Of a stretch of DNA of 49,666 bases, positions 1 through 49,666 are shown in pieces. The translations under genes were made by a program, and so were the position numbers. The stretch spans positions 1-49,666 of the forward strand of contig JAHJDE010000061.1 of NCBI GenBank assembly GCA_018812525.1. Reading direction: 5' to 3'. The stretch comes from Gammaproteobacteria bacterium (GTDB taxonomy: Bacteria > Pseudomonadota > Gammaproteobacteria > Chromatiales > Chromatiaceae). Within the stretch, counting starts at the first letter, position 1; every line of letters begins with the position of its first letter. Below the pieces are notes generated by a model. That model saw only the letters and a program-made list of their open reading frames with translations. It made no database searches and was not told the origin of the DNA.

Positions 1-5
1 AAACT

Positions 6-134
6 GCAAGAACCTCTTGCGGTTCAGGGATGAACCGCCATTTTCAATGGCCTAAGCCATTGAAAATGAAGAAAACGAAAAATCGCATTTTTCGTTTTCG
101 CCTTGCAAAATGGTCAGGATGGCCATTTTGCAAG
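6..134. repeat. Chain of five abutting hairpins
   Basis: Five different inverted repeats follow each other with almost no spacer. They pair 6-11 with 15-20, 19-26 with 31-38 (8 bp, loop GGGA), 39-51 with 56-68 (13 bp perfect, loop CTAA), 71-83 with 87-99 (13 bp perfect, loop CGC) and 102-113 with 123-134 (12 bp perfect). The arms are unrelated to one another. A second chain at 24524-24638 contains a version of the third hairpin with compensatory arm changes. The chain sits about 150 bp upstream of pepA. I cannot assign a function; it is not a simple terminator because no T-run follows. Confidence 0.75.
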
Positions 135-286
135 TTCCTCACAAGCAATGAAGATCCGTTCTTCGACGCGCCCTGTCATGGGGCGGGTTCCAGGATTTGG
201 AAATCCGGTCGGGATCGGCTTTGGGGTAAACTGGACGCATATCCTAACGGATCGGAACCCTTCGCAAAACTTTGTCTGGAGTCTGC

Positions 287-1789
287 ATGGACTACGAACT
301 TAAATCCACCGCCCTCGAAAAGCTGCGTACCGACTGCCTGGTGATTGGCGTCTACGCCGGGCACAGGCTGAGCGAGGCCGCCGCCGCCATCGACAGAAGC
401 ACCCAGGGCCAGGTGCTCAATGCCTTGAAAAAGATCGAGTTGGACAAATGCGGTGCCCTCCACCTCTTGCTGGACGCGCCCCATACCAAGGCCGAGCGCA
501 TTCTGCTGGTCGGCCTCGGCCCGCGCAAGGAGTACGGTCCCCAGGCCTACCGCAAGGCGGTATCCGCCGTGGTCGGCTTTCTGCGCAACGACCGCAGCAC
601 CAATCTGACCCTGACCCTGGCCGCAGAGCCCTGCAAGAAGGCATCCCCTTATGAGCTGTCGCGGGACGCCGTGCTGGCGGCGGAAGAGGCCCTTTACCGC
701 TTCGACGCCTGCAAGAGCGACAAGGCCAAGGACGCGCCCAAGCATCCCCTGACCCGGCTCCAGTTCTGGCAGCCCAACCGCAAGGCGGAGGCCAAGGCGC
801 AAAAGGGGTTGGCGCATGGCCGTGCCATTGCCCAGGCCCTGGCCCTGGCCAAGGACCTGGCCAACCTCCCCGGCAACATCTGTACGCCAGGCTACTTGGC
901 AGATCAGGCCCTGGCCCTGGGTGGTCGCCTCAAGGCCATCAAGGTCGAGGTGCTCGAAGAGGAACAGATGCGGGGACTGGGCATGGGGGCGCTGCTCTCC
1001 GTCGCCCGTGGCAGCCGCCAGCCAGCCAAATTGATCCTCATGGAGTACCGGGGCGGCAAGGCCGACCAGAAACCGGTGGCCCTGGTGGGCAAGGGGCTGA
1101 CCTTCGACGCCGGCGGCATCTCCCTCAAACCCGGCCCCGGCATGGACGAGATGAAATACGACATGTGCGGCGGCGCCAGTGTCATCGGTGCCATCCAGGC
1201 CTGCGCCGAGCTGGAGTTGCCCATCAATCTGGTCGGCCTGGTGCCGGCCTCCGAGAACCTGCCTGACGGCGACGCCAACAAGCCCGGCGACATCGTCACC
1301 AGCCTATCGGGGAAGACCATCGAGGTGCTCAACACCGATGCCGAGGGACGCCTGATCCTCTGCGACGCCCTGACCTATGCTGAACGCTTCGAGCCAGAAC
1401 TGGTGATCGACATCGCCACCCTGACCGGGGCCTGCGTTGTCGCCCTGGGCCACCATGCCAACGGCCTGCTTGCCAACCATCAGAAGCTGGCGGACAAGCT
1501 GCTCGCTGCCGGCCAGGCGATCAACGACCGCGCCTGGCAACTCCCCCTCTGGGAGGAGTATCAGAAGCAGCTCGACAGCCCCTTCGCCGACATGGCCAAT
1601 ATCGGCGGCAAATCCGCCGGCACCATTACAGCAGCCTGCTTTCTCTCCCGCTTCACCGAAAAGTTCAAGTGGGCGCATCTGGATATCGCCGGCACCGCAT
1701 GGATCTCCGGCAAGGACCGGGCCGCGACCGGCCGTCCGGTCCCCCTGCTGATCCAGTTCCTGCTCGACCACTGCGGCCAGGCGGAATGA
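287..1789 (+). CDS. pepA: Leucyl aminopeptidase PepA (M17)
   Basis: Cytosolic two-metal aminopeptidase that removes N-terminal residues from peptides; in E. coli the same protein (XerA/CarP) also binds DNA in Xer recombination and carAB control. The product is 500 residues, the usual family length. The catalytic core is intact: the lysine and aspartate of VGKGLTFDAGG (K269, D274), D292 of MKYD, and the signature NTDAEGR near 349-355 carrying D351, E353 and R355. The ATG at 287 is preceded by GGAG five bases upstream, which I prefer over an in-frame TTG at 272. Its stop overlaps the holC start (ATGA), so the two are probably translationally coupled. DNA binding cannot be judged from the sequence. 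Confidence 0.96.
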   Translation: MDYELKSTALEKLRTDCLVIGVYAGHRLSEAAAAIDRSTQGQVLNALKKIELDKCGALHLLLDAPHTKAERILLVGLGPRKEYGPQAYRKAVSAVVGFLRNDRSTNLTLTLAAEPCKKASPYELSRDAVLAAEEALYRFDACKSDKAKDAPKHPLTRLQFWQPNRKAEAKAQKGLAHGRAIAQALALAKDLANLPGNICTPGYLADQALALGGRLKAIKVEVLEEEQMRGLGMGALLSVARGSRQPAKLILMEYRGGKADQKPVALVGKGLTFDAGGISLKPGPGMDEMKYDMCGGASVIGAIQACAELELPINLVGLVPASENLPDGDANKPGDIVTSLSGKTIEVLNTDAEGRLILCDALTYAERFEPELVIDIATLTGACVVALGHHANGLLANHQKLADKLLAAGQAINDRAWQLPLWEEYQKQLDSPFADMANIGGKSAGTITAACFLSRFTEKFKWAHLDIAGTAWISGKDRAATGRPVPLLIQFLLDHCGQAE

Positions 1790-2211
1790 CCCGGATCGAC
1801 TTCTACGTCCTGCGGGAGGGGGCCGAGGGCGACCGCTACAGCCTCAGCTGCCGTCTGGTGGAGAAGGCCTGCCAGCAGGGCCACCGCGTCTTCATCCATG
1901 TCGCCTCGGAAGAGGTCGCCCTGCACATGGACCGGCTGCTCTGGACATTCCGCCAGGGCAGCTTCATCCCCCATGGCCTACTGCACCGGGTGGACCGCGC
2001 GCTTACACCTGTGCTTATCAGCCACCAGGGCGATCCGGGCGAGGAGCAGGATGTCCTGGTCAACCTCAGCGACCAGGTGCCAGCCTTCTTCAGCCGCTTC
2101 GAGCGCATGCTGGAGCCCCTGGACCGGACCCCCGACGCCCTTGCGGCTGGGCGGGAGCGATTTCGCTTCTACCGGGAGCGGGGCTACCCTATCGAGCATC
2201 ACGACATTTGA
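1786..2211 (+). CDS. holC: DNA polymerase III chi subunit HolC
   Basis: Chi subunit of the clamp-loader assembly; it links the loader to single-strand binding protein during replication. The 141-residue product starts MTRIDFYVL, the typical opening of the family, and keeps the hydrophobic core around LVEKACQQGHRVFIHVAS and the LLWTF segment. It begins inside the pepA stop codon (ATGA overlap of four bases), the same pepA-holC order known from many gammaproteobacteria. It ends 19 bp from the convergent parC stop. No separate promoter is visible, so expression probably depends on pepA. Confidence 0.92.
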   Translation: MTRIDFYVLREGAEGDRYSLSCRLVEKACQQGHRVFIHVASEEVALHMDRLLWTFRQGSFIPHGLLHRVDRALTPVLISHQGDPGEEQDVLVNLSDQVPAFFSRFERMLEPLDRTPDALAAGRERFRFYRERGYPIEHHDI

Positions 2212-2230
2212 ATTAGGATCATTCCAAGTT

Positions 2231-4480
2231 CTACTCCACCGTCAACCCATCTATCCGCTGCAACCCTTGCGGCAGCTTATTGCCTCGGCGACCGCGTTCG
2301 CCGCGATAGCTCTCGAGGTCACCGAGCTTTAGGGTCATGTGGCGCTTCCCTGAAAGGACGCGCAGGTTCTTGCCCTCGGGCAGGCAGAGCAGGGCACAGA
2401 TCAGTTCCTCCCGGGCGGCGGCACGGGCGGAGGGGATGGCGATCAGTAGATTGCCCTTGCCCTTCGTCAGATCGGGCAGTTCCCTGACCGGATAGATCAG
2501 CAGGCGCCCCTCCGTGGTCGCAACCACCAGCAGGTCGGTCTCCCGCGCCTCGGTCCACAGAGGTGGCAGGGGCCGCGCCCCCTTGGGTAGGGTCAGTAGG
2601 GCCTTGCCCGCCTTGTTCTTGGCGTGGAACTCCTTGAGTTGCACCAGGAAGCCGTAGCCGGCGTCGGAGGCCAGAATCAGCCACTGCTCAGGGTCGCCTC
2701 CCAGGACGCTGATGAATTGCGCCCCCGATGGCGGGGCCAAGCGACCGGTGAGGGGTTCGCCGTGGCCACGGGCCGAGGCCAGTCCGTGGGCGGGCAGCGA
2801 ATAGCCCCGACCGGTGGAGTCAAGGAAGGCCACCTGCTGGTTGCTGCGCAGGCGGGCCAGTTGCAGGAAGCGGTCGCCCGATTTGTACAGCAAAGACTCG
2901 GGATCAATGTCGTAGCCCTTGGCCGCGCGCACCCAGCCCTTCTCGGAGAGGATGACGGTCACAGGTTCGCTGGGGGTCAGTTCGGTCTCGCCGATGGCCT
3001 CCGCCGGTTCCCTTTCCACGATGGGCGTACGGCGGGGATCGCCGAACCGCTCCGCGTCCGCCTCCAGCTCCTTGCGGATCAGGCTGGTCAGGCGGCGTTT
3101 CGAGCCCAGGATCTGCTCCAGTTGCTCCCGCTCCTTTCGCAACTCATCCTGCTCGGCGCGGATTTTCATCTCTTCCAGCCGGGCCAGTTGCCGCAGCTTG
3201 GTGTCGAGGACGTAATCGGCCTGGATCTCGCTCAACCCGAAACGGGCCATCAGCACCGGCTTGGGCTCGTCCTCGGTGCGGACGATGCGGATCACCTCGT
3301 CGATGTTGAGGAAGGCGATCAGCAGACCGTCCAACAGGTGCAGCCGCTCGATCACCTTCTCCAGGCGGTATTCGAGCCGCTTGCGCACCGTCTCGGTACG
3401 GAAGCGCAGCCATTGGGCCAGCAAAGACTTCAGGTCCATGACCGAGGGCCGGCCATCCAGGCCGATCAGGTTGACGTTGACCCGGTAGCTCCGTTCCAGA
3501 TCGGTAGTAGCGAAGAGGTGGGACATGAGCCGCTCCACATCGACACGGTTGGAGCGGGGCATGATCACCAGGCGCACGGGGTTCTCGTGGTCCGACTCGT
3601 CGCGCAGATCCTCCACCATGGGGAGTTTCTTGGCCTGCATCTGGGCGGCGATCTGCTCCAATATCTTGGCCCCGGAGACCTGATAGGGCAGACCGGTGAT
3701 GATGATGTCGCCGTCCTCCCGCTCGTAGCGGGCCCGCAGGCGGACGCTCCCGTTCCCCGTTTCGTAGATGCGAGCCAGATCGGCCAGCTGCGTGATGATC
3801 TCGGCATCGCAGGGATAGTCGGGGCCGGGCAGCAGGGTGCAGAGATCAGCGACCGTCGCCTCGGGGTGCTCCAGGAGATGGATGGCGGCGGCCACCACCT
3901 CGCGCAGGTTGTGGGGCGGGATGTCGGTCGCCATGCCGACCGCGATCCCGGTGGAACCGTTCAGCAGCACATTGGGCAGGCGGGCCGGCAGCACCACCGG
4001 CTCCTTCAGGGTGCCGTCGAAATTGGGTATCCAATCGGCCGTCCCCTGCCCCAGCTCTTGCAGCAGAAGCTGAGCGTATGCCGTGAGGCGCGACTCGGTA
4101 TAACGCATGGCGGCGAAGGACTTGGGATCGTCCTGGGAGCCCCAGTTGCCCTGGCCGTCGATCAGGGGATAGCGATAGGAGAAGGGCTGCGCCATGAGCA
4201 CCATGGCCTCGTAACAGGCCGAATCCCCGTGGGGATGGAACTTGCCCAGCACGTCCCCGACCGTGCGCGCCGACTTCTTGTACTTGGCCGCCGCCGAGAG
4301 CCCCAGCTCCGACATGGCATAGACGATGCGCCGCTGCACCGGCTTCATGCCGTCGCCGATATGGGGCAGGGCGCGGTCGAGGATGACGTACATGGAATAG
4401 TCCAGATACGCCTTCTCGGTGAAGACCTTGAAGGGCAGGCGTTCGATGCCTTCCATCACCTGCCGGATATCGTCGCTCAT
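2231..4480 (-). CDS. parC: DNA topoisomerase IV subunit A ParC
   Basis: Cleavage subunit of topoisomerase IV, which decatenates daughter chromosomes with ParE. The 749-residue length and N-terminal sequence [15 protein letters not shown] fit ParC. The catalytic tyrosine is in AAMRYTES (Y127). The quinolone-resistance determining region reads [11 protein letters not shown], so the positions equivalent to E. coli S80 and E84 are serine (S87) and glutamate (E91), the drug-sensitive state. The C-terminal third is the beta-pinwheel DNA-wrapping domain. I call ParC rather than GyrA from the ParC-like start, the shorter length and lack of an obvious GyrA box. No parE lies in the window. It converges on holC with a 19-bp gap. 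Confidence 0.95.
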
Positions 4481-4589
4481 GGGGTTTTCAGGATCATCCG
4501 TAGTGGGGCCAGGGAGATTTCGCGGCCAGAGTGTGGCACAGGGGAAAAGCCGGGGTCAAAAAACGCGCTGAATTATCCCAAAGGGGTAA

Positions 4590-5146
4590 GGTGGACCCCA
4601 TATTCCTGACAGTGGAGTTTAAGCTGCCATCCGGTATAGGAGGATAGGCAATATGAGTGAGTTGAAGAAGCGCAAGGTCCAGAGTGCAGAGTTCAAGGCG
4701 AAGGTGGGTCTTGAAGCCCTGAGGGGCGAAAAGACGATCAACGAGATCGGACAGGCGCATGGGATCCATCCGGCCTTGGTCGGGCAGTGGAAGAAGGCGA
4801 TCCAGGGGCAGGCTAAGAGCCTGTTTGAAGGCAAGCGTGGCGCGAAGCCGATCAACGAGCACCAGGAACCGGAGTGACTCTTCAGCGAGATTGGCCGGCT
4901 CAAAATGAACTGGACCGGCTGAAAAAAAGTCCGGGATCAGCCTGCCGTGATGCGCCGCTCCAGCGCCAGTTGGGGCTGGCGGGGATGGCACCTGGGCCGG
5001 ATACCAGCCGCCCGCACCCCGAGCACCGGACCTACTCCTACCTGCTGCGCGGTGCCTGATGCGACCGAATCAGATCTGGAGCACCGACATCACTTACATC
5101 CGCCTGGCGGGGGGCTTTGCCTATTGGGTGGCGATCATCATCGTTA
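4590..5146 (+). mobile_element. Decayed IS3-family insertion sequence remnant
   Basis: The left end near 4590 reads TGGACCCCATATTCCTGACA, typical of an IS3-group terminal repeat. An orfA-like helix-turn-helix frame follows at 4653. Around 4874-4930 the frame carries a stop and a one-base loss. A scrap of the orfB integrase core (translation RPNQIWSTDITYIRLAGG) follows at about 5059-5146. Most of orfB and the right terminal repeat are missing, and the remnant stops directly at the amtB stop codon. It is a dead insertion, probably shortened by internal and 3' deletion. Confidence 0.8.
4653..4877 (+). pseudogene. IS3/IS911-type transposase OrfA, truncated
   Basis: A 74-residue frame with the OrfA helix-turn-helix of IS3-family elements: KRKVQSAEFKAKVGLEALRG followed by INEIGQAHGIHPALVGQWKK. 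A strong ribosome site (AGGAGG) precedes the ATG. The expected leucine-zipper tail is lost because a TGA replaces a serine codon after EHQEPE. Downstream, the same reading (LFSEIGRLKM) continues in frame for a few codons and is then broken by a frameshift. The orfB piece that remains is too short to be catalytic. Transposition from this copy is not expected. Confidence 0.8.
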
Positions 5147-5148
5147 GG

Positions 5149-6459
5149 TTAATGCAGGTCGTAGCCGCGTTCTTCGTGGAGCGCGATATCAAGCCCGCCG
5201 ACTTCGTCCTCCTCCTCGACCCGCAGGCCTAACAGGGCACCTACCCCTCTCAGCAGGCCCCAGGTCGCCAGGGCGGCGAAGAGGATAGTGGCAATAACGC
5301 CGGTCAACTGCACGCCGACCTGCCCGCCCATGCTTTCGACCCCGCTGGCGAAGCCGTAGCCGCTGAACAGACCCAATCCGGTGGAAGAGAAGACGCCAGC
5401 CAGGACTGTGCCCAGGATGCCGCCGACCCCATGCACAGGGAAGACATCCAGGGAGTCGTCGATCTTGAGCACGCGCTTGATGAACATGGTGGCGCTGAAG
5501 CAGATCCCGCCAGCCAACAGACCGATGATCAGGCCGCCGCCGGGGCCAACGAAGCCAGAGGCCGGGGTGATGGTGCCAAGCCCGGCCACCATGCCGGTGA
5601 CTGCACCCAAGGCGCTGGGCTTGCCGAACCGCTTCCATTCGATGGCGGACCAGGTCAGGGCCCCGGTCGCGGCAGAAATGTGGGTCACCAGCAGGGCCAT
5701 GGCGGCGTTACCGTCGGCGGCCAAGGCACTGCCACCGTTGAAACCGAACCAGCCGACCCAGAGCATGCCCGCCCCCGTCACGGTCATGGTCATGTTATGA
5801 GGCGGCATGGCCGTGGTGGGAAAGCCCTTGCGCGGCCCCATCACCAGGGCTGCCACCAAGGAGGCGACCCCGGCGGTGATATGGACCACCACCCCGCCCG
5901 CAAAGTCATAGAGTCCCATCTGTTGCAGCCAGCCCCCGCCCCAGACCCAATGGGCCACGGGGACATAGACCAGCATCAGCCAAAGGGCACTGAATAAGAG
6001 CATGGCGGAGAATTTCATGCGCTCGGCATAGGCGCCGACGATCAAGGCCGGCGTAATGATGGCAAAGGTCATCTGAAAGGCCATGAACAGCGATTCCGGG
6101 ATATTCCCCGCCGCCAGGGTCTCGCGCCCGACCCCCGCCAGCATTGCCTTGCTGAAATCGCCGATCAACGCATTTCCTGCGCCAAAGGCCAGACTGTAAC
6201 CCGCGATCAACCAGAGGATCGACACCACCCCGGCGATGGCAAAGCACTGCATCATCACCGAGAGCACATTTTTGGTGCGCACCAGTCCGCCGTAGAACAA
6301 GGCCAGTCCCGGCAGGGTCATGAACAAAACCAGTGCGGTGGAGGTCAGTATCCAGGCCGTGTTGGCGCCATTCAGGGTCGCCTCCTCGGCCAATGCCAGT
6401 GACGGCGCCATCAATGCCGCCCCCATCGGGCCGATCAATCGCCGGTAGTTCATTGTCAT
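5149..6459 (-). CDS. amtB: Ammonium transporter AmtB
   Basis: Inner-membrane channel for ammonium of the Amt/Rh family, 436 residues with a cleavable-looking N-terminal signal and about eleven membrane helices. The conserved pore histidines are present in PVAHWVWGGG (H170) and DVFPVHGVGG (H343). The C-terminal tail ends in the family motif GLDIALHEERGYD, which contacts the PII protein. The ATG at 6459 has GGAG six bases upstream. No glnK accompanies it, unlike the usual glnK-amtB pair. The upstream region carries two NtrC-type palindromes and a sigma-54 promoter candidate (separate entries), which predicts induction under nitrogen limitation. The IS remnant abuts its 3' end. Confidence 0.95.
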   Translation of the reverse strand: MTMNYRRLIGPMGAALMAPSLALAEEATLNGANTAWILTSTALVLFMTLPGLALFYGGLVRTKNVLSVMMQCFAIAGVVSILWLIAGYSLAFGAGNALIGDFSKAMLAGVGRETLAAGNIPESLFMAFQMTFAIITPALIVGAYAERMKFSAMLLFSALWLMLVYVPVAHWVWGGGWLQQMGLYDFAGGVVVHITAGVASLVAALVMGPRKGFPTTAMPPHNMTMTVTGAGMLWVGWFGFNGGSALAADGNAAMALLVTHISAATGALTWSAIEWKRFGKPSALGAVTGMVAGLGTITPASGFVGPGGGLIIGLLAGGICFSATMFIKRVLKIDDSLDVFPVHGVGGILGTVLAGVFSSTGLGLFSGYGFASGVESMGGQVGVQLTGVIATILFAALATWGLLRGVGALLGLRVEEEDEVGGLDIALHEERGYDLH

Positions 6460-6507
6460 CAGTCTCCAAATACAGTAGTTGCGGGGTTATTGGGATCCCG
6501 GAACAGC

Positions 6508-6524
6508 ATGCACAATTAATGCCG
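6508..6524 (-). promoter_or_regulatory. Sigma-54 promoter candidate for amtB
   Basis: On the minus strand the bases CGGCATTAATTGTGCAT have GG and GC separated by exactly ten bases, the -24/-12 spacing of sigma-54 promoters, and match the consensus at GGCA and TGC. It lies about 50 bp upstream of the amtB start. The predicted transcription start would be near 6498. The paired NtrC-like sites upstream strengthen the call; the sequence alone is a moderate match because the base before GG is C and the base after GGCA is T rather than C. Confidence 0.6.
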
Positions 6525-6585
6525 CAGCATACCGTTTCAACTATCAGCAACTTAGACGCAGAGACAACCCTTGAGCAGCGAATAA

Positions 6586-6602
6586 TGCACGCTGGCGGTG
6601 CA
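6586..6602 (-). promoter_or_regulatory. NtrC-binding site (proximal) upstream of amtB
   Basis: TGCACGCTGGCGGTGCA is a 17-bp palindrome with the exact TGCAC-N7-GTGCA form of NtrC (NRI) sites such as those at E. coli glnAp2. Its centre lies about 96 bp upstream of the predicted transcription start. It is read as an enhancer for the sigma-54 promoter at 6508-6524. Confidence 0.7.
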
Positions 6603-6617
6603 TGAGGGACCGACCGG

Positions 6618-6634
6618 CGCACATTTAATGTGCG
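6618..6634 (-). promoter_or_regulatory. NtrC-binding site (distal) upstream of amtB
   Basis: CGCACATTTAATGTGCG is a second 17-bp palindrome differing from the NtrC form only in its outer base pair. Its centre is 32 bp from that of the proximal site, about three helical turns, which places both sites on one face of the DNA. The same 32-bp spacing separates the two strong NtrC sites at E. coli glnAp2. Confidence 0.6.
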
Positions 6635-6671
6635 AGAGGGATTTGGGCGGGCTCGAAAAAATGAAGCTCAC

Positions 6672-6706
6672 AAAGAAAAGGCCCACAGCCGGAGCTGTAG
6701 GCCTTA
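6672..6706 (-). terminator. Rho-independent terminator of tRNA-Met
   Basis: Directly 3' of the tRNA on the minus strand, AAGGCC-ACAGC and GGCTGTGGGCCTT form a stem of about 12 bp with one bulge and a TCC-type loop, followed by TTTTCTTT. Position and T-run fit termination of the tRNA transcript. Confidence 0.75.
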
Positions 6707-6715
6707 TCTATAAGA

Positions 6716-6792
6716 TGGTAGCAAGGGGCGGAATCGAACCGCCGACCCCAGCATTATGAGTGCTGTGCTCTAACCAGCTGAGCTACCTTGCC
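6716..6792 (-). tRNA. tRNA-Met (anticodon CAT), elongator type
   Basis: A 77-base cloverleaf with encoded CCA. The acceptor arm GGCAAGG pairs with CCTTGCT (one G-T at the first pair). The D arm is GCTC...GAGC, the anticodon loop is CTCATAA, and the T arm is GGCGG-TTCGAAT-CCGCC. It resembles the E. coli elongator methionine tRNA. The CAT anticodon would also fit the lysidine-modified isoleucine tRNA, but body and acceptor sequence favour methionine. Confidence 0.92.
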
Positions 6793-6910
6793 ATCGGAAG
6801 GTCGGAAATTTTAATCGCGCGACTGACTGGAGTCAACGTCGGCGTGGTGGCTAGGAGCAAGTAGCCCGTGCTGTGACTCGAGAATGGGCCAAGGAGGGCG
6901 CATGGATGAT

Positions 6911-7176
6911 TTAAGGCGATTTTAAAAGAGTTGAAGTCGGCGAAAAGCGCTGATCCAGATAGAGAACGATGGCCCCTGATTCATAGAGCCAGAGGGTGTC
7001 CTCCTCCGGATCCTCGATGCGGAGGCAGGGGGCTTGAAAGCGGCCACCCACCTAGCCCCAACGGGGGGCATGGGCATTGCGCAGTTCGATCTTGAGACCG
7101 AGCCTGGCGGTCAGCCGGTCTACCTCGGCCTGCTGGTCCGTGGAGGAGGGCTTGGCAGGAGCGAACGCAGCGCCAT
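6911..7176 (-). pseudogene. Glutaredoxin-like / GST-N domain protein, decayed
   Basis: One minus-strand frame reads STDQQAEVDRLTARL, then GLKIELRNA, a TAG stop, then GGRFQAPCLRIEDPEEDT and LWLYESGAIVLYLDQRF before a TAA at 6911. These blocks match the start, middle and end of glutaredoxin-like proteins with a thioredoxin fold. The stretch that should hold the CPxC active site between LTARL and GLKIEL is absent, and an in-frame stop has arisen. The N-terminal codons also seem shifted relative to the ATG that follows the bolA stop. It lies just downstream of bolA, whose product partners with glutaredoxins in other bacteria. Family assignment is from remembered motifs. Confidence 0.6.
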
Positions 7177-7494
7177 CTAGCCCACCTTGGAGCCGCCCAA
7201 GCAGAGGGGCGATTCGGGTGCCTTCCCCCCTCTTTCGAACCACTCGTCCGGGATCCATGTGTGCAGGGCAAGTGCGTGCAGACCGGTGGAAAATTCATCT
7301 GCCAGCAGCCTGTTGATGCTGCGATGACGATCGATGGTCTTCATGCCTCGTAGATGGTTGCTGACCAGCAGGACACTGAAGTGCGATTCGGACCCTTCGG
7401 GGACGCTGTGCATATGGCTCTCGTCGATAACCTCCAAATGCAGCGGGGCAAAGGTCTCAGTCAGAAGGCGTCGGATGGTTGCTTCTCTGTTCAT
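7177..7494 (-). CDS. bolA: BolA family protein
   Basis: Small class II KH-like fold protein of 105 residues that, with glutaredoxins, takes part in iron-sulfur and stress physiology; E. coli BolA also acts on morphology genes. Visible family marks are the block EVIDESHMHSVPEGSESHF, the middle RHRSINRLLADE and the end block HALALHTWIPDEWFERGG with the tail SPLCLGGSK. The ATG at 7494 has a GGGAAG ribosome site, so an upstream in-frame start at 7527 is unnecessary. The tail shares the SPxCxGG end of true BolA rather than IbaG. The next gene downstream is a decayed glutaredoxin-like gene. Confidence 0.9.
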   Translation of the reverse strand: MNREATIRRLLTETFAPLHLEVIDESHMHSVPEGSESHFSVLLVSNHLRGMKTIDRHRSINRLLADEFSTGLHALALHTWIPDEWFERGGKAPESPLCLGGSKVG

Positions 7495-7622
7495 GGTTCT
7501 TCCCGGAAGGGCAAGGGATGACGCCAAGCTTACAACCAGGGAGGTGAGCAGGGGAGACCTTTAACCCGGCTATCGGCAGGGGAGTTGCCGCGGCGGTCCG
7601 GAATCAGGCGGGAAGGGAACAC

Positions 7623-7650
7623 AGAAAACCTTGCCCCTGGCGGGGCAAGG
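7623..7650 (-). terminator. Rho-independent terminator after small membrane protein
   Basis: On the minus strand CCTTGCCCC pairs perfectly with GGGGCAAGG across a four-base loop, followed by TTTTCT. It lies 30 bp downstream of the 39-residue membrane gene. Confidence 0.8.
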
Positions 7651-7679
7651 CTCCCTGTGGAGTGGAACAAGTAATGAAA

Positions 7680-7799
7680 TTACTTGCCGCCGTCTTCCTT
7701 CATTTTCTTGGTGACCATCTTGAACAGATAAATGGCCATGCCGATGATGAAGAATATGACGAAGAGAGAGAAGTAAAGTTCTATTTGTAGTGCTTCCAT
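7680..7799 (-). CDS. 39-residue single-pass membrane protein (DUF3149-like)
   Basis: A short gene with a clear ribosome site (AGGGGG eight bases before the ATG) and its own terminator. The peptide begins MEALQIELYFSLFVIFFIIG, spans the membrane once (about residues 6-27) and ends with the basic tail KMVTKKMKEDGGK. Length, single helix near the N-terminus and lysine-rich C-terminus resemble DUF3149 peptides, whose role is unknown. The assignment is tentative, but the signals on both sides make a real gene likely. Confidence 0.7.
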   Translation of the reverse strand: MEALQIELYFSLFVIFFIIGMAIYLFKMVTKKMKEDGGK

Positions 7800-7921
7800 T
7801 ATTTATACCCCCTGATGTAAGACTGCACGCGATTCTAGGAACATGTCCTAACTGTGGCAAATGACCTGAATCAACTCAGTGAAATGATGCGAATAATCAA
7901 TCGCCCTTTCCGCCTCCAGGA

Positions 7922-8446
7922 TCAGGGCAGGTAGGCCCGGAAAGACGCCGCTTCCGTGGCGGCCCCCCGGAAACGCCAGCCGTCGCTGAGGGTTTGCTGG
8001 AAACGCAGGTGACGGACATCGGCCGCCAGGATCTTGCCGTTCTCCTCCACATTGAACGCGACCTCGATCAGCACCTCCCCCCGGTTGCCGAAATCGAACA
8101 GGGAACGGGCGGCCTGGAGCCGGGTAATCACCACTTCCTGGTTGATGAGGGAGAGGGCCTGGGTCGCCATCTGGCCGATGTCACTTCGGTCGAGGGACCG
8201 GACCATCTCCTTGAAGCCGCCGCTCTTTAGTTCCTGATTCAGTTGCTGCTGGGAATTACGGTGACACTTTACTAAATACACTTAATTAGTAATTAAGTGT
8301 ATTTAGTAAAGTGTCACCGTAATTCCGTAATTAAGATCACCTGTCTCCGCCGCTGTGATCAGCGGCGGTACGTCATCGGTCTCTTCAGGTTGGACGCCGC
8401 AGCCGGCGAGGAGGAGCAGGCAGAGGGGCGTCAGGAGCTGTTTCAT
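7922..8446 (-). pseudogene. Lipoprotein gene interrupted by palindromic element
   Basis: The minus strand from 8446 encodes a lipoprotein signal (MKQLLTPLCLLLLAGCGVQP, lipobox LLAGC with the lipid cysteine at 16) and about 20 more residues before running into the 71-bp palindrome at 8254-8324, where a stop occurs. Beyond it the frame resumes as SQQQLNQELKSGGFKEM and runs to FRAYLP at 7922. Joining AAT to TCC around the insert restores one frame (DLN-SQQQ), so an intact gene of about 150 residues existed before insertion. The downstream part looks soluble, with no family I recognise. The 3' part can still be read from an ATG within the element (MYLVKCHRNS...), but it would lack the export signal. 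Confidence 0.75.
8254..8324. repeat. 71-bp perfect palindromic element, copy 1
   Basis: Thirty-five bases beginning AATTACGGTGACACTTTACT are followed by one G and their exact reverse complement. Copies occur at 18294-18364 and 28311-28382. This copy sits inside a lipoprotein gene. Just outside the right arm CCGTAATT is repeated once more. The end motif AATTACGGTGACA is of the type mobilised by REP-associated (Y1-type) transposases, but no such gene is in the window; that link is an inference. Confidence 0.9.
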
Positions 8447-8491
8447 GGGGCGATTGTCCTGTTCTTGCGGGCATCGCCTCAATGAAGAACA

Positions 8492-9115
8492 TCAATCGCC
8501 CTTGCCCGCTTCGGGGACGGCAAGGCAGCGCGCCGGCGGCCAATAGGGGTGCTTCTGGTGGTAGCCGAGGAGGCTGATTGCAATGAAATAGAGCGGGCCG
8601 CTCGCCAGGTAGGAGGTCTGCATCCAGCGGGGGCCGTGGATACAGTCGCAGCCCGGCAGTCCCGGATATCCCAGGGTCGCCAGGTTGTGCACCCCAAAGA
8701 CGTGGTAGGCCATGATCTCGACGAATAGCAGCCCTGCCCAGAACATGAGGGAGAAGATGGCCAGATGTACCCAGATGGGGTGCCTGTGCAGCCAGCGCAT
8801 CAGGTCGTCGTAGAGGGTCATGTTGATGAAGAGGCCAAACACCCAGAAGAGGACCGGGTAGAGATTGAGATGGCCCAGGAGCAGCGTCGATTCCTTGTAG
8901 CGGTACAGGTCGCCGGCGACCCAGGCCCAGGCCGAGGCCATGCCCAGGGCAATCAGAAAGTGGGGGAAGAGGTGCCGTTTACCCTGCGCGCGGAAATAGG
9001 GGATGGCGATGAGCGTCAGCATAACCATGACCGCGCTGACCCCGATGAGGGGAAAGGCAGCGATGGCAATGCCGAACAGCAGCAAGTCGATGAGCAGGAA
9101 ATCGGTTTTTGACAT
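8492..9115 (-). CDS. Multi-spanning membrane protein of unknown function
   Basis: 207 residues with five or six hydrophobic segments: about 5-40 (likely two helices), 50-68, 80-100, 118-145 and 172-188. Polar features between them include a DLYRYKES loop, HRHPIW and a cysteine pair in PGCDCIHGPRW. I do not recognise the family. It follows the DUF1820 gene on the same strand after an 18-bp gap and may be co-transcribed. The reading frame is long, hydrophobic throughout and free of decay, so I think it is a real gene. Confidence 0.75.
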   Translation of the reverse strand: MSKTDFLLIDLLLFGIAIAAFPLIGVSAVMVMLTLIAIPYFRAQGKRHLFPHFLIALGMASAWAWVAGDLYRYKESTLLLGHLNLYPVLFWVFGLFINMTLYDDLMRWLHRHPIWVHLAIFSLMFWAGLLFVEIMAYHVFGVHNLATLGYPGLPGCDCIHGPRWMQTSYLASGPLYFIAISLLGYHQKHPYWPPARCLAVPEAGKGD

Positions 9116-9133
9116 CGACAGGGTTTGAGGTGT

Positions 9134-9466
9134 TCAGGTATCCCGGTTGCGTCCCGGCGTATAGAAGTTGGTCGGAAAGGGGGTGACGTTGCTCTTGCCG
9201 TCCGGATCGACGATTTTGCTGGTGCCCTTCTGCTCCACCTCATCGACGCGGAGGACCGCGTGCATGGGGACCAGGGTACGGTTGACGCCCTTGAACTCGT
9301 CCCGCAGCTTCTCCTCGGAGGGATCGATGAGCAGGGTCTGATGGTGGTCGAACAGCAGTCCCTCCACCACGACAAAGCCGTACATCTCGCTTTGATGGAC
9401 GGACTCCGCGTAAAGTTCGTAGATCTTCCCCTGATTGAAGAAGCTGATGCGATAGACGTTGGCCAT
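9134..9466 (-). CDS. DUF1820 family protein
   Basis: A 110-residue cytosolic protein of the DUF1820 family, function unknown. Family marks are YRISFFNQGKIYELYAESV at the start, the middle YGFVVVEGLLF, then LIDPSEEKLRDEFKGV and VPMHAVLRVDEVEQKG. The length is normal. It is divergent from hisI with an 82-bp gap that must hold both promoters. That gap includes the small palindrome GGGTA-TTG-TACCC. It may form an operon with the downstream membrane-protein gene. Confidence 0.85.
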   Translation of the reverse strand: MANVYRISFFNQGKIYELYAESVHQSEMYGFVVVEGLLFDHHQTLLIDPSEEKLRDEFKGVNRTLVPMHAVLRVDEVEQKGTSKIVDPDGKSNVTPFPTNFYTPGRNRDT

Positions 9467-9548
9467 GGAGGAGCGGTAGTTGTTGAGGATGGGGTATTGT
9501 ACCCTAAGGCGCTATCATGCGGCCCTGATCGAACGCGCAAGGTGAAAC

Positions 9549-9983
9549 ATGTCACTGAAACAGACTGAACGGATGGCCCTGGGCGAGGGGATGGCCCTCG
9601 CCCAGGCGCTGGATGTCCTGCCCTACAATACCGACGGCCTGGTGCCGGCCATCGCCCAGCAGCACGACAGCGGCGAGGTACTGATGATGGCCTGGATGAA
9701 CCGGGCCGCCATCGAGGAGAGCCTGCAAACCGGCCGAGTCTGCTACTGGTCCCGCTCCCGCCAAGCCTTCTGGCGCAAGGGGGAGTCCTCCGGTCAGGTG
9801 CAGTATCTCAAGGAGATGCGGTTCGACTGCGACGGCGACACAATCCTGCTGCAAGTGGATCAGATCGGCCCCGCCTGCCATACCGGACGCCGCAACTGCT
9901 TTTACAACCGGGTCGAGGCCGACCGGCTGGTGGTGTCCGCCGAGCCCCTGATCGATCCGGATCGCCTCTACAGCAAAGAATAG
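9549..9983 (+). CDS. hisI: Phosphoribosyl-AMP cyclohydrolase HisI
   Basis: Opens the adenine ring of phosphoribosyl-AMP in the third step of histidine synthesis; a zinc and magnesium enzyme. The 144-residue product carries MMAWMNRAA, the motif VCYWSRSRQAFWRKGESSG and the metal cluster FDCDGDTILLQVDQIGPACH with a later cysteine in GRRNCF. It is a stand-alone cyclohydrolase with no HisE pyrophosphohydrolase domain and no other his gene nearby. AAGG lies eight bases before the ATG. gloB follows after 8 bp and pyrC after that, so the three seem to form one transcript despite unrelated pathways. Confidence 0.94.
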   Translation: MSLKQTERMALGEGMALAQALDVLPYNTDGLVPAIAQQHDSGEVLMMAWMNRAAIEESLQTGRVCYWSRSRQAFWRKGESSGQVQYLKEMRFDCDGDTILLQVDQIGPACHTGRRNCFYNRVEADRLVVSAEPLIDPDRLYSKE

Positions 9984-9991
9984 GCAAGGCG

Positions 9992-10756
9992 ATGGAAATC
10001 AGCCCCATACCGGCCTTCGACGATAACTACATCTGGCTGATCCGCAATGGCTGTGATGCCGCCGTGGTTGATCCCGGTGACGAAGGGCCTGTGCTGGAGC
10101 GCCTGCAACGGGAAGGGCTCCAGTTGACCGCCATCCTGATCACCCACAAGCACGGCGATCACACGGGTGGGGTCAAGGCGCTCAAACAGGCTTTCCCCGG
10201 GATTTCGGTCTATGGCCCTGTCCATGAGGCAGCCTCGGGAGTCAGCCATCGGGTAAGCGAGGGGGATAGCGTCGAGGTTGCAGGTGCCAAATTCCAGGTC
10301 TGGGACGTACCGGGCCATACGGAAGGCCATGTCGCCTACTACGGCGAGGGAGTCCTCTTCTGCGGCGATACCCTCTTCGCCGCCGGTTGCGGCCGGGTCT
10401 TCAGCGGCACCCATCGCCAACTGCACGATTCCCTGCGCCGCATCGCAGCCCTGCCACCCGAGACACTCTGCTATCCGGCCCACGAATACACCCTGGCCAA
10501 TCTCGGTTTCGCCAAGTGGGTGGAACCCGAGAATCTGGACATCCTGAGCCGTGAGGCCGAGGTACTGGCCGTGCGGGATCAGGGAAGGCCGACACTGCCC
10601 GCCCCCCTGTCGGTGGAACTGGCGACCAATCCCTTTCTGCGCACCGACAAGGAAAGGGTGATAAGAGCGGCGGAAAAATACGCCGGCTGTCCCCTGCGGG
10701 ACGGGGCGGAGATTTTTACCGCGCTGCGGACCTGGAAAGACAAAGAGTACGACTGA
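9992..10756 (+). CDS. gloB: Hydroxyacylglutathione hydrolase (glyoxalase II)
   Basis: Cytosolic metallo-beta-lactamase-fold enzyme that hydrolyses S-lactoylglutathione to lactate and glutathione, completing methylglyoxal detoxification. The 254 residues hold the metal motif THKHGDH (H52, H54, D56, H57), H110 in GHTEGH, D127 in FCGDTLF and a last ligand in PAHEYT. The C-terminal domain with FLRTDK is present. It starts 8 bp after hisI and ends 5 bp before pyrC, pointing to a single operon. No lactoylglutathione lyase gene is visible here. Confidence 0.94.
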   Translation: MEISPIPAFDDNYIWLIRNGCDAAVVDPGDEGPVLERLQREGLQLTAILITHKHGDHTGGVKALKQAFPGISVYGPVHEAASGVSHRVSEGDSVEVAGAKFQVWDVPGHTEGHVAYYGEGVLFCGDTLFAAGCGRVFSGTHRQLHDSLRRIAALPPETLCYPAHEYTLANLGFAKWVEPENLDILSREAEVLAVRDQGRPTLPAPLSVELATNPFLRTDKERVIRAAEKYAGCPLRDGAEIFTALRTWKDKEYD

Positions 10757-10761
10757 GCCCC

Positions 10762-12096
10762 ATGTATAAGATACTGATCAAAAATGCGCGGATGGTGAAC
10801 GAAGGGTCGGTACGGGAGGCTGATCTGCTGATTGCCGGGGGCCGCATCGAGCGTATCGAGGCGGACATTCCCGCCATGCCCGGAATGGAGTTCCTTGATG
10901 CCGAGGGGCTGGTCCTGGTGCCGGGGATGATCGACGACCAGGTCCATTTTCGTGAGCCGGGCCTGACCCACAAGGCGGACATGGCGACCGAATCCCGCGC
11001 CGCCGTAGCAGGTGGCATCACCAGCTTCATGGACATGCCCAACACCAATCCCCAGACCGTCACCCTGGATGCCCTGGAGGCCAAGTTCCGTCTGGCCGAG
11101 GGGCGCTCCCTGGCCAACTACGCCTTCTACCTGGGCGCTACCAACGACAACCTCGATCAGATCCGCGCCCTGAAACCCAGCCAGACCTGCGGCATCAAGG
11201 TCTTTATGGGCGCATCCACCGGCAACATGCTGGTAGACGACCCAGGCATCCTGGAGGGCATCTTCCGCGATGCCCCCGCCCTGATCGCGACCCACTGCGA
11301 GGACAGCCCGCTGATCAAGGCCAATGAGGAGCGCTATCGAAAGGAATACGGGGACGAGATCCCCATGCGGCTCCATCCGCTCATCCGCACCGCTGAGGCC
11401 TGTTTCCGCTCGTCCGAAATGGCGGTGGGGCTGGCCCGGCGGCACGGCACGCGGCTGCACGTCCTGCACATCACCACCGCACGGGAACTCGGGCTGTTCG
11501 AGCCGGGTTCCGGTGACAAACGCATCACTGCCGAGGCCTGCGTCCATCACCTCTATTTCGACGACCGAGATTACGAGGCGAAGGGCAGCCTGATCAAATG
11601 CAACCCGGCCATCAAGAGCGCGGCGGATCGGGCCGCCCTGCGTGCGGGCCTGGCCGATGGCCGCATCGACCTCATCGGTACCGATCACGCCCCCCACACA
11701 CTGCAAGAAAAGGCCGCCGGCTACTTCAAGGCCCCGGCCGGCCTCCCCCTGGTGCAGCACGCCCTCCCCATGGCCCTGGAGCTTTTCCACGATGGAGATG
11801 CCACCCTGGAACTGATCGTGGAAAAGACCGCCCACGCCCCGGCCCGGTTGTTCGATGTGGCCGAACGGGGCTTCCTGCGCGAAGGCTACTGGGCAGATCT
11901 GGTACTGCTGGAACTGGGCAGGGACCAGGAAGTGCGGCGGGAGGATCTCCTCTACAAGTGCGGCTGGTCGCCCCTGGAGGGACGTCGCCTGCGTTCCAAG
12001 GTGGCGGCGACCTTCGTCAACGGGGTGAAGGTCTACGACGGGGTGCTTGTATCCGATGCCATCCCCGGTCGGCGACTGGAGTTTCAGCGGGGCTGA
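10762..12096 (+). CDS. pyrC: Dihydroorotase, class I-like
   Basis: Amidohydrolase that closes carbamoyl-aspartate to dihydroorotate in pyrimidine synthesis. The 444-residue protein has GMIDDQVHFREPGLTHK near 55-71, the carbamylated-lysine segment GIKVFMGASTG, histidines in ATHCED and VLHITTA, and the catalytic aspartate in IGTDHAPHT. The usual HxH pair of the first motif is QVH here, so one metal ligand is glutamine; I recall the same change in a subfamily annotated as dihydroorotase. Related allantoinases cannot be fully excluded. It is the third gene of the hisI-gloB-pyrC run, and its stop merges with an inverted repeat. Confidence 0.88.
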   Translation: MYKILIKNARMVNEGSVREADLLIAGGRIERIEADIPAMPGMEFLDAEGLVLVPGMIDDQVHFREPGLTHKADMATESRAAVAGGITSFMDMPNTNPQTVTLDALEAKFRLAEGRSLANYAFYLGATNDNLDQIRALKPSQTCGIKVFMGASTGNMLVDDPGILEGIFRDAPALIATHCEDSPLIKANEERYRKEYGDEIPMRLHPLIRTAEACFRSSEMAVGLARRHGTRLHVLHITTARELGLFEPGSGDKRITAEACVHHLYFDDRDYEAKGSLIKCNPAIKSAADRAALRAGLADGRIDLIGTDHAPHTLQEKAAGYFKAPAGLPLVQHALPMALELFHDGDATLELIVEKTAHAPARLFDVAERGFLREGYWADLVLLELGRDQEVRREDLLYKCGWSPLEGRRLRSKVAATFVNGVKVYDGVLVSDAIPGRRLEFQRG

Positions 12097-12176
12097 GAGG
12101 CTGTGAAAATGCCTCCCACCTACTGCGGACGCCCAGTGCCGCACTCGCTACGGCAGGCGGTATTTTCACAGCCTCT
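12096..12176. repeat. 81-bp inverted repeat at the 3' end of pyrC
   Basis: AGAGGCTGTGAAAAT at 12096-12110 is the exact reverse complement of 12162-12176. The 51 bases between are GC-rich with some self-pairing. It begins on the last base of the pyrC stop codon and could stop transcription, but no T-run follows. It looks like a repeat-type (REP-like) element; no second copy is in this window. The remaining 136 bp up to fieF hold nothing else I can name. Confidence 0.7.
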
Positions 12177-12312
12177 GAGTCTGATGTGGATCTGACGATG
12201 CCCGTGAAATAGGCCCCCGGCTTGCTTTACAATTCCGTCCTTTGGTCCGTAAACGGTACATCCATGTACCACTCCTCGGGCCAGTACCCGCACAGAGCTG
12301 ATAGCAAAAGAG

Positions 12313-13221
12313 ATGACTACCCCAAACGCCAGACTCCTGCGACTGGCAACTTATGCCTCTGTGGCGACGGCGTCGATGCTCATCGTCGCAAAACTCCTGG
12401 CCTGGCTGGCTACCGGCTCGGTCAGCATCATGGCCACTCTGGTCGATTCGCTGATGGATGTGGGCGCTTCTTTGGTGAACCTCTTCGCCGTGCGTTATTC
12501 CCTGATGCCGGCCGACGATGAGCACCGCTTCGGCCACGGCAAGGCCGAGGCCCTGGCCGGCCTGGGCCAGGCTGCCTTCATTGTCGGCTCCGCCGTCTTT
12601 CTCCTGCTCGAAGCCGGCGACCGCCTACTCAACCCCCAGCCCCTGGAGCATGTCGAGGTTGGCATTGGGGTCATGCTGTTCGCCATGATTTCCACCCTGC
12701 TTCTGCTGACGGTCCAGCGCCATGTGGTGAGAAAAACCGGTTCGACCGCTATCCGTGCCGATGCCCTCCATTACGCGACGGATCTGGCCACCAACGGGGC
12801 AACCCTGGCGGCCCTCTTTCTCGCCGCCAGGGGCTTCCCTGGCCTGGACCCGATCTTCGCCATTGGCATCGCCGTCTATATCCTCTACAGCGCCGGTCAG
12901 ATCGCCAGGGAGGCCATCCGTCTGCTCATGGACCAGGAACTCCCCCCCGAGGAGCGCGAGTTCATCCGCGACACCGCCCTCGCCACCCCCGGCGTCCTGG
13001 GCATTCACGGCCTGCGCACCTGGCAGACGGGACAGCGCAAGGTGATTCAGATGCACCTGGAGCTGGACGGCGACCTGAGCCTGCGCGAGGCCCATCGCAT
13101 AGCCGTCGATGTGGAGAAACGGCTGCGCCGGGACGATCCCCTGATGGACGTGAACATCCACCAGGACCCCGCCGACCTCGGCAAGGAAGGGCGCCACAGC
13201 CTGGCGGATGAGCTTGGGTAA
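12313..13221 (+). CDS. fieF: Cation diffusion facilitator (FieF type)
   Basis: Inner-membrane proton-coupled exporter of divalent metal (zinc, ferrous iron) with six membrane helices and a cytosolic C-terminal domain. The 302 residues line up with E. coli FieF without gaps at the transport site: D45 and D49 in DSLMDVGAS, H153 and D157 in ALHYATD. H71 and H75 in HRFGHGK are also present. The all-Asp/His site fits zinc or iron rather than manganese. AAGAG lies close before the ATG. The gene stands alone between repeat-filled spacers and no metal-responsive operator is evident. Confidence 0.92.
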   Translation: MTTPNARLLRLATYASVATASMLIVAKLLAWLATGSVSIMATLVDSLMDVGASLVNLFAVRYSLMPADDEHRFGHGKAEALAGLGQAAFIVGSAVFLLLEAGDRLLNPQPLEHVEVGIGVMLFAMISTLLLLTVQRHVVRKTGSTAIRADALHYATDLATNGATLAALFLAARGFPGLDPIFAIGIAVYILYSAGQIAREAIRLLMDQELPPEEREFIRDTALATPGVLGIHGLRTWQTGQRKVIQMHLELDGDLSLREAHRIAVDVEKRLRRDDPLMDVNIHQDPADLGKEGRHSLADELG

Positions 13222-13287
13222 CGATCCTGGGGCGAGTAGAGCCACCCTGGATGATGAGAAATGGCGCAAGGATGCGCCGGTTATGGA

Positions 13288-13476
13288 CCTAAGGCGTCGA
13301 GCAAAAATAACTTGAACAATATTGCGCTCGGATTTAGGTCAGATTTGGTCGAACCGATTGAGCAAAACCGCAGGCGTAGCAGCGCTACGTCGAGGATTCT
13401 GCAATTGAGGTTCGGCCAAATATGGCCTGAAGACGAGATGCAAGATGCTCAAGTTATTTTTGCTCGACGCCTAAGG
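13288..13476. repeat. Long inverted-repeat element A (first of a pair)
   Basis: A 189-bp imperfect palindrome. Its outer arms share 24 identical bases (AGGCGTCGAGCAAAAATAAC and four more) in inverse orientation. Inner pairings are GGTCAGATTTGGTCGAACC with GGTTCGGCC-AAATATGGCC, and a central hairpin GCGTAGC/GCTACG. The segments AATAACTTG, GCATCTC, TCTTC and ATTGCGCTCGGATTT recur in element B at 14844-14979, on the other side of the HD-GYP gene. No coding potential is seen. Confidence 0.75.
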
Positions 13477-13665
13477 ATGGAAAGGCCCCCTCGCCCCTGG
13501 CCGCTCCCCTCCCCAACCCTCCCCCCAAATGGGGGAGGGGGCAAACGCGCGCTTCGCGACTTTCACAGTAAGGATGGAAAGGTCGCCTTGCCCCTGATCG
13601 CTCCCTCCCCCCAACTCCCTCCCAGGGGGAGGGGGAGCAAACGAGTGCTTCGCGACTTTCACTGT
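13473..13665. repeat. Two ~97-bp tandem units with C/G-rich hairpin
   Basis: Units at 13473-13569 and 13570-13665 share AAGGATGGAAAGG at the left, CCCTG..CGCTCCC, a hairpin of CCTCCCCC/GGGGGAGG type, and CTTCGCGACTTTCACNGTAA at the right. The two differ mainly inside the C-rich part. They fill the space between the convergent fieF and HD-GYP genes. The strong GC hairpins may end transcription from either side. Confidence 0.8.
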
Positions 13666-13670
13666 AACGA

Positions 13671-14789
13671 TCAGGACGAGCCGTTTTCCGCGTACTCACT
13701 GACCACGGCGAGAAACTTGTCGAGGGTGGCGAGAAAGGCATCGACCACATCGGGGTCGAAATGGCTGCCGCGCTCGCCGATGATGATCTCCCGCGACTCA
13801 TGGATGGGCATGGCCTCCTTGTAGACACGCCGGTTGATGAGGGCGTCGAAGACATCGGCCAGGGCCATGAGCCGGGCCGAGATGGGTATGGCATCACCGG
13901 CCAAGCCATCGGGATAGCCGCTGCCGTCCCAACGTTCGTGATGCCAGTGGGCAATCTCCTTGGCCAGGGCCAGAAATTCCACAGGGGCGCCGGAATCCTG
14001 CTCGGCCTGTTCGATGGTCTCCGCCCCCAATTTGGCGTGGGTCTTCATGATCTCCCACTCCTCCGGCGTCAGCTTGCCTGGCTTGAGTAGGATCTGGTCG
14101 GGGATGCCGACCTTGCCGATGTCGTGCAGGGGGGCAGACTTGGCGAGCAGGTCGATGATGTGGTCGTTGAGGAAATCCTTGAAGCGGGGATGGCCCCGCA
14201 GCCCGATGGCGAGGATGCGGACATACTCCTGGGTGCGGCGGATATGGCTGCCGGTCTCCGTGTCGCGGGTCCCGGCCAGGCGTGCCAAGGCGTTGATACT
14301 GACATCCTGGATGATCTGGTTCTCCCGCATGCGCCGCTGCACCTCGGCATCGAGGAAGGCGTTCTGGTCCCTGAGCATGTCGCGCGCCCTCTTCAATGCC
14401 AACTGGGTATGGACGCGCGCCATCACGATGGGGGGCCGCAGGGGTTTGGTGATGTAATCGACAGCCCCCATCTCCAGCCCACGCTCCTCTTCCTCGGTGG
14501 CATTCAGGGCGGTGATGAACATCACCGGTATCTCCTGGGTGCGGGGATCCTCTCGCAATAGCTTGAAAAGGGAGAAGCCGTCCATGAGGGGCATCATCAC
14601 GTCGAGCAGAATCAGGTCGGGGAGGGGATCCAGGGCAAGGATCTCCAGGGCGCGCTGGGAGGAGGTGGCTGCCCTCAGCCGATAGGTTGGCTGGAGCAGT
14701 TCCCCCAGTACGGACAGGTTTTCCGGCACGTCGTCCACGGCCAGGATGGTTATCTGACCCTTGTCGGCCGGTTCGAGCAAATCGTCCAC
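13671..14789 (-). CDS. Response regulator with HD-GYP c-di-GMP phosphodiesterase domain
   Basis: Two-domain cytosolic signalling protein of 372 residues. The receiver domain (about 12-130) has the acidic pair in AVDD, the phosphoacceptor D63 in LILLDVMMP and K115 in YITKPL. A short coiled linker leads to the HD-GYP domain (about 165-360) with LHDIGKVGIP (H222, D223), HWHHERWDGSGYP and GL. All metal and signature residues are present, so hydrolysis of cyclic di-GMP is expected, controlled by phosphorylation. No histidine kinase is adjacent. The gene is alone, flanked by the paired long inverted repeats A and B. Confidence 0.9.
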   Translation of the reverse strand: MDDLLEPADKGQITILAVDDVPENLSVLGELLQPTYRLRAATSSQRALEILALDPLPDLILLDVMMPLMDGFSLFKLLREDPRTQEIPVMFITALNATEEEERGLEMGAVDYITKPLRPPIVMARVHTQLALKRARDMLRDQNAFLDAEVQRRMRENQIIQDVSINALARLAGTRDTETGSHIRRTQEYVRILAIGLRGHPRFKDFLNDHIIDLLAKSAPLHDIGKVGIPDQILLKPGKLTPEEWEIMKTHAKLGAETIEQAEQDSGAPVEFLALAKEIAHWHHERWDGSGYPDGLAGDAIPISARLMALADVFDALINRRVYKEAMPIHESREIIIGERGSHFDPDVVDAFLATLDKFLAVVSEYAENGSS

Positions 14790-14843
14790 AGGGATTTTCC
14801 TTCAGGATTTCTTGGCGGAGGCTGTTTTGTTGTCTTTGTCCTT

Positions 14844-14979
14844 CCTTAGGAACTGTCCGGGAATAACTTGTACATCTCGCATCTCATCTTCGGGCCGTCT
14901 TTGGACGCTCTCAGTCGCCGCATCCAAACCTGACCCAAATCCGAGCGCAATTTTATCCGACTTATTCCCTTACGATCTC
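14844..14979. repeat. Long inverted-repeat element B (second of a pair)
   Basis: A shorter, diverged copy of element A. CCTTAGG at 14844 is followed by AATAACTTG, CATCTCGCATCTCATCTTC and GGGCC, matching the reverse complement of the right half of A. The end (CCTGACCCAAATCCGAGCGC, then AAT) matches the left half of A, and the outer arms pair GGGAATAA with TTATTCCC. It lies between the start of the HD-GYP gene and dusA and may carry parts of both promoters. Confidence 0.7.
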
Positions 14980-15010
14980 TTACCTACTTTAGCCGAAAAT
15001 CCGACACCAA

Positions 15011-16033
15011 ATGATGAGAGATTCCTCACAAAATGCCATCAAGGATGGCCCGCATTGCCCCATCGCGCCGCGCCGGACCCTCTCCGTCGCCCCCATGCTC
15101 GACTGGACCGACCGGCATTGCCGTTACTTCCATCGCTTGCTGACCCGCGAGACCCTGCTCTATACGGAGATGGTCACCACCGGGGCGCTGATCCACGGAG
15201 ACAGGCCGAGACATCTGGATTTCAGCCCCGTGGAACACCCGGTTGCCCTGCAACTGGGCGGGAGCGAGCCCAGGGAACTGGCCGAGTGCGGCCGCCTTGG
15301 TCAGGGGTGGGGCTATGACGAGATCAATCTCAACGTCGGCTGTCCATCCGGCCGGGTCCAGTCGGGCCGTTTTGGTGCCTGCCTGATGCTGAGCCCCGAT
15401 CGGGTGGCCGATTGTGTCAAGGCCATGCGGGACGCAGTTGGGATTCCGGTGACGGTAAAGCACCGCATCGGCGTCGATGCGCGGGACAGTTATGCGGAAT
15501 TGCTGGAATTCGTCGGCACCCTGGCGGAGGCGGGTTGCCGGACTTTCATCGTCCATGCCCGCAAGGCTTGGCTGGAGGGACTGAGCCCCAAGGAGAACCG
15601 GGAGATCCCGCCCCTGCGCTACGAGGTTGTCCACCGGCTGAAACAGGATTTCCCAGCCTTGGAAATCATCCTCAACGGCGGTATCCAGACCCTGGACGCG
15701 GCCGAACGGCAACTGGAACACTGTGACGGGGTCATGATCGGCCGTGCCGCCTATCAAGACCCTTGGCTCCTGGCCGGGGCCGACCGGCGTCTGTTCGGTG
15801 GCACGAATCCTGTCGATGACCGCCATTCCGCTGTGGAACGGCTGTTCCCCTATGTGGAACGCCATCTGGCGGCCGGCGGCCGGCTCAACCACATCAGCCG
15901 CCATATCCTGGGCCTGTTCAATGGCCGGCCCGGCGCGCGGCGCTGGCGGCGGATTCTCAGCGAGGAATCCTGGCGCGATGGCGCGGGGATTGGGGTGCTG
16001 GAAAAGGCCCTCGCCGCAGCCGGTACTCCTTAA
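15011..16033 (+). CDS. dusA: tRNA-dihydrouridine synthase DusA
   Basis: FMN- and NADPH-dependent enzyme that reduces uridines 20 and 20a in the D loop of tRNAs. The 340-residue protein shows LSVAPMLDWTDRHCRYF, the motif with the catalytic cysteine LNVGCPSGRVQSGRFGACLM, the KHRIG phosphate loop and the DusA-specific block GLSPKENREIPPLRY. These separate it from DusB and DusC. The start is uncertain: two tandem ATGs at 15011 and 15014, with no good ribosome site. A cupin gene follows after 23 bp. Confidence 0.93.
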   Translation: MMRDSSQNAIKDGPHCPIAPRRTLSVAPMLDWTDRHCRYFHRLLTRETLLYTEMVTTGALIHGDRPRHLDFSPVEHPVALQLGGSEPRELAECGRLGQGWGYDEINLNVGCPSGRVQSGRFGACLMLSPDRVADCVKAMRDAVGIPVTVKHRIGVDARDSYAELLEFVGTLAEAGCRTFIVHARKAWLEGLSPKENREIPPLRYEVVHRLKQDFPALEIILNGGIQTLDAAERQLEHCDGVMIGRAAYQDPWLLAGADRRLFGGTNPVDDRHSAVERLFPYVERHLAAGGRLNHISRHILGLFNGRPGARRWRRILSEESWRDGAGIGVLEKALAAAGTP

Positions 16034-16056
16034 CCCCCTGTTCGGTATCCCTTCCC

Positions 16057-16416
16057 ATGACCATCATCCACTACCCCGACATCGAAGAGTACCTTACCAA
16101 GGACGGCTCCTGCATCCGGGAGCTGATGCACCCAAACCGGCACGGCTGTCGAAATCAGAGCCTGGCCGAGGCACGTATCGCCCCCGGCGCGGAGACGGCA
16201 CTCCATCGGCATCTCCAGTCTGAGGAGCTGTACCACATCACGGCAGGAACTGGCCTTATGACCCTGGGCGGGGAGCAATTTCCCGTGGCGACAGATGATA
16301 CGGTGCTGATTCCGCCGGGGACAGCCCATTGCATCCGCAATCTGGGGGGCGAGGAACTGGTGATTCTTTGCTGTTGCAGCCCGGCCTATGGGCACGAGGA
16401 CACGAAGTTGCTTTGA
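16057..16416 (+). CDS. Small cupin-domain protein
   Basis: A 119-residue single cupin barrel. The metal-binding motif is recognisable as ALHRHLQSEELYHITAGTG (two histidines, glutamate and a further histidine) and the second motif as PPGTAHCIRNLGGEEL. Such proteins may be small isomerases, dioxygenases or sugar-binding proteins; nothing here points to the substrate. A cysteine run (LCCCS) near the C-terminus is unusual. It follows dusA closely and converges with the kinase-like gene 19 bp downstream. Confidence 0.8.
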   Translation: MTIIHYPDIEEYLTKDGSCIRELMHPNRHGCRNQSLAEARIAPGAETALHRHLQSEELYHITAGTGLMTLGGEQFPVATDDTVLIPPGTAHCIRNLGGEELVILCCCSPAYGHEDTKLL

Positions 16417-16435
16417 TCCAGGCCTTTACGAGGCA

Positions 16436-18004
16436 TCATTGCTGACAGGCCTGACAGGCAAACCTGATCGCCAGGGCGAGTTCCGCCGCCGATTCGACGA
16501 CGGGGATGACCTGGGCCAGTTCATTCTCGTCGAGCGGCTCCTCTTCCCTGATCTGCCGTTCCAGTACCGCCAGGTCGGCATCGGAGGGGTCGGTGCCCCG
16601 TGAACGGCGTACCTTGATGCGCCGCCGCAGCTCCTCCTCGGGGACCTGGAAATCGAGGATCAGGAAGATGACCCCCATGTCGGCGGCCAATCGTGCGAAG
16701 AGTTCCCGCTGCCAGTGTTTCAGAAAGGCCGCGTCGATCAAGGCGATGCCGCCCCCTTCGACGACTGCGCGAGCCAGACCGGCCACATGGGCATAGGTGC
16801 GGCGGGTCATCTCCTCGCCATAGAGCAGCCGGGTTCCCTCGGCATCGGATCTTTGCAGGGCTGCTATCCCGGCGAGGCGCTTGCGTTCCACATCGGTACG
16901 GATGCGCGCCAGGGGAAGCTGCAAGAGTAGGGCCGAGGCCAGGGTGCTCTTGCCGCACCCCGACAGGCCATGAGTGATCACGACGCAGCCCCGTGACTTG
17001 CGGGTGAAGGTCTCCGCCAGGGCCAGGTAGCTCAGGCATTCCGCGTGGACGTGCCGCGCCTCCTCCAGTGCCAGATCGGGCTGCGTCAGGCGGATGGCCG
17101 TGACCTTGGCCCGCACCATGGCCCGGTAGGTCAGGTAGAAGGGGAGCAGCGGCAGTCCCCTGTAGTCGCCCCGGGCCGCCAGATAGGCGTTGAGGAGCAT
17201 GTTGGCCAGATCTGCCCGGTTGCGGTGATGGAGGTCCATAAGCAGAAAGGCGAGATCGTTCAGGGTGTCGATCCAGCGCAGTTCGGGGGCGAACTCGATG
17301 CCGTCGAAGATCAAGGGCCGCCGCTTCTCCACCAGGATATTGCCCAAGTGGAGGTCGCCGTGGCATTCGCGCACATGGCCCTGCTCGCGCCGTTCCCGCA
17401 GGCTGGGGGTCAACCGCTCCCACTCGGCGCGGGTCCAGTCTTCGAGCGGCCCGAGCCGGCCGAGGATCTCCGGCTCAGCGGTCATGCGCCGCAACTGGGC
17501 GAAGTTCTCCAGCATGGGGGCCAGTACCCGCTCCGGCTCGCCAAAGGATGAGGCAGGAGGGGCCTTCTCCGCCCGCCGGTGGAACTCAGCGACCTCATGG
17601 GCCAGTTCCAGGGCCAGGTACTCGTTCAACTGCCGGGGCCGCTCCGACAGCACCCCGTGGGCATCGAAACGGCGCATTTCCACCAGCCAGTCAATAGGTT
17701 CCCCTTGGCCATCGGGATGGGGGTCGTCGGGGGTGCCCGTGACGGGGATCGCCCTCAAATAGACACTGGGCGCCAGACGGCGGTTGAGGCGGATCTCCTC
17801 CTCGCAACAGAAGCGCCGTCTGTCCAGGGTGGAGAAGTCGAGGAAGCCCAGGTTGAGGGGCTTTTTCAGCTTGTAGGCATGCTCCCCGGCGAGAAAAACG
17901 GTGGAGATATGGGTCTCGATGACCTCGACATCGGTCGCGCCGCGCGGCCAACGGGCGGGGTCCCGGAGTGCCCGGACCAATTCTGCCTGCCGATCCTCTA
18001 CCAT
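16436..18004 (-). CDS. Phosphotransferase-like / AAA P-loop kinase fusion
   Basis: A 522-residue fusion. The N-terminal two thirds have an aminoglycoside-phosphotransferase fold with HGDLHLGN at 215-222 and the metal aspartate in FDGIEF. The C-terminal part is a nucleotide kinase-like P-loop ATPase with GLSGCGKST at 346-354 and an arginine-rich lid. This domain pair is common in proteobacteria as a 'bifunctional aminoglycoside phosphotransferase/ATP-binding protein'; the substrate is unknown and a role in drug resistance is not implied. The ATG at 18004 has an excellent GGAGGGG site, so I set aside an in-frame start 63 bp upstream. It is divergent from the DUF2892 gene. Confidence 0.85.
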   Translation of the reverse strand: MVEDRQAELVRALRDPARWPRGATDVEVIETHISTVFLAGEHAYKLKKPLNLGFLDFSTLDRRRFCCEEEIRLNRRLAPSVYLRAIPVTGTPDDPHPDGQGEPIDWLVEMRRFDAHGVLSERPRQLNEYLALELAHEVAEFHRRAEKAPPASSFGEPERVLAPMLENFAQLRRMTAEPEILGRLGPLEDWTRAEWERLTPSLRERREQGHVRECHGDLHLGNILVEKRRPLIFDGIEFAPELRWIDTLNDLAFLLMDLHHRNRADLANMLLNAYLAARGDYRGLPLLPFYLTYRAMVRAKVTAIRLTQPDLALEEARHVHAECLSYLALAETFTRKSRGCVVITHGLSGCGKSTLASALLLQLPLARIRTDVERKRLAGIAALQRSDAEGTRLLYGEEMTRRTYAHVAGLARAVVEGGGIALIDAAFLKHWQRELFARLAADMGVIFLILDFQVPEEELRRRIKVRRSRGTDPSDADLAVLERQIREEEPLDENELAQVIPVVESAAELALAIRFACQACQQ

Positions 18005-18083
18005 GGCTGTCCCCTCCGCTTGACTTTGCCGCCCGCAGTGCAAATCATGCGTCGGCTTACCCTGCAATTATGGAGAAAACTGA

Positions 18084-18284
18084 ATGAATGTCGAACGCAC
18101 CATCCTCGCCTTTGCCGGATTCATGGTCATGTTGACCGTTTTCCTGGGCATGAACCACCATCCCTATTGGTTCTATTTCACCGCCTTCGTCGGCCTGAAT
18201 CTCTTCCAGTCCGCCTTCACCGGCTTCTGTCCCCTGGCCAGCCTGCTCAAGAAAATGGGAAAGAAGACCGGCAGCGCTTATTGA
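18084..18284 (+). CDS. DUF2892 (YgaP-like) small membrane protein
   Basis: A 66-residue protein with two membrane helices (about 8-23 and 27-45) and the family end FTGFCPLASLLKKMG. The DUF2892 domain is also found as the membrane tail of the rhodanese YgaP, where it is thought to handle sulfane sulfur; a free-standing copy has no proven job. It is transcribed away from the kinase-like gene. The stop codon is 9 bp before copy 2 of the 71-bp palindrome. Confidence 0.85.
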   Translation: MNVERTILAFAGFMVMLTVFLGMNHHPYWFYFTAFVGLNLFQSAFTGFCPLASLLKKMGKKTGSAY

Positions 18285-18293
18285 GGCAATGTA

Positions 18294-18364
18294 AATTACG
18301 GTGACACTTTACTAAATACACTTAATTAGTAATTAAGTGTATTTAGTAAAGTGTCACCGTAATT
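18294..18364. repeat. 71-bp perfect palindromic element, copy 2
   Basis: Identical to copy 1 over all 71 bases. It lies between two convergent genes, 9 bp after the DUF2892 stop and 11 bp before the rimO stop. As at copy 1, the right edge is followed by another CCGTAATT. The position suits a bidirectional transcription stop, though this is only suggested by location and hairpin strength. Confidence 0.9.
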
Positions 18365-18375
18365 CCCGTAATTCC

Positions 18376-19704
18376 TCAAACCACCGCCGGTTCCGCGTAG
18401 AGGTCGTGTTCGTCGGAGCCGGTTATAACCACTTCGACAAAATCCCCCGGCTCAAGATCCCACTCCGGCGGCAGGATGACGTTGCCGTCGATCTCGGGGG
18501 CGTCGCCCGGCCCTCGGGCGATGATGGCCTCTTCCTCCACCTCGTCCACCAGCACGATCATCCTTGAGCCGACCTTGGCGGCCAGCTTCTCCCGGCTGAT
18601 CCCGGCCTGCACCTCCATGAAACGGGCGTAGCGCTCCTCCTTCACCGCTTCCGGCACCGCACCCGGCAGGGCATTGGCCGCTGCCCCCGCCACCGGCGAA
18701 TAGGTAAAGCAGCCGACCCGGTCCAGGCGGGCCTCGCGCAGGAAATCGAGCAGGATCTCGAAGTCCCGCTCCGTCTCGCCGGGAAAGCCGACGATGAAGG
18801 TGCTGCGCAGGGTCAGGCCGGGGCATTGACGCCGCCAGCCCGCGATACGCTCCAGCACCTTTTCGGTGGCGGCCGGGCGCTTCATGGCCTGGAGCAGGGA
18901 CGGGCTGGCGTGCTGCAAGGGCATGTCCAGATAGGGCAATATCCGTTCCTCGTTCATGAGGGGGATCAGCTCGTCCACCTGGGGATAGGGATAGACATAA
19001 TGCAGCCGGACCCAGGCGTGAAACTCGCCCAGGGCCTTGGCCAGATCCAGGATGCGGGTGTTGAGGGGCCGGCCCTTCCAGAAATCGGGGCGATATTTCA
19101 GATCCAAGCCGTAGGCCGGCGTGTCCTGGGCAACCACCAACAGCTCCCGCACCCCGGATTCCACCAATCGCTCGGCCTCCAGCATCACCTCGCCAAGGGG
19201 GCGGCTGACCAGTTTGCCGCGCAGTTGGGGGATGACGCAGAAGGCGCAGCCGTGATTGCAGCCCTCGGAGATCTTGAGATAGGCGTAATGGCGCGGGGTG
19301 AGCTTCACCCCCTGGGGTGGAATCAGCTCCAGATGGGGGGCATGGGGCGGGGGCAGGTGACGATGGATCAGGCCCATCACCTCCTCGTAGGCATGGGGGC
19401 CGGTCACCGCCAGCACCTCGGGATGGGCGCGAAGGACATCCTCCGCCCGCGCGCCCAGACAGCCGGTGACGATGACCCGGCCATTGGCGGCCAGGGCCTC
19501 GCCGATGGTCTCCAGGGACTCTTCCACGGCCGCGTCGATGAAGCCGCAGGTGTTGACCAGCACCAGATCGGCCTCCTCGTAACTGTCGCTCATCCGGTAG
19601 CCCTCGGCCCGCAACTGGCTCAGGATGCGCTCCGAATCGACCAGGTTCTTGGGACAGCCGAGGCTGACGAAGCCGATCCTGGGTTCCGGGTTATCGCCAT
19701 CCAT
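18376..19704 (-). CDS. rimO: Ribosomal protein S12 methylthiotransferase RimO
   Basis: Radical-SAM enzyme that adds a methylthio group to an aspartate of ribosomal protein S12. The 442 residues have the N-terminal cluster cysteines at C17 (SLGCPKN), C53 (VNTCGF) and C82 (VTGCLG), the radical-SAM CxxxCxxC in CNHGCAFC (149-156) and a C-terminal TRAM domain. The [15 protein letters not shown] opening distinguishes RimO from MiaB. The ATG at 19704 overlaps the previous stop (TGATG); a GTG one codon upstream is an alternative. It is likely translationally coupled to the preceding unknown gene. Confidence 0.95.
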
Positions 19705-20048
19705 CACTGCTGAACCTGCCGCAGCAGATCGACCAGGGAGACCTGGGGGCTGTCGGCGCGGATGTGGATGTTGATGGTCTCATTCAGCGCCAACTCGCCG
19801 TTCTCCACGTGGGGAAGCAACTGCTCGGCGATCTGCTGCACCATCAGCATGCCTTGGCGGTTGCGCTCATCCAGGTCGGCACTGACCAGCAACTCGCCAA
19901 GATAATTCAGGTAGTTGCGAAACTCCGCCCCCTGCATCTCCAGCGTCATATGGCGAAACCCCTCAGTAAAGTCGAGGAAAAGCTCATAACCGGCGTCTGC
20001 ACCCTCGGCGGCGGCAACAGAGAATTTGAGCGGGCCTTGGATCTGCAT
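19704..20048 (-). CDS. Unknown protein coupled to rimO
   Basis: A 114-residue, probably cytosolic, acidic protein that I do not recognise. It has a good ribosome site (GGAG six bases before the ATG) and overlaps the rimO start by one base (TGATG). Segments such as [20 protein letters not shown] and [19 protein letters not shown] suggest a mixed alpha/beta fold with amphipathic helices; there are no cysteines or clear catalytic motifs. The tight coupling makes a role connected to rimO or the ribosome possible, but nothing in the sequence shows it. Confidence 0.75.
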
Positions 20049-20176
20049 GTTCGTCTCCAGCAGGAATTCGGAAGGGGGATTTTAGCCTTGTTTTGATCCT
20101 GGGGCGCATAGGGCCTTGGCTCCGGTTATACTTCACGGATGCGATACACCACCACTTTTGCCCCACCCCAATCCTC

Positions 20177-20635
20177 ATGAGCCTGGAAAATCCCGTCGAA
20201 ATCGTACCCGGCAGCCGGGTCATCCTCCACTTCGCCCTCTCTCTGTCCGACGGGACCGAAGTGGTCTCCACCTTCAGCGATGAGCCCCTGACCTGCACCC
20301 TGGGAGACGGCACCCTGCGCCCCGGCATGGAACTCGCTCTTTATGGCCTCAAATCGGGCGACACCCAGAGCCTCACCCTGGAGCCGGAGCAGGCCTACGG
20401 GCTCCATGACAGCAGCTTGATCCACCAGGTGGAACGGGGTCTCTTCCCGGACTCGCTCTTGCCGGCAGAGGGGCAGATCATCTCCTTCTCCCTCCCCAAC
20501 GGCCAGGAGACCCTGGGCGCGGTGCTGGAGCTGGAGGAGAACAGCCTGACCATCGACTTCAACCACCCCCTGGCGGGGAGGCAGGTGGTGTTCCGCGTCG
20601 AGATCCTGGAGGTCGCGCCTGCCGCGACTCAATGA
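20177..20635 (+). CDS. fkpB: FKBP-type peptidyl-prolyl isomerase SlpA
   Basis: Cytosolic SlyD-like FKBP prolyl isomerase and chaperone. The 152-residue protein contains SRVILHFALSLSDGTEVVSTF, GDGTLRPGMELALYGLKSGD, the AYGLHD block and the inserted flap domain, ending LAGRQVVFRVEILEV. The length matches E. coli SlpA/FkpB (about 149) and there is no histidine-rich tail, so SlyD is excluded. I start at ATG 20177 (MSLENPVEI); there is no convincing ribosome site. It precedes ispH, the same order as E. coli fkpB-ispH, with a 111-bp gap. Confidence 0.9.
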   Translation: MSLENPVEIVPGSRVILHFALSLSDGTEVVSTFSDEPLTCTLGDGTLRPGMELALYGLKSGDTQSLTLEPEQAYGLHDSSLIHQVERGLFPDSLLPAEGQIISFSLPNGQETLGAVLELEENSLTIDFNHPLAGRQVVFRVEILEVAPAATQ

Positions 20636-20746
20636 ACTCTTATAAAGATCACCGCGAAGCACAGGAGAGCCCTTGCCAATCCCGGCCCTATCAACCCTTT
20701 GCGACTTGGCGCCTGTGCGCGAAACATCATTGAGACATCTCAGATC

Positions 20747-21718
20747 ATGAAAATCCTACTCGCCAACCCCCGTGGATTCTGTGCCGGCGTGGACCGGGCC
20801 ATCGACATCGTGGATCATGCCCTGGATGCCTTCGGCGCACCAATCTATGTCCGTCACGAGGTGGTCCACAACCGCTTCGTGGTGGATGGCCTGCGCCAGC
20901 GGGGTGCGGTCTTCGTCGATGAGTTGGACGAGGTGCCCGATAACGGCATTGTTATCTTTTCCGCCCACGGCGTATCGAAAGTGGTCAAGGAAGAGGCTGT
21001 GCGACGGGGCCTGCGGGTATTCGACGCCACCTGTCCCCTGGTCACCAAGGTCCACCTGGAGGTGGCACGCCACGGCGAGAACGGCCACGAGGTTGTTCTC
21101 ATCGGCCACAGGGGCCACCCCGAGGTGGTGGGCACCATGGGACAATACCGCAGCAAGGGTGAGGGAGGCTGTATCTATCTGGTGGCAACCAAGCAAGACG
21201 CGGAACAGCTCCAGGTCAACAACCCCGATGCCCTGGCCTTCGTCACCCAGACCACCCTCTCCATGGACGACACCACAGGCATCATCGCAGCCCTGCGCCG
21301 ACGGTTTCCCAACATCCAGGGGCCGAAACGGAACGATATCTGCTACGCCACCCAAAATCGGCAGGATGCGGTCAAGGCCCTGGCCAGCCAATGCGGCCTG
21401 GTGCTGGTGGTCGGCTCCATCAACAGCTCCAACTCCAACCGCTTGCGCGAAATCGCAGGGAAAGCGGGGGCAAGGGCCTATCTGGTCGACGGTCCGGAAG
21501 ATTTGAAGCGGGAGTGGATCGAGGGGGCCGAGTGCGTCGGCGTCACCGCCGGGGCCTCGGCCCCCGAGGTATTGGTGCAGGGTATCATCGAGCGGCTCAA
21601 AGCCTGGGGTGCCGAGGGCGTGAAGGAGATTGCCGGCAGGGAAGAGGATGTCAGCTTCGTCCTGCCGAGGGAGTTGCAGCAGGCGATCAAGGGTGAAGGG
21701 CAGCAAGCTCCCCTCTGA
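20747..21718 (+). CDS. ispH: 4-hydroxy-3-methylbut-2-enyl diphosphate reductase IspH
   Basis: Iron-sulfur reductase that makes IPP and DMAPP in the last step of the methylerythritol phosphate pathway. The 323-residue protein starts [20 protein letters not shown] with cluster cysteine C12. The other cluster cysteines are in DATCPLV and NDICYAT. The substrate-binding histidines are in HEVVHN, SAHGVS and GHRGHPE, with the TQTTLS and SSNSNRL blocks also present. I start at ATG 20747; an in-frame upstream ATG would add 16 unrelated residues. fkpB precedes it. Confidence 0.96.
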
Positions 21719-21790
21719 CCGTTTTTCAGGTTAGGGGCCTGTTTTTCTGAATGAACTCGCATATTGGATACTTCCCGAGGCTGCACAACC

Positions 21791-22882
21791 ATGTCCGACA
21801 TCCTCATCATCGGCGGCGGCATTATCGGCATGCTCACTGCCCGCGAACTGCGCATGGGCGGCGCTGACGTAACGCTTCTCGATCGGCGCGAGACCGGCCG
21901 GGAGGCCACCTGGGCTGGGGGAGGCATTATCTCTCCGCTCTATCCCTGGGGTTATGCCGATCCCATCACAAGACTTGCCGGCTGGGGCCAGCTCCATTAC
22001 CAGGGGCTTGCCCTGGCGTTGGAGGAGAACACCAGCATCGCGCCTGAGTGGACCCCAAACGGACTGCTGATTCTCGACAACGATGAACAGCAAGCTGCAC
22101 TGGCTTGGGCCAGGCAATGGGGCCAGCCACTGGAGATTCTAGACGGCCGGCAGATTGCCGAGCTGGAACCGGCCCTGGCCGACCCACCCGATCAGGCCAT
22201 CTGGATGCCCGCCGTGGCCCAGATCCGTAATCCCCGTCTTGCCCGTGCCCTGCGGCAGGATATCGAGAAGCGGGGTGTGCGGGTGCGCGAGGGTGTAAAC
22301 GTTGATTCGCTGGTGGTGCAGGAAGGGCAAGTTCAGGGGGTGCGTAGCGCGGAGACTTTCATTGGGGCCGAAAAGGTGATCGTCTGCACCGGGGCCTGGA
22401 CCTCCCGTGTACTGGAAGGTTGTAGTTTGACCACCGAGGTGCGTCCGGTTCAGGGGCAAATGATCCTGTTCAAGGCCAAGCCGGAGCTACTGAAACGCAT
22501 CAGCCTCTTCCAAGACCACTACAGCATTCCCCGCCGGGATGGCCGGATTCTGTTTGGCAGCACCCTTGAAGAGGTTGGCTTCGATAAACGCACCAGCACC
22601 GAGGCGCAACGACAACTGACCCAGGTTGCCCTCGAACGCTTCCCCGCCCTGGCAGCCTATCCAATCGAACATCAATGGGCGGGGCTGCGGCCCGCCTCCC
22701 CCAGCGGTATACCTTATATCGGCCCCCACCCCGAGATCGCTGGGCTTTTTGTCAATGCCGGTCATTTCCGCAATGGACTCGTAATGGCCCCTGCTTCCTG
22801 CCGCCTCGCAGCCGATTTAATACTCGGACGCCCACCTCTCGTCGACCCTTCGCCCTATGCGCTGAACGCGCCACGGGGATAG
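21791..22882 (+). CDS. thiO: Glycine oxidase ThiO-type FAD enzyme
   Basis: FAD-dependent amine oxidase of the DAO family. ThiO converts glycine to iminoglycine for the thiazole ring of thiamine. The 363 residues open with the FAD motif ILIIGGGIIGMLTARELR, then REATWAGGGIISPLYPWGYAD, and near the end have GLRPASPSGIPYIGP and NAGHFRNGLVMAPAS. The Trp-Ala-Gly-Gly block fits glycine oxidase better than other DAO members. No other thi gene and no TPP riboswitch is visible. It converges with plsY, five bases between stops. Confidence 0.85.
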   Translation: MSDILIIGGGIIGMLTARELRMGGADVTLLDRRETGREATWAGGGIISPLYPWGYADPITRLAGWGQLHYQGLALALEENTSIAPEWTPNGLLILDNDEQQAALAWARQWGQPLEILDGRQIAELEPALADPPDQAIWMPAVAQIRNPRLARALRQDIEKRGVRVREGVNVDSLVVQEGQVQGVRSAETFIGAEKVIVCTGAWTSRVLEGCSLTTEVRPVQGQMILFKAKPELLKRISLFQDHYSIPRRDGRILFGSTLEEVGFDKRTSTEAQRQLTQVALERFPALAAYPIEHQWAGLRPASPSGIPYIGPHPEIAGLFVNAGHFRNGLVMAPASCRLAADLILGRPPLVDPSPYALNAPRG

Positions 22883-22887
22883 CCGGG

Positions 22888-23481
22888 TTACCCTTGATCG
22901 CTGCCGAGCCTCCCCTCGGTCCCCTCGATCAGTTGCCGGATATTGACGCGGTGCCGCCAAAACAAAATCAGCGTAATGGCGATCTGCATCGCCAGCAACT
23001 GCCACTCGGGCCAGAAGAGCCAGACCACCAGGGGCGCCAGGGCCATGGAGACCAGGGCCGAGAGAGAAGAGATCTTGACAACCTTGGCCATGAAGAGCCA
23101 GAGAGCGCCCACGGCCAGCCCGATGGGCCACCAGAGGCCGAATTGCACCCCCAGCGCGGTCGCGACGCCCTTGCCGCCCTTGAAATGGAAGAAGACCGGG
23201 TAGAGATGCCCGAGGAAGGCGGCCATGCCGGTCAGGGCCAGCACGGATTCGCTGGCATGCAGCAGATGCCCCGCCAGCAGGGGCAGAACCCCCTTGACCA
23301 TGTCCCCGAAGAGGGTGATGGCCGCTGCCTTCCTGCCGCCGATACGCAGCACATTGGTGGCGCCGGGGTTATTGGAGCCCTGGGTGCGGGGGTCGGGCAG
23401 GCCCATCAATTTGCAGACGATGATGGCGCTTGAGACGGAGCCGATCAGATAGGCGCCGAGGATCAACAGGGTTTCGATCAT
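22888..23481 (-). CDS. plsY: Acyl-phosphate glycerol-3-phosphate acyltransferase PlsY
   Basis: Inner-membrane enzyme that moves an acyl chain from acyl-phosphate to glycerol-3-phosphate, the first acylation in phospholipid synthesis. The 197-residue protein has about six membrane helices. Three family motifs are visible: GSVSSAIIVCK...GSNNPGATN, then GHLYPVFFHFKGGKGVAT, and a late FWRHRVNIRQL. I start at ATG 23481 (MIETLLILG); an upstream start would add 30 atypical residues. It is divergent from folB, as in many gammaproteobacteria (ygiH-folB). Confidence 0.94.
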   Translation of the reverse strand: MIETLLILGAYLIGSVSSAIIVCKLMGLPDPRTQGSNNPGATNVLRIGGRKAAAITLFGDMVKGVLPLLAGHLLHASESVLALTGMAAFLGHLYPVFFHFKGGKGVATALGVQFGLWWPIGLAVGALWLFMAKVVKISSLSALVSMALAPLVVWLFWPEWQLLAMQIAITLILFWRHRVNIRQLIEGTEGRLGSDQG

Positions 23482-23627
23482 GGAGAGGGTCCGCGCTGAG
23501 GAGAGAAACGACCCCCAGGATACAAGAGATAGGAGACAGGAGTCACAGCATCTCGGCATGCCAAGGGTCAATCTGATCCTGAATGACCGCGTTTTTCGTC
23601 ATATACTCCGACATCAAGCCAACTGCC

Positions 23628-24002
23628 ATGGAACAGAGAGTGGACATCGTTTTTATTCGCGGCCTGCGCATCGACGCCCTGATCGGCATCTTCGACTGGG
23701 AGCGCAAGATTCGCCAGACCCTGATCTTTGACCTGGACATGGCCGCCAATATTCGCAATGCGGCCGAAAGCGATGACATCAAGGACACACTGGACTACAA
23801 GGCCATCTCCAAGCGGCTCTCGGCCTATGTGGGCGAAAGCCAGTTCCAACTGGTCGAGACCCTGGCCGAGCGGTGCGCCACCCTCGTCCGCGACGAGTTC
23901 GGGGTCACCTGGCTCAGACTCTCCATCAACAAGAAGGGCGCGGTCAGTATCGCCGAGGACGTGGGTGTGATCATCGAACGCGGCCACCGGCCGTCCAGTT
24001 GA
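23628..24002 (+). CDS. folB: Dihydroneopterin aldolase FolB
   Basis: Cleaves dihydroneopterin to 6-hydroxymethyl-dihydropterin and glycolaldehyde in folate synthesis. The 124-residue product contains DIVFIRGLRIDALIGIFDWE with the substrate glutamate, LDYKAISKRL, the pterin-binding VETLAERCA and the catalytic lysine in INKKGAV. The chosen ATG gives the normal length. folK starts 5 bp after the stop, so the two consecutive folate enzymes are probably co-translated. Confidence 0.93.
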   Translation: MEQRVDIVFIRGLRIDALIGIFDWERKIRQTLIFDLDMAANIRNAAESDDIKDTLDYKAISKRLSAYVGESQFQLVETLAERCATLVRDEFGVTWLRLSINKKGAVSIAEDVGVIIERGHRPSS

Positions 24003-24007
24003 CGCCC

Positions 24008-24496
24008 ATGGCCTGGGTATGGGTAAGCATCGGCAGCAACATCGAACGGGACCGCAACCTGCACAACGCCGTTGCAGCCCTGCGGGCGCGGTTCGGGAAT
24101 CTCAGGCTCTCGCCGGTCTATGAAACGACGGCGGTTGGCTTCGTGGGCAACCCCTTTTACAACCTGGCGGCCGGATTCGAGACCGCCCTTGCGCCAGATG
24201 AAGTCTCGGCGGCCCTGAAAGGGATCGAGGACTCCCTGGGGCGGCAGCGAACGGGCAAGAGGTTCGCCCCCCGCGCCATCGACATCGATCTGCTCACCTA
24301 CGGGGATCTATCCTTACATGAGCCGGGCCTCGAAATCCCCCGCGACGAAATCCTAAAATACGCCTTCGTGCTCAAGCCACTCGCCGATATGGCACCGGGC
24401 GGGATCCATCCGGTCGCCGGCAAGAGCTATGCTGCGCTTTGGCAGGAATTCAAAGGGGATAAATCACTGACCGAGGTGCCATTCGATTGGTCTTGA
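24008..24496 (+). CDS. folK: HPPK, 6-hydroxymethyl-dihydropterin pyrophosphokinase FolK
   Basis: Transfers pyrophosphate from ATP to 6-hydroxymethyl-dihydropterin, the step after FolB. The 162-residue protein shows WVSIGSNIERDRNL, SPVYETTAVGF, the FYNLAAGFETAL block and the signature RFAPRAIDIDLLTYGD with the two magnesium aspartates, then HPRD-equivalent IPRDEILKYAFVLKPLADM. The motifs and length fit FolK. It follows folB by 5 bp and is followed by a chain of hairpins. Confidence 0.93.
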   Translation: MAWVWVSIGSNIERDRNLHNAVAALRARFGNLRLSPVYETTAVGFVGNPFYNLAAGFETALAPDEVSAALKGIEDSLGRQRTGKRFAPRAIDIDLLTYGDLSLHEPGLEIPRDEILKYAFVLKPLADMAPGGIHPVAGKSYAALWQEFKGDKSLTEVPFDWS

Positions 24497-24523
24497 TTCA
24501 TCCCAATAACCGCATTCCGCCGT

Positions 24524-24638
24524 GAAGGAACTCGAAAGGAGTGTTTTTCGATTTCCTTCATTTTCAATCGCTTGAAGGCGATTGAAAATGGCAGTGCATC
24601 CCTGCACTGCGCGGGAACCTCTATTTCTAGAGGTTCCC
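24524..24638. repeat. Chain of four abutting hairpins
   Basis: Successive stems pair 24524-24537 with 24546-24559 (14 bp, one mismatch), 24559-24571 with 24578-24590 (13 bp perfect), 24591-24598 with 24603-24610 (8 bp, loop TCCC) and 24613-24623 with 24628-24638 (11 bp, loop TTTC). The second stem reads CATTTTCAATCGC where the chain at the window start reads CATTTTCAATGGC, and its partner arm changes in step. It lies between folK and the inositol-phosphatase gene, about 55 bp before the latter's preferred start. Confidence 0.8.
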
Positions 24639-24692
24639 ATGTCCAAAGTCTGTTCGACAGGATTCAACTGGGATCTGCGCCAGGGTGAAGAG

Positions 24693-25493
24693 ATGCTGAA
24701 AGAAGATCTGGAATTTATCGGGGAGCTGCTGGCGCGGGTGGGGCGGGACGAACTCCTATCCCGTTTCCACCGGGTGGGCAGCCGGAGGAAGGCGGACGGT
24801 TCCTTGGTGACCGACGCGGATATCGCCTCGCAACGGGTGATCGGCGAGGCCCTGGCAGCACGCTGGCCGGGGACCCTTCTGCTCGGGGAGGAGATGAGCC
24901 GGGAAGAGCAGGAGGCAGCGATCGCCCTGACCGCTCTCCCCCTCTGGGTGCTCGATCCCCTGGACGGTACGACCAACTATGCGGCAGGGATACCCTTCTT
25001 CGCTATCTCCCTGGCCCTGATCGAGGGGGGCGAGGTCCGCTTCGGCATGGTCCACGACCCCTCTCGGTCAGAGACCTTTTTAGCTCTGAAGGGCGAAGGC
25101 GCCTGGCTCAATGGCGAACGCCTGGTCTTGGGCGGGGATTGTGAATCGGCACTGGGGGAATCGGTCGCCATGGTCGATTTCAAGCGGCTGGAACGGGGGC
25201 TGGCCACCAGCCTGGTCTGTGCGCCGCCCTACCGCTCACAACGAGGATTCGGCTCCGTGGCGCTGGAATGGTGCTGGCTGGCCGCCGGACGCGGCCATCT
25301 CTATCTGCACGGGGGGCAGAAGCTGTGGGACTATGCCGCTGGGGAGCTGATCCTGCGCGAGGCGGGCGGCGCCGTATCGGGTCAGGAGCAGATCCCCTTG
25401 ACGCTGGCCTCGCGGGAGGCCGTGGCGGCCTGTAACGATCAGCTGCTTCAGGAATGGCTCGCGTTTCTTAAGTTACGGAGAAATTCCCTGTAG
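24693..25493 (+). CDS. Inositol monophosphatase family phosphatase
   Basis: Magnesium-dependent, lithium-sensitive type phosphatase fold; members include SuhB, CysQ and histidinol-phosphatases. The 266 residues carry the metal motifs LLGEEMS, WVLDPLDGTTNYAAGIPFF and the late WDYAAGELILREAGGAVSG. I cannot separate inositol phosphatase from CysQ or a histidinol-phosphatase; SuhB-type residues for RNA polymerase binding cannot be checked. ATG 24693 has AGGG about eight bases upstream and gives the usual length. In-frame ATGs at 24582 and 24639 would begin inside or at the edge of the hairpin chain and are less likely. Confidence 0.85.
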   Translation: MLKEDLEFIGELLARVGRDELLSRFHRVGSRRKADGSLVTDADIASQRVIGEALAARWPGTLLLGEEMSREEQEAAIALTALPLWVLDPLDGTTNYAAGIPFFAISLALIEGGEVRFGMVHDPSRSETFLALKGEGAWLNGERLVLGGDCESALGESVAMVDFKRLERGLATSLVCAPPYRSQRGFGSVALEWCWLAAGRGHLYLHGGQKLWDYAAGELILREAGGAVSGQEQIPLTLASREAVAACNDQLLQEWLAFLKLRRNSL

Positions 25494-25509
25494 GATGGAT
25501 AAACCTTTC

Positions 25510-25674
25510 AACCGCGAAGGACGCGAAGGAAATCACTGAATTATCTCCGTCGATGCATTCACCTTCCGGGTGAATGGCCATGCGTAGTACGGGCGGGTTT
25601 GTACGGGCGGGTTTGTACGGGCGGGTTTCAAACCCGCCCCTACCGTTCTTTGCGGTTAAACAAGGAATGTAGGA
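25510..25674. repeat. Repeat module R, copy 1 (upstream of Sel1 gene)
   Basis: A ~165-bp module starting AACCGCGAAGGACGCGAAGG and ending TTTGCGGTTAAACAAGGAAT followed by GTAGGAT. It holds a TTCACC-TTCC-GGGTGAA palindrome and the GGGCGGGTTT/AAACCCGCCC palindrome. Here the 14-base unit GTACGGGCGGGTTT is present about three times in tandem. Outer arms AACCGC/GCGGTT are inverted. Copies 2 and 3 lie at 39470 and 40373. In this copy the module ends 35 bp before the gene's ATG. Confidence 0.85.
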
Positions 25675-25709
25675 TAAAATCTTTCCCCTCTAGCCACTGA
25701 GTCGAACCC

Positions 25710-26150
25710 ATGAGCGAAGAAATAACCTTGCATGAGATGGATCTGTCGAGCGGCATTGCCGCCTTCGAGGCCAAACACTTTTCCCGCGCCGCACAGCTGC
25801 TTTCTCCCCTGGCGGAGCTGGGCGATCCAGAGGCCCAGTACCGCATGGCCATCATGATGCAGAACGGTCTGGGCATGGTCGCGAACCCATTGCAGGCCTT
25901 TGCCCATATGAAGGGGGCTGCGGAGCAGGGGGTTGGCTATGCCCAGCACGGGCTGGGTTACATGTATCTGGAAGGGGATTGCGTGGATAAGAATCCCGCC
26001 AAGGCGGTGGAATGGTTCCAGCGGGCCGCCGAGCAGGGACTGGCGGGCTCCCAGACCACTCTCGGGATGCTCTACGCGGAAGGGATCGGGGTCGAGAAGG
26101 ATCCCGAAGAGGCTGCCCGCTGGTATCGCATGGCGGGCTTCGAGAGCTGA
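25710..26150 (+). CDS. Sel1-repeat protein
   Basis: A 146-residue protein made of tetratricopeptide-like Sel1 repeats. At least three are visible: AQYRMAIMMQNGLGM..PLQAFAHMKGAAEQG, AQHGLGYMYLEGDCV..AKAVEWFQRAAEQG and SQTTLGMLYAEGIGV..EEAARWYRMAG. There is no signal peptide, so it is probably cytosolic. Sel1 proteins act as scaffolds; the partner is not evident. Ribosome-site quality is poor. mltB follows 85 bp later on the same strand. Confidence 0.85.
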   Translation: MSEEITLHEMDLSSGIAAFEAKHFSRAAQLLSPLAELGDPEAQYRMAIMMQNGLGMVANPLQAFAHMKGAAEQGVGYAQHGLGYMYLEGDCVDKNPAKAVEWFQRAAEQGLAGSQTTLGMLYAEGIGVEKDPEEAARWYRMAGFES

Positions 26151-26235
26151 GGTTAAGGTCACCACAGAGACCGATCTGGATATTTCCCTGGATAATTTGA
26201 AGCGTTACGAAAATAGACTAAACGGAGAATCTCGC

Positions 26236-27117
26236 ATGAATTTCAGTGGATTGCGCATGGCCCTCCTGGGGTTTGTACTGGCTTTGCCGGTCTTTCCAGC
26301 CCTGGCGGCCGATTGCGGCTCGGGTCCCGGCGGCTTCTCAGCCTGGCTGACCCGGTTCAAAAAGGCCGCGGCGGCCCAGGGGATCTCCCAGCGGGCGATT
26401 GATTCCGCCCTCGGCGGGGTGGGTTATAGCTCCAAGGTCATCTCCCTCGACCGCAACCAGCACTCCTTCAAGCTCTCCTTCAGCAAGTTCTACGCCCGCC
26501 GCGTCTCCAACAGCATGATCAATCAGGGCCGGCGTTGGATCGCCTCCAACCCCTCCCTGGTCGCCCGCATGGAGAAGGAGTTCGGCGTACCGGCACCGGT
26601 GGTGGTCTCCATCTGGGGGCTGGAGACGAACTATGGCGCCAACTCGGGCAACATGCCGATCTTCCCCTCCCTGGCCACCCTGGCCTATGACTGCCGGCGC
26701 TCAGACTTCTTCAGGGATCACCTTCTGAACGCCTTGCGTATCGTCGACAAGGGCGACATGCGTCCCAGCCAGATGCGTGGGGCCTGGGCCGGTGAGATTG
26801 GCCAGACCCAGTTCATGGCCACTTCCTACTATAAGTATGCTGTCGATTTCGACGGTAACGGCCGTCGCGACCTGATCAACAGCGATGCCGATGTGCTTGC
26901 CTCGACCGCCAATTACCTGAAGGGCTATGGCTGGCAGCGGGGCGGAAGCTGGAAGCCCGGCTCCCACAACTGGCAGGTGCTGCATGAGTGGAATAAGGCA
27001 GAGGTCTATGTGAAGACCATCGCTGTAATGGCTGAGAAGATGGCCAGCGGTAAGGCCGTTGGCGGCGGGTCGCAAAATTGGAACGCATCTTCCGGCGCTC
27101 CATCGCTGGATTTATAG
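26236..27117 (+). CDS. mltB: Lytic murein transglycosylase MltB family
   Basis: Periplasmic GH103 enzyme that cleaves peptidoglycan glycan strands with formation of anhydro-muramic ends. The 293-residue precursor has a signal peptide (ALLGFVLALPVFPALAADC). The catalytic glutamate lies in SIWGLETNYGANSG, followed by FPSLATLAYDCRRSDFF, GAWAGEIGQTQFMATSYYKYAVDFDGNGRRD and ANYLKGYGW. There is no lipobox matching E. coli MltB at the cleavage point, so it is probably soluble or loosely attached. AACGGAGA gives a ribosome site close upstream. Confidence 0.92.
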   Translation: MNFSGLRMALLGFVLALPVFPALAADCGSGPGGFSAWLTRFKKAAAAQGISQRAIDSALGGVGYSSKVISLDRNQHSFKLSFSKFYARRVSNSMINQGRRWIASNPSLVARMEKEFGVPAPVVVSIWGLETNYGANSGNMPIFPSLATLAYDCRRSDFFRDHLLNALRIVDKGDMRPSQMRGAWAGEIGQTQFMATSYYKYAVDFDGNGRRDLINSDADVLASTANYLKGYGWQRGGSWKPGSHNWQVLHEWNKAEVYVKTIAVMAEKMASGKAVGGGSQNWNASSGAPSLDL

Positions 27118-27169
27118 GCCTGAAACCTGTGGAGGCCAGGGGATGGCCTCCGGTTCAACCGATTACCTG

Positions 27170-28231
27170 TCAAGCGCCCTTGCGCCGTTCCCGCACGGCC
27201 TCGGCCAGTTGCCGAAGGAGGGGGGCGCTGTCGTTCCAGGCGAGGCAGGCATCGGTGACGCTCTGGCCATAGACCAGTTGGACGCCTTCCTTGATGTCCT
27301 GGCGTCCCTCTTCCAGATGGCTCTCGATCATGACGCCCATGATGCGGTGGTCGCCGCGGGCGATCTGTCCCGCCACGTCGCGGCCCACGTCGAGCTGCCG
27401 CCTGTGCTTCTTCTGGCTGTTGGCGTGACTGAAGTCGATCATGATGCGCGCCGGCAGTCCCGCGTCTTCCAGGGCCTGGGCGGCGATGTTGACGCTCTCG
27501 GCGTCGTAGTTGGGCCGTTGCCCTCCGCGCAGGATCACATGGCAGTCCTGGTTGCCGCTGGTGGAGAAGATGGCGGAGTGGCCGGCCTTGGTCAGGGACA
27601 TGAAGTGGTGCGGCTGGGCGGCGGCGCGGATGGCGTCCACGGCGATCATCAGGGTGCCGTCGGTACTGTTCTTGAAACCGACGGGGCAGGAGAGGCCGGA
27701 GGCCAGCTCACGATGGCCCTGGCTCTCGGTGGTGCGGGCGCCGATCGCCCCCCAGCTGATGAGGTCGGCGACGTATTGTGGGCTGATCAGGTCGAGGTAT
27801 TCGGTGGCCGCAGGCACACCCCGGTTGTTGACCTCCAGCAGCAGGCCGCGCGCCAGGCTCAGGCCCTTGTTGATGTGGAAGCTGCCGTCCAGGTCAGGGT
27901 CGTTGATGAGTCCCTTCCAGCCGACCGTGGTGCGCGGCTTTTCAAAGTAGACGCGCATGACGACCAGCAGGTCGTCCTTGAGTTCTTCCCGCAGGGGTTT
28001 CAGCTTGTCGCAATACGCCAGGGCGGCGGTGGTTTCGTGCACCGAGCAGGGGCCGATGATGACCAGCAGCCGGTCGTCCTGCTCTTGCAGGATGAGGTGG
28101 ATTTCGTGGCGGGTCTCGTAGACCAGGCGCGCTGCTTCATCGGTGATGGGAAACTGGGCATGGACCTCGGTGGGAGGAGCAACTTCCTTGATGGCCCTGA
28201 TGCGTAGATCGTCGGTTTGGTATCTGGTCAT
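27170..28231 (-). CDS. 3-deoxy-7-phosphoheptulonate synthase (AroF/G/H class)
   Basis: First enzyme of the shikimate pathway; condenses phosphoenolpyruvate and erythrose-4-phosphate. The 353-residue product has RLLVIIGPCSVHE, FEKPRTTVGWKGLINDP, GARTTESQGHRELASGLS, GFKNSTDG, IMIDFSHANSQK and the late GVMIESHLEEG. It is the type I-alpha class; which aromatic amino acid inhibits it cannot be told. I start at ATG 28231 because TATAAT at 28265-28270 (minus strand) looks like a -10 box, which would put the in-frame ATG at 28273 outside the transcript. Copy 3 of the palindromic element lies about 40 bp upstream of that box. Confidence 0.92.
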   Translation of the reverse strand: MTRYQTDDLRIRAIKEVAPPTEVHAQFPITDEAARLVYETRHEIHLILQEQDDRLLVIIGPCSVHETTAALAYCDKLKPLREELKDDLLVVMRVYFEKPRTTVGWKGLINDPDLDGSFHINKGLSLARGLLLEVNNRGVPAATEYLDLISPQYVADLISWGAIGARTTESQGHRELASGLSCPVGFKNSTDGTLMIAVDAIRAAAQPHHFMSLTKAGHSAIFSTSGNQDCHVILRGGQRPNYDAESVNIAAQALEDAGLPARIMIDFSHANSQKKHRRQLDVGRDVAGQIARGDHRIMGVMIESHLEEGRQDIKEGVQLVYGQSVTDACLAWNDSAPLLRQLAEAVRERRKGA

Positions 28232-28310
28232 GCCGGTCTGGGAGCGAGGGTTAGGAAAGGGCGCATTATACATGACTCAGAAGCCATGAACCTGGCCAAA
28301 GTCAAGTGGG

Positions 28311-28382
28311 AATTACGGTGACACTTTACTAAATACACTTAATTGGTAATATAAGTGTATTTAGTAAAGTGTCACCGTAATT
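28311..28382. repeat. Palindromic element, copy 3 (72 bp, centre altered)
   Basis: Same arms as copies 1 and 2, with the centre changed (AATTGGTAATATAAG). Its right edge lies within the 3' end of the LuxR-type gene: the last codons GAA TTA CGG and the stop TGA are element sequence. Its left side is upstream of the DAHP synthase promoter. The insertion therefore replaced the original C-terminus of the regulator. Confidence 0.9.
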
Positions 28383-29010
28383 CGATCTGCTTGACCAGCA
28401 GGGCCAGTTGCAGCCGATCCCTGGCCTTGGTCTTGCCGAAGATGGAGGTGAGGTGGGCCTTTACGGTGCGTTCGCTGATGTCCAGGTCGCGGGCAATGGT
28501 CTTGTTGCTGGCCCCGCGCGAGACCCGAACTGCGATGTCCCGCTCCCGGTCGGTCAGTTCGATCAGCGGGTTGTCCGGGCTCAGGGCCTTGGGTTCCGCC
28601 AGTCCCCGGATGAGGCGTTCCATGATGGAGGCCCCCAGCCAGATCTCGCCGCTGGCGACGATCTGGCTGATGTTCTGCAAGAGCTGGGGGGCGATGAAAC
28701 GATTGCAATAGGCGCGGGCGCCGGCCTTGAGGAGCTGTATCCCTTCGTCGTCGATGGGGATGGCGCTGAAGGCCAGGCAGTGGCAGCGGCTGTGGCGGGG
28801 GATGAGGCCGAGGGCGCCGGTCAATCCCCGCAATCCGGGGAGTCTGAGATCGAGGAGGTATTGGTCGGGCTTGAGGGTGTCGAGGGCGCCTGTCAAATCC
28901 TGGCGGGAGCGGCATATCTTGATACCCGCCTGGCCCTCCAGGGCGGATTGCCAGCGATCAAGGACGCCTTGATCGTCGCTGGCGAAGATGACCCTCTTCT
29001 TATCGTTCAC
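28372..29010 (-). CDS. LuxR-type response regulator with atypical receiver
   Basis: A 212-residue DNA-binding regulator. The N-terminal receiver-like domain keeps the acidic pair (SDD, 11-13) and D54 in YLLDLRLPG, but the conserved lysine near the end of the domain is missing in ARAYCNRFIAP. The C-terminal LuxR helix-turn-helix (about 150-205) is standard: ELTDRERDIAVRVSRGASNK, then TIARDLDISERTVKAHLTSIF. It overlaps the HlyD-like gene by 11 bp, so it belongs to the type I secretion operon and probably controls it or its substrate. The last three residues and stop come from palindromic element copy 3. Confidence 0.85.
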   Translation of the reverse strand: MNDKKRVIFASDDQGVLDRWQSALEGQAGIKICRSRQDLTGALDTLKPDQYLLDLRLPGLRGLTGALGLIPRHSRCHCLAFSAIPIDDEGIQLLKAGARAYCNRFIAPQLLQNISQIVASGEIWLGASIMERLIRGLAEPKALSPDNPLIELTDRERDIAVRVSRGASNKTIARDLDISERTVKAHLTSIFGKTKARDRLQLALLVKQIELR

Positions 29011-30397
29011 TTAAGGCCCGATCCTTTGCGGTGATAACAGGTTTCAACAGATAGTCTAGTATGGTTTTTTTACCTGTCAGCACATCCACCTCGGCGACCA
29101 TGCCGGGGATGATTGGCAGGGGTTTCGCTGCGTCCCCAAGGTAGTTTTTATCGGTTCTCAGCCGGACCTGATAGAAGCTGTTGCCTTTTTCGTCAGCGAT
29201 GGTGTCGGCGCTGATGTGTTCCACCTTGGCTGTCAGTCCACCGTAGATGGAGAAGTCGTAGGCAGTGAACTTGATGGTGGCCAACTGATCGGCCCGGATG
29301 AAGGCAATGTCCTGGGGGCGGATCTTGGTCTCGACGAGGAGGGTATCTTCCAGCGGCACCACCTGGATCAGTTCGGCTCCAGGCTGAATGACACCGCCGA
29401 CGGTGTTTATCAGCAATTGCTTGACGACGCCCCGTACCGGAGAACGGACGAGGGTACGGTTGACCCGGTCCTCCAGTGCAACATTGCTCTCGGAAATTCG
29501 GCCCAGTTCCGATGCGGCATCGTTGTATTCCCCCCGTGCCTGGTTGCGGAAGCGCAGATCCGCCTCACCGACCTTCTGTCGAGCCTCGCGCAGGGCTGAT
29601 TGGGCGCGGGGGATGGCCAGCCGGGTGCCATCGAGCTGACCTTGCAGGTCGGCCACCTGACGTTCCAGGCGCAGGATCTCGACCTGGGAAATGGCCCCCT
29701 GGCTGATGAGGGGGCGGGAGATGTTGAGTTCCTTCTGGGCCAGGGAGTAACTGCGGGAGAGCTGGGTCTCCTTCGATTTGAGTTCGCGGATCTCCTGCTC
29801 CTTCTGCTCCACCTGCTGTTCAAGTATGCCGGTCCCGGCCTTCTTCTCATGGGAGCGGGACTCAAACAGGGCCTGCTCCTGCTTGGCCAGTTGTGGCGCC
29901 TCCTTGGACACCTCCTCGGGGGGCTTGAATTCCTTAGCACCCTCGGCCTCGGCCTTGAGACGAGCGGCCTTGGACTTGAGGGAGAGGTATTGCAGCCGGC
30001 TCTCGCGCAAGGAGGAAGAGAAACGGGTATCGTCGATGCGCAGCAGGACCTGGTTCTTGGCCACGGTCTGCCCCTCTTTCACCAGGATCTCACCAAGGAT
30101 GCCGCCCTCCAGGTTCTGGATCACCTGTACCTGACTGGAGGGAATGACCTTGCCCTCGCCCTTGGTGACCTCGTCGATCTCGGCGAAACTCGCCCAGAAG
30201 AGCATGGTGGCGGAGAAGGCGACGGCGGCGAAGAGGATGAGGCGCCCCCCCTTGGGGGTGCTGGCCAGGATGGCGGCGTTGGCGTCGGAGACGAAATCCA
30301 GGTCCTCCACCGGCATGTCCGGCTCGGCCCGCTCCCCCTCCTGCCCTTTGTTGAAGAAGCGCATGCTATTGCCAAATGCTTTTGTCATTCTGTCCAT
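29000..30397 (-). CDS. HlyD-family type I secretion periplasmic adaptor
   Basis: Membrane-fusion protein that joins an ABC exporter to an outer-membrane channel. The 465 residues have a cytosolic N-terminus, one membrane helix (about 52-70), a lipoyl half-motif (VIQNLEGGILGEILVKEGQTV), a long coiled-coil hairpin (about 125-300) rich in Glu, Lys and Gln, and a C-terminal beta-barrel with the family end ILDYLLKPVITAKDRALSER. It resembles LapC of adhesin exporters. It starts 6 bp after the exporter gene and ends inside the regulator gene. No TolC-like gene is in the window. Confidence 0.9.
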   Translation of the reverse strand: MDRMTKAFGNSMRFFNKGQEGERAEPDMPVEDLDFVSDANAAILASTPKGGRLILFAAVAFSATMLFWASFAEIDEVTKGEGKVIPSSQVQVIQNLEGGILGEILVKEGQTVAKNQVLLRIDDTRFSSSLRESRLQYLSLKSKAARLKAEAEGAKEFKPPEEVSKEAPQLAKQEQALFESRSHEKKAGTGILEQQVEQKEQEIRELKSKETQLSRSYSLAQKELNISRPLISQGAISQVEILRLERQVADLQGQLDGTRLAIPRAQSALREARQKVGEADLRFRNQARGEYNDAASELGRISESNVALEDRVNRTLVRSPVRGVVKQLLINTVGGVIQPGAELIQVVPLEDTLLVETKIRPQDIAFIRADQLATIKFTAYDFSIYGGLTAKVEHISADTIADEKGNSFYQVRLRTDKNYLGDAAKPLPIIPGMVAEVDVLTGKKTILDYLLKPVITAKDRALSER

Positions 30398-30403
30398 ATT
30401 CTA

Positions 30404-32578
30404 TTAGCCCATACCGATGCGCCCGTCACGCAGGGCCTCCAGGACCTTCTGTTTCGGCCCGTCAGCGACCAGGCGGCCGTTGTCGACAACGATCAGTCGG
30501 TCCACCAGGTCCAGCAGGGAGGCGCGATGGGTCACGATGATGACGGTCTTGCCCTCCATCACCTTGCGCAGGTTGCCACGCACGATCTCCTCCGAGGTGT
30601 TGTCCATGGAGTTGCTGGGCTCGTCCAGCAGCAGGATATTGGGGTCCAGCAGCAGGGCGCGGGCCACGGCGATGGCCTGGCGCTGACCGCCGGAGAGCAG
30701 TTCGCCCCGCTCGCCCACTGGCATGTCGAAACCGAGGGGATGGTAGTCGACGAAATTGGAGACCCCGGCCAGCTTGGCGGCCTGCAGGATGCTCTTGTCG
30801 TCCACATAGGGGGCGCCGTAGGTGATGTTGTCGCGGACGCTGCCGTAGAAGAGGACGATGTCCTGGGGCACATAGCCGATGTTGCGGCGCACGTCGGCGG
30901 GATCGATCTGGCGGATGTCGGTGCCGTCGATGCGCACAGCCCCCTCCTGGGCGTGGTACATGCCCTGGATCAGCTTGTTGATGGTGGTCTTGCCGGAGCC
31001 GATGCGGCCGATGACGCCGACCCGCTCGCCTGCCGCGATGCGGAAGCTGATCTTGCGCAGGCAGGCGTTTTCCTGGTTAGGGTATTTGAAGGCCACATCG
31101 TCGAATTCGATGTTGCCCTTCAGTTCAGGACGGCTGAGGAAGGAGACGCCTTCCGGCCGTTCCACCGGCATCTGCATGATGCGGTTGAGGCTGTCGAGGG
31201 CTGTGCGCGCCTGGAAGTAGCGGGTGGACAGGTTGGCCACTTGGCCCATGGGGGCCATGGCACGCCCGTTGAGCAGGGTGACGGCGATCAGGCTGCCCAT
31301 GCTCAGGTCGCCGGCGATGATCAGGTAGACCCCGCCCACGATGATGGCGACGGAGGCCAGTTGCTGTACCGCCACGGCGAAGTTGACGGTGGAGGAAGAG
31401 ATCAGGCGGGAATGGGCGCCCCAGCTGGCAATGTGGGCCACCGACTTTTCCCACTTGCGCTGCAAGGGTCCCTCGGCGCCGAGGAACTTGATGGTCTCCA
31501 TGCCCGAGAGGCTCTCGATCAGGGTCGCGTTCTTCTGTGCCGAGGCCCGGTAGGTGTTTTCAGCGGCCTGGCGCAGGGGCTTCTGGACCATCAGGCCATA
31601 GAGCAGGATCAGGGGGACGGCGATGATCGGCACCAGGGCCAGGGGTCCCGCGATCAGGGCGATCACCACGATGAAGATCAGGATGAAGGGGAGGTCGATC
31701 AGGGTGGCGATGGTGGCGGAGGTGATGAAGTCCCGCACCGACTCGAATTCCCGCAGGTTGTTGGCAAAGGCGCCGACCGAGGCCGGCCGCGATTCCATCT
31801 TCAACCCCATGACCCGCTCGAAGATGGCTGCGGAGACGCGGATATCGGTCTTCTTGCCGGCCACGTCGATGAAATAGCCCCGCAGCAGGCGCATCAGGAT
31901 GTCGAAGCCATAGACGATGGAGACGCCGATGGCCAGGACCCAGAGGGTCTCCTCGGCGTTGTTGGGTACCACCCGGTCATAGACGTTGCGCATGAAGAGC
32001 GGGCTGGCCAGGGCGAACAGGTTGATCAGGAGGGAGGCCACCAGCACATCGCGATAGATCTTCCAGGAGTCGCCGAGCACGCTCCAGAACCAGTGCCGGC
32101 CGACGCCGGAGATCAGGGACGGGGCGCGGTCGTCGTAGCGGAACTGGGGCTGGACGAAGATGGCCACACCACTGTAGGCCCGCTTCAGCTTGTCCAGGCG
32201 CAGGGTCTTCTCGCCCATGCCCGAGGCAGGGTGGATCACCACCGCCATATTCTGCTTATGGTTGACCTTGAGCAGGATGGTTGCCTGGTTCTTTTTCAGC
32301 AGCAGCACAGCCGGCAGGACGAAGCTCGATATCTCCTCTAGCGGGCGCTTCATGATTCGGGCGGCCAGGCCGGCCCGGTCCGCCGCGCGCACGAAGAGGG
32401 TGGGCGTGAGCTTGTTGTCCACCAGGGGCAGCCCCGCCTTGAGGGCGTCCGTGGAGAAGGGCTTGTGTTGCAGTTTGGTCAGGGCAACCAGGCATTCCAT
32501 CAGCGGATCGAAGCCCTTCGATGCCTCGACCTCTTCGATGAATTTGCTGTCCAGCAGATCGGATGTGGAGGTGCTCAC
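30404..32578 (-). CDS. Type I secretion ABC exporter (LapB-like)
   Basis: A 724-residue permease/ATPase fusion. The N-terminal C39-like domain (about 22-145: CLVALTKLQHKPFSTDALKA...) lacks an evident protease triad and probably only docks substrate. A six-helix membrane domain (about 160-450) follows, then the ATPase with GRIGSGKTT, LSGGQRQAIAVARALL and LLLDEPSNSMD. This architecture exports RTX proteins and large adhesins of the LapA/BapA kind. It starts with GTG at 32578, no better start being present. It is first in an operon with the adaptor and LuxR-type regulator. The substrate gene is not in view. Confidence 0.9.
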   Translation of the reverse strand: MSTSTSDLLDSKFIEEVEASKGFDPLMECLVALTKLQHKPFSTDALKAGLPLVDNKLTPTLFVRAADRAGLAARIMKRPLEEISSFVLPAVLLLKKNQATILLKVNHKQNMAVVIHPASGMGEKTLRLDKLKRAYSGVAIFVQPQFRYDDRAPSLISGVGRHWFWSVLGDSWKIYRDVLVASLLINLFALASPLFMRNVYDRVVPNNAEETLWVLAIGVSIVYGFDILMRLLRGYFIDVAGKKTDIRVSAAIFERVMGLKMESRPASVGAFANNLREFESVRDFITSATIATLIDLPFILIFIVVIALIAGPLALVPIIAVPLILLYGLMVQKPLRQAAENTYRASAQKNATLIESLSGMETIKFLGAEGPLQRKWEKSVAHIASWGAHSRLISSSTVNFAVAVQQLASVAIIVGGVYLIIAGDLSMGSLIAVTLLNGRAMAPMGQVANLSTRYFQARTALDSLNRIMQMPVERPEGVSFLSRPELKGNIEFDDVAFKYPNQENACLRKISFRIAAGERVGVIGRIGSGKTTINKLIQGMYHAQEGAVRIDGTDIRQIDPADVRRNIGYVPQDIVLFYGSVRDNITYGAPYVDDKSILQAAKLAGVSNFVDYHPLGFDMPVGERGELLSGGQRQAIAVARALLLDPNILLLDEPSNSMDNTSEEIVRGNLRKVMEGKTVIIVTHRASLLDLVDRLIVVDNGRLVADGPKQKVLEALRDGRIGMG

Positions 32579-32883
32579 GAGGATATTGCGTTTACCGTTG
32601 GGAAACTCCCGAGGAACTATACGTCAGCTTGCGGGGCAATGCATCCGTTCCCATTGGGGCAGTTGTGGGAGATGTTTCTATATGAGTTTCGAAGGGCGGA
32701 CTGTGCCCGCCGGAAGTCCGTGCGGTGATTCTTGTCGGGCGCAGCTCGACCTGCTAACTCGTCAAGCATAGAAAACTTTCTGGTATTTGCCCGCTGGCAC
32801 ATCCCCGGCGGGGGAATGTGCTATAAGATTTGCAATGGGCTGCGCGCTGGCTGTCGCGGCGAGTCATAAGACAAGGGGGGGCA
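32579..32883. other. 305-bp intergenic region between T1SS operon and 32884 gene
   Basis: This divergent spacer must carry promoters in both directions. Towards the right a hairpin GCACAT..CCCC-GGC-GGGG..ATGTGC (about 32798-32822) is followed by TATAAG, a possible -10 box for the gene at 32884. The left half holds no recognisable operator or repeat. No open frame in it looks real. Confidence 0.4.
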
Positions 32884-33231
32884 ATGCCTTATGTGAAACG
32901 GGACGCGGACGGGTCCATCATCGCCGTCAGCATCCGGGGCGAGGGGCAGGATGAATTTGTCGCCGATGGCGATTCGGAGCTATTGACCTTTCTCTCGGGG
33001 ACCCTTGCCGAGGACAATCCCCTGCGCTTTCTCATCAGCTCCGACCTGGATCTGACACGTGTACTGGAGGATCTGATCGATCTCCTGGTCTCGCGGGGCA
33101 TCATCAACTTTACCGACTTTCCGGACGCGGCCCAGGAGAAACTGCTCCAGCGCCGCAAGGCCCGCACCCATCTGCGAAAGGGCGGCGGCGAGACCCTGCT
33201 CGTCCAGGATGAAGATATCCTCAGGCTCTAA
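32884..33231 (+). CDS. Small protein of the 'tryptophan synthase beta-like' family
   Basis: A 115-residue acidic cytosolic protein beginning MPYVKRDADGSIIAVSI with RVLEDLIDLLVSRGIINFTD and FPDAAQEKLLQRRKAR. Short proteins of this kind are widespread in gammaproteobacteria under the name 'tryptophan synthase subunit beta like protein', but they show no PLP-binding motif and the name should not be taken as a function. A run of Gs (AAGGGGGGG) just before the ATG is a strong ribosome site. It converges on nth. Confidence 0.8.
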   Translation: MPYVKRDADGSIIAVSIRGEGQDEFVADGDSELLTFLSGTLAEDNPLRFLISSDLDLTRVLEDLIDLLVSRGIINFTDFPDAAQEKLLQRRKARTHLRKGGGETLLVQDEDILRL

Positions 33232-33264
33232 AGATTTCAGGGATGGGATTTTTAGAGGTCCCCT

Positions 33265-33900
33265 TTATTCCCCGCGCTTCTCTTTGAACTCACACAGATC
33301 CTCGATGGCGCAGGCGCCGCAACGGGGCCGGCGAGCGATGCAGGTGTAGCGCCCGTGCAGGATGAGCCAATGATGGGCATCCTGCAGAAATTCCTTGGGC
33401 ACCAGCCGCATCAGTTTTTTTTCTACCTCAAGGGGTGTCTTGCCGGGGGCGAGTCCGGTCCGGTTCGCCACCCGGAGGATATGGGTGTCCACCGCCAGAG
33501 TAGGCTGTCCAAAGGCAATATTGAGGACCACGTTGGCTGTTTTGCGGCCGACGCCCGGTAGGGCCTCCAGGGCAGCCCGGTCGTCCGGTATCTTGCCGTT
33601 ATGACGTTCGAGGAGCAGGCGACAGGTCTGGATGATGTTCCGCGCCTTGCTGTTAAAGAGGCCTATGGTCTTGATGTGCCCGCGGAGCCCTTCTTCGCCG
33701 AGGGCCAGCATCGCCGCTGGTGTGCTGGCGACGGGAAAGAGCCGGGCTGTGGCCTTGTTGACCCCTTTGTCGGTTGCCTGGGCCGAGAGGATGACGGCTA
33801 CCAATAGCTCGAAGGGATTGCTGTAATGCAGTTCGGTGGCCGGGTGGGGGGTCTCTCTCCGTAGGCGTTCGAAGATCTGCCGGCGCTTGTCGGGGTTCAT
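33265..33900 (-). CDS. nth: Endonuclease III (Nth)
   Basis: DNA glycosylase and AP lyase for oxidised pyrimidines. The 211-residue protein matches E. coli Nth position by position: the helix-hairpin-helix LPGVGRKTA with K120, D138 in AVDTHILR, and the iron-sulfur cysteines C187, C194, C197 and C203. I start at ATG 33900; an in-frame ATG 45 bp upstream adds a non-conserved extension. No rnf genes, the common neighbours of nth, are seen. The next 198 bp up to pycA contain nothing I recognise. Confidence 0.96.
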   Translation of the reverse strand: MNPDKRRQIFERLRRETPHPATELHYSNPFELLVAVILSAQATDKGVNKATARLFPVASTPAAMLALGEEGLRGHIKTIGLFNSKARNIIQTCRLLLERHNGKIPDDRAALEALPGVGRKTANVVLNIAFGQPTLAVDTHILRVANRTGLAPGKTPLEVEKKLMRLVPKEFLQDAHHWLILHGRYTCIARRPRCGACAIEDLCEFKEKRGE

Positions 33901-34098
33901 GGATGCCGCGCTCCAAAAAAAAGAAGCCTGATTATGAGGGAACATCGAAAAGAGAGGTTCCCCTGTGGTGCGGGAAGGAAATCAAAAAACGCCTATTGAG
34001 TTAATGCCCGAATAAAAGAGACTTTGATTTAACCCCCGTTTGTCCTGAAAATAGGGAGCCTTTTACTGCTTAAGTTTTCTCGCCTGCCAGGAGAAACC

Positions 34099-35517
34099 GT
34101 GTTCAGAAAAATATTGATCGCCAACCGCGGCGAGATCGCGGTGCGCATAATCCGCGCCTGCGCCGAGATGGGTATCCGCTCGGTGGCCATTTATTCCGAC
34201 GCCGACCGCTATTCGCTGCACGTGAAGAAGGCGGATGAGGCCTACAGCCTGGGGACCGATCCCCTGGCCGGTTACCTCAATGTGCATCGGATCGCCAACC
34301 TGGCCGCCGCAGCCGGCTGCGATGCGGTGCATCCCGGCTATGGCTTCCTGTCGGAAAATCCCCGGCTGGCCGATGCCTGCACTCGCCGGGGCATCACCTT
34401 CATCGGTCCCACTGCCGAGGTGATCGCGCGCATGGGCGACAAGACCGAGGCGCGTCAGGCGATGATCGCCGCCGGTCTGCCGGTGACGCCGGGCTCCGAG
34501 GGAAACCTGGCCAGCCTGGACGAGGCCCTGGAGATGGCGGAGACACTGGGTTATCCGGTGATGCTCAAGGCAACCTCCGGCGGCGGCGGGCGCGGCATCC
34601 GCCGTTGCGACAGTCCGCAGGAGCTGAAGGGCAACTTCGAACGCGTCATCTCCGAGGCAACCAAGGCCTTTGGCCGCGCCGAGGTCTTCATGGAGAAGTG
34701 CGTGGTCAACCCGCGTCACATCGAGGTCCAGGTGTTGGCGGATAGCCATGGCAACGCCATCCATCTCTTCGAGCGCGATTGCTCGATTCAGCGCCGCAAC
34801 CAGAAATTGATCGAGATCGCCCCCTCGCCCCAGATCGATGAGGCTCAGCGCCAGTACGTGGGCGGCTTGGCGGTGATCGCAACCAAGGCGGTGGGCTACA
34901 CCAACGCGGGTACGGTAGAGTTTCTGCTGGACAGCGATGGCCGCTTCTATTTCATGGAGATGAATACCCGCATCCAGGTGGAGCACACCATCACCGAGAC
35001 CATCACCGGGGTCGATATCGTGGAGGAGCAGATCCGCATCGCGGCGGGCCAGCCGCTCCGCTTCGCCCAGGGCGATGTGAACCGGCGCGGCTTTGCCATC
35101 CAGTTCAGGGTCAACGCCGAGGACCCCAAGAACAACTTCTTCCCCAGCTTCGGCCGCATCTCGCGCTATTACGCGCCGGGCGGCCCCGGTGTGCGCACCG
35201 ACACAGCCATCTACACGGGTTATACGGTGCCGCCCTACTACGACTCCATGCTGGTGAAGATCATCGTCTGGGCCTTGACCTGGGAGGACGCAGTCTCCCG
35301 CGGCCAGCGCGCCCTGCGCGACATGGGGGTCTACGGCATCAAGACAACCATCCCCTATTACCTGGAGATCCTGGCCAATAAGGAGTTCCGGAGCGGTTCC
35401 TTCAATACCGGCTTTGTCGAGGGGCATCCCGAATTGATCGAGTATTCCTGTAAACGCCGCAAGGATGAACTCGCCGCCGCCATCGGCGCGGTCATTGCTG
35501 CCCACGCTGGGCTTTAA
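34099..35517 (+). CDS. pycA: Pyruvate carboxylase subunit A (biotin carboxylase)
   Basis: ATP-dependent carboxylation of biotin. The 472-residue protein has FRKILIANRGEIAVRIIRA, the ATP-grasp glycine loop KATSGGGGRGIR, the HIEVQVL segment, ERDCSIQRRNQKLIE and the catalytic EMNTRIQVEHTITE. It resembles AccC, but the partner 16 bp downstream is a PycB/OadA-type subunit, not AccB, so a two-subunit pyruvate carboxylase is likely. The start is GTG at 34099 with AGGAGA four to nine bases upstream. Confidence 0.9.
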   Translation: MFRKILIANRGEIAVRIIRACAEMGIRSVAIYSDADRYSLHVKKADEAYSLGTDPLAGYLNVHRIANLAAAAGCDAVHPGYGFLSENPRLADACTRRGITFIGPTAEVIARMGDKTEARQAMIAAGLPVTPGSEGNLASLDEALEMAETLGYPVMLKATSGGGGRGIRRCDSPQELKGNFERVISEATKAFGRAEVFMEKCVVNPRHIEVQVLADSHGNAIHLFERDCSIQRRNQKLIEIAPSPQIDEAQRQYVGGLAVIATKAVGYTNAGTVEFLLDSDGRFYFMEMNTRIQVEHTITETITGVDIVEEQIRIAAGQPLRFAQGDVNRRGFAIQFRVNAEDPKNNFFPSFGRISRYYAPGGPGVRTDTAIYTGYTVPPYYDSMLVKIIVWALTWEDAVSRGQRALRDMGVYGIKTTIPYYLEILANKEFRSGSFNTGFVEGHPELIEYSCKRRKDELAAAIGAVIAAHAGL

Positions 35518-35533
35518 GAGAGGGTTTTAAGCT

Positions 35534-37354
35534 ATGCCACAGGTCCAAGTCACCGAACTCATCCTGAGAGATGCCCACCAATCGCTGCTGGCCACGCGCA
35601 TGCGCCTGGACGACATGCTGCCCGTCTGTCCCAAGCTGGACGCCATCGGCTACTGGTCCTTGGAGTGCTGGGGAGGGGCCACCTTCGACGCCTGCGTCCG
35701 CTTTCTGAAAGAGGATCCCTGGGAACGGCTGAGCAAGCTGCGCCAGGCCCTGCCCAATACCCGCCTGCAGATGCTGCTGCGCGGCCAGAACCTGCTGGGC
35801 TATCGCCACTACCCCGATGACGTGGTGCGCGCCTTCGTGCAGCGGGCCGCCGGCAACGGCATGGATGTATTCCGCATCTTCGACGCCATGAACGATATGC
35901 GCAACCTGCGGGTCTCCATCGAGGCGACCCGGCAGGCCGGTAAGCAGGCCCAGGGCACCATCTGCTACACCACCAGCCCGGTGCACGATATCAAGGGCTT
36001 TGTCGCCATGGCCGGAGAACTGGCGTCCATGGGCTGCGACTCCATCGCCATCAAGGACATGGCCGGCCTGCTGACCCCTTACACCACCGGCGAACTGGTC
36101 AAGGCCTTGAAGGATGCCGTGGATCTGCCCCTGCACCTCCACTCCCACGCCACCGCCGGCTTGGCCGAGATGTGCCAGCTCAAGGCCATCGAGAGCGGTT
36201 GCGACAACATCAATACCGCCATCTCCTCCATGGGCGGTGGTGCCTCCCATCCACCGACCGAGAGCATGGTGGCGGCCCTGCGCGGCACCGACTACGACAC
36301 GGGCCTTGACCTGGAGGCGATCCAGGAGATCGGTTTCTATTTCCACGAGATCCGCAAGAGGTACCACCAGTACGAGAGCGAGTTCACCGGCGTGGATACC
36401 CGGGTACAGGTCAACCAGGTGCCGGGCGGCATGATCTCCAACCTCTCCAACCAGTTGCGGGAACAGAACGCCCTGGGCCGCATGAACGAGGTGCTGGCCG
36501 AGATCCCCGCCGTGCGCAAGGACCTGGGCTATCCGCCCCTGGTGACCCCGACCTCCCAGATCGTCGGGACCCAGGCGGTGATCAACGTCCTCACCGGCAA
36601 GCGTTATCAAACCATGACCAATGAGGTGAAGCGTTACCTTCAGGGCGGCTACGGCAAGGCCCCGGCAACGGTCAATCCCACTTTGCAGCAGCAGGCAGTG
36701 AATGGCGGGGAGCTGATCGAGTGCCGGCCGGCCGACCTGCTGCCCTCCGAGCTGGACCATCTGCGCGACGAGATCGGTCCCCTGGCTCGGTCGGAGGAGG
36801 ATGTGCTGACCTTCGCCATGTTCCCCGACGTGGGTCGTCAGTTCCTGCAAGAGCGGGAGGCGGGCACCCTGTCCCCGGAGCCCCTGTTGCCGGCTGAGGG
36901 TCAATCCGAGCGGCGGGCGGCCCCGACCGAGTTCCGGCTGGCCCTCCATGGCGAGACCTATCACATAAAGGTCACCGGCGTTGGCCACAAGGACAAGGCG
37001 GAGCGCCATTTCTATCTCTCCGTGGATGATATCCCGGAAGAGGTGGTGGTGGAGACCCTGGACGAGCTGAGCCTGGAGAACGGCGGCAAGGCCGACGCGA
37101 AGCCCACCGTTGTCAGCAAGCGCCCCCGCCCCAGTAAGGACGGCGATGTTACCACCTCCATGCCCGGCAGCATCGTGGATGTGCTGGTCAAGGCGGGGGA
37201 CCGGGTCGAGGCCGGCCAGGCGGTCCTGGTAGCCGAGGCGATGAAAATGGAGACCGAGATCCAGGCCCCCATCGCCGGCACCGTCACCGGTGTATTCGTA
37301 CAGAAGGGCGAGGCAGTGAATCCCAATGAGGTCTTGATCTCGATCGAGTCCTGA
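35534..37354 (+). CDS. pycB: Pyruvate carboxylase subunit B (carboxyltransferase-biotin carrier)
   Basis: Transfers CO2 from carboxybiotin to pyruvate, giving oxaloacetate. The 606 residues comprise the carboxyltransferase barrel (LRDAHQSLLATRM, metal lysine in IKDMAGLLTP, HLHSHATAG), the PYC/OadA conserved region, a hinge and a C-terminal biotinyl domain with EAMKMET (biotin lysine K571). The same protein family serves as the alpha subunit of sodium-pumping oxaloacetate decarboxylase. The missing membrane subunits and adjacent biotin carboxylase favour pyruvate carboxylase. Confidence 0.9.
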   Translation: MPQVQVTELILRDAHQSLLATRMRLDDMLPVCPKLDAIGYWSLECWGGATFDACVRFLKEDPWERLSKLRQALPNTRLQMLLRGQNLLGYRHYPDDVVRAFVQRAAGNGMDVFRIFDAMNDMRNLRVSIEATRQAGKQAQGTICYTTSPVHDIKGFVAMAGELASMGCDSIAIKDMAGLLTPYTTGELVKALKDAVDLPLHLHSHATAGLAEMCQLKAIESGCDNINTAISSMGGGASHPPTESMVAALRGTDYDTGLDLEAIQEIGFYFHEIRKRYHQYESEFTGVDTRVQVNQVPGGMISNLSNQLREQNALGRMNEVLAEIPAVRKDLGYPPLVTPTSQIVGTQAVINVLTGKRYQTMTNEVKRYLQGGYGKAPATVNPTLQQQAVNGGELIECRPADLLPSELDHLRDEIGPLARSEEDVLTFAMFPDVGRQFLQEREAGTLSPEPLLPAEGQSERRAAPTEFRLALHGETYHIKVTGVGHKDKAERHFYLSVDDIPEEVVVETLDELSLENGGKADAKPTVVSKRPRPSKDGDVTTSMPGSIVDVLVKAGDRVEAGQAVLVAEAMKMETEIQAPIAGTVTGVFVQKGEAVNPNEVLISIES

Positions 37355-37471
37355 TGCCTCCGACATCGGCACCTGCCAGGGGCCTCTGAGGCACGAAGCC
37401 CAACATGAAGCCGCGCCTCCTGTTGGGTTTGTTCGGCGCTTCTTGCACCTCACCCCTCCGGGGCTTGCGCG

Positions 37472-37495
37472 AAAAACCGCTCCCGGCGGTTTTTC
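37472..37495 (+). terminator. Rho-independent terminator after pycAB
   Basis: AAAAACCGC pairs perfectly with GCGGTTTTT across TCCCG. The A and T runs on both sides would let it work in either direction. It lies 118 bp after the pycB stop and before the GspE-like gene. A weaker inverted repeat GCCCAACA/TGTTGGG precedes it at about 37398-37427. Confidence 0.8.
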
Positions 37496-37600
37496 CGGCG
37501 GGAATGCCGCCTAACCCATACCTACATACTGGGCCTGACCGGCCTGTTCCTGCTCTGATTGCAGAATGGTCGGACTCGACCCATCTGAAGGACTCCCACC

Positions 37601-39406
37601 TTGGCCGATGAAGCAACCGATACCCAAACAAACCGGCGACTGAAGCTGGAGGACATCCTGCCGCCCCTGGTTGCGGATGGCCTGATCTGTGAGGAGGAAG
37701 GCGTTAAGCTGGAGCGCATGTACCACGGCGCCCAGGCTGCCCGGAGCGGCATCCATCCCCTGGTGTGGCTGGCGGAGCGGCGTCTGAAGAACCCCGCCAA
37801 TCCCGCCGAGGAGCTGACCCTGGAGCGCCTCTCGCGCTGGCTGGCCGTCCATGTGGGCCTGCCCTATTTCCACATCGATCCCTTGAAGATCGACGTGGAG
37901 TCGGTGACTAGCGTCATCTCCATCGCCTATGCCACCCGCTACCGCATCCTGCCGGTGGCGGTAACGGACGAGCTGGTCACCTTCGCCACCGCCGAGCCCT
38001 ACGAACGGGAATGGGAGCAAGAGCTCTCCCATGTGCTGCGGTGCGAAATCGCCCGCGTCCTCTCCAATCCTCTTGACGTGGCTCGTTATCAGGAGGAGTT
38101 GTTCGGGCTCAGCCACTCGATTCGAAAGGCCGGGCTGAACGACGTGTGGAAGCCCCTCGGTGTAACTAATGTCGAGGCCCTGGTGGAGCTGGGCAAGGCG
38201 GGCAAGCTGGACGCCAACGACCGCCACATCGTCAGCATCGTGGACTGGCTGTTCCAGTACGCCTTCGATCAGCGCGCCAGCGACATCCACCTGGAACCCC
38301 GACGCGAGGTGGGTAATATCCGCTTCCGCATCGACGGCATGCTGCACCTGGTCTATCAGGTGCCGACCCCGATCATGCTGGCGGTCACCAGCCGCATCAA
38401 GACCCTGGGGCGCATGGACATCGTGGAGAAGCGCCGCCCCCAGGACGGCCGCGTCAAGACCAAGACCCCCTCCGGCCAGGAGGTGGAGCTGCGTCTCTCC
38501 ACCATGCCCACTGCCTTCGGCGAGAAGCTGGTCATGCGCATCTTCGACCCCCAGGTCCTGGTGCGCAGCCTCTCTGAACTGGGCTTCAGCAAGGGCGATG
38601 CCCAGCACTGGTCGGAGATGACCGCCCAGACCCACGGCATCGTCCTGGTGACTGGACCGACCGGCTCGGGCAAGACCACCACCCTCTATTCCACCCTGAA
38701 GGCCCTGGCGCATCCCGAGATCAATCTCTGCACCATTGAGGACCCCATCGAAATGGTGGAAGACTCTTTCAATCAGATGCAGGTCAACCAGGGTATCGGC
38801 CTCGACTTCGCCACCGGGGTCCGCACCCTGATGCGCCAGGACCCGGACATCATCATGGTGGGCGAGATCCGCGACCTGGAGACCGCCGAGATGGCCATCC
38901 AGGCGGCCCTGACCGGCCATTTGGTCCTCTCCACCCTGCACACCAACGACGCTTCCTCCGCCCTGACCCGCTTGCAGGATATCGGCGTGCCCCATTATCT
39001 GATCAGCGCCACTCTGCTCGGCGTGGTGGCCCAGCGCCTGATACGGACCCTCTGCCCCCACTGCAAGGCACCGGTCGCGGAGGTGGACGAACAGGCATGG
39101 AAGGGGCTGACCTATCCCTGGAAACTGCCCTCGCCGGAACGGATCATGGGGCCGGTCGGCTGCGAAAAGTGCCGTGAGACGGGCTATCTTGGGCGCATGG
39201 GGATCTACGAGATCCTGCGCATGACCCAGGAGGTGCGTAACCTGGTCGGCCCGGAGAGCAACATGGAACAGATCCGCAAGCAGGGGCTCAAACAGGGGAT
39301 GGAGCCCCTGCGCATCAGCGGGGTGCGCAAGATCATGGCGGGCCTCACCAGCATGGACGAGGTCCTGCGGGTGACCCCGGTATCGCAATTGGGGGGACGG
39401 AGTTGA
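37601..39406 (+). CDS. GspE/PilB-family secretion ATPase, stand-alone
   Basis: A 601-residue hexameric ATPase of the type II secretion / type IV pilus assembly class. The order is an N-terminal GspE_N region, then the N2 domain with ASDIHLEP, Walker A GPTGSGKTTTLYSTL, the Asp box DPIEMVEDSFNQMQVN, Walker B DPDIIMVGEIRD, the His box LVLSTLHTNDA and a zinc site CPHCK..CEKC. It starts with TTG at 37601 preceded by AAGGA; there is no nearby ATG. No pilin, prepilin peptidase or platform gene is nearby, so its machine cannot be named. Confidence 0.9.
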   Translation: MADEATDTQTNRRLKLEDILPPLVADGLICEEEGVKLERMYHGAQAARSGIHPLVWLAERRLKNPANPAEELTLERLSRWLAVHVGLPYFHIDPLKIDVESVTSVISIAYATRYRILPVAVTDELVTFATAEPYEREWEQELSHVLRCEIARVLSNPLDVARYQEELFGLSHSIRKAGLNDVWKPLGVTNVEALVELGKAGKLDANDRHIVSIVDWLFQYAFDQRASDIHLEPRREVGNIRFRIDGMLHLVYQVPTPIMLAVTSRIKTLGRMDIVEKRRPQDGRVKTKTPSGQEVELRLSTMPTAFGEKLVMRIFDPQVLVRSLSELGFSKGDAQHWSEMTAQTHGIVLVTGPTGSGKTTTLYSTLKALAHPEINLCTIEDPIEMVEDSFNQMQVNQGIGLDFATGVRTLMRQDPDIIMVGEIRDLETAEMAIQAALTGHLVLSTLHTNDASSALTRLQDIGVPHYLISATLLGVVAQRLIRTLCPHCKAPVAEVDEQAWKGLTYPWKLPSPERIMGPVGCEKCRETGYLGRMGIYEILRMTQEVRNLVGPESNMEQIRKQGLKQGMEPLRISGVRKIMAGLTSMDEVLRVTPVSQLGGRS

Positions 39407-39469
39407 TGGGACTGAATCCCGGTATTTCTCGCGCAAAGACACAAAGAATTAACCTAAAAACCCCCTTTT

Positions 39470-39628
39470 AACCGCAAAGGCCGCGAAGAACGCGAAGGAA
39501 ATTACTGGATTATCCGTCGAGACATTCACCTTCCGGGTGAACGGCCATACGCGGTTTTGTACGGGCGGGTTTTAAACCCGCCCCTACGATATTCTTTGCG
39601 TTCTTTGCGGTTAAATGAGGAATTTTGG
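39470..39628. repeat. Repeat module R, copy 2 (leader of methyltransferase gene)
   Basis: Begins AACCGCAAAGGCCGCGAAGA and ends with GTTAAATGAGGAATTTTGG immediately before the ATG of the next gene. It includes TTCACCTTCCGGGTGAA and GGGCGGGTTTTAAACCCGCC. In frame with the gene, the last part would translate as LRSLRLNEEFWMN, nearly the same as in copy 3, showing that ribosome site and start codon come from the repeat. Confidence 0.85.
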
Positions 39629-40354
39629 ATGAACGATGTAATCGAACCCCGCATTCACGACCCCAACGCCTATTTCGAGGCGACGGAGCTGGAGGTCATG
39701 GGGCGGGTGCTGCCCCTGAAGGGTGCGACAGCGCTGGAATTGGGCTGCGGCCGTGCCTGGATGACCCGGCGGCTGGCGGAAGACTTCCAGGTGGCACGGA
39801 TCGTGGCGACCGAGGTCGACCGGATTCAGCACGAAAAAAACCTGGCCATCGCCGACCTGCCCCAAGTGGAGTTCCGGTACGGCGGCATGGAGGCCATCGA
39901 CCTGCCGGAGGGTTCGGTGGATCTGGTCCTGATGCTCAAGTCCCTGCACCATGTCCCGGCGGGGCTCATGGACCGGGGCTTCGCCGAGATCCACCGGGTC
40001 CTCAAGCCCGGCGGGCTGGCCTATATCTCCGAACCGGTTTATGCCGGGGCCTTCAACGAGATACTGCGGCTCTTCAACGACGAGCAGCGGGTGCGGGAAG
40101 CGGCCTTCGCTGCCGTCCGCCGGGCAGTGGAAGGGCGCGGTTTCGAGTTTGAGTCAGAACTCTTCTTCGAGTCGCCCGGTTGCTACATGACCTGGGAGGA
40201 GTTCGAGGACCGCATGCTGAAAGTGACTCACACCCGGCACGAGATCGGTCCCGAACTCCACGGCAGGATTCAAACGGCGTTTATGGCCCACATGACCCCA
40301 GAGGGCGCCTGCTTTAAAAAGCCCTCGCGGGTGGATCTGCTGCGCAAGGCATGA
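39629..40354 (+). CDS. Class I SAM-dependent methyltransferase
   Basis: A 241-residue protein with a standard methyltransferase core: motif I ALELGCGRAWMTRRL (about 35-49), the acidic loop VATEVDR, motif II VDLVLMLKSLHHVPAG and the post-motif region VLKPGGLAYISEP. The C-terminal third is alpha-helical and not diagnostic, so the substrate is unknown. The ribosome site GAGGAA and the ATG belong to repeat module R copy 2. A further copy follows the gene, so the gene is flanked by direct repeats about 0.9 kb apart. Confidence 0.85.
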   Translation: MNDVIEPRIHDPNAYFEATELEVMGRVLPLKGATALELGCGRAWMTRRLAEDFQVARIVATEVDRIQHEKNLAIADLPQVEFRYGGMEAIDLPEGSVDLVLMLKSLHHVPAGLMDRGFAEIHRVLKPGGLAYISEPVYAGAFNEILRLFNDEQRVREAAFAAVRRAVEGRGFEFESELFFESPGCYMTWEEFEDRMLKVTHTRHEIGPELHGRIQTAFMAHMTPEGACFKKPSRVDLLRKA

Positions 40355-40372
40355 ACAAAAAGACCTCCTTTC

Positions 40373-40541
40373 AACCGCGTAGGACGCGAAGAACGCGAAG
40401 GAAATCACTGGAGTATCTCTGTCGATGCATTCACCTTCCGGGTGAACGGCTATACGCGGTTTTGTACGGGCGGGTTTTAAACCCGCCCCTACTATTCCTG
40501 GCGTTCCTTTGCGCTCTTTGCGGTTAAACGAGGAATTTAGG
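40373..40541. repeat. Repeat module R, copy 3 (leader of CAP-domain gene)
   Basis: Same organisation as copy 2: AACCGCGTAGGACGCGAAGA at the left, the TTCACC and GGGCGGGTTT palindromes in the middle and GGTTAAACGAGGAATTTAGG before the ATG. The order is direct with respect to copies 1 and 2. The module again provides the ribosome site and start of the following gene. Confidence 0.85.
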
Positions 40542-41111
40542 ATGAATCAGGCTAGAGAATATCGGCCGGCCGTCAGGCTGAGAGGGGGCCGCATGGCAGT
40601 GGCCGGCTCGCTGATCCTGCTCGCCATGGCCCCCCTCGCGGCCGCCGGATTGATCCCGGAACAGCAGCGGGAGATGGTCGAGGTCCATAACCGCTGGCGG
40701 GCCCAGGTGAATGTTGCTGATCTGGGCTGGTCCGAGGATCTGGCCCAGACGGCCCAGTCCTGGGCCGACCGGTTGCGCGTCAACAATGGCTGCGGGATGC
40801 GCCACAGCGAAAGGACGGATCGGGGGGAGAATCTCTTCTGGGCCAGTGCGGTGCGCTGGTCCGATGGGCGTAGGGAGGTCAAGGAGGTTACGCCCTCGCG
40901 GGTGACCGATGCCTGGGGCGCGGAGAAAGTGGATTATAATCCGGCCCGCAACGGATGCCGGTCCGGCAGGCGCTGCGGTCATTACACCCAGATCATCTGG
41001 CGGGCCACCACCGAACTGGGGTGCGCCTTGGCCCTCTGTCCCGACAAGTCCCAGGTCTGGGTCTGCCACTATCGCCCAGCCGGAAACCGGATTGGCGAGC
41101 CGGCTTACTGA
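40542..41111 (+). CDS. Secreted CAP-domain (SCP/PR-1) protein
   Basis: A 189-residue precursor. After a basic start, residues 19-35 (AVAGSLILLAMAPLAAAGL) form a signal peptide; a second ATG (M18) just before it may be the native start, predating the repeat-derived one. The mature part is a CAP domain with VEVHNRWRAQV, the cavity histidines (in MRHSER and CGHYTQIIWR), GENLFWAS and VWVCHY. Paired cysteines suggest disulfides in the periplasm or outside. The role of bacterial CAP proteins is largely unknown. The lipoprotein hydrolase gene follows in 56 bp. Confidence 0.88.
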   Translation: MNQAREYRPAVRLRGGRMAVAGSLILLAMAPLAAAGLIPEQQREMVEVHNRWRAQVNVADLGWSEDLAQTAQSWADRLRVNNGCGMRHSERTDRGENLFWASAVRWSDGRREVKEVTPSRVTDAWGAEKVDYNPARNGCRSGRRCGHYTQIIWRATTELGCALALCPDKSQVWVCHYRPAGNRIGEPAY

Positions 41112-41167
41112 AACTCCCGTCCCCGCGCCCTGTCCAACCCCAAAAGTTTTATCGACTGAGCAGAACA

Positions 41168-42259
41168 ATGCGAATCCCCATGCAGCCATTGACCCCTTTC
41201 TTCCTTGCCGCCACCCTTGCCATCCTTTCCGGCTGCGCCACCCTGGCCGGCCCCACCTCGGGCAGCGCGGAGACTGCGCCCCCGCCGAGCCTGGTCAATG
41301 TCTTCTACGCCACCGGACGCCAGCCGAGCCAGGAGCGGAATGCCTTTTTCGGCGCCGAGCGCGCCGATCTCAGCTACGGCATGGTCGATGTGGGCATCCC
41401 CGCCCGGCATCGGGTGGGGCGCCACGAGGAGCCGACCCTGCTCCGGTTCGAATGGTATCCCAACGACCACGAGCACATCACGGCCCAGCGCAAGACCCCC
41501 TACAGCCGGGATGCCTTCTACTACTATCTGAACAAGGCCATCGCCCAGTCACCGGGCGGCAAGGTCATGATCTTCGTGCACGGCTACAACACCAAGTTCG
41601 TCGAGGCCGCCCGCTCCCTGGGACAGTTCGCCAACGATCTCAAATTCAGCCCGGTGGTGCTCTTCAGTTGGCCCTCCCAGGGCAGCCTCACCGGCTACAC
41701 GGTGGACGAGACCAACGTGGAGTGGGCCCAGTCCCAGTTCCTGGAACTGCTCAACGGCATCATCGACCGCACCCCGGCCAAGGATATCTACGTGGTCGGC
41801 CACAGCATGGGCACGCGCCTCATCGCCCGCGGCATGACCACCCTGGCCTCCGACCGCCCGTCGGGCGATCTCATCCGCTTCCGCGAGATCGTCCTGGTCG
41901 CCCCGGACATCGACTCCGATGTCTTCCGCCGCGACGTGGCCCCGCGCCTTGCACGCACCAACATCCACGTCACCCTCTATGCCTCCTCCGGGGACAATGC
42001 CCTCATGGCTTCCAAGGCATTTCACGGCTATGCCCGCGCCGGCGATTCCGGCGAAGGGCTCGTCGTTGTGCCCGGCGTCGAGACCATCGACGCCTCCATC
42101 GCCACCGGCGGTTTTCTGGGCCATAACTATTTCACCGAGGACCCCCGGATCATGGAGGACATCTTCTCCCTGCTGCAATCAGGTCAGCGGGCCGACAAGC
42201 GCTTCGCCCTCCATCCCCTGGACGGCAAGGATGGGCGCCACTGGGTCTTCCGCAAGTAG
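41168..42259 (+). CDS. Alpha/beta-hydrolase lipoprotein (DUF900 type)
   Basis: A 363-residue lipoprotein precursor with lipobox LAILSGC (lipid cysteine about residue 22). The hydrolase core has the oxyanion strand KVMIFVHGYNTKF, the nucleophile elbow VVGHSMGTR with its serine, the acid in VLVAPDID and a late histidine in FLGHNYF. DUF900 proteins are predicted esterases of unknown substrate. It lies in a run of exported or small-molecule enzymes (CAP protein before, spermidine-synthase-like gene 17 bp after) and may be co-transcribed with both. Confidence 0.88.
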   Translation: MRIPMQPLTPFFLAATLAILSGCATLAGPTSGSAETAPPPSLVNVFYATGRQPSQERNAFFGAERADLSYGMVDVGIPARHRVGRHEEPTLLRFEWYPNDHEHITAQRKTPYSRDAFYYYLNKAIAQSPGGKVMIFVHGYNTKFVEAARSLGQFANDLKFSPVVLFSWPSQGSLTGYTVDETNVEWAQSQFLELLNGIIDRTPAKDIYVVGHSMGTRLIARGMTTLASDRPSGDLIRFREIVLVAPDIDSDVFRRDVAPRLARTNIHVTLYASSGDNALMASKAFHGYARAGDSGEGLVVVPGVETIDASIATGGFLGHNYFTEDPRIMEDIFSLLQSGQRADKRFALHPLDGKDGRHWVFRK

Positions 42260-42276
42260 CCGGGGCGGTCCCCCGC

Positions 42277-43038
42277 ATGGAGGAGCATGTCGGTGGGCGG
42301 CTCGTTCACTACGCCTGTGACGGGTTGGGCGACATCTTTGTCCTGGACGAGGGGGGGCAACGGGTCCTGACCTTCGATTACACGCACGAACAGAGCCGCA
42401 TGGACCTGGGGCGTCCCCATCGCCTGGTCCACGAGCATGCCCAGGCCATGATGATGGTCCTAGCCTTCCACGAACCCCGCCGCGCGCTTCAACTGGGCCT
42501 GGGCGGCGGCTGTCTTCTGCGCGCCCTGCATTACCTCCGGCCCCGCTGCGAGATAGAGAGCATCGAGCTGCGGGCCAGGATTCATGAGATCGCCGGGGAA
42601 TTCTTCGGCCTGCCCGATTCGCCCCAGGTGCGGCTGACCCTAGCGGACGCGGGGGAGGCCCTGGCAAAGACCCCGGACACCAGCCGGGACCTCATCTTCG
42701 CCGATATGTTTCACGCCAATTGCGTGGCGCCCCTGCAAAGGCAGCAGGGGTTCATGGGGGAGTGCCACCGGGTGCTGGACGGTAGGGGTTGGCTGGTGGC
42801 GAACTACGATGGCCCCGCCGACGGAGACGAGCCCCTGTTCCGCTGGATGGGCGGCCTCTTCCCCGAGATCCTGCTCTGCCCGATCCGGGACGAGAACCAC
42901 ATCCTTTTCGCCGGCAGGCAGAAACTGCCGGCTGATCTGGGTCTTTTCCGTCAACGGGTTGTGGGATTGGAGGCTGAGATGGAGGTTGCCCTCTCCCCTT
43001 ATTTCGACCGGCTGATCCGGCTATCCCAGTTCGCCTGA
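42277..43038 (+). CDS. Spermidine synthase-like protein
   Basis: A 253-residue cytosolic protein with the spermidine-synthase/methyltransferase fold. It has an N-terminal beta region (DIFVLDEGGQRVLTFD), the nucleotide motif ALQLGLGGGCLLRALH, the acidic loop ESIELRARIH and the aspartate segment DLIFADMFHAN. The normal GGGDG of polyamine synthases reads GLGGGC here, and the aspartates that hold the amine are not clear, so aminopropyl transfer should not be assumed. The gene follows the hydrolase closely. The next 141 bp hold nothing recognisable. Confidence 0.8.
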   Translation: MEEHVGGRLVHYACDGLGDIFVLDEGGQRVLTFDYTHEQSRMDLGRPHRLVHEHAQAMMMVLAFHEPRRALQLGLGGGCLLRALHYLRPRCEIESIELRARIHEIAGEFFGLPDSPQVRLTLADAGEALAKTPDTSRDLIFADMFHANCVAPLQRQQGFMGECHRVLDGRGWLVANYDGPADGDEPLFRWMGGLFPEILLCPIRDENHILFAGRQKLPADLGLFRQRVVGLEAEMEVALSPYFDRLIRLSQFA

Positions 43039-43179
43039 AATTGCGGCTGCTCGGAGTGCCTTGTTCGGCCTTTCTCTCTGAATCCAAATACAGCGTATCC
43101 GGGCAGATATCTTGTTCATGCGGACAGGCCACTGTCCCGCCCCATGTCTTTGCCATAGAAATCCACGGAGTTGGGAGTG

Positions 43180-43644
43180 TCATGAAGACAAACCCTCAAA
43201 TAGCCTTCTGTCCCAGATCACTTTCTCCGGGGAACGTATAACTAGCCGGACTGAATCGGGATGGAGGGGATTCACCAAGGCGTTCCAATCCAGCCTGGCG
43301 ACAACCGAGGGCACGATCAAGATTGCGCTTCTGGCCTCGTCGAGCCATTGGTCGCCAAAAGCCCTGGCGGATGCGCTGTCCGCCCCGTCCCATCCGGAAG
43401 GAAGTCTGTCCGCTCCATGGCGTTCGGCAGACACATCCTCCGGAACATCGGCGATGACAAAACTCTGTGTGGCAGGGATACGGCCAATACCTGCGTGTGC
43501 CAATATTTCCAGCAGAGCACAGGAATAGCTCAGAGAGCCATAGATAACAGGCCTGCCGGGGCTGTTCCACCGGCCGCCGCCGAGCGCCGCACCGGAGCCG
43601 TCCCAGATAGGGTGGCGTTCGTCCGCGATACGGAATATCCGCAT
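43180..43644 (-). CDS. RES-domain toxin
   Basis: A 154-residue RES toxin; the family degrades NAD+ in the cell when its antitoxin is lost. Visible marks are MRIFRIADERHPIWDGSGA, GGRWNSPGRPVIYGSLSYSCALLEILAH with the conserved Arg, Tyr and Glu, and the late IRSPEKVIWDRRLFEG. I start at ATG 43644, which overlaps the antitoxin stop by one base (TGATG); an in-frame ATG 30 bp upstream lies inside the antitoxin gene. It is the second gene of a two-gene operon, toxin after antitoxin as is usual for this class. Confidence 0.9.
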   Translation of the reverse strand: MRIFRIADERHPIWDGSGAALGGGRWNSPGRPVIYGSLSYSCALLEILAHAGIGRIPATQSFVIADVPEDVSAERHGADRLPSGWDGADSASARAFGDQWLDEARSAILIVPSVVARLDWNALVNPLHPDSVRLVIRSPEKVIWDRRLFEGLSS

Positions 43645-44072
43645 CAGGCGGCAATTCCGTGATACAGCCTCCAAAGGAGTTCCTCGACCCGGCGGGCGCC
43701 TATCTCGGTTAGTGAGACATCGAGCGGTGTTAGCCCTTGCAGCAGGGAATGGGGCGCATGCAGGAACGTTCTGGCATCCTCGTCCGAGCCCCAGACATAT
43801 TGCGCAGTTGCAAAAATCCTGGCCAAGCGTTCCGCGCGCGCTGATTCCGCCGCCGTTAGCCGGTTACGACGCCGTTTGAACGTCGCTTCAGGGACGAGAC
43901 GGTGCAATAACTGTTTCCGTCCATCCCTATCCATGCAAACGTGCTCGACACCGGCCTCCAGCGCACTCTTTGGCAGACCCTGGGAAACCAAGTCATCCAG
44001 TTCGGCAAATGAATGGGGAGGGGGGGTGATATCCAGCACCGATGCGATTTTCTCCGGACCAACGAGTGCCAT
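43644..44072 (-). CDS. Xre/MbcA/ParS-family antitoxin
   Basis: A 142-residue antitoxin of the DUF2384 class. The N-terminal half has a helix-turn-helix-like region (LDDLVSQGLPKSALEAGVEH, KQLLHRLVPEATFKRRRNRL). The C-terminal toxin-binding half has RAERLARIFATAQYVWGSDE, the LHAPHSLLQGLTPLDVSLTE block and ARRVEELLWRLYHG. A GAGGA site precedes the ATG. A 16-bp palindrome 37-52 bp upstream is a likely operator for autoregulation. The pair stands beside a long inverted-repeat element. Confidence 0.9.
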   Translation of the reverse strand: MALVGPEKIASVLDITPPPHSFAELDDLVSQGLPKSALEAGVEHVCMDRDGRKQLLHRLVPEATFKRRRNRLTAAESARAERLARIFATAQYVWGSDEDARTFLHAPHSLLQGLTPLDVSLTEIGARRVEELLWRLYHGIAA

Positions 44073-44108
44073 TAAATTATCCTCGGCTCTTCAACTGACA
44101 TGGAAAGA

Positions 44109-44124
44109 TGGATCATGTGATCCA
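44109..44124 (-). promoter_or_regulatory. Palindromic operator candidate of the Xre/RES pair
   Basis: TGGATCATGTGATCCA is a perfect 16-bp palindrome upstream of the antitoxin. On the minus strand TTGATT lies just before it and CATCTT follows after a 17-base spacer, so the palindrome would lie within the promoter spacer. That position suits repression by the antitoxin. The -10 match is weak. Confidence 0.5.
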
Positions 44125-44164
44125 CACAATCAAGGGCTTTCCGGCTCGCAATCACCGGGGGATA

Positions 44165-44326
44165 TAAGGCGATTTCTGTCAATGAATATCCCATCTTGCT
44201 TGTCTTTTCGCCCCCCTGCGGTGTTGCCACAGGCGTTACATAGTTCGACTATGCGCCGCCTGTGGCGCCTTGCAGGGGGACGAAAATCCGGCGCAATCCG
44301 GGATATTCATTTCCGGCAATCGCCTA
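44165..44326. repeat. Long inverted-repeat element C, copy 1
   Basis: An approximately 160-bp imperfect palindrome. TAAGGCGATT and AATCGCCTA form the ends; GAATATCCC/GGGATATTC, GCCCCCCTGC/GCAGGGGGAC and CCACAGGCG/CGCCTGTGG pair inwards; CATAG-TTCGA-CTATG forms the tip. A direct copy with about 95% identity lies at 49527-49666. It is located between the antitoxin promoter and the 5'-nucleotidase stop. Confidence 0.85.
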
Positions 44327-44336
44327 AAACAGCGGC

Positions 44337-45857
44337 TCAACGTCGCTCTATCCGCCCGTCCACCGCCGTCCCGATCCCGCCCGGATTCTCTTCGAAGGCG
44401 GTGACGACCATGTCCAGGAGGCGGTTTCCGGTGCTGATCTTTTGTTGCAGGGCCTGGGCGAAACGGGAGTAGCCGTCGCCGCCCTCGGCCAGGAAGTCGG
44501 AGGTGGCGATGCGGTACTGAGCCGAGGGGTCGAGGGGTTTATCTCCCACCTTGACATCGACGGCCCGCCCGCCCGCGATGACGAAGCGCAGGCCGGAGAC
44601 CTGAAGGAATCCGCCGGGGTTGTCCTCCGGATCGAGGGCGGCGCTCTGGTCGAGCGCCGCTTGCAGTTCGCTGCCGGGGAGGGTCCCGGTGACCAGCTCG
44701 TTGCCGAAGGGAAAGACACGGTGGATCTTGCCGAGGGTGACGGCTCCGGCCCCGATGGAGTCACGGAAGGTGCCGCCATTGAACAAGACCACATCGACCT
44801 GGGTCAGCTTGCGGGCTGCATCGGCGCAGAAATTGCCAAGGTTCGATTCCTTGCGCCGCACCGATTCCCGCCGGCCGTCCAGGGGCACCAGGGCCCGGCC
44901 GACCACCCGGTCCATCTCCTTCGAGACCTCCTTGCTCATCGCCTCCACCTGCCCCGCCATGACAGGATCGGCGGGGGAATCGGCGTTGATGGGGATGAGC
45001 CGGTAGGACTCCAGCTCCAGGCGGTCCCCTTTGATCTTGATGTCCAGACGCCCCAGCCAGCGGCCCCGTTCGCCGGCCTGAAGGATCATGACCTCGCCTT
45101 CCCGCTTGGGTTGTTCGAAGGCGAAGTGGTTGTGGCCGCCGACGATCAGGTCGATCCCCTGGAGCTCCCTGGCCATGCGGCGGTCCTCGGCAAAACCCAG
45201 GTGGGAGAGGAGGATCTGTACCTGGGTCTTGGCTTCGAGCGCGGTGAGTTGCCCCCGCGCGGCCGTCAGGGGATCGATCAGGGTGACGCCCTTGCTGTTG
45301 CGCGGGTGGGTGGTGGTCACCAGTTCGGATGTTGTCAGGCCGAGGATGCCGATGCGCAGTCCATCCTTGCCCTCGACGATGGCGCTTGGCCGGAGCAGGC
45401 CCTGGGTGCCCGGAATCGCGGCATTGGCCGCCAGCCAGGGGAATCTGGCCTCCTTCAACAGGGCGATGAAATTCTCCTGACCGTAATCCAGCTCGTGGTT
45501 GCCCATGACCGCGGCATCCAGCCCCAGGGCGTTGAGCATGGCCAGGTCGGGATGGCCGTGGTGCAGGCTCGACAGCATGGTCCCTTGCAACAGATCGCCG
45601 CCGAAGAGGAGGACCAGGGTCCGCCGGGGGTCTTCCTTGCGGATGGCCTCGACCGTCCCGGCCAGGCGTGCGATGCCGCCGGCTGACGCCTTAGGGTTGT
45701 CCTCCGGATAGGGGGCGAGCTGACCGTGAAAATCGTTGAAATGGAGCAGGGTCAGATGCCGTTCCTGGGGCACCCACTGCAACAGGAGCCAAAGGAGCAG
45801 CGGCAGGAAGATGGCGGCAAGGGTGATGCGCCGCCAGGTAAGGGCTGAGATGGACAT
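44337..45857 (-). CDS. 5'-nucleotidase / metallophosphatase family protein
   Basis: An exported two-domain enzyme of 506 residues in the UshA/5'-nucleotidase family. An N-terminal membrane helix (about 12-30) acts as signal or anchor. The metallophosphatase domain has LLHFNDFHGQ, LFGGDLLQGT, GNHELDYG and GGHNHF. The C-terminal substrate domain has NLGNFCADAAR, LFNGGTFRDSIGAG and YRIATSDFLAEGGDGYS. Substrates may be nucleotides or UDP-sugars. ATG 45857 follows GGAGGG by eight bases; an in-frame start 84 bp upstream is less likely. It is divergent from the lytic transglycosylase gene. Confidence 0.9.
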   Translation of the reverse strand: MSISALTWRRITLAAIFLPLLLWLLLQWVPQERHLTLLHFNDFHGQLAPYPEDNPKASAGGIARLAGTVEAIRKEDPRRTLVLLFGGDLLQGTMLSSLHHGHPDLAMLNALGLDAAVMGNHELDYGQENFIALLKEARFPWLAANAAIPGTQGLLRPSAIVEGKDGLRIGILGLTTSELVTTTHPRNSKGVTLIDPLTAARGQLTALEAKTQVQILLSHLGFAEDRRMARELQGIDLIVGGHNHFAFEQPKREGEVMILQAGERGRWLGRLDIKIKGDRLELESYRLIPINADSPADPVMAGQVEAMSKEVSKEMDRVVGRALVPLDGRRESVRRKESNLGNFCADAARKLTQVDVVLFNGGTFRDSIGAGAVTLGKIHRVFPFGNELVTGTLPGSELQAALDQSAALDPEDNPGGFLQVSGLRFVIAGGRAVDVKVGDKPLDPSAQYRIATSDFLAEGGDGYSRFAQALQQKISTGNRLLDMVVTAFEENPGGIGTAVDGRIERR

Positions 45858-46061
45858 GGCTGATACCCTCCCGTTGATGTCAGGGAAATAATAGTACGGT
45901 CGAGGGAAATCGTCAGGAGCTGGCGTGCCCTGAAACCTCACCCCGCAGCTTGGTCCTTGTTGTCCTGGGGTTTATGGACAACAATTGACGGAGTGAAAGC
46001 GATGAATGGTTGCGGCCTCGTTCGGCGTGGCGTTTTTTCCAGACAGGCAGAAGGGACGAAT

Positions 46062-48695
46062 ATGCGGGCGCTATTCCTGCTCATTGTGGTGGTACTGACG
46101 GGCGGCGCGATCCTGATTGCGATGCCTGCCGTCGAGAGGCTTTTGACCGATCCCAGGGTGGTTGATGTCCCCGCGCCCAAGGCCAAGCCTGTCGAGGCAC
46201 CGCAGGCTACATACCTTGGGACCGAGGGAAAATTGGTCACCGAGGCGCCCGCCGCCGAGATACCCGACCCCGAGGAGCTGTCGGCTGAAGCCGATAAGGT
46301 CGAGGCCGCCCCGATAGAGGTTGCCCCGATCGAGGCACAAATCTCTCCCGAGGAGATCTTCAAGGCCCCGGAGCGCGACGATAAACTCTTCCCGCTGCCG
46401 GTCAGCCTGGGACCGGCAGTCGCCTTCTGGACCCGCATCTACAGCGACGTGGATACAAGGGGCGGCCTGATCCACGACAACCAGCGCATGGACGTCGTCT
46501 ATTCCATGCTGGACCTCAGCTTCGACCCCATGCCCGAAAAGACCATCGAGCGCAACATCGCCTATTACCGCCACCTGCTGTGGGAACTGGCGAAGGGCAA
46601 GCGCCAGGATCTGAACTGCGACGAACAGCGGGCGCTCCTTATCTGGGGTGAGGACTCCGGCGCCCTCAAGGCGGCCGCTGAACGGGTCCGGTTCCAGCGC
46701 GGGCAGTCGAACCGCTTTCTTGTGGGGCTGAACCGCTCCGCAGCCTGGCGGCCCTACATTCTGAAGACCCTGGATGATCGCGGCTTGCCCAGAGAGCTGG
46801 CGGCCCTTCCCCATGTGGAGTCTTCTTTCCATCCGCGCGTCACTTCCCATGCCGGCGCCGCTGGCCTCTGGCAGTTCATGCCAGGCACCGGCCGCCGCTT
46901 CATGCGCATCGACGAGGTGCTGGACGAGCGCTTCGACCCCTTCAAGGCCAGCGAAGGGGCTGCCCAACTGCTGCAATACAACCATTCGATCCTGGATAGC
47001 TGGCCCCTGGCCCTGACCGCCTACAACCACGGGCTTGGCGGGGTGTACGGCTTGACGAAGCGGTTTTCCACAAAGGACATCGGCGAAATAGTGGCGCGTT
47101 CCAAGGGCAAGAAGGGCCTGGGCTTCGCCTCCCGCAACTTCTATGCCTCCTTCCTGGCAGCCCTGGAGGTGTCCGACCACCCCGGGCGGTATTTCCGGAG
47201 TCTGCATCCACGCCAGCCCGCCGAGCCGGCCCAGCTTGAGTTGAATGCCTTCCTGCCGGTGGATTCCCTGGCCCAGGCACTGGGTCTGGAGAAGGAGGAG
47301 CTGCAAAAACTTAATCCCGTCTTGCAGTCCCCGGTCTGGAGCGGCAGCAAATACGTCCCCAAGGGCTACTCTGTCGTTCTCCCGCCGGCGTACGAAATGG
47401 CCGGGGTGAGCGAGAAGCTGCGGCTGGCCGAGAAACAATTCGGCTTTGACCAGCAGAAGCCTGACCTCTTCCACAAGATCAAACCTGGCGACACACTCTC
47501 GACCATTGCCGAGAAATATGGGGTCGGCACCGCCGAGCTGATGGCGCTGAACCAGCTCGGGAAGAAGAGCCGCATACGAGCGGGCCAAACCCTGAAACTG
47601 CCCGGCAAGAGGGTAGCGACGCCGGTCGCCCTGGCGCAAGTGGCAGCGGCTGAAGGCCCCCCTGTGGCGGATGAGATCAAATCCCCCCAGGCCGAGCCTG
47701 ATGCCGCGAGGGATTCGGGCCAGGTGGGGGCGGTTCCGGTGCCTGCGACAATCGAGGCGCAGAAAGCAGTCGAGACCCCGGTCCCGACCCAAGTGGCCCA
47801 GGCCGAGATGGGGCAAGGCGATGGGGCAGGCGTAAACCCGGCGGCCGATGGATCTGAGGCCCCATCGGAGCCGGCGCCGGACTCGCCAGAGATGGCGGTC
47901 GAGGATCTGCCCGCTCAAGCTGAAACGGCGGAGGCCGGTGCCGAGCCGGGCACCCCCAGTCCTACCGAGCCAAACACATTGGTCAGCGGCCAAGCGGCTC
48001 AGCCGCCGAACACACCAGCCCCTGCCAAGATCCTCATCGCCGAAGGGAAAACGGCCGAGGCTGCCGGCCAGGAAACCGCTGCCACCGGGCAGAAGGCGCC
48101 GGAAGGGGATGGGGAGGTGCGGTCTGAGGAGGATCGACAGATGTCGGCCGATCCATCAGATTATCGGGTGGCCGCCGATGGCACCATCGTGATCCAGCCC
48201 CCCGAGACCCTGGGACACTATGCCACCTGGTTGGAGGTTTCGGTCGCCCGCCTGAAGAAGGCAAACGGACGCGGGTTCTCATTGAAGATCGGCCATCGTA
48301 TGCATTTGGCGTTAGGCAGGGTGAGCAGGAAGATCTTCGAGGAAAGGCGCCTAGCCTTCCATGAGTCCTTGCAATCCAGCTTTTTCGACCGCTACCGTAT
48401 CACCACCACCCGCGAGCATCGCATCGGTGACGGGGACAGCCTCTGGTGGTTGGCCATCAAGCGCTACAATCTCCCGCTCTGGCTGCTGCGCCAGTACAAC
48501 CCCGATCTGGAGATCGAAGGAACCCTGCCGCGCGGTACAGTGGTGAAAATTCCGGTGGTGAAGAAGATCGCCGATCAGCCTAGCCGAAATGAGGTGAAGT
48601 CGACGCAACGGGTGGAAAAGGGTAAACGGGCGAGGCGTTCGAGCAGATTCGATCTGAAAACCTCGATCTTTAGGCCGGTACCGGGCCGCACCTGA
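46062..48695 (+). CDS. MltD-like lytic transglycosylase with LysM domains
   Basis: A large (877-residue) envelope protein. An N-terminal membrane helix (1-20) is followed by a Pro/Ala/Glu-rich stretch (about 25-110). A GH23 transglycosylase domain (about 215-360) has the catalytic glutamate in LPHVESSFHPRVTSHAGAAG and LWQFMPGTG. A LysM domain follows (HKIKPGDTLSTIAEKYGVGT), then about 170 residues of low-complexity Ala/Pro/Glu linker, a weak LysM-like segment and a clear C-terminal LysM (HRIGDGDSLWWLAIKRYNLP). E. coli MltD is about 450 residues; the extra length is mainly linker. ATG 46062 follows AAGGGA by five bases. Confidence 0.9.
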   Translation: MRALFLLIVVVLTGGAILIAMPAVERLLTDPRVVDVPAPKAKPVEAPQATYLGTEGKLVTEAPAAEIPDPEELSAEADKVEAAPIEVAPIEAQISPEEIFKAPERDDKLFPLPVSLGPAVAFWTRIYSDVDTRGGLIHDNQRMDVVYSMLDLSFDPMPEKTIERNIAYYRHLLWELAKGKRQDLNCDEQRALLIWGEDSGALKAAAERVRFQRGQSNRFLVGLNRSAAWRPYILKTLDDRGLPRELAALPHVESSFHPRVTSHAGAAGLWQFMPGTGRRFMRIDEVLDERFDPFKASEGAAQLLQYNHSILDSWPLALTAYNHGLGGVYGLTKRFSTKDIGEIVARSKGKKGLGFASRNFYASFLAALEVSDHPGRYFRSLHPRQPAEPAQLELNAFLPVDSLAQALGLEKEELQKLNPVLQSPVWSGSKYVPKGYSVVLPPAYEMAGVSEKLRLAEKQFGFDQQKPDLFHKIKPGDTLSTIAEKYGVGTAELMALNQLGKKSRIRAGQTLKLPGKRVATPVALAQVAAAEGPPVADEIKSPQAEPDAARDSGQVGAVPVPATIEAQKAVETPVPTQVAQAEMGQGDGAGVNPAADGSEAPSEPAPDSPEMAVEDLPAQAETAEAGAEPGTPSPTEPNTLVSGQAAQPPNTPAPAKILIAEGKTAEAAGQETAATGQKAPEGDGEVRSEEDRQMSADPSDYRVAADGTIVIQPPETLGHYATWLEVSVARLKKANGRGFSLKIGHRMHLALGRVSRKIFEERRLAFHESLQSSFFDRYRITTTREHRIGDGDSLWWLAIKRYNLPLWLLRQYNPDLEIEGTLPRGTVVKIPVVKKIADQPSRNEVKSTQRVEKGKRARRSSRFDLKTSIFRPVPGRT

Positions 48696-48707
48696 ACCTG
48701 TTTCTTA

Positions 48708-48931
48708 CCCAAACAGATTCCTGATTAGCAAGATATTTCAGCAGGATTTTCCATCCAGGGTTCAACATGGCCCTCCAAAGTAAAGTCGAAGGGCTCGCCA
48801 CGAATGGAAAATCAGAGGGCTATGCTGCCTAAGCCCGTTCGCCCTGAGCCCTTCGTCTTCGCTCAGGAGAGCCTTGTCGAAGGGTGATTGGGCTTAGGCT
48901 GAAGTATCTTGCTAATCAGGAACAGATTTGC
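48708..48931. repeat. Nested inverted repeat, about 220 bp
   Basis: The outer arms share CTGATTAGCAAGATA and TTCAGC (about 48708-48738 against 48898-48931, with a few mismatches). Inside are a second pair (GATTTTCCATCC with GAATGGAAAATC) and, near 48838-48890, pieces of the widespread GTTCGCCCTGAGC...GTCGAAGGG repeat. A loose third outer arm (GTAAGATACCTCAGC) follows at 48961. No coding potential is seen. Confidence 0.7.
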
Positions 48932-49008
48932 CCTGGGAGCACTTCATCCATCCTGATTTGTAAGATACCTCAGCTTGGCGAAATCTAGCGCTTAGAACGG
49001 GGGATTGC

Positions 49009-49036
49009 GGGGACAGTAAACCTAATCACTGTCCCC
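49009..49036. repeat. REP-like hairpin GGGGACAGT/ACTGTCCCC
   Basis: Nine-base perfect arms around AAACCTAATC. The GGGGACAGT motif is typical of REP sequences linked to Y1-type transposases. Immediately after, GAGGCT-TG-AGCCTC (49051-49064) forms another small hairpin before the fmdB stop, where transcription from both sides could end. Confidence 0.65.
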
Positions 49037-49080
49037 TGAATATCATGGGTGAGGCTTGAGCCTCTCACACCTTTCCTGCA

Positions 49081-49338
49081 TCACCCCATTCCGCACATGC
49101 CGCCGGAGCAGCCTCCGCCAGCACAGGGGGGCATGGACGGAATGACACCCTTGGACGAGCCGGTGATGAGGTTGCCGCCGGTAGCCATGCGGGTCACGGG
49201 GGCATCGGTGGGGGTGTCGCCCGGTGCGACGCCAGCCATCTCGCACAGCTCACCCCAGGTGCGAACCTCTTCGCTCATGCGGTGGTTGACCTCAAGGACG
49301 CGGCCGTTGGCCTCGCAGCGGTAGTCGTAAGTTGGCAT
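49081..49338 (-). CDS. FmdB-type zinc ribbon protein
   Basis: An 85-residue small protein with the FmdB opening PTYDYRCEANGRVLEV. The usual second cysteine of the first CxxC is replaced by Ala-Asn (RCEANG), so the zinc ribbon may be incomplete. A glycine/cysteine-rich tail (PPCAGGGCSGGMCGMG) could bind metal instead. The function of this family is unknown. The ATG has AAGGA about eight bases upstream. A pair of hairpins lies just upstream. Confidence 0.82.
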   Translation of the reverse strand: MPTYDYRCEANGRVLEVNHRMSEEVRTWGELCEMAGVAPGDTPTDAPVTRMATGGNLITGSSKGVIPSMPPCAGGGCSGGMCGMG

Positions 49339-49357
49339 AGGATGGTTCCTTCTGTTG

Positions 49358-49404
49358 AATATAAGATTCGCCTTATATTATAGGAAGAGTCGCCTCGGCG
49401 ACTC
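49358..49404. repeat. Two adjacent hairpins upstream of fmdB-type gene
   Basis: AATATAAG pairs with CTTATATT over 49358-49379 and GAGTCGC with GCGACTC over 49387-49404. They are close together, and their arms are unrelated, like those of the larger hairpin chains. They lie 20-66 bp upstream of the gene start and would be in its leader or promoter. Confidence 0.65.
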
Positions 49405-49526
49405 AATAAAAACAAGGCTATGTCTGCGTTAGGTGTTGATGGCATTGCAACCCATTGTTTCACAAAGGGTGTTGGCACGCGCCAAATGTACGGGGACAAG
49501 GGACCAACACTTAACGGTATTGGGTT

Positions 49527-49666
49527 TAAGGCGATTTCTGTCAATTAATATCCCATCTTGCTTGTCTTTTCGCCCCCCTGCGGCGTTGCCCCAGGCGTTA
49601 CATAGTTCGACTATGCGCCGCCTGTGGCGCCTTGCAGGGGAACGAAAATCCTGCGCAATCTGGGAT
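49527..49666. repeat. Long inverted-repeat element C, copy 2 (cut by window end)
   Basis: From TTTAAGGCGATTTCTGTCAA to the window end it follows copy 1 with about seven differences in 138 bases, in the same orientation. The right arm is incomplete because the window ends. The region 49405-49526 before it contains no gene or clear signal. Confidence 0.85.

Follow-up and report, generated by a model that had tools for sequence, protein, structure and literature searches.

The window, by which we mean the whole analysed stretch of 49,666 nt, contains two sets of consecutive inverted repeats, the first at 2-24, 19-38, 39-68, 71-99 and 102-134, the second at 24523-24560, 24559-24590, 24591-24610 and 24613-24638. 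Chains of this kind, defined as three or more perfect stems, each 8 bp or longer, inside 150 bp, occur twice in the window and not once in 100 dinucleotide shuffles; perfect hairpins of at least 8 bp number 25, against a mean of 6.8 and a maximum of 15 in 100 such shuffles. The hairpin chains of the window are real and above chance. The five and four consecutive inverted repeats that the preliminary description listed lie where it placed them, with one correction: the copy at the first site has lost its first 12 bases at the contig edge, and the ‘hairpin’ at 2-24, which overlaps the second one, is therefore an artefact of that edge. Its view of the hairpins as unrelated neighbours had to be abandoned, since in intact copies they are parts of one repeated element and follow one another in fixed order. 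The features of both sites are the following.

1..140, plus strand: E1-subfamily copy of the element with five hairpins; comparison with intact copies shows that the contig edge has removed its first 12 bases
1..16, plus strand: remnant of hairpin 1, consisting of the loop AAAC and the 3' arm TGCAAGAACCTC; the 5' arm GAGGTTCTTGCA, equal to the left terminal inverted repeat, is missing relative to intact copies
19..38, plus strand: hairpin 2, GCGGTTCA-GGGA-TGAACCGC; CsrA-type loop C-AGGGAT-G with GGA at 28-30
39..68, plus strand: hairpin 3, the co-varying member, CATTTTCAATGGC-CTAA-GCCATTGAAAATG
71..99, plus strand: hairpin 4, GAAAACGAAAAAT-CGC-ATTTTTCGTTTTC; CRC loop kept across genomes
102..134, plus strand: hairpin 5, CTTGCAAAATGGTCAGGATGGCCATTTTGCAAG; AGGAT loop with GGA at 117-119
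126..140, minus strand: GAGGAACTTGCAAAA in minus-strand reading, the terminal inverted repeat of the right end and partner to GAGGTTCTTGCAAAA, the left end of intact copies
from 141: right flank of the E1 copy, starting with ACAA
24516..24641, minus strand: E2, a diverged relative of the element, with hairpins 1-4; hairpin 5 not recognisable
24613..24638, minus strand: hairpin 1 of E2, GGGAACCTCTA-GAAA-TAGAGGTTCCC on the minus strand, adjoining an ATG at 24639
24591..24610, minus strand: hairpin 2 of E2, GCAGTGCA-GGGA-TGCACTGC on the minus strand; loop as in E1, stem compensated
24559..24590, minus strand: hairpin 3 of E2, CATTTTCAATCGC-CTTCAA-GCGATTGAAAATG on the minus strand
24523..24560, minus strand: hairpin 4 of E2, degraded, with arms 24523-24537 and 24546-24560

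Intact copies, aligned from the genome to which the window belongs (the own genome, G000; 3.5 Mb in 215 contigs), are 152 bp long and comprise five hairpins followed by TTCCTC. Hairpin 1 reads GAGGTTCTTGCA-AAAC-TGCAAGAACCTC, hairpin 2 GCGGTTCA-GGGA-TGAACCGC, hairpin 3 CATTTTCAATGGC-CTAA-GCCATTGAAAATG, hairpin 4 GAAAACGAAAAAT-CGC-ATTTTTCGTTTTC and hairpin 5 CTTGCAAAATGGCC-AGGAT-GGCCATTTTGCAAG, and the terminal inverted repeats of these copies are GAGGTTCTTGCAAAA and GAGGAACTTGCAAAA. The arm CATTTTCAAT[GC]GC is found 154 times in forward and 159 times in reverse orientation, with about 157 copies of the hairpin in the genome, and the E1 copies are nearly identical to one another. Since this arm sits within the first 75 bases in 18 of the 37 contigs among the matches listed, it appears that copies of the element broke the assembly at contig ends. 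The element is short, multi-copy and devoid of a transposase gene, as is characteristic of miniature inverted-repeat transposable elements (MITEs). An open frame crosses the copy in the window, and a coding role was considered and rejected, because the hairpin-3 loop varies in length among members (4, 5 or 6 nt) and these differences shift the frame. At two loci of the own genome (L072 and L079) the right half is replaced by TTTTTCC[AG]TCCTTTGGTCCGTAAACGGTACATCCCTGTACC, a form which is perhaps a mosaic or another subfamily.

E1 and E2 are oppositely oriented, so that hairpins 2-3-4 of E1 match the minus-strand hairpins 2-3-4 of E2. A model of hairpins 2-4 (R1) scores E1 at 19-99 with 99.3 bits and E2, which is part of the R1 training set, at 24527-24610 with 82 bits. 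The compensating arm difference between the hairpins at 39-68 and 24559-24590, to which the preliminary description drew attention, is a real G/C swap. The best matches of E2 elsewhere in the own genome are mostly at 85-87% over 67 bases, and E2 also resembles a full copy (L169) in a genome of the same genus (G001). The ATG at 24639, next to hairpin 1 of E2, is in frame with an open reading frame (ORF) at 24582-25493, for which the GAGG in the hairpin 1 arm could be the ribosome-binding site; the gene at these positions may owe its start to an old E2 insertion.

Among the 39 own-genome copies (of 63) for which both ends and flanks are available, 27 are bordered by a perfect 4-nt target duplication, compared with a mean of 1.1 when the flanks are re-paired. 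A relative of the same family (G033), whose element copies lie on one 4.05-Mb contig, shows the duplication in nine of the 13 copies with both ends found, from 17 loci, against 1.0 in shuffles. For one copy (L055) there is an exact empty site, in which CTATT adjoins GAAG at a gapless junction in uninterrupted copies of another dispersed repeat; of the 35 joined flanks no other gave a clear empty site. This second dispersed repeat (GATCTATTGAAGATCGGCCAAAGATGGCCTGAAGATGAG...) is present at L055, L027, L040, L076, L011, L044 and L062 and has been the landing site for one element copy.

The element ends in G033, GGGCACCTTGAAAAATT and AATTTTTCAAGGTCCCC (GGGCACC... on the left and GGGGACC... on the right), recur around a transposase region of that genome (L206), where the right end differs by one base, the left/right asymmetry is retained and TTGA is duplicated. 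The transposase encoded there belongs to the IS5 family (NF033581, 202 bits at a cut-off of 140). A second insertion sequence in G033 (L200) has ends of this kind too and is bordered by a TTAA duplication, its transposase being in two pieces that score 73.8 and 113.9 bits against NF033581, each under the cut-off of 140. An insertion sequence with E1 ends was not found in the own genome, where neither of two DDE_Tnp_1 matches carries them; a related end, GAGCCTCTTGCAAAACTC, adjoins one of the two, a transposase fragment at a contig end. Within transposase loci the core structure was matched, weakly, in one of 13 (L196, 17.7 bits). The terminal inverted repeats, the 4-nt duplications, the empty site and the ends shared with IS5 elements together mark the element as a non-autonomous MITE of the IS5 type, and its mobility is well supported. 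They speak for ordinary transposition in trans and against an element that copies by folding, which the preliminary description had entertained. To judge by the shared ends, these IS5-family transposases are the probable agents of its mobilisation. At L110, in G026, GAGGTTCTTGCAAAA-type ends enclose a different interior and are bordered by what may be an ATCA duplication, which would make this another MITE sharing the E1 ends.

A DNA search matched 13 of 55 genomes, the own genome included and G026 at the ends only. Model searches recovered the element from 64 of 369 sampled genomes of the host's class, in 48 of 272 genera (E 0.001), and from 43 of 398 sampled genomes of the phylum (E 0.0001), a set to which one family outside the class (f207) contributes 34; as these searches scored at most 12 (class) or 11 (phylum) candidates per genome, the copy numbers they give are floors. 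At least two named contigs, one of Methylococcus sp. STC_26 and one of an uncultured gammaproteobacterium, contain exact hairpin 3. DNA searches of plasmids and phages with L225 and L038, and of plasmids with L218, returned no match, and neither did one exact pattern in viral contigs. The core is paired with at least five kinds of end: GAGGTTCTTGCAAAA in the own genome, GGGSACCTTGAAAAA in G033, CAGGCTGTTGAAAAA in G030, G031, G100 and others, GGGAACCTCTGATT-like ends, the commonest in the multi-genome comparison, and GAGGGTGTCGCAAAA in G042. Even within one genus the ends differ, as G042 and G305 demonstrate (L107 versus L237). Since hairpins 1 and 5 incorporate the ends, a change of ends has also meant a change of these stems. 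A tandem array in G052 (L234, 1343-1746) repeats 124-bp units of hairpins 2-3-4-5 into a string of GGA-loop hairpins.

That the fold of the element is under selection is well supported by the covariation of its paired positions. In a sequence-only alignment (A1) of 37 hand-chosen members, taken from nine genomes and two named contigs, we observe 252 double-changed cells compared with 110.9 in shuffles. Pairing in this alignment is kept in 87-94% of cells for hairpins 2-4, in 45.4% for hairpin 1 and in 67.4% for hairpin 5; differing ends make the last two align badly, and support for their pairing comes from folds of each member alone, which yield five hairpins in 34 of the 37. When hairpins 2-4 of 35 members are aligned by sequence only, 149 double-changed cells stand against 49.9 in shuffles and 8 to 73 in slid controls. 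The members of alignments A2 (35) and A3 (20) were likewise hand-chosen, and A3 omits rows with a slipped hairpin-4 arm, among others. Alignment A6, whose 49 rows from 46 loci were aligned to the model structure and which consequently leans towards the model, contains 303 double-changed cells against 81.1 in shuffles, none of the 500 shuffles reaching the observed value; the slid controls give 31 to 55, and 95.2% of cells are paired. The 46 members represent one copy each from 44 genomes (36 genera) and two named contigs and, coming from 36 genera, are not all independent. Selection for structure, one of the explanations put forward at the outset for the compensating arms, is thus supported, with covariation exceeding both shuffled and slid controls in the sequence-only alignments and in the 46 members.

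A feature that the first reading of the DNA overlooked, and that we think is the key to the function of the element, is the presence of GGA in the loops of hairpins 2 and 5. GGA lies within loop 2 in 39 of the 46 members, and the strict form CANGGANG (C-ANGGAX-G) in 33, counts that are biased upward because membership was decided by model R1, of which loop 2 forms part, or by resemblance to E1; the seven members without a loop 2 GGA are L117, L118, L127, L187, L238, L246 and L250. Hairpin 5 is outside R1, and its count, 37 of 46, is therefore free of model bias. Elsewhere GGA is found in loop 1 of one of 45 members, in loop 3 of three of 46 and in loop 4 of one of 46. In all these counts failures of the hairpin picker were scored as misses (L102 and L215, for instance, do have the hairpin-5 GGA). 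The 45 nt that follow the core contain C-AGGAX-G in 16 members and C-ANGGAX-G in 18, which makes 34 of 46, against two of 46 with either motif in a control stretch of 45 nt situated 200 nt further on.

The loop 2 columns of A6 (49 rows) have A in 48, a free N, G in 45, G in 47, A in 47 and a free X, followed by G in 49. On the other strand, in ten members folded, hairpins 2 and 5 display the complementary loops where they form, mostly of the TCC type and not GGA. The 40 full copies (of 63) of the own genome show no change in 240 cells of loop 2 against 3.7 expected at the mean rate, a weak contrast at a rate which is itself lowered by the picking of copies on hairpin 3; loop 5 of the same 40 copies has seven changes, all but one of them from T to A at position X. 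Loop 4 is kept as C-[AG]-C though without GGA, with 45, 49 and 44 of 49 rows agreeing in A6 columns 80-82.

Both loop forms have counterparts among known CsrA targets. Passages of PMC4005645 describe ANGGAX on a stem as the high-affinity CsrA/RsmE form, with N and X variable, and the AGGAX pentaloop in SL3 and SL4 of RsmZ; an excerpt of PMC7652899 gives the CsrA SELEX consensus as RUACARGGAUGU. Some members, among them L102 (GCGGTACAAGGATGTACCGC), contain ACAAGGATGT. We consider it fairly probable, though with real reservations, that these MITEs form a family whose RNA provides a module with two CsrA-binding sites, predicted from motif and fold to be hairpins 2 and 5. The two GGAs lie 86 nt apart, which exceeds the 10-63 nt between sites bridged by one CsrA dimer (excerpt of PMC7652899), unless hairpins 3-4 shorten the gap. 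The stem of hairpin 2, with seven or eight pairs, is longer than those of most SELEX hairpins, which have four or fewer contiguous pairs (same excerpt), and this counts against CsrA binding, as does the fact that hairpins 3 and 4 are without GGA and yet are conserved as much as hairpin 2.

Retention of all core hairpins, including 3 and 4 with their loops free of GGA, and conservation of the CRC loop of hairpin 4 favour a rival reading in which the element is an ordinary MITE derived from IS5 and its RNA fold has some role other than CsrA binding, be it a nuclease barrier, a site for RNase III or RNase E, a decoy for Hfq/ProQ or for the ribosome (with a Shine-Dalgarno-like GGA), or an insulator conferring insertion tolerance. 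Effects of folded RNA, RNase III and RNase E have been described for other MITEs, as set out in sections of PMC10969869. Such a role does not, however, predict the near-fixed A, G, G, A with free N and X and a compensating stem, nor does it predict a second GGA loop in hairpin 5, whose stem follows the transposon ends. We regard it as unlikely, while giving it serious weight.

The possibility that the hairpins act in DNA, as cruciforms or single-stranded structures in the style of REP/RAYT or IS200/IS605, would amount to the copying by folding mentioned above. It would account for terminal hairpins that carry the element ends, and the own genome does contain seven Y1_Tnp matches, but the 4-nt target duplications, together with the empty site, largely refute it, since IS200/IS605-type transposition is not known to leave duplications of this kind or such an empty site. 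The match of the ends to IS5-family elements in the relative G033 and the confinement of the GGA loops to one strand add to the case against it, and we hold it to be very improbable. Neutral debris, that is, the copies of one young MITE with chance hairpins and a structure free of selection, could explain the near-identical E1 copies of the own genome, which may just be young. The same hairpin order and compensatory changes nevertheless recur in dozens of genomes, and such debris is hardly compatible with a covariation that none of the 500 shuffles reached and for which slid controls yield at most 55 double-changed cells against 303; we give this explanation next to no credence.

If the element is indeed a MITE with CsrA-binding RNA, an IS5-family transposase acting in trans would move it and leave the 4-nt target duplication, the terminal inverted repeats at both ends being placed inside hairpins 1 and 5 and the structured core of hairpins 2-4 between them. 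Its plus-strand RNA would fold into five successive hairpins and display GGA in loops 2 and 5, which, closed by a C-G pair, would provide the CsrA/RsmA contexts of an ANGGAX hexaloop or an AGGAX pentaloop, and host CsrA would bind the element RNA at these two hairpins. Any transcribed copy would endow its transcript with a CsrA-binding module, and many copies (about 157 here, besides the tandem units of G052) could titrate CsrA from other targets in the manner of CsrB/RsmZ RNAs. Transcription of the element and a benefit to it or to the host are presumed in this scheme. As a more tentative proposal, which could well prove wrong, we suggest a mobile CsrA-binding RNA whose docking hairpins are selected, whose ends are swapped for different IS5-family transposases and whose amplification rewires or titrates the host's global post-transcriptional regulator across many lineages of bacteria.

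The own genome encodes csrA with an open reading frame, and the gene is present in 56 of the 64 carriers, or in 54 of the 57 carriers with completeness of 90% or more and contamination of 5% or less. Three carriers in which completeness reaches 90% or more, G126, G156 and G228, yielded no csrA hit, and L214, the one copy seen from G156, retains both GGA loops; these cases weigh against CsrA binding. With csrA found in 48 of 55 relatives the gene is near-universal in the sample, and its presence in carriers accordingly says little. Crude ORF calls around 34 copies give copy and gene orientations of ++ in eight, -- in six, +- in nine and -+ in eight, with one neighbour in the remaining three, and place five of the 34 copies apparently within an ORF. 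Orientation is thus about even and shows no sign of host selection for sense transcripts, and selection on the element's own spread fits such random orientation better than host use does. In one copy with its flanks no sigma-70-like promoter was found, and the same stretch contains three terminator-like sites, one of them sense, at hairpin 2, against 0.7 in shuffles.

MITEs are usually regarded as passive leftovers of insertion sequences. Here the MITE body has the appearance of a conserved RNA on which a global regulator could dock, and roughly one in six sampled genomes of the class contains it. If CsrA binds, every insertion would directly alter the CsrA network, and the number of copies would tune the level of free CsrA; confirmation of binding would mean that a mobile element has spread CsrA docking sites through bacterial genomes. 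The element also offers a testable case of how a selfish element acquires a binding site for a host protein, and constitutes a structured RNA family absent from Rfam 15.

With known MITEs, as non-autonomous derivatives of insertion sequences, the element shares a length of about 152 bp, multiple copies, terminal inverted repeats, 4-nt duplications and, in one relative, ends in common with IS5. It is unlike them in that many bacterial families retain the same three-hairpin core with ends that vary by genome, in that both ends lie inside hairpins, and in that the fold is under selection. It resembles the CsrB, CsrC, RsmX, RsmY and RsmZ RNAs as a string of hairpins with GGA loops in the ANGGAX/AGGAX contexts known for RsmZ, whereas it is mobile and multi-copy rather than a single-locus gene, has two GGA loops per unit, has no promoter found in the one copy searched, and has no match in Rfam. 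At the gathering score of Rfam 15, no family was hit in ten element loci, the CsrB/CsrC/RsmX/Y/Z families included, and only a tRNA in the window; a permissive scan of positions 1-160 returned only hits far under the gathering scores. The Correia/NEMIS, ERIC and QMITE elements, among other MITEs, are comparable in having folded transcripts able to affect mRNA fate (sections of PMC10969869); those sections name promoters, IHF and RNase III/E, and CsrA has 0 occurrences in the text. No CsrA-binding MITE was found in the open-licence literature among the matches listed, and other papers could describe one. ‘CsrA’ and ‘miniature inverted-repeat transposable’ occur together in a single paper of that literature, the Rfam 12 paper, which treats another subject, and passages of PMC4853749 (on Thiomargarita MITEs), PMC4383904 and PMC5955585 contain nothing on such elements. 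The preliminary description knew of no named family with this chain form, and the Rfam scans and the literature agree with it among the matches listed. A MITE is a known kind of element; a MITE with a conserved CsrA-type RNA body appears, as far as we have seen, to be new.

REP and REPIN sequences with their RAYTs are similar to the element as abundant extragenic palindromes within one genome, and differ from it in that the element comprises five different hairpins in fixed order and has target duplications. Identity with a REP/RAYT system was rejected on the grounds of these duplications and of the Y1_Tnp genes of the own genome, beside which no cognate hairpins were detected: GAGG-type hairpins were not seen at any of the seven loci, and the end motif was absent at the six examined. 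Two near-perfect palindromes with 36-bp and 25-bp arms, unlike the element, lie near Y1_Tnp in the same genome, at L035 2709-2783 and L037 1445-1498.
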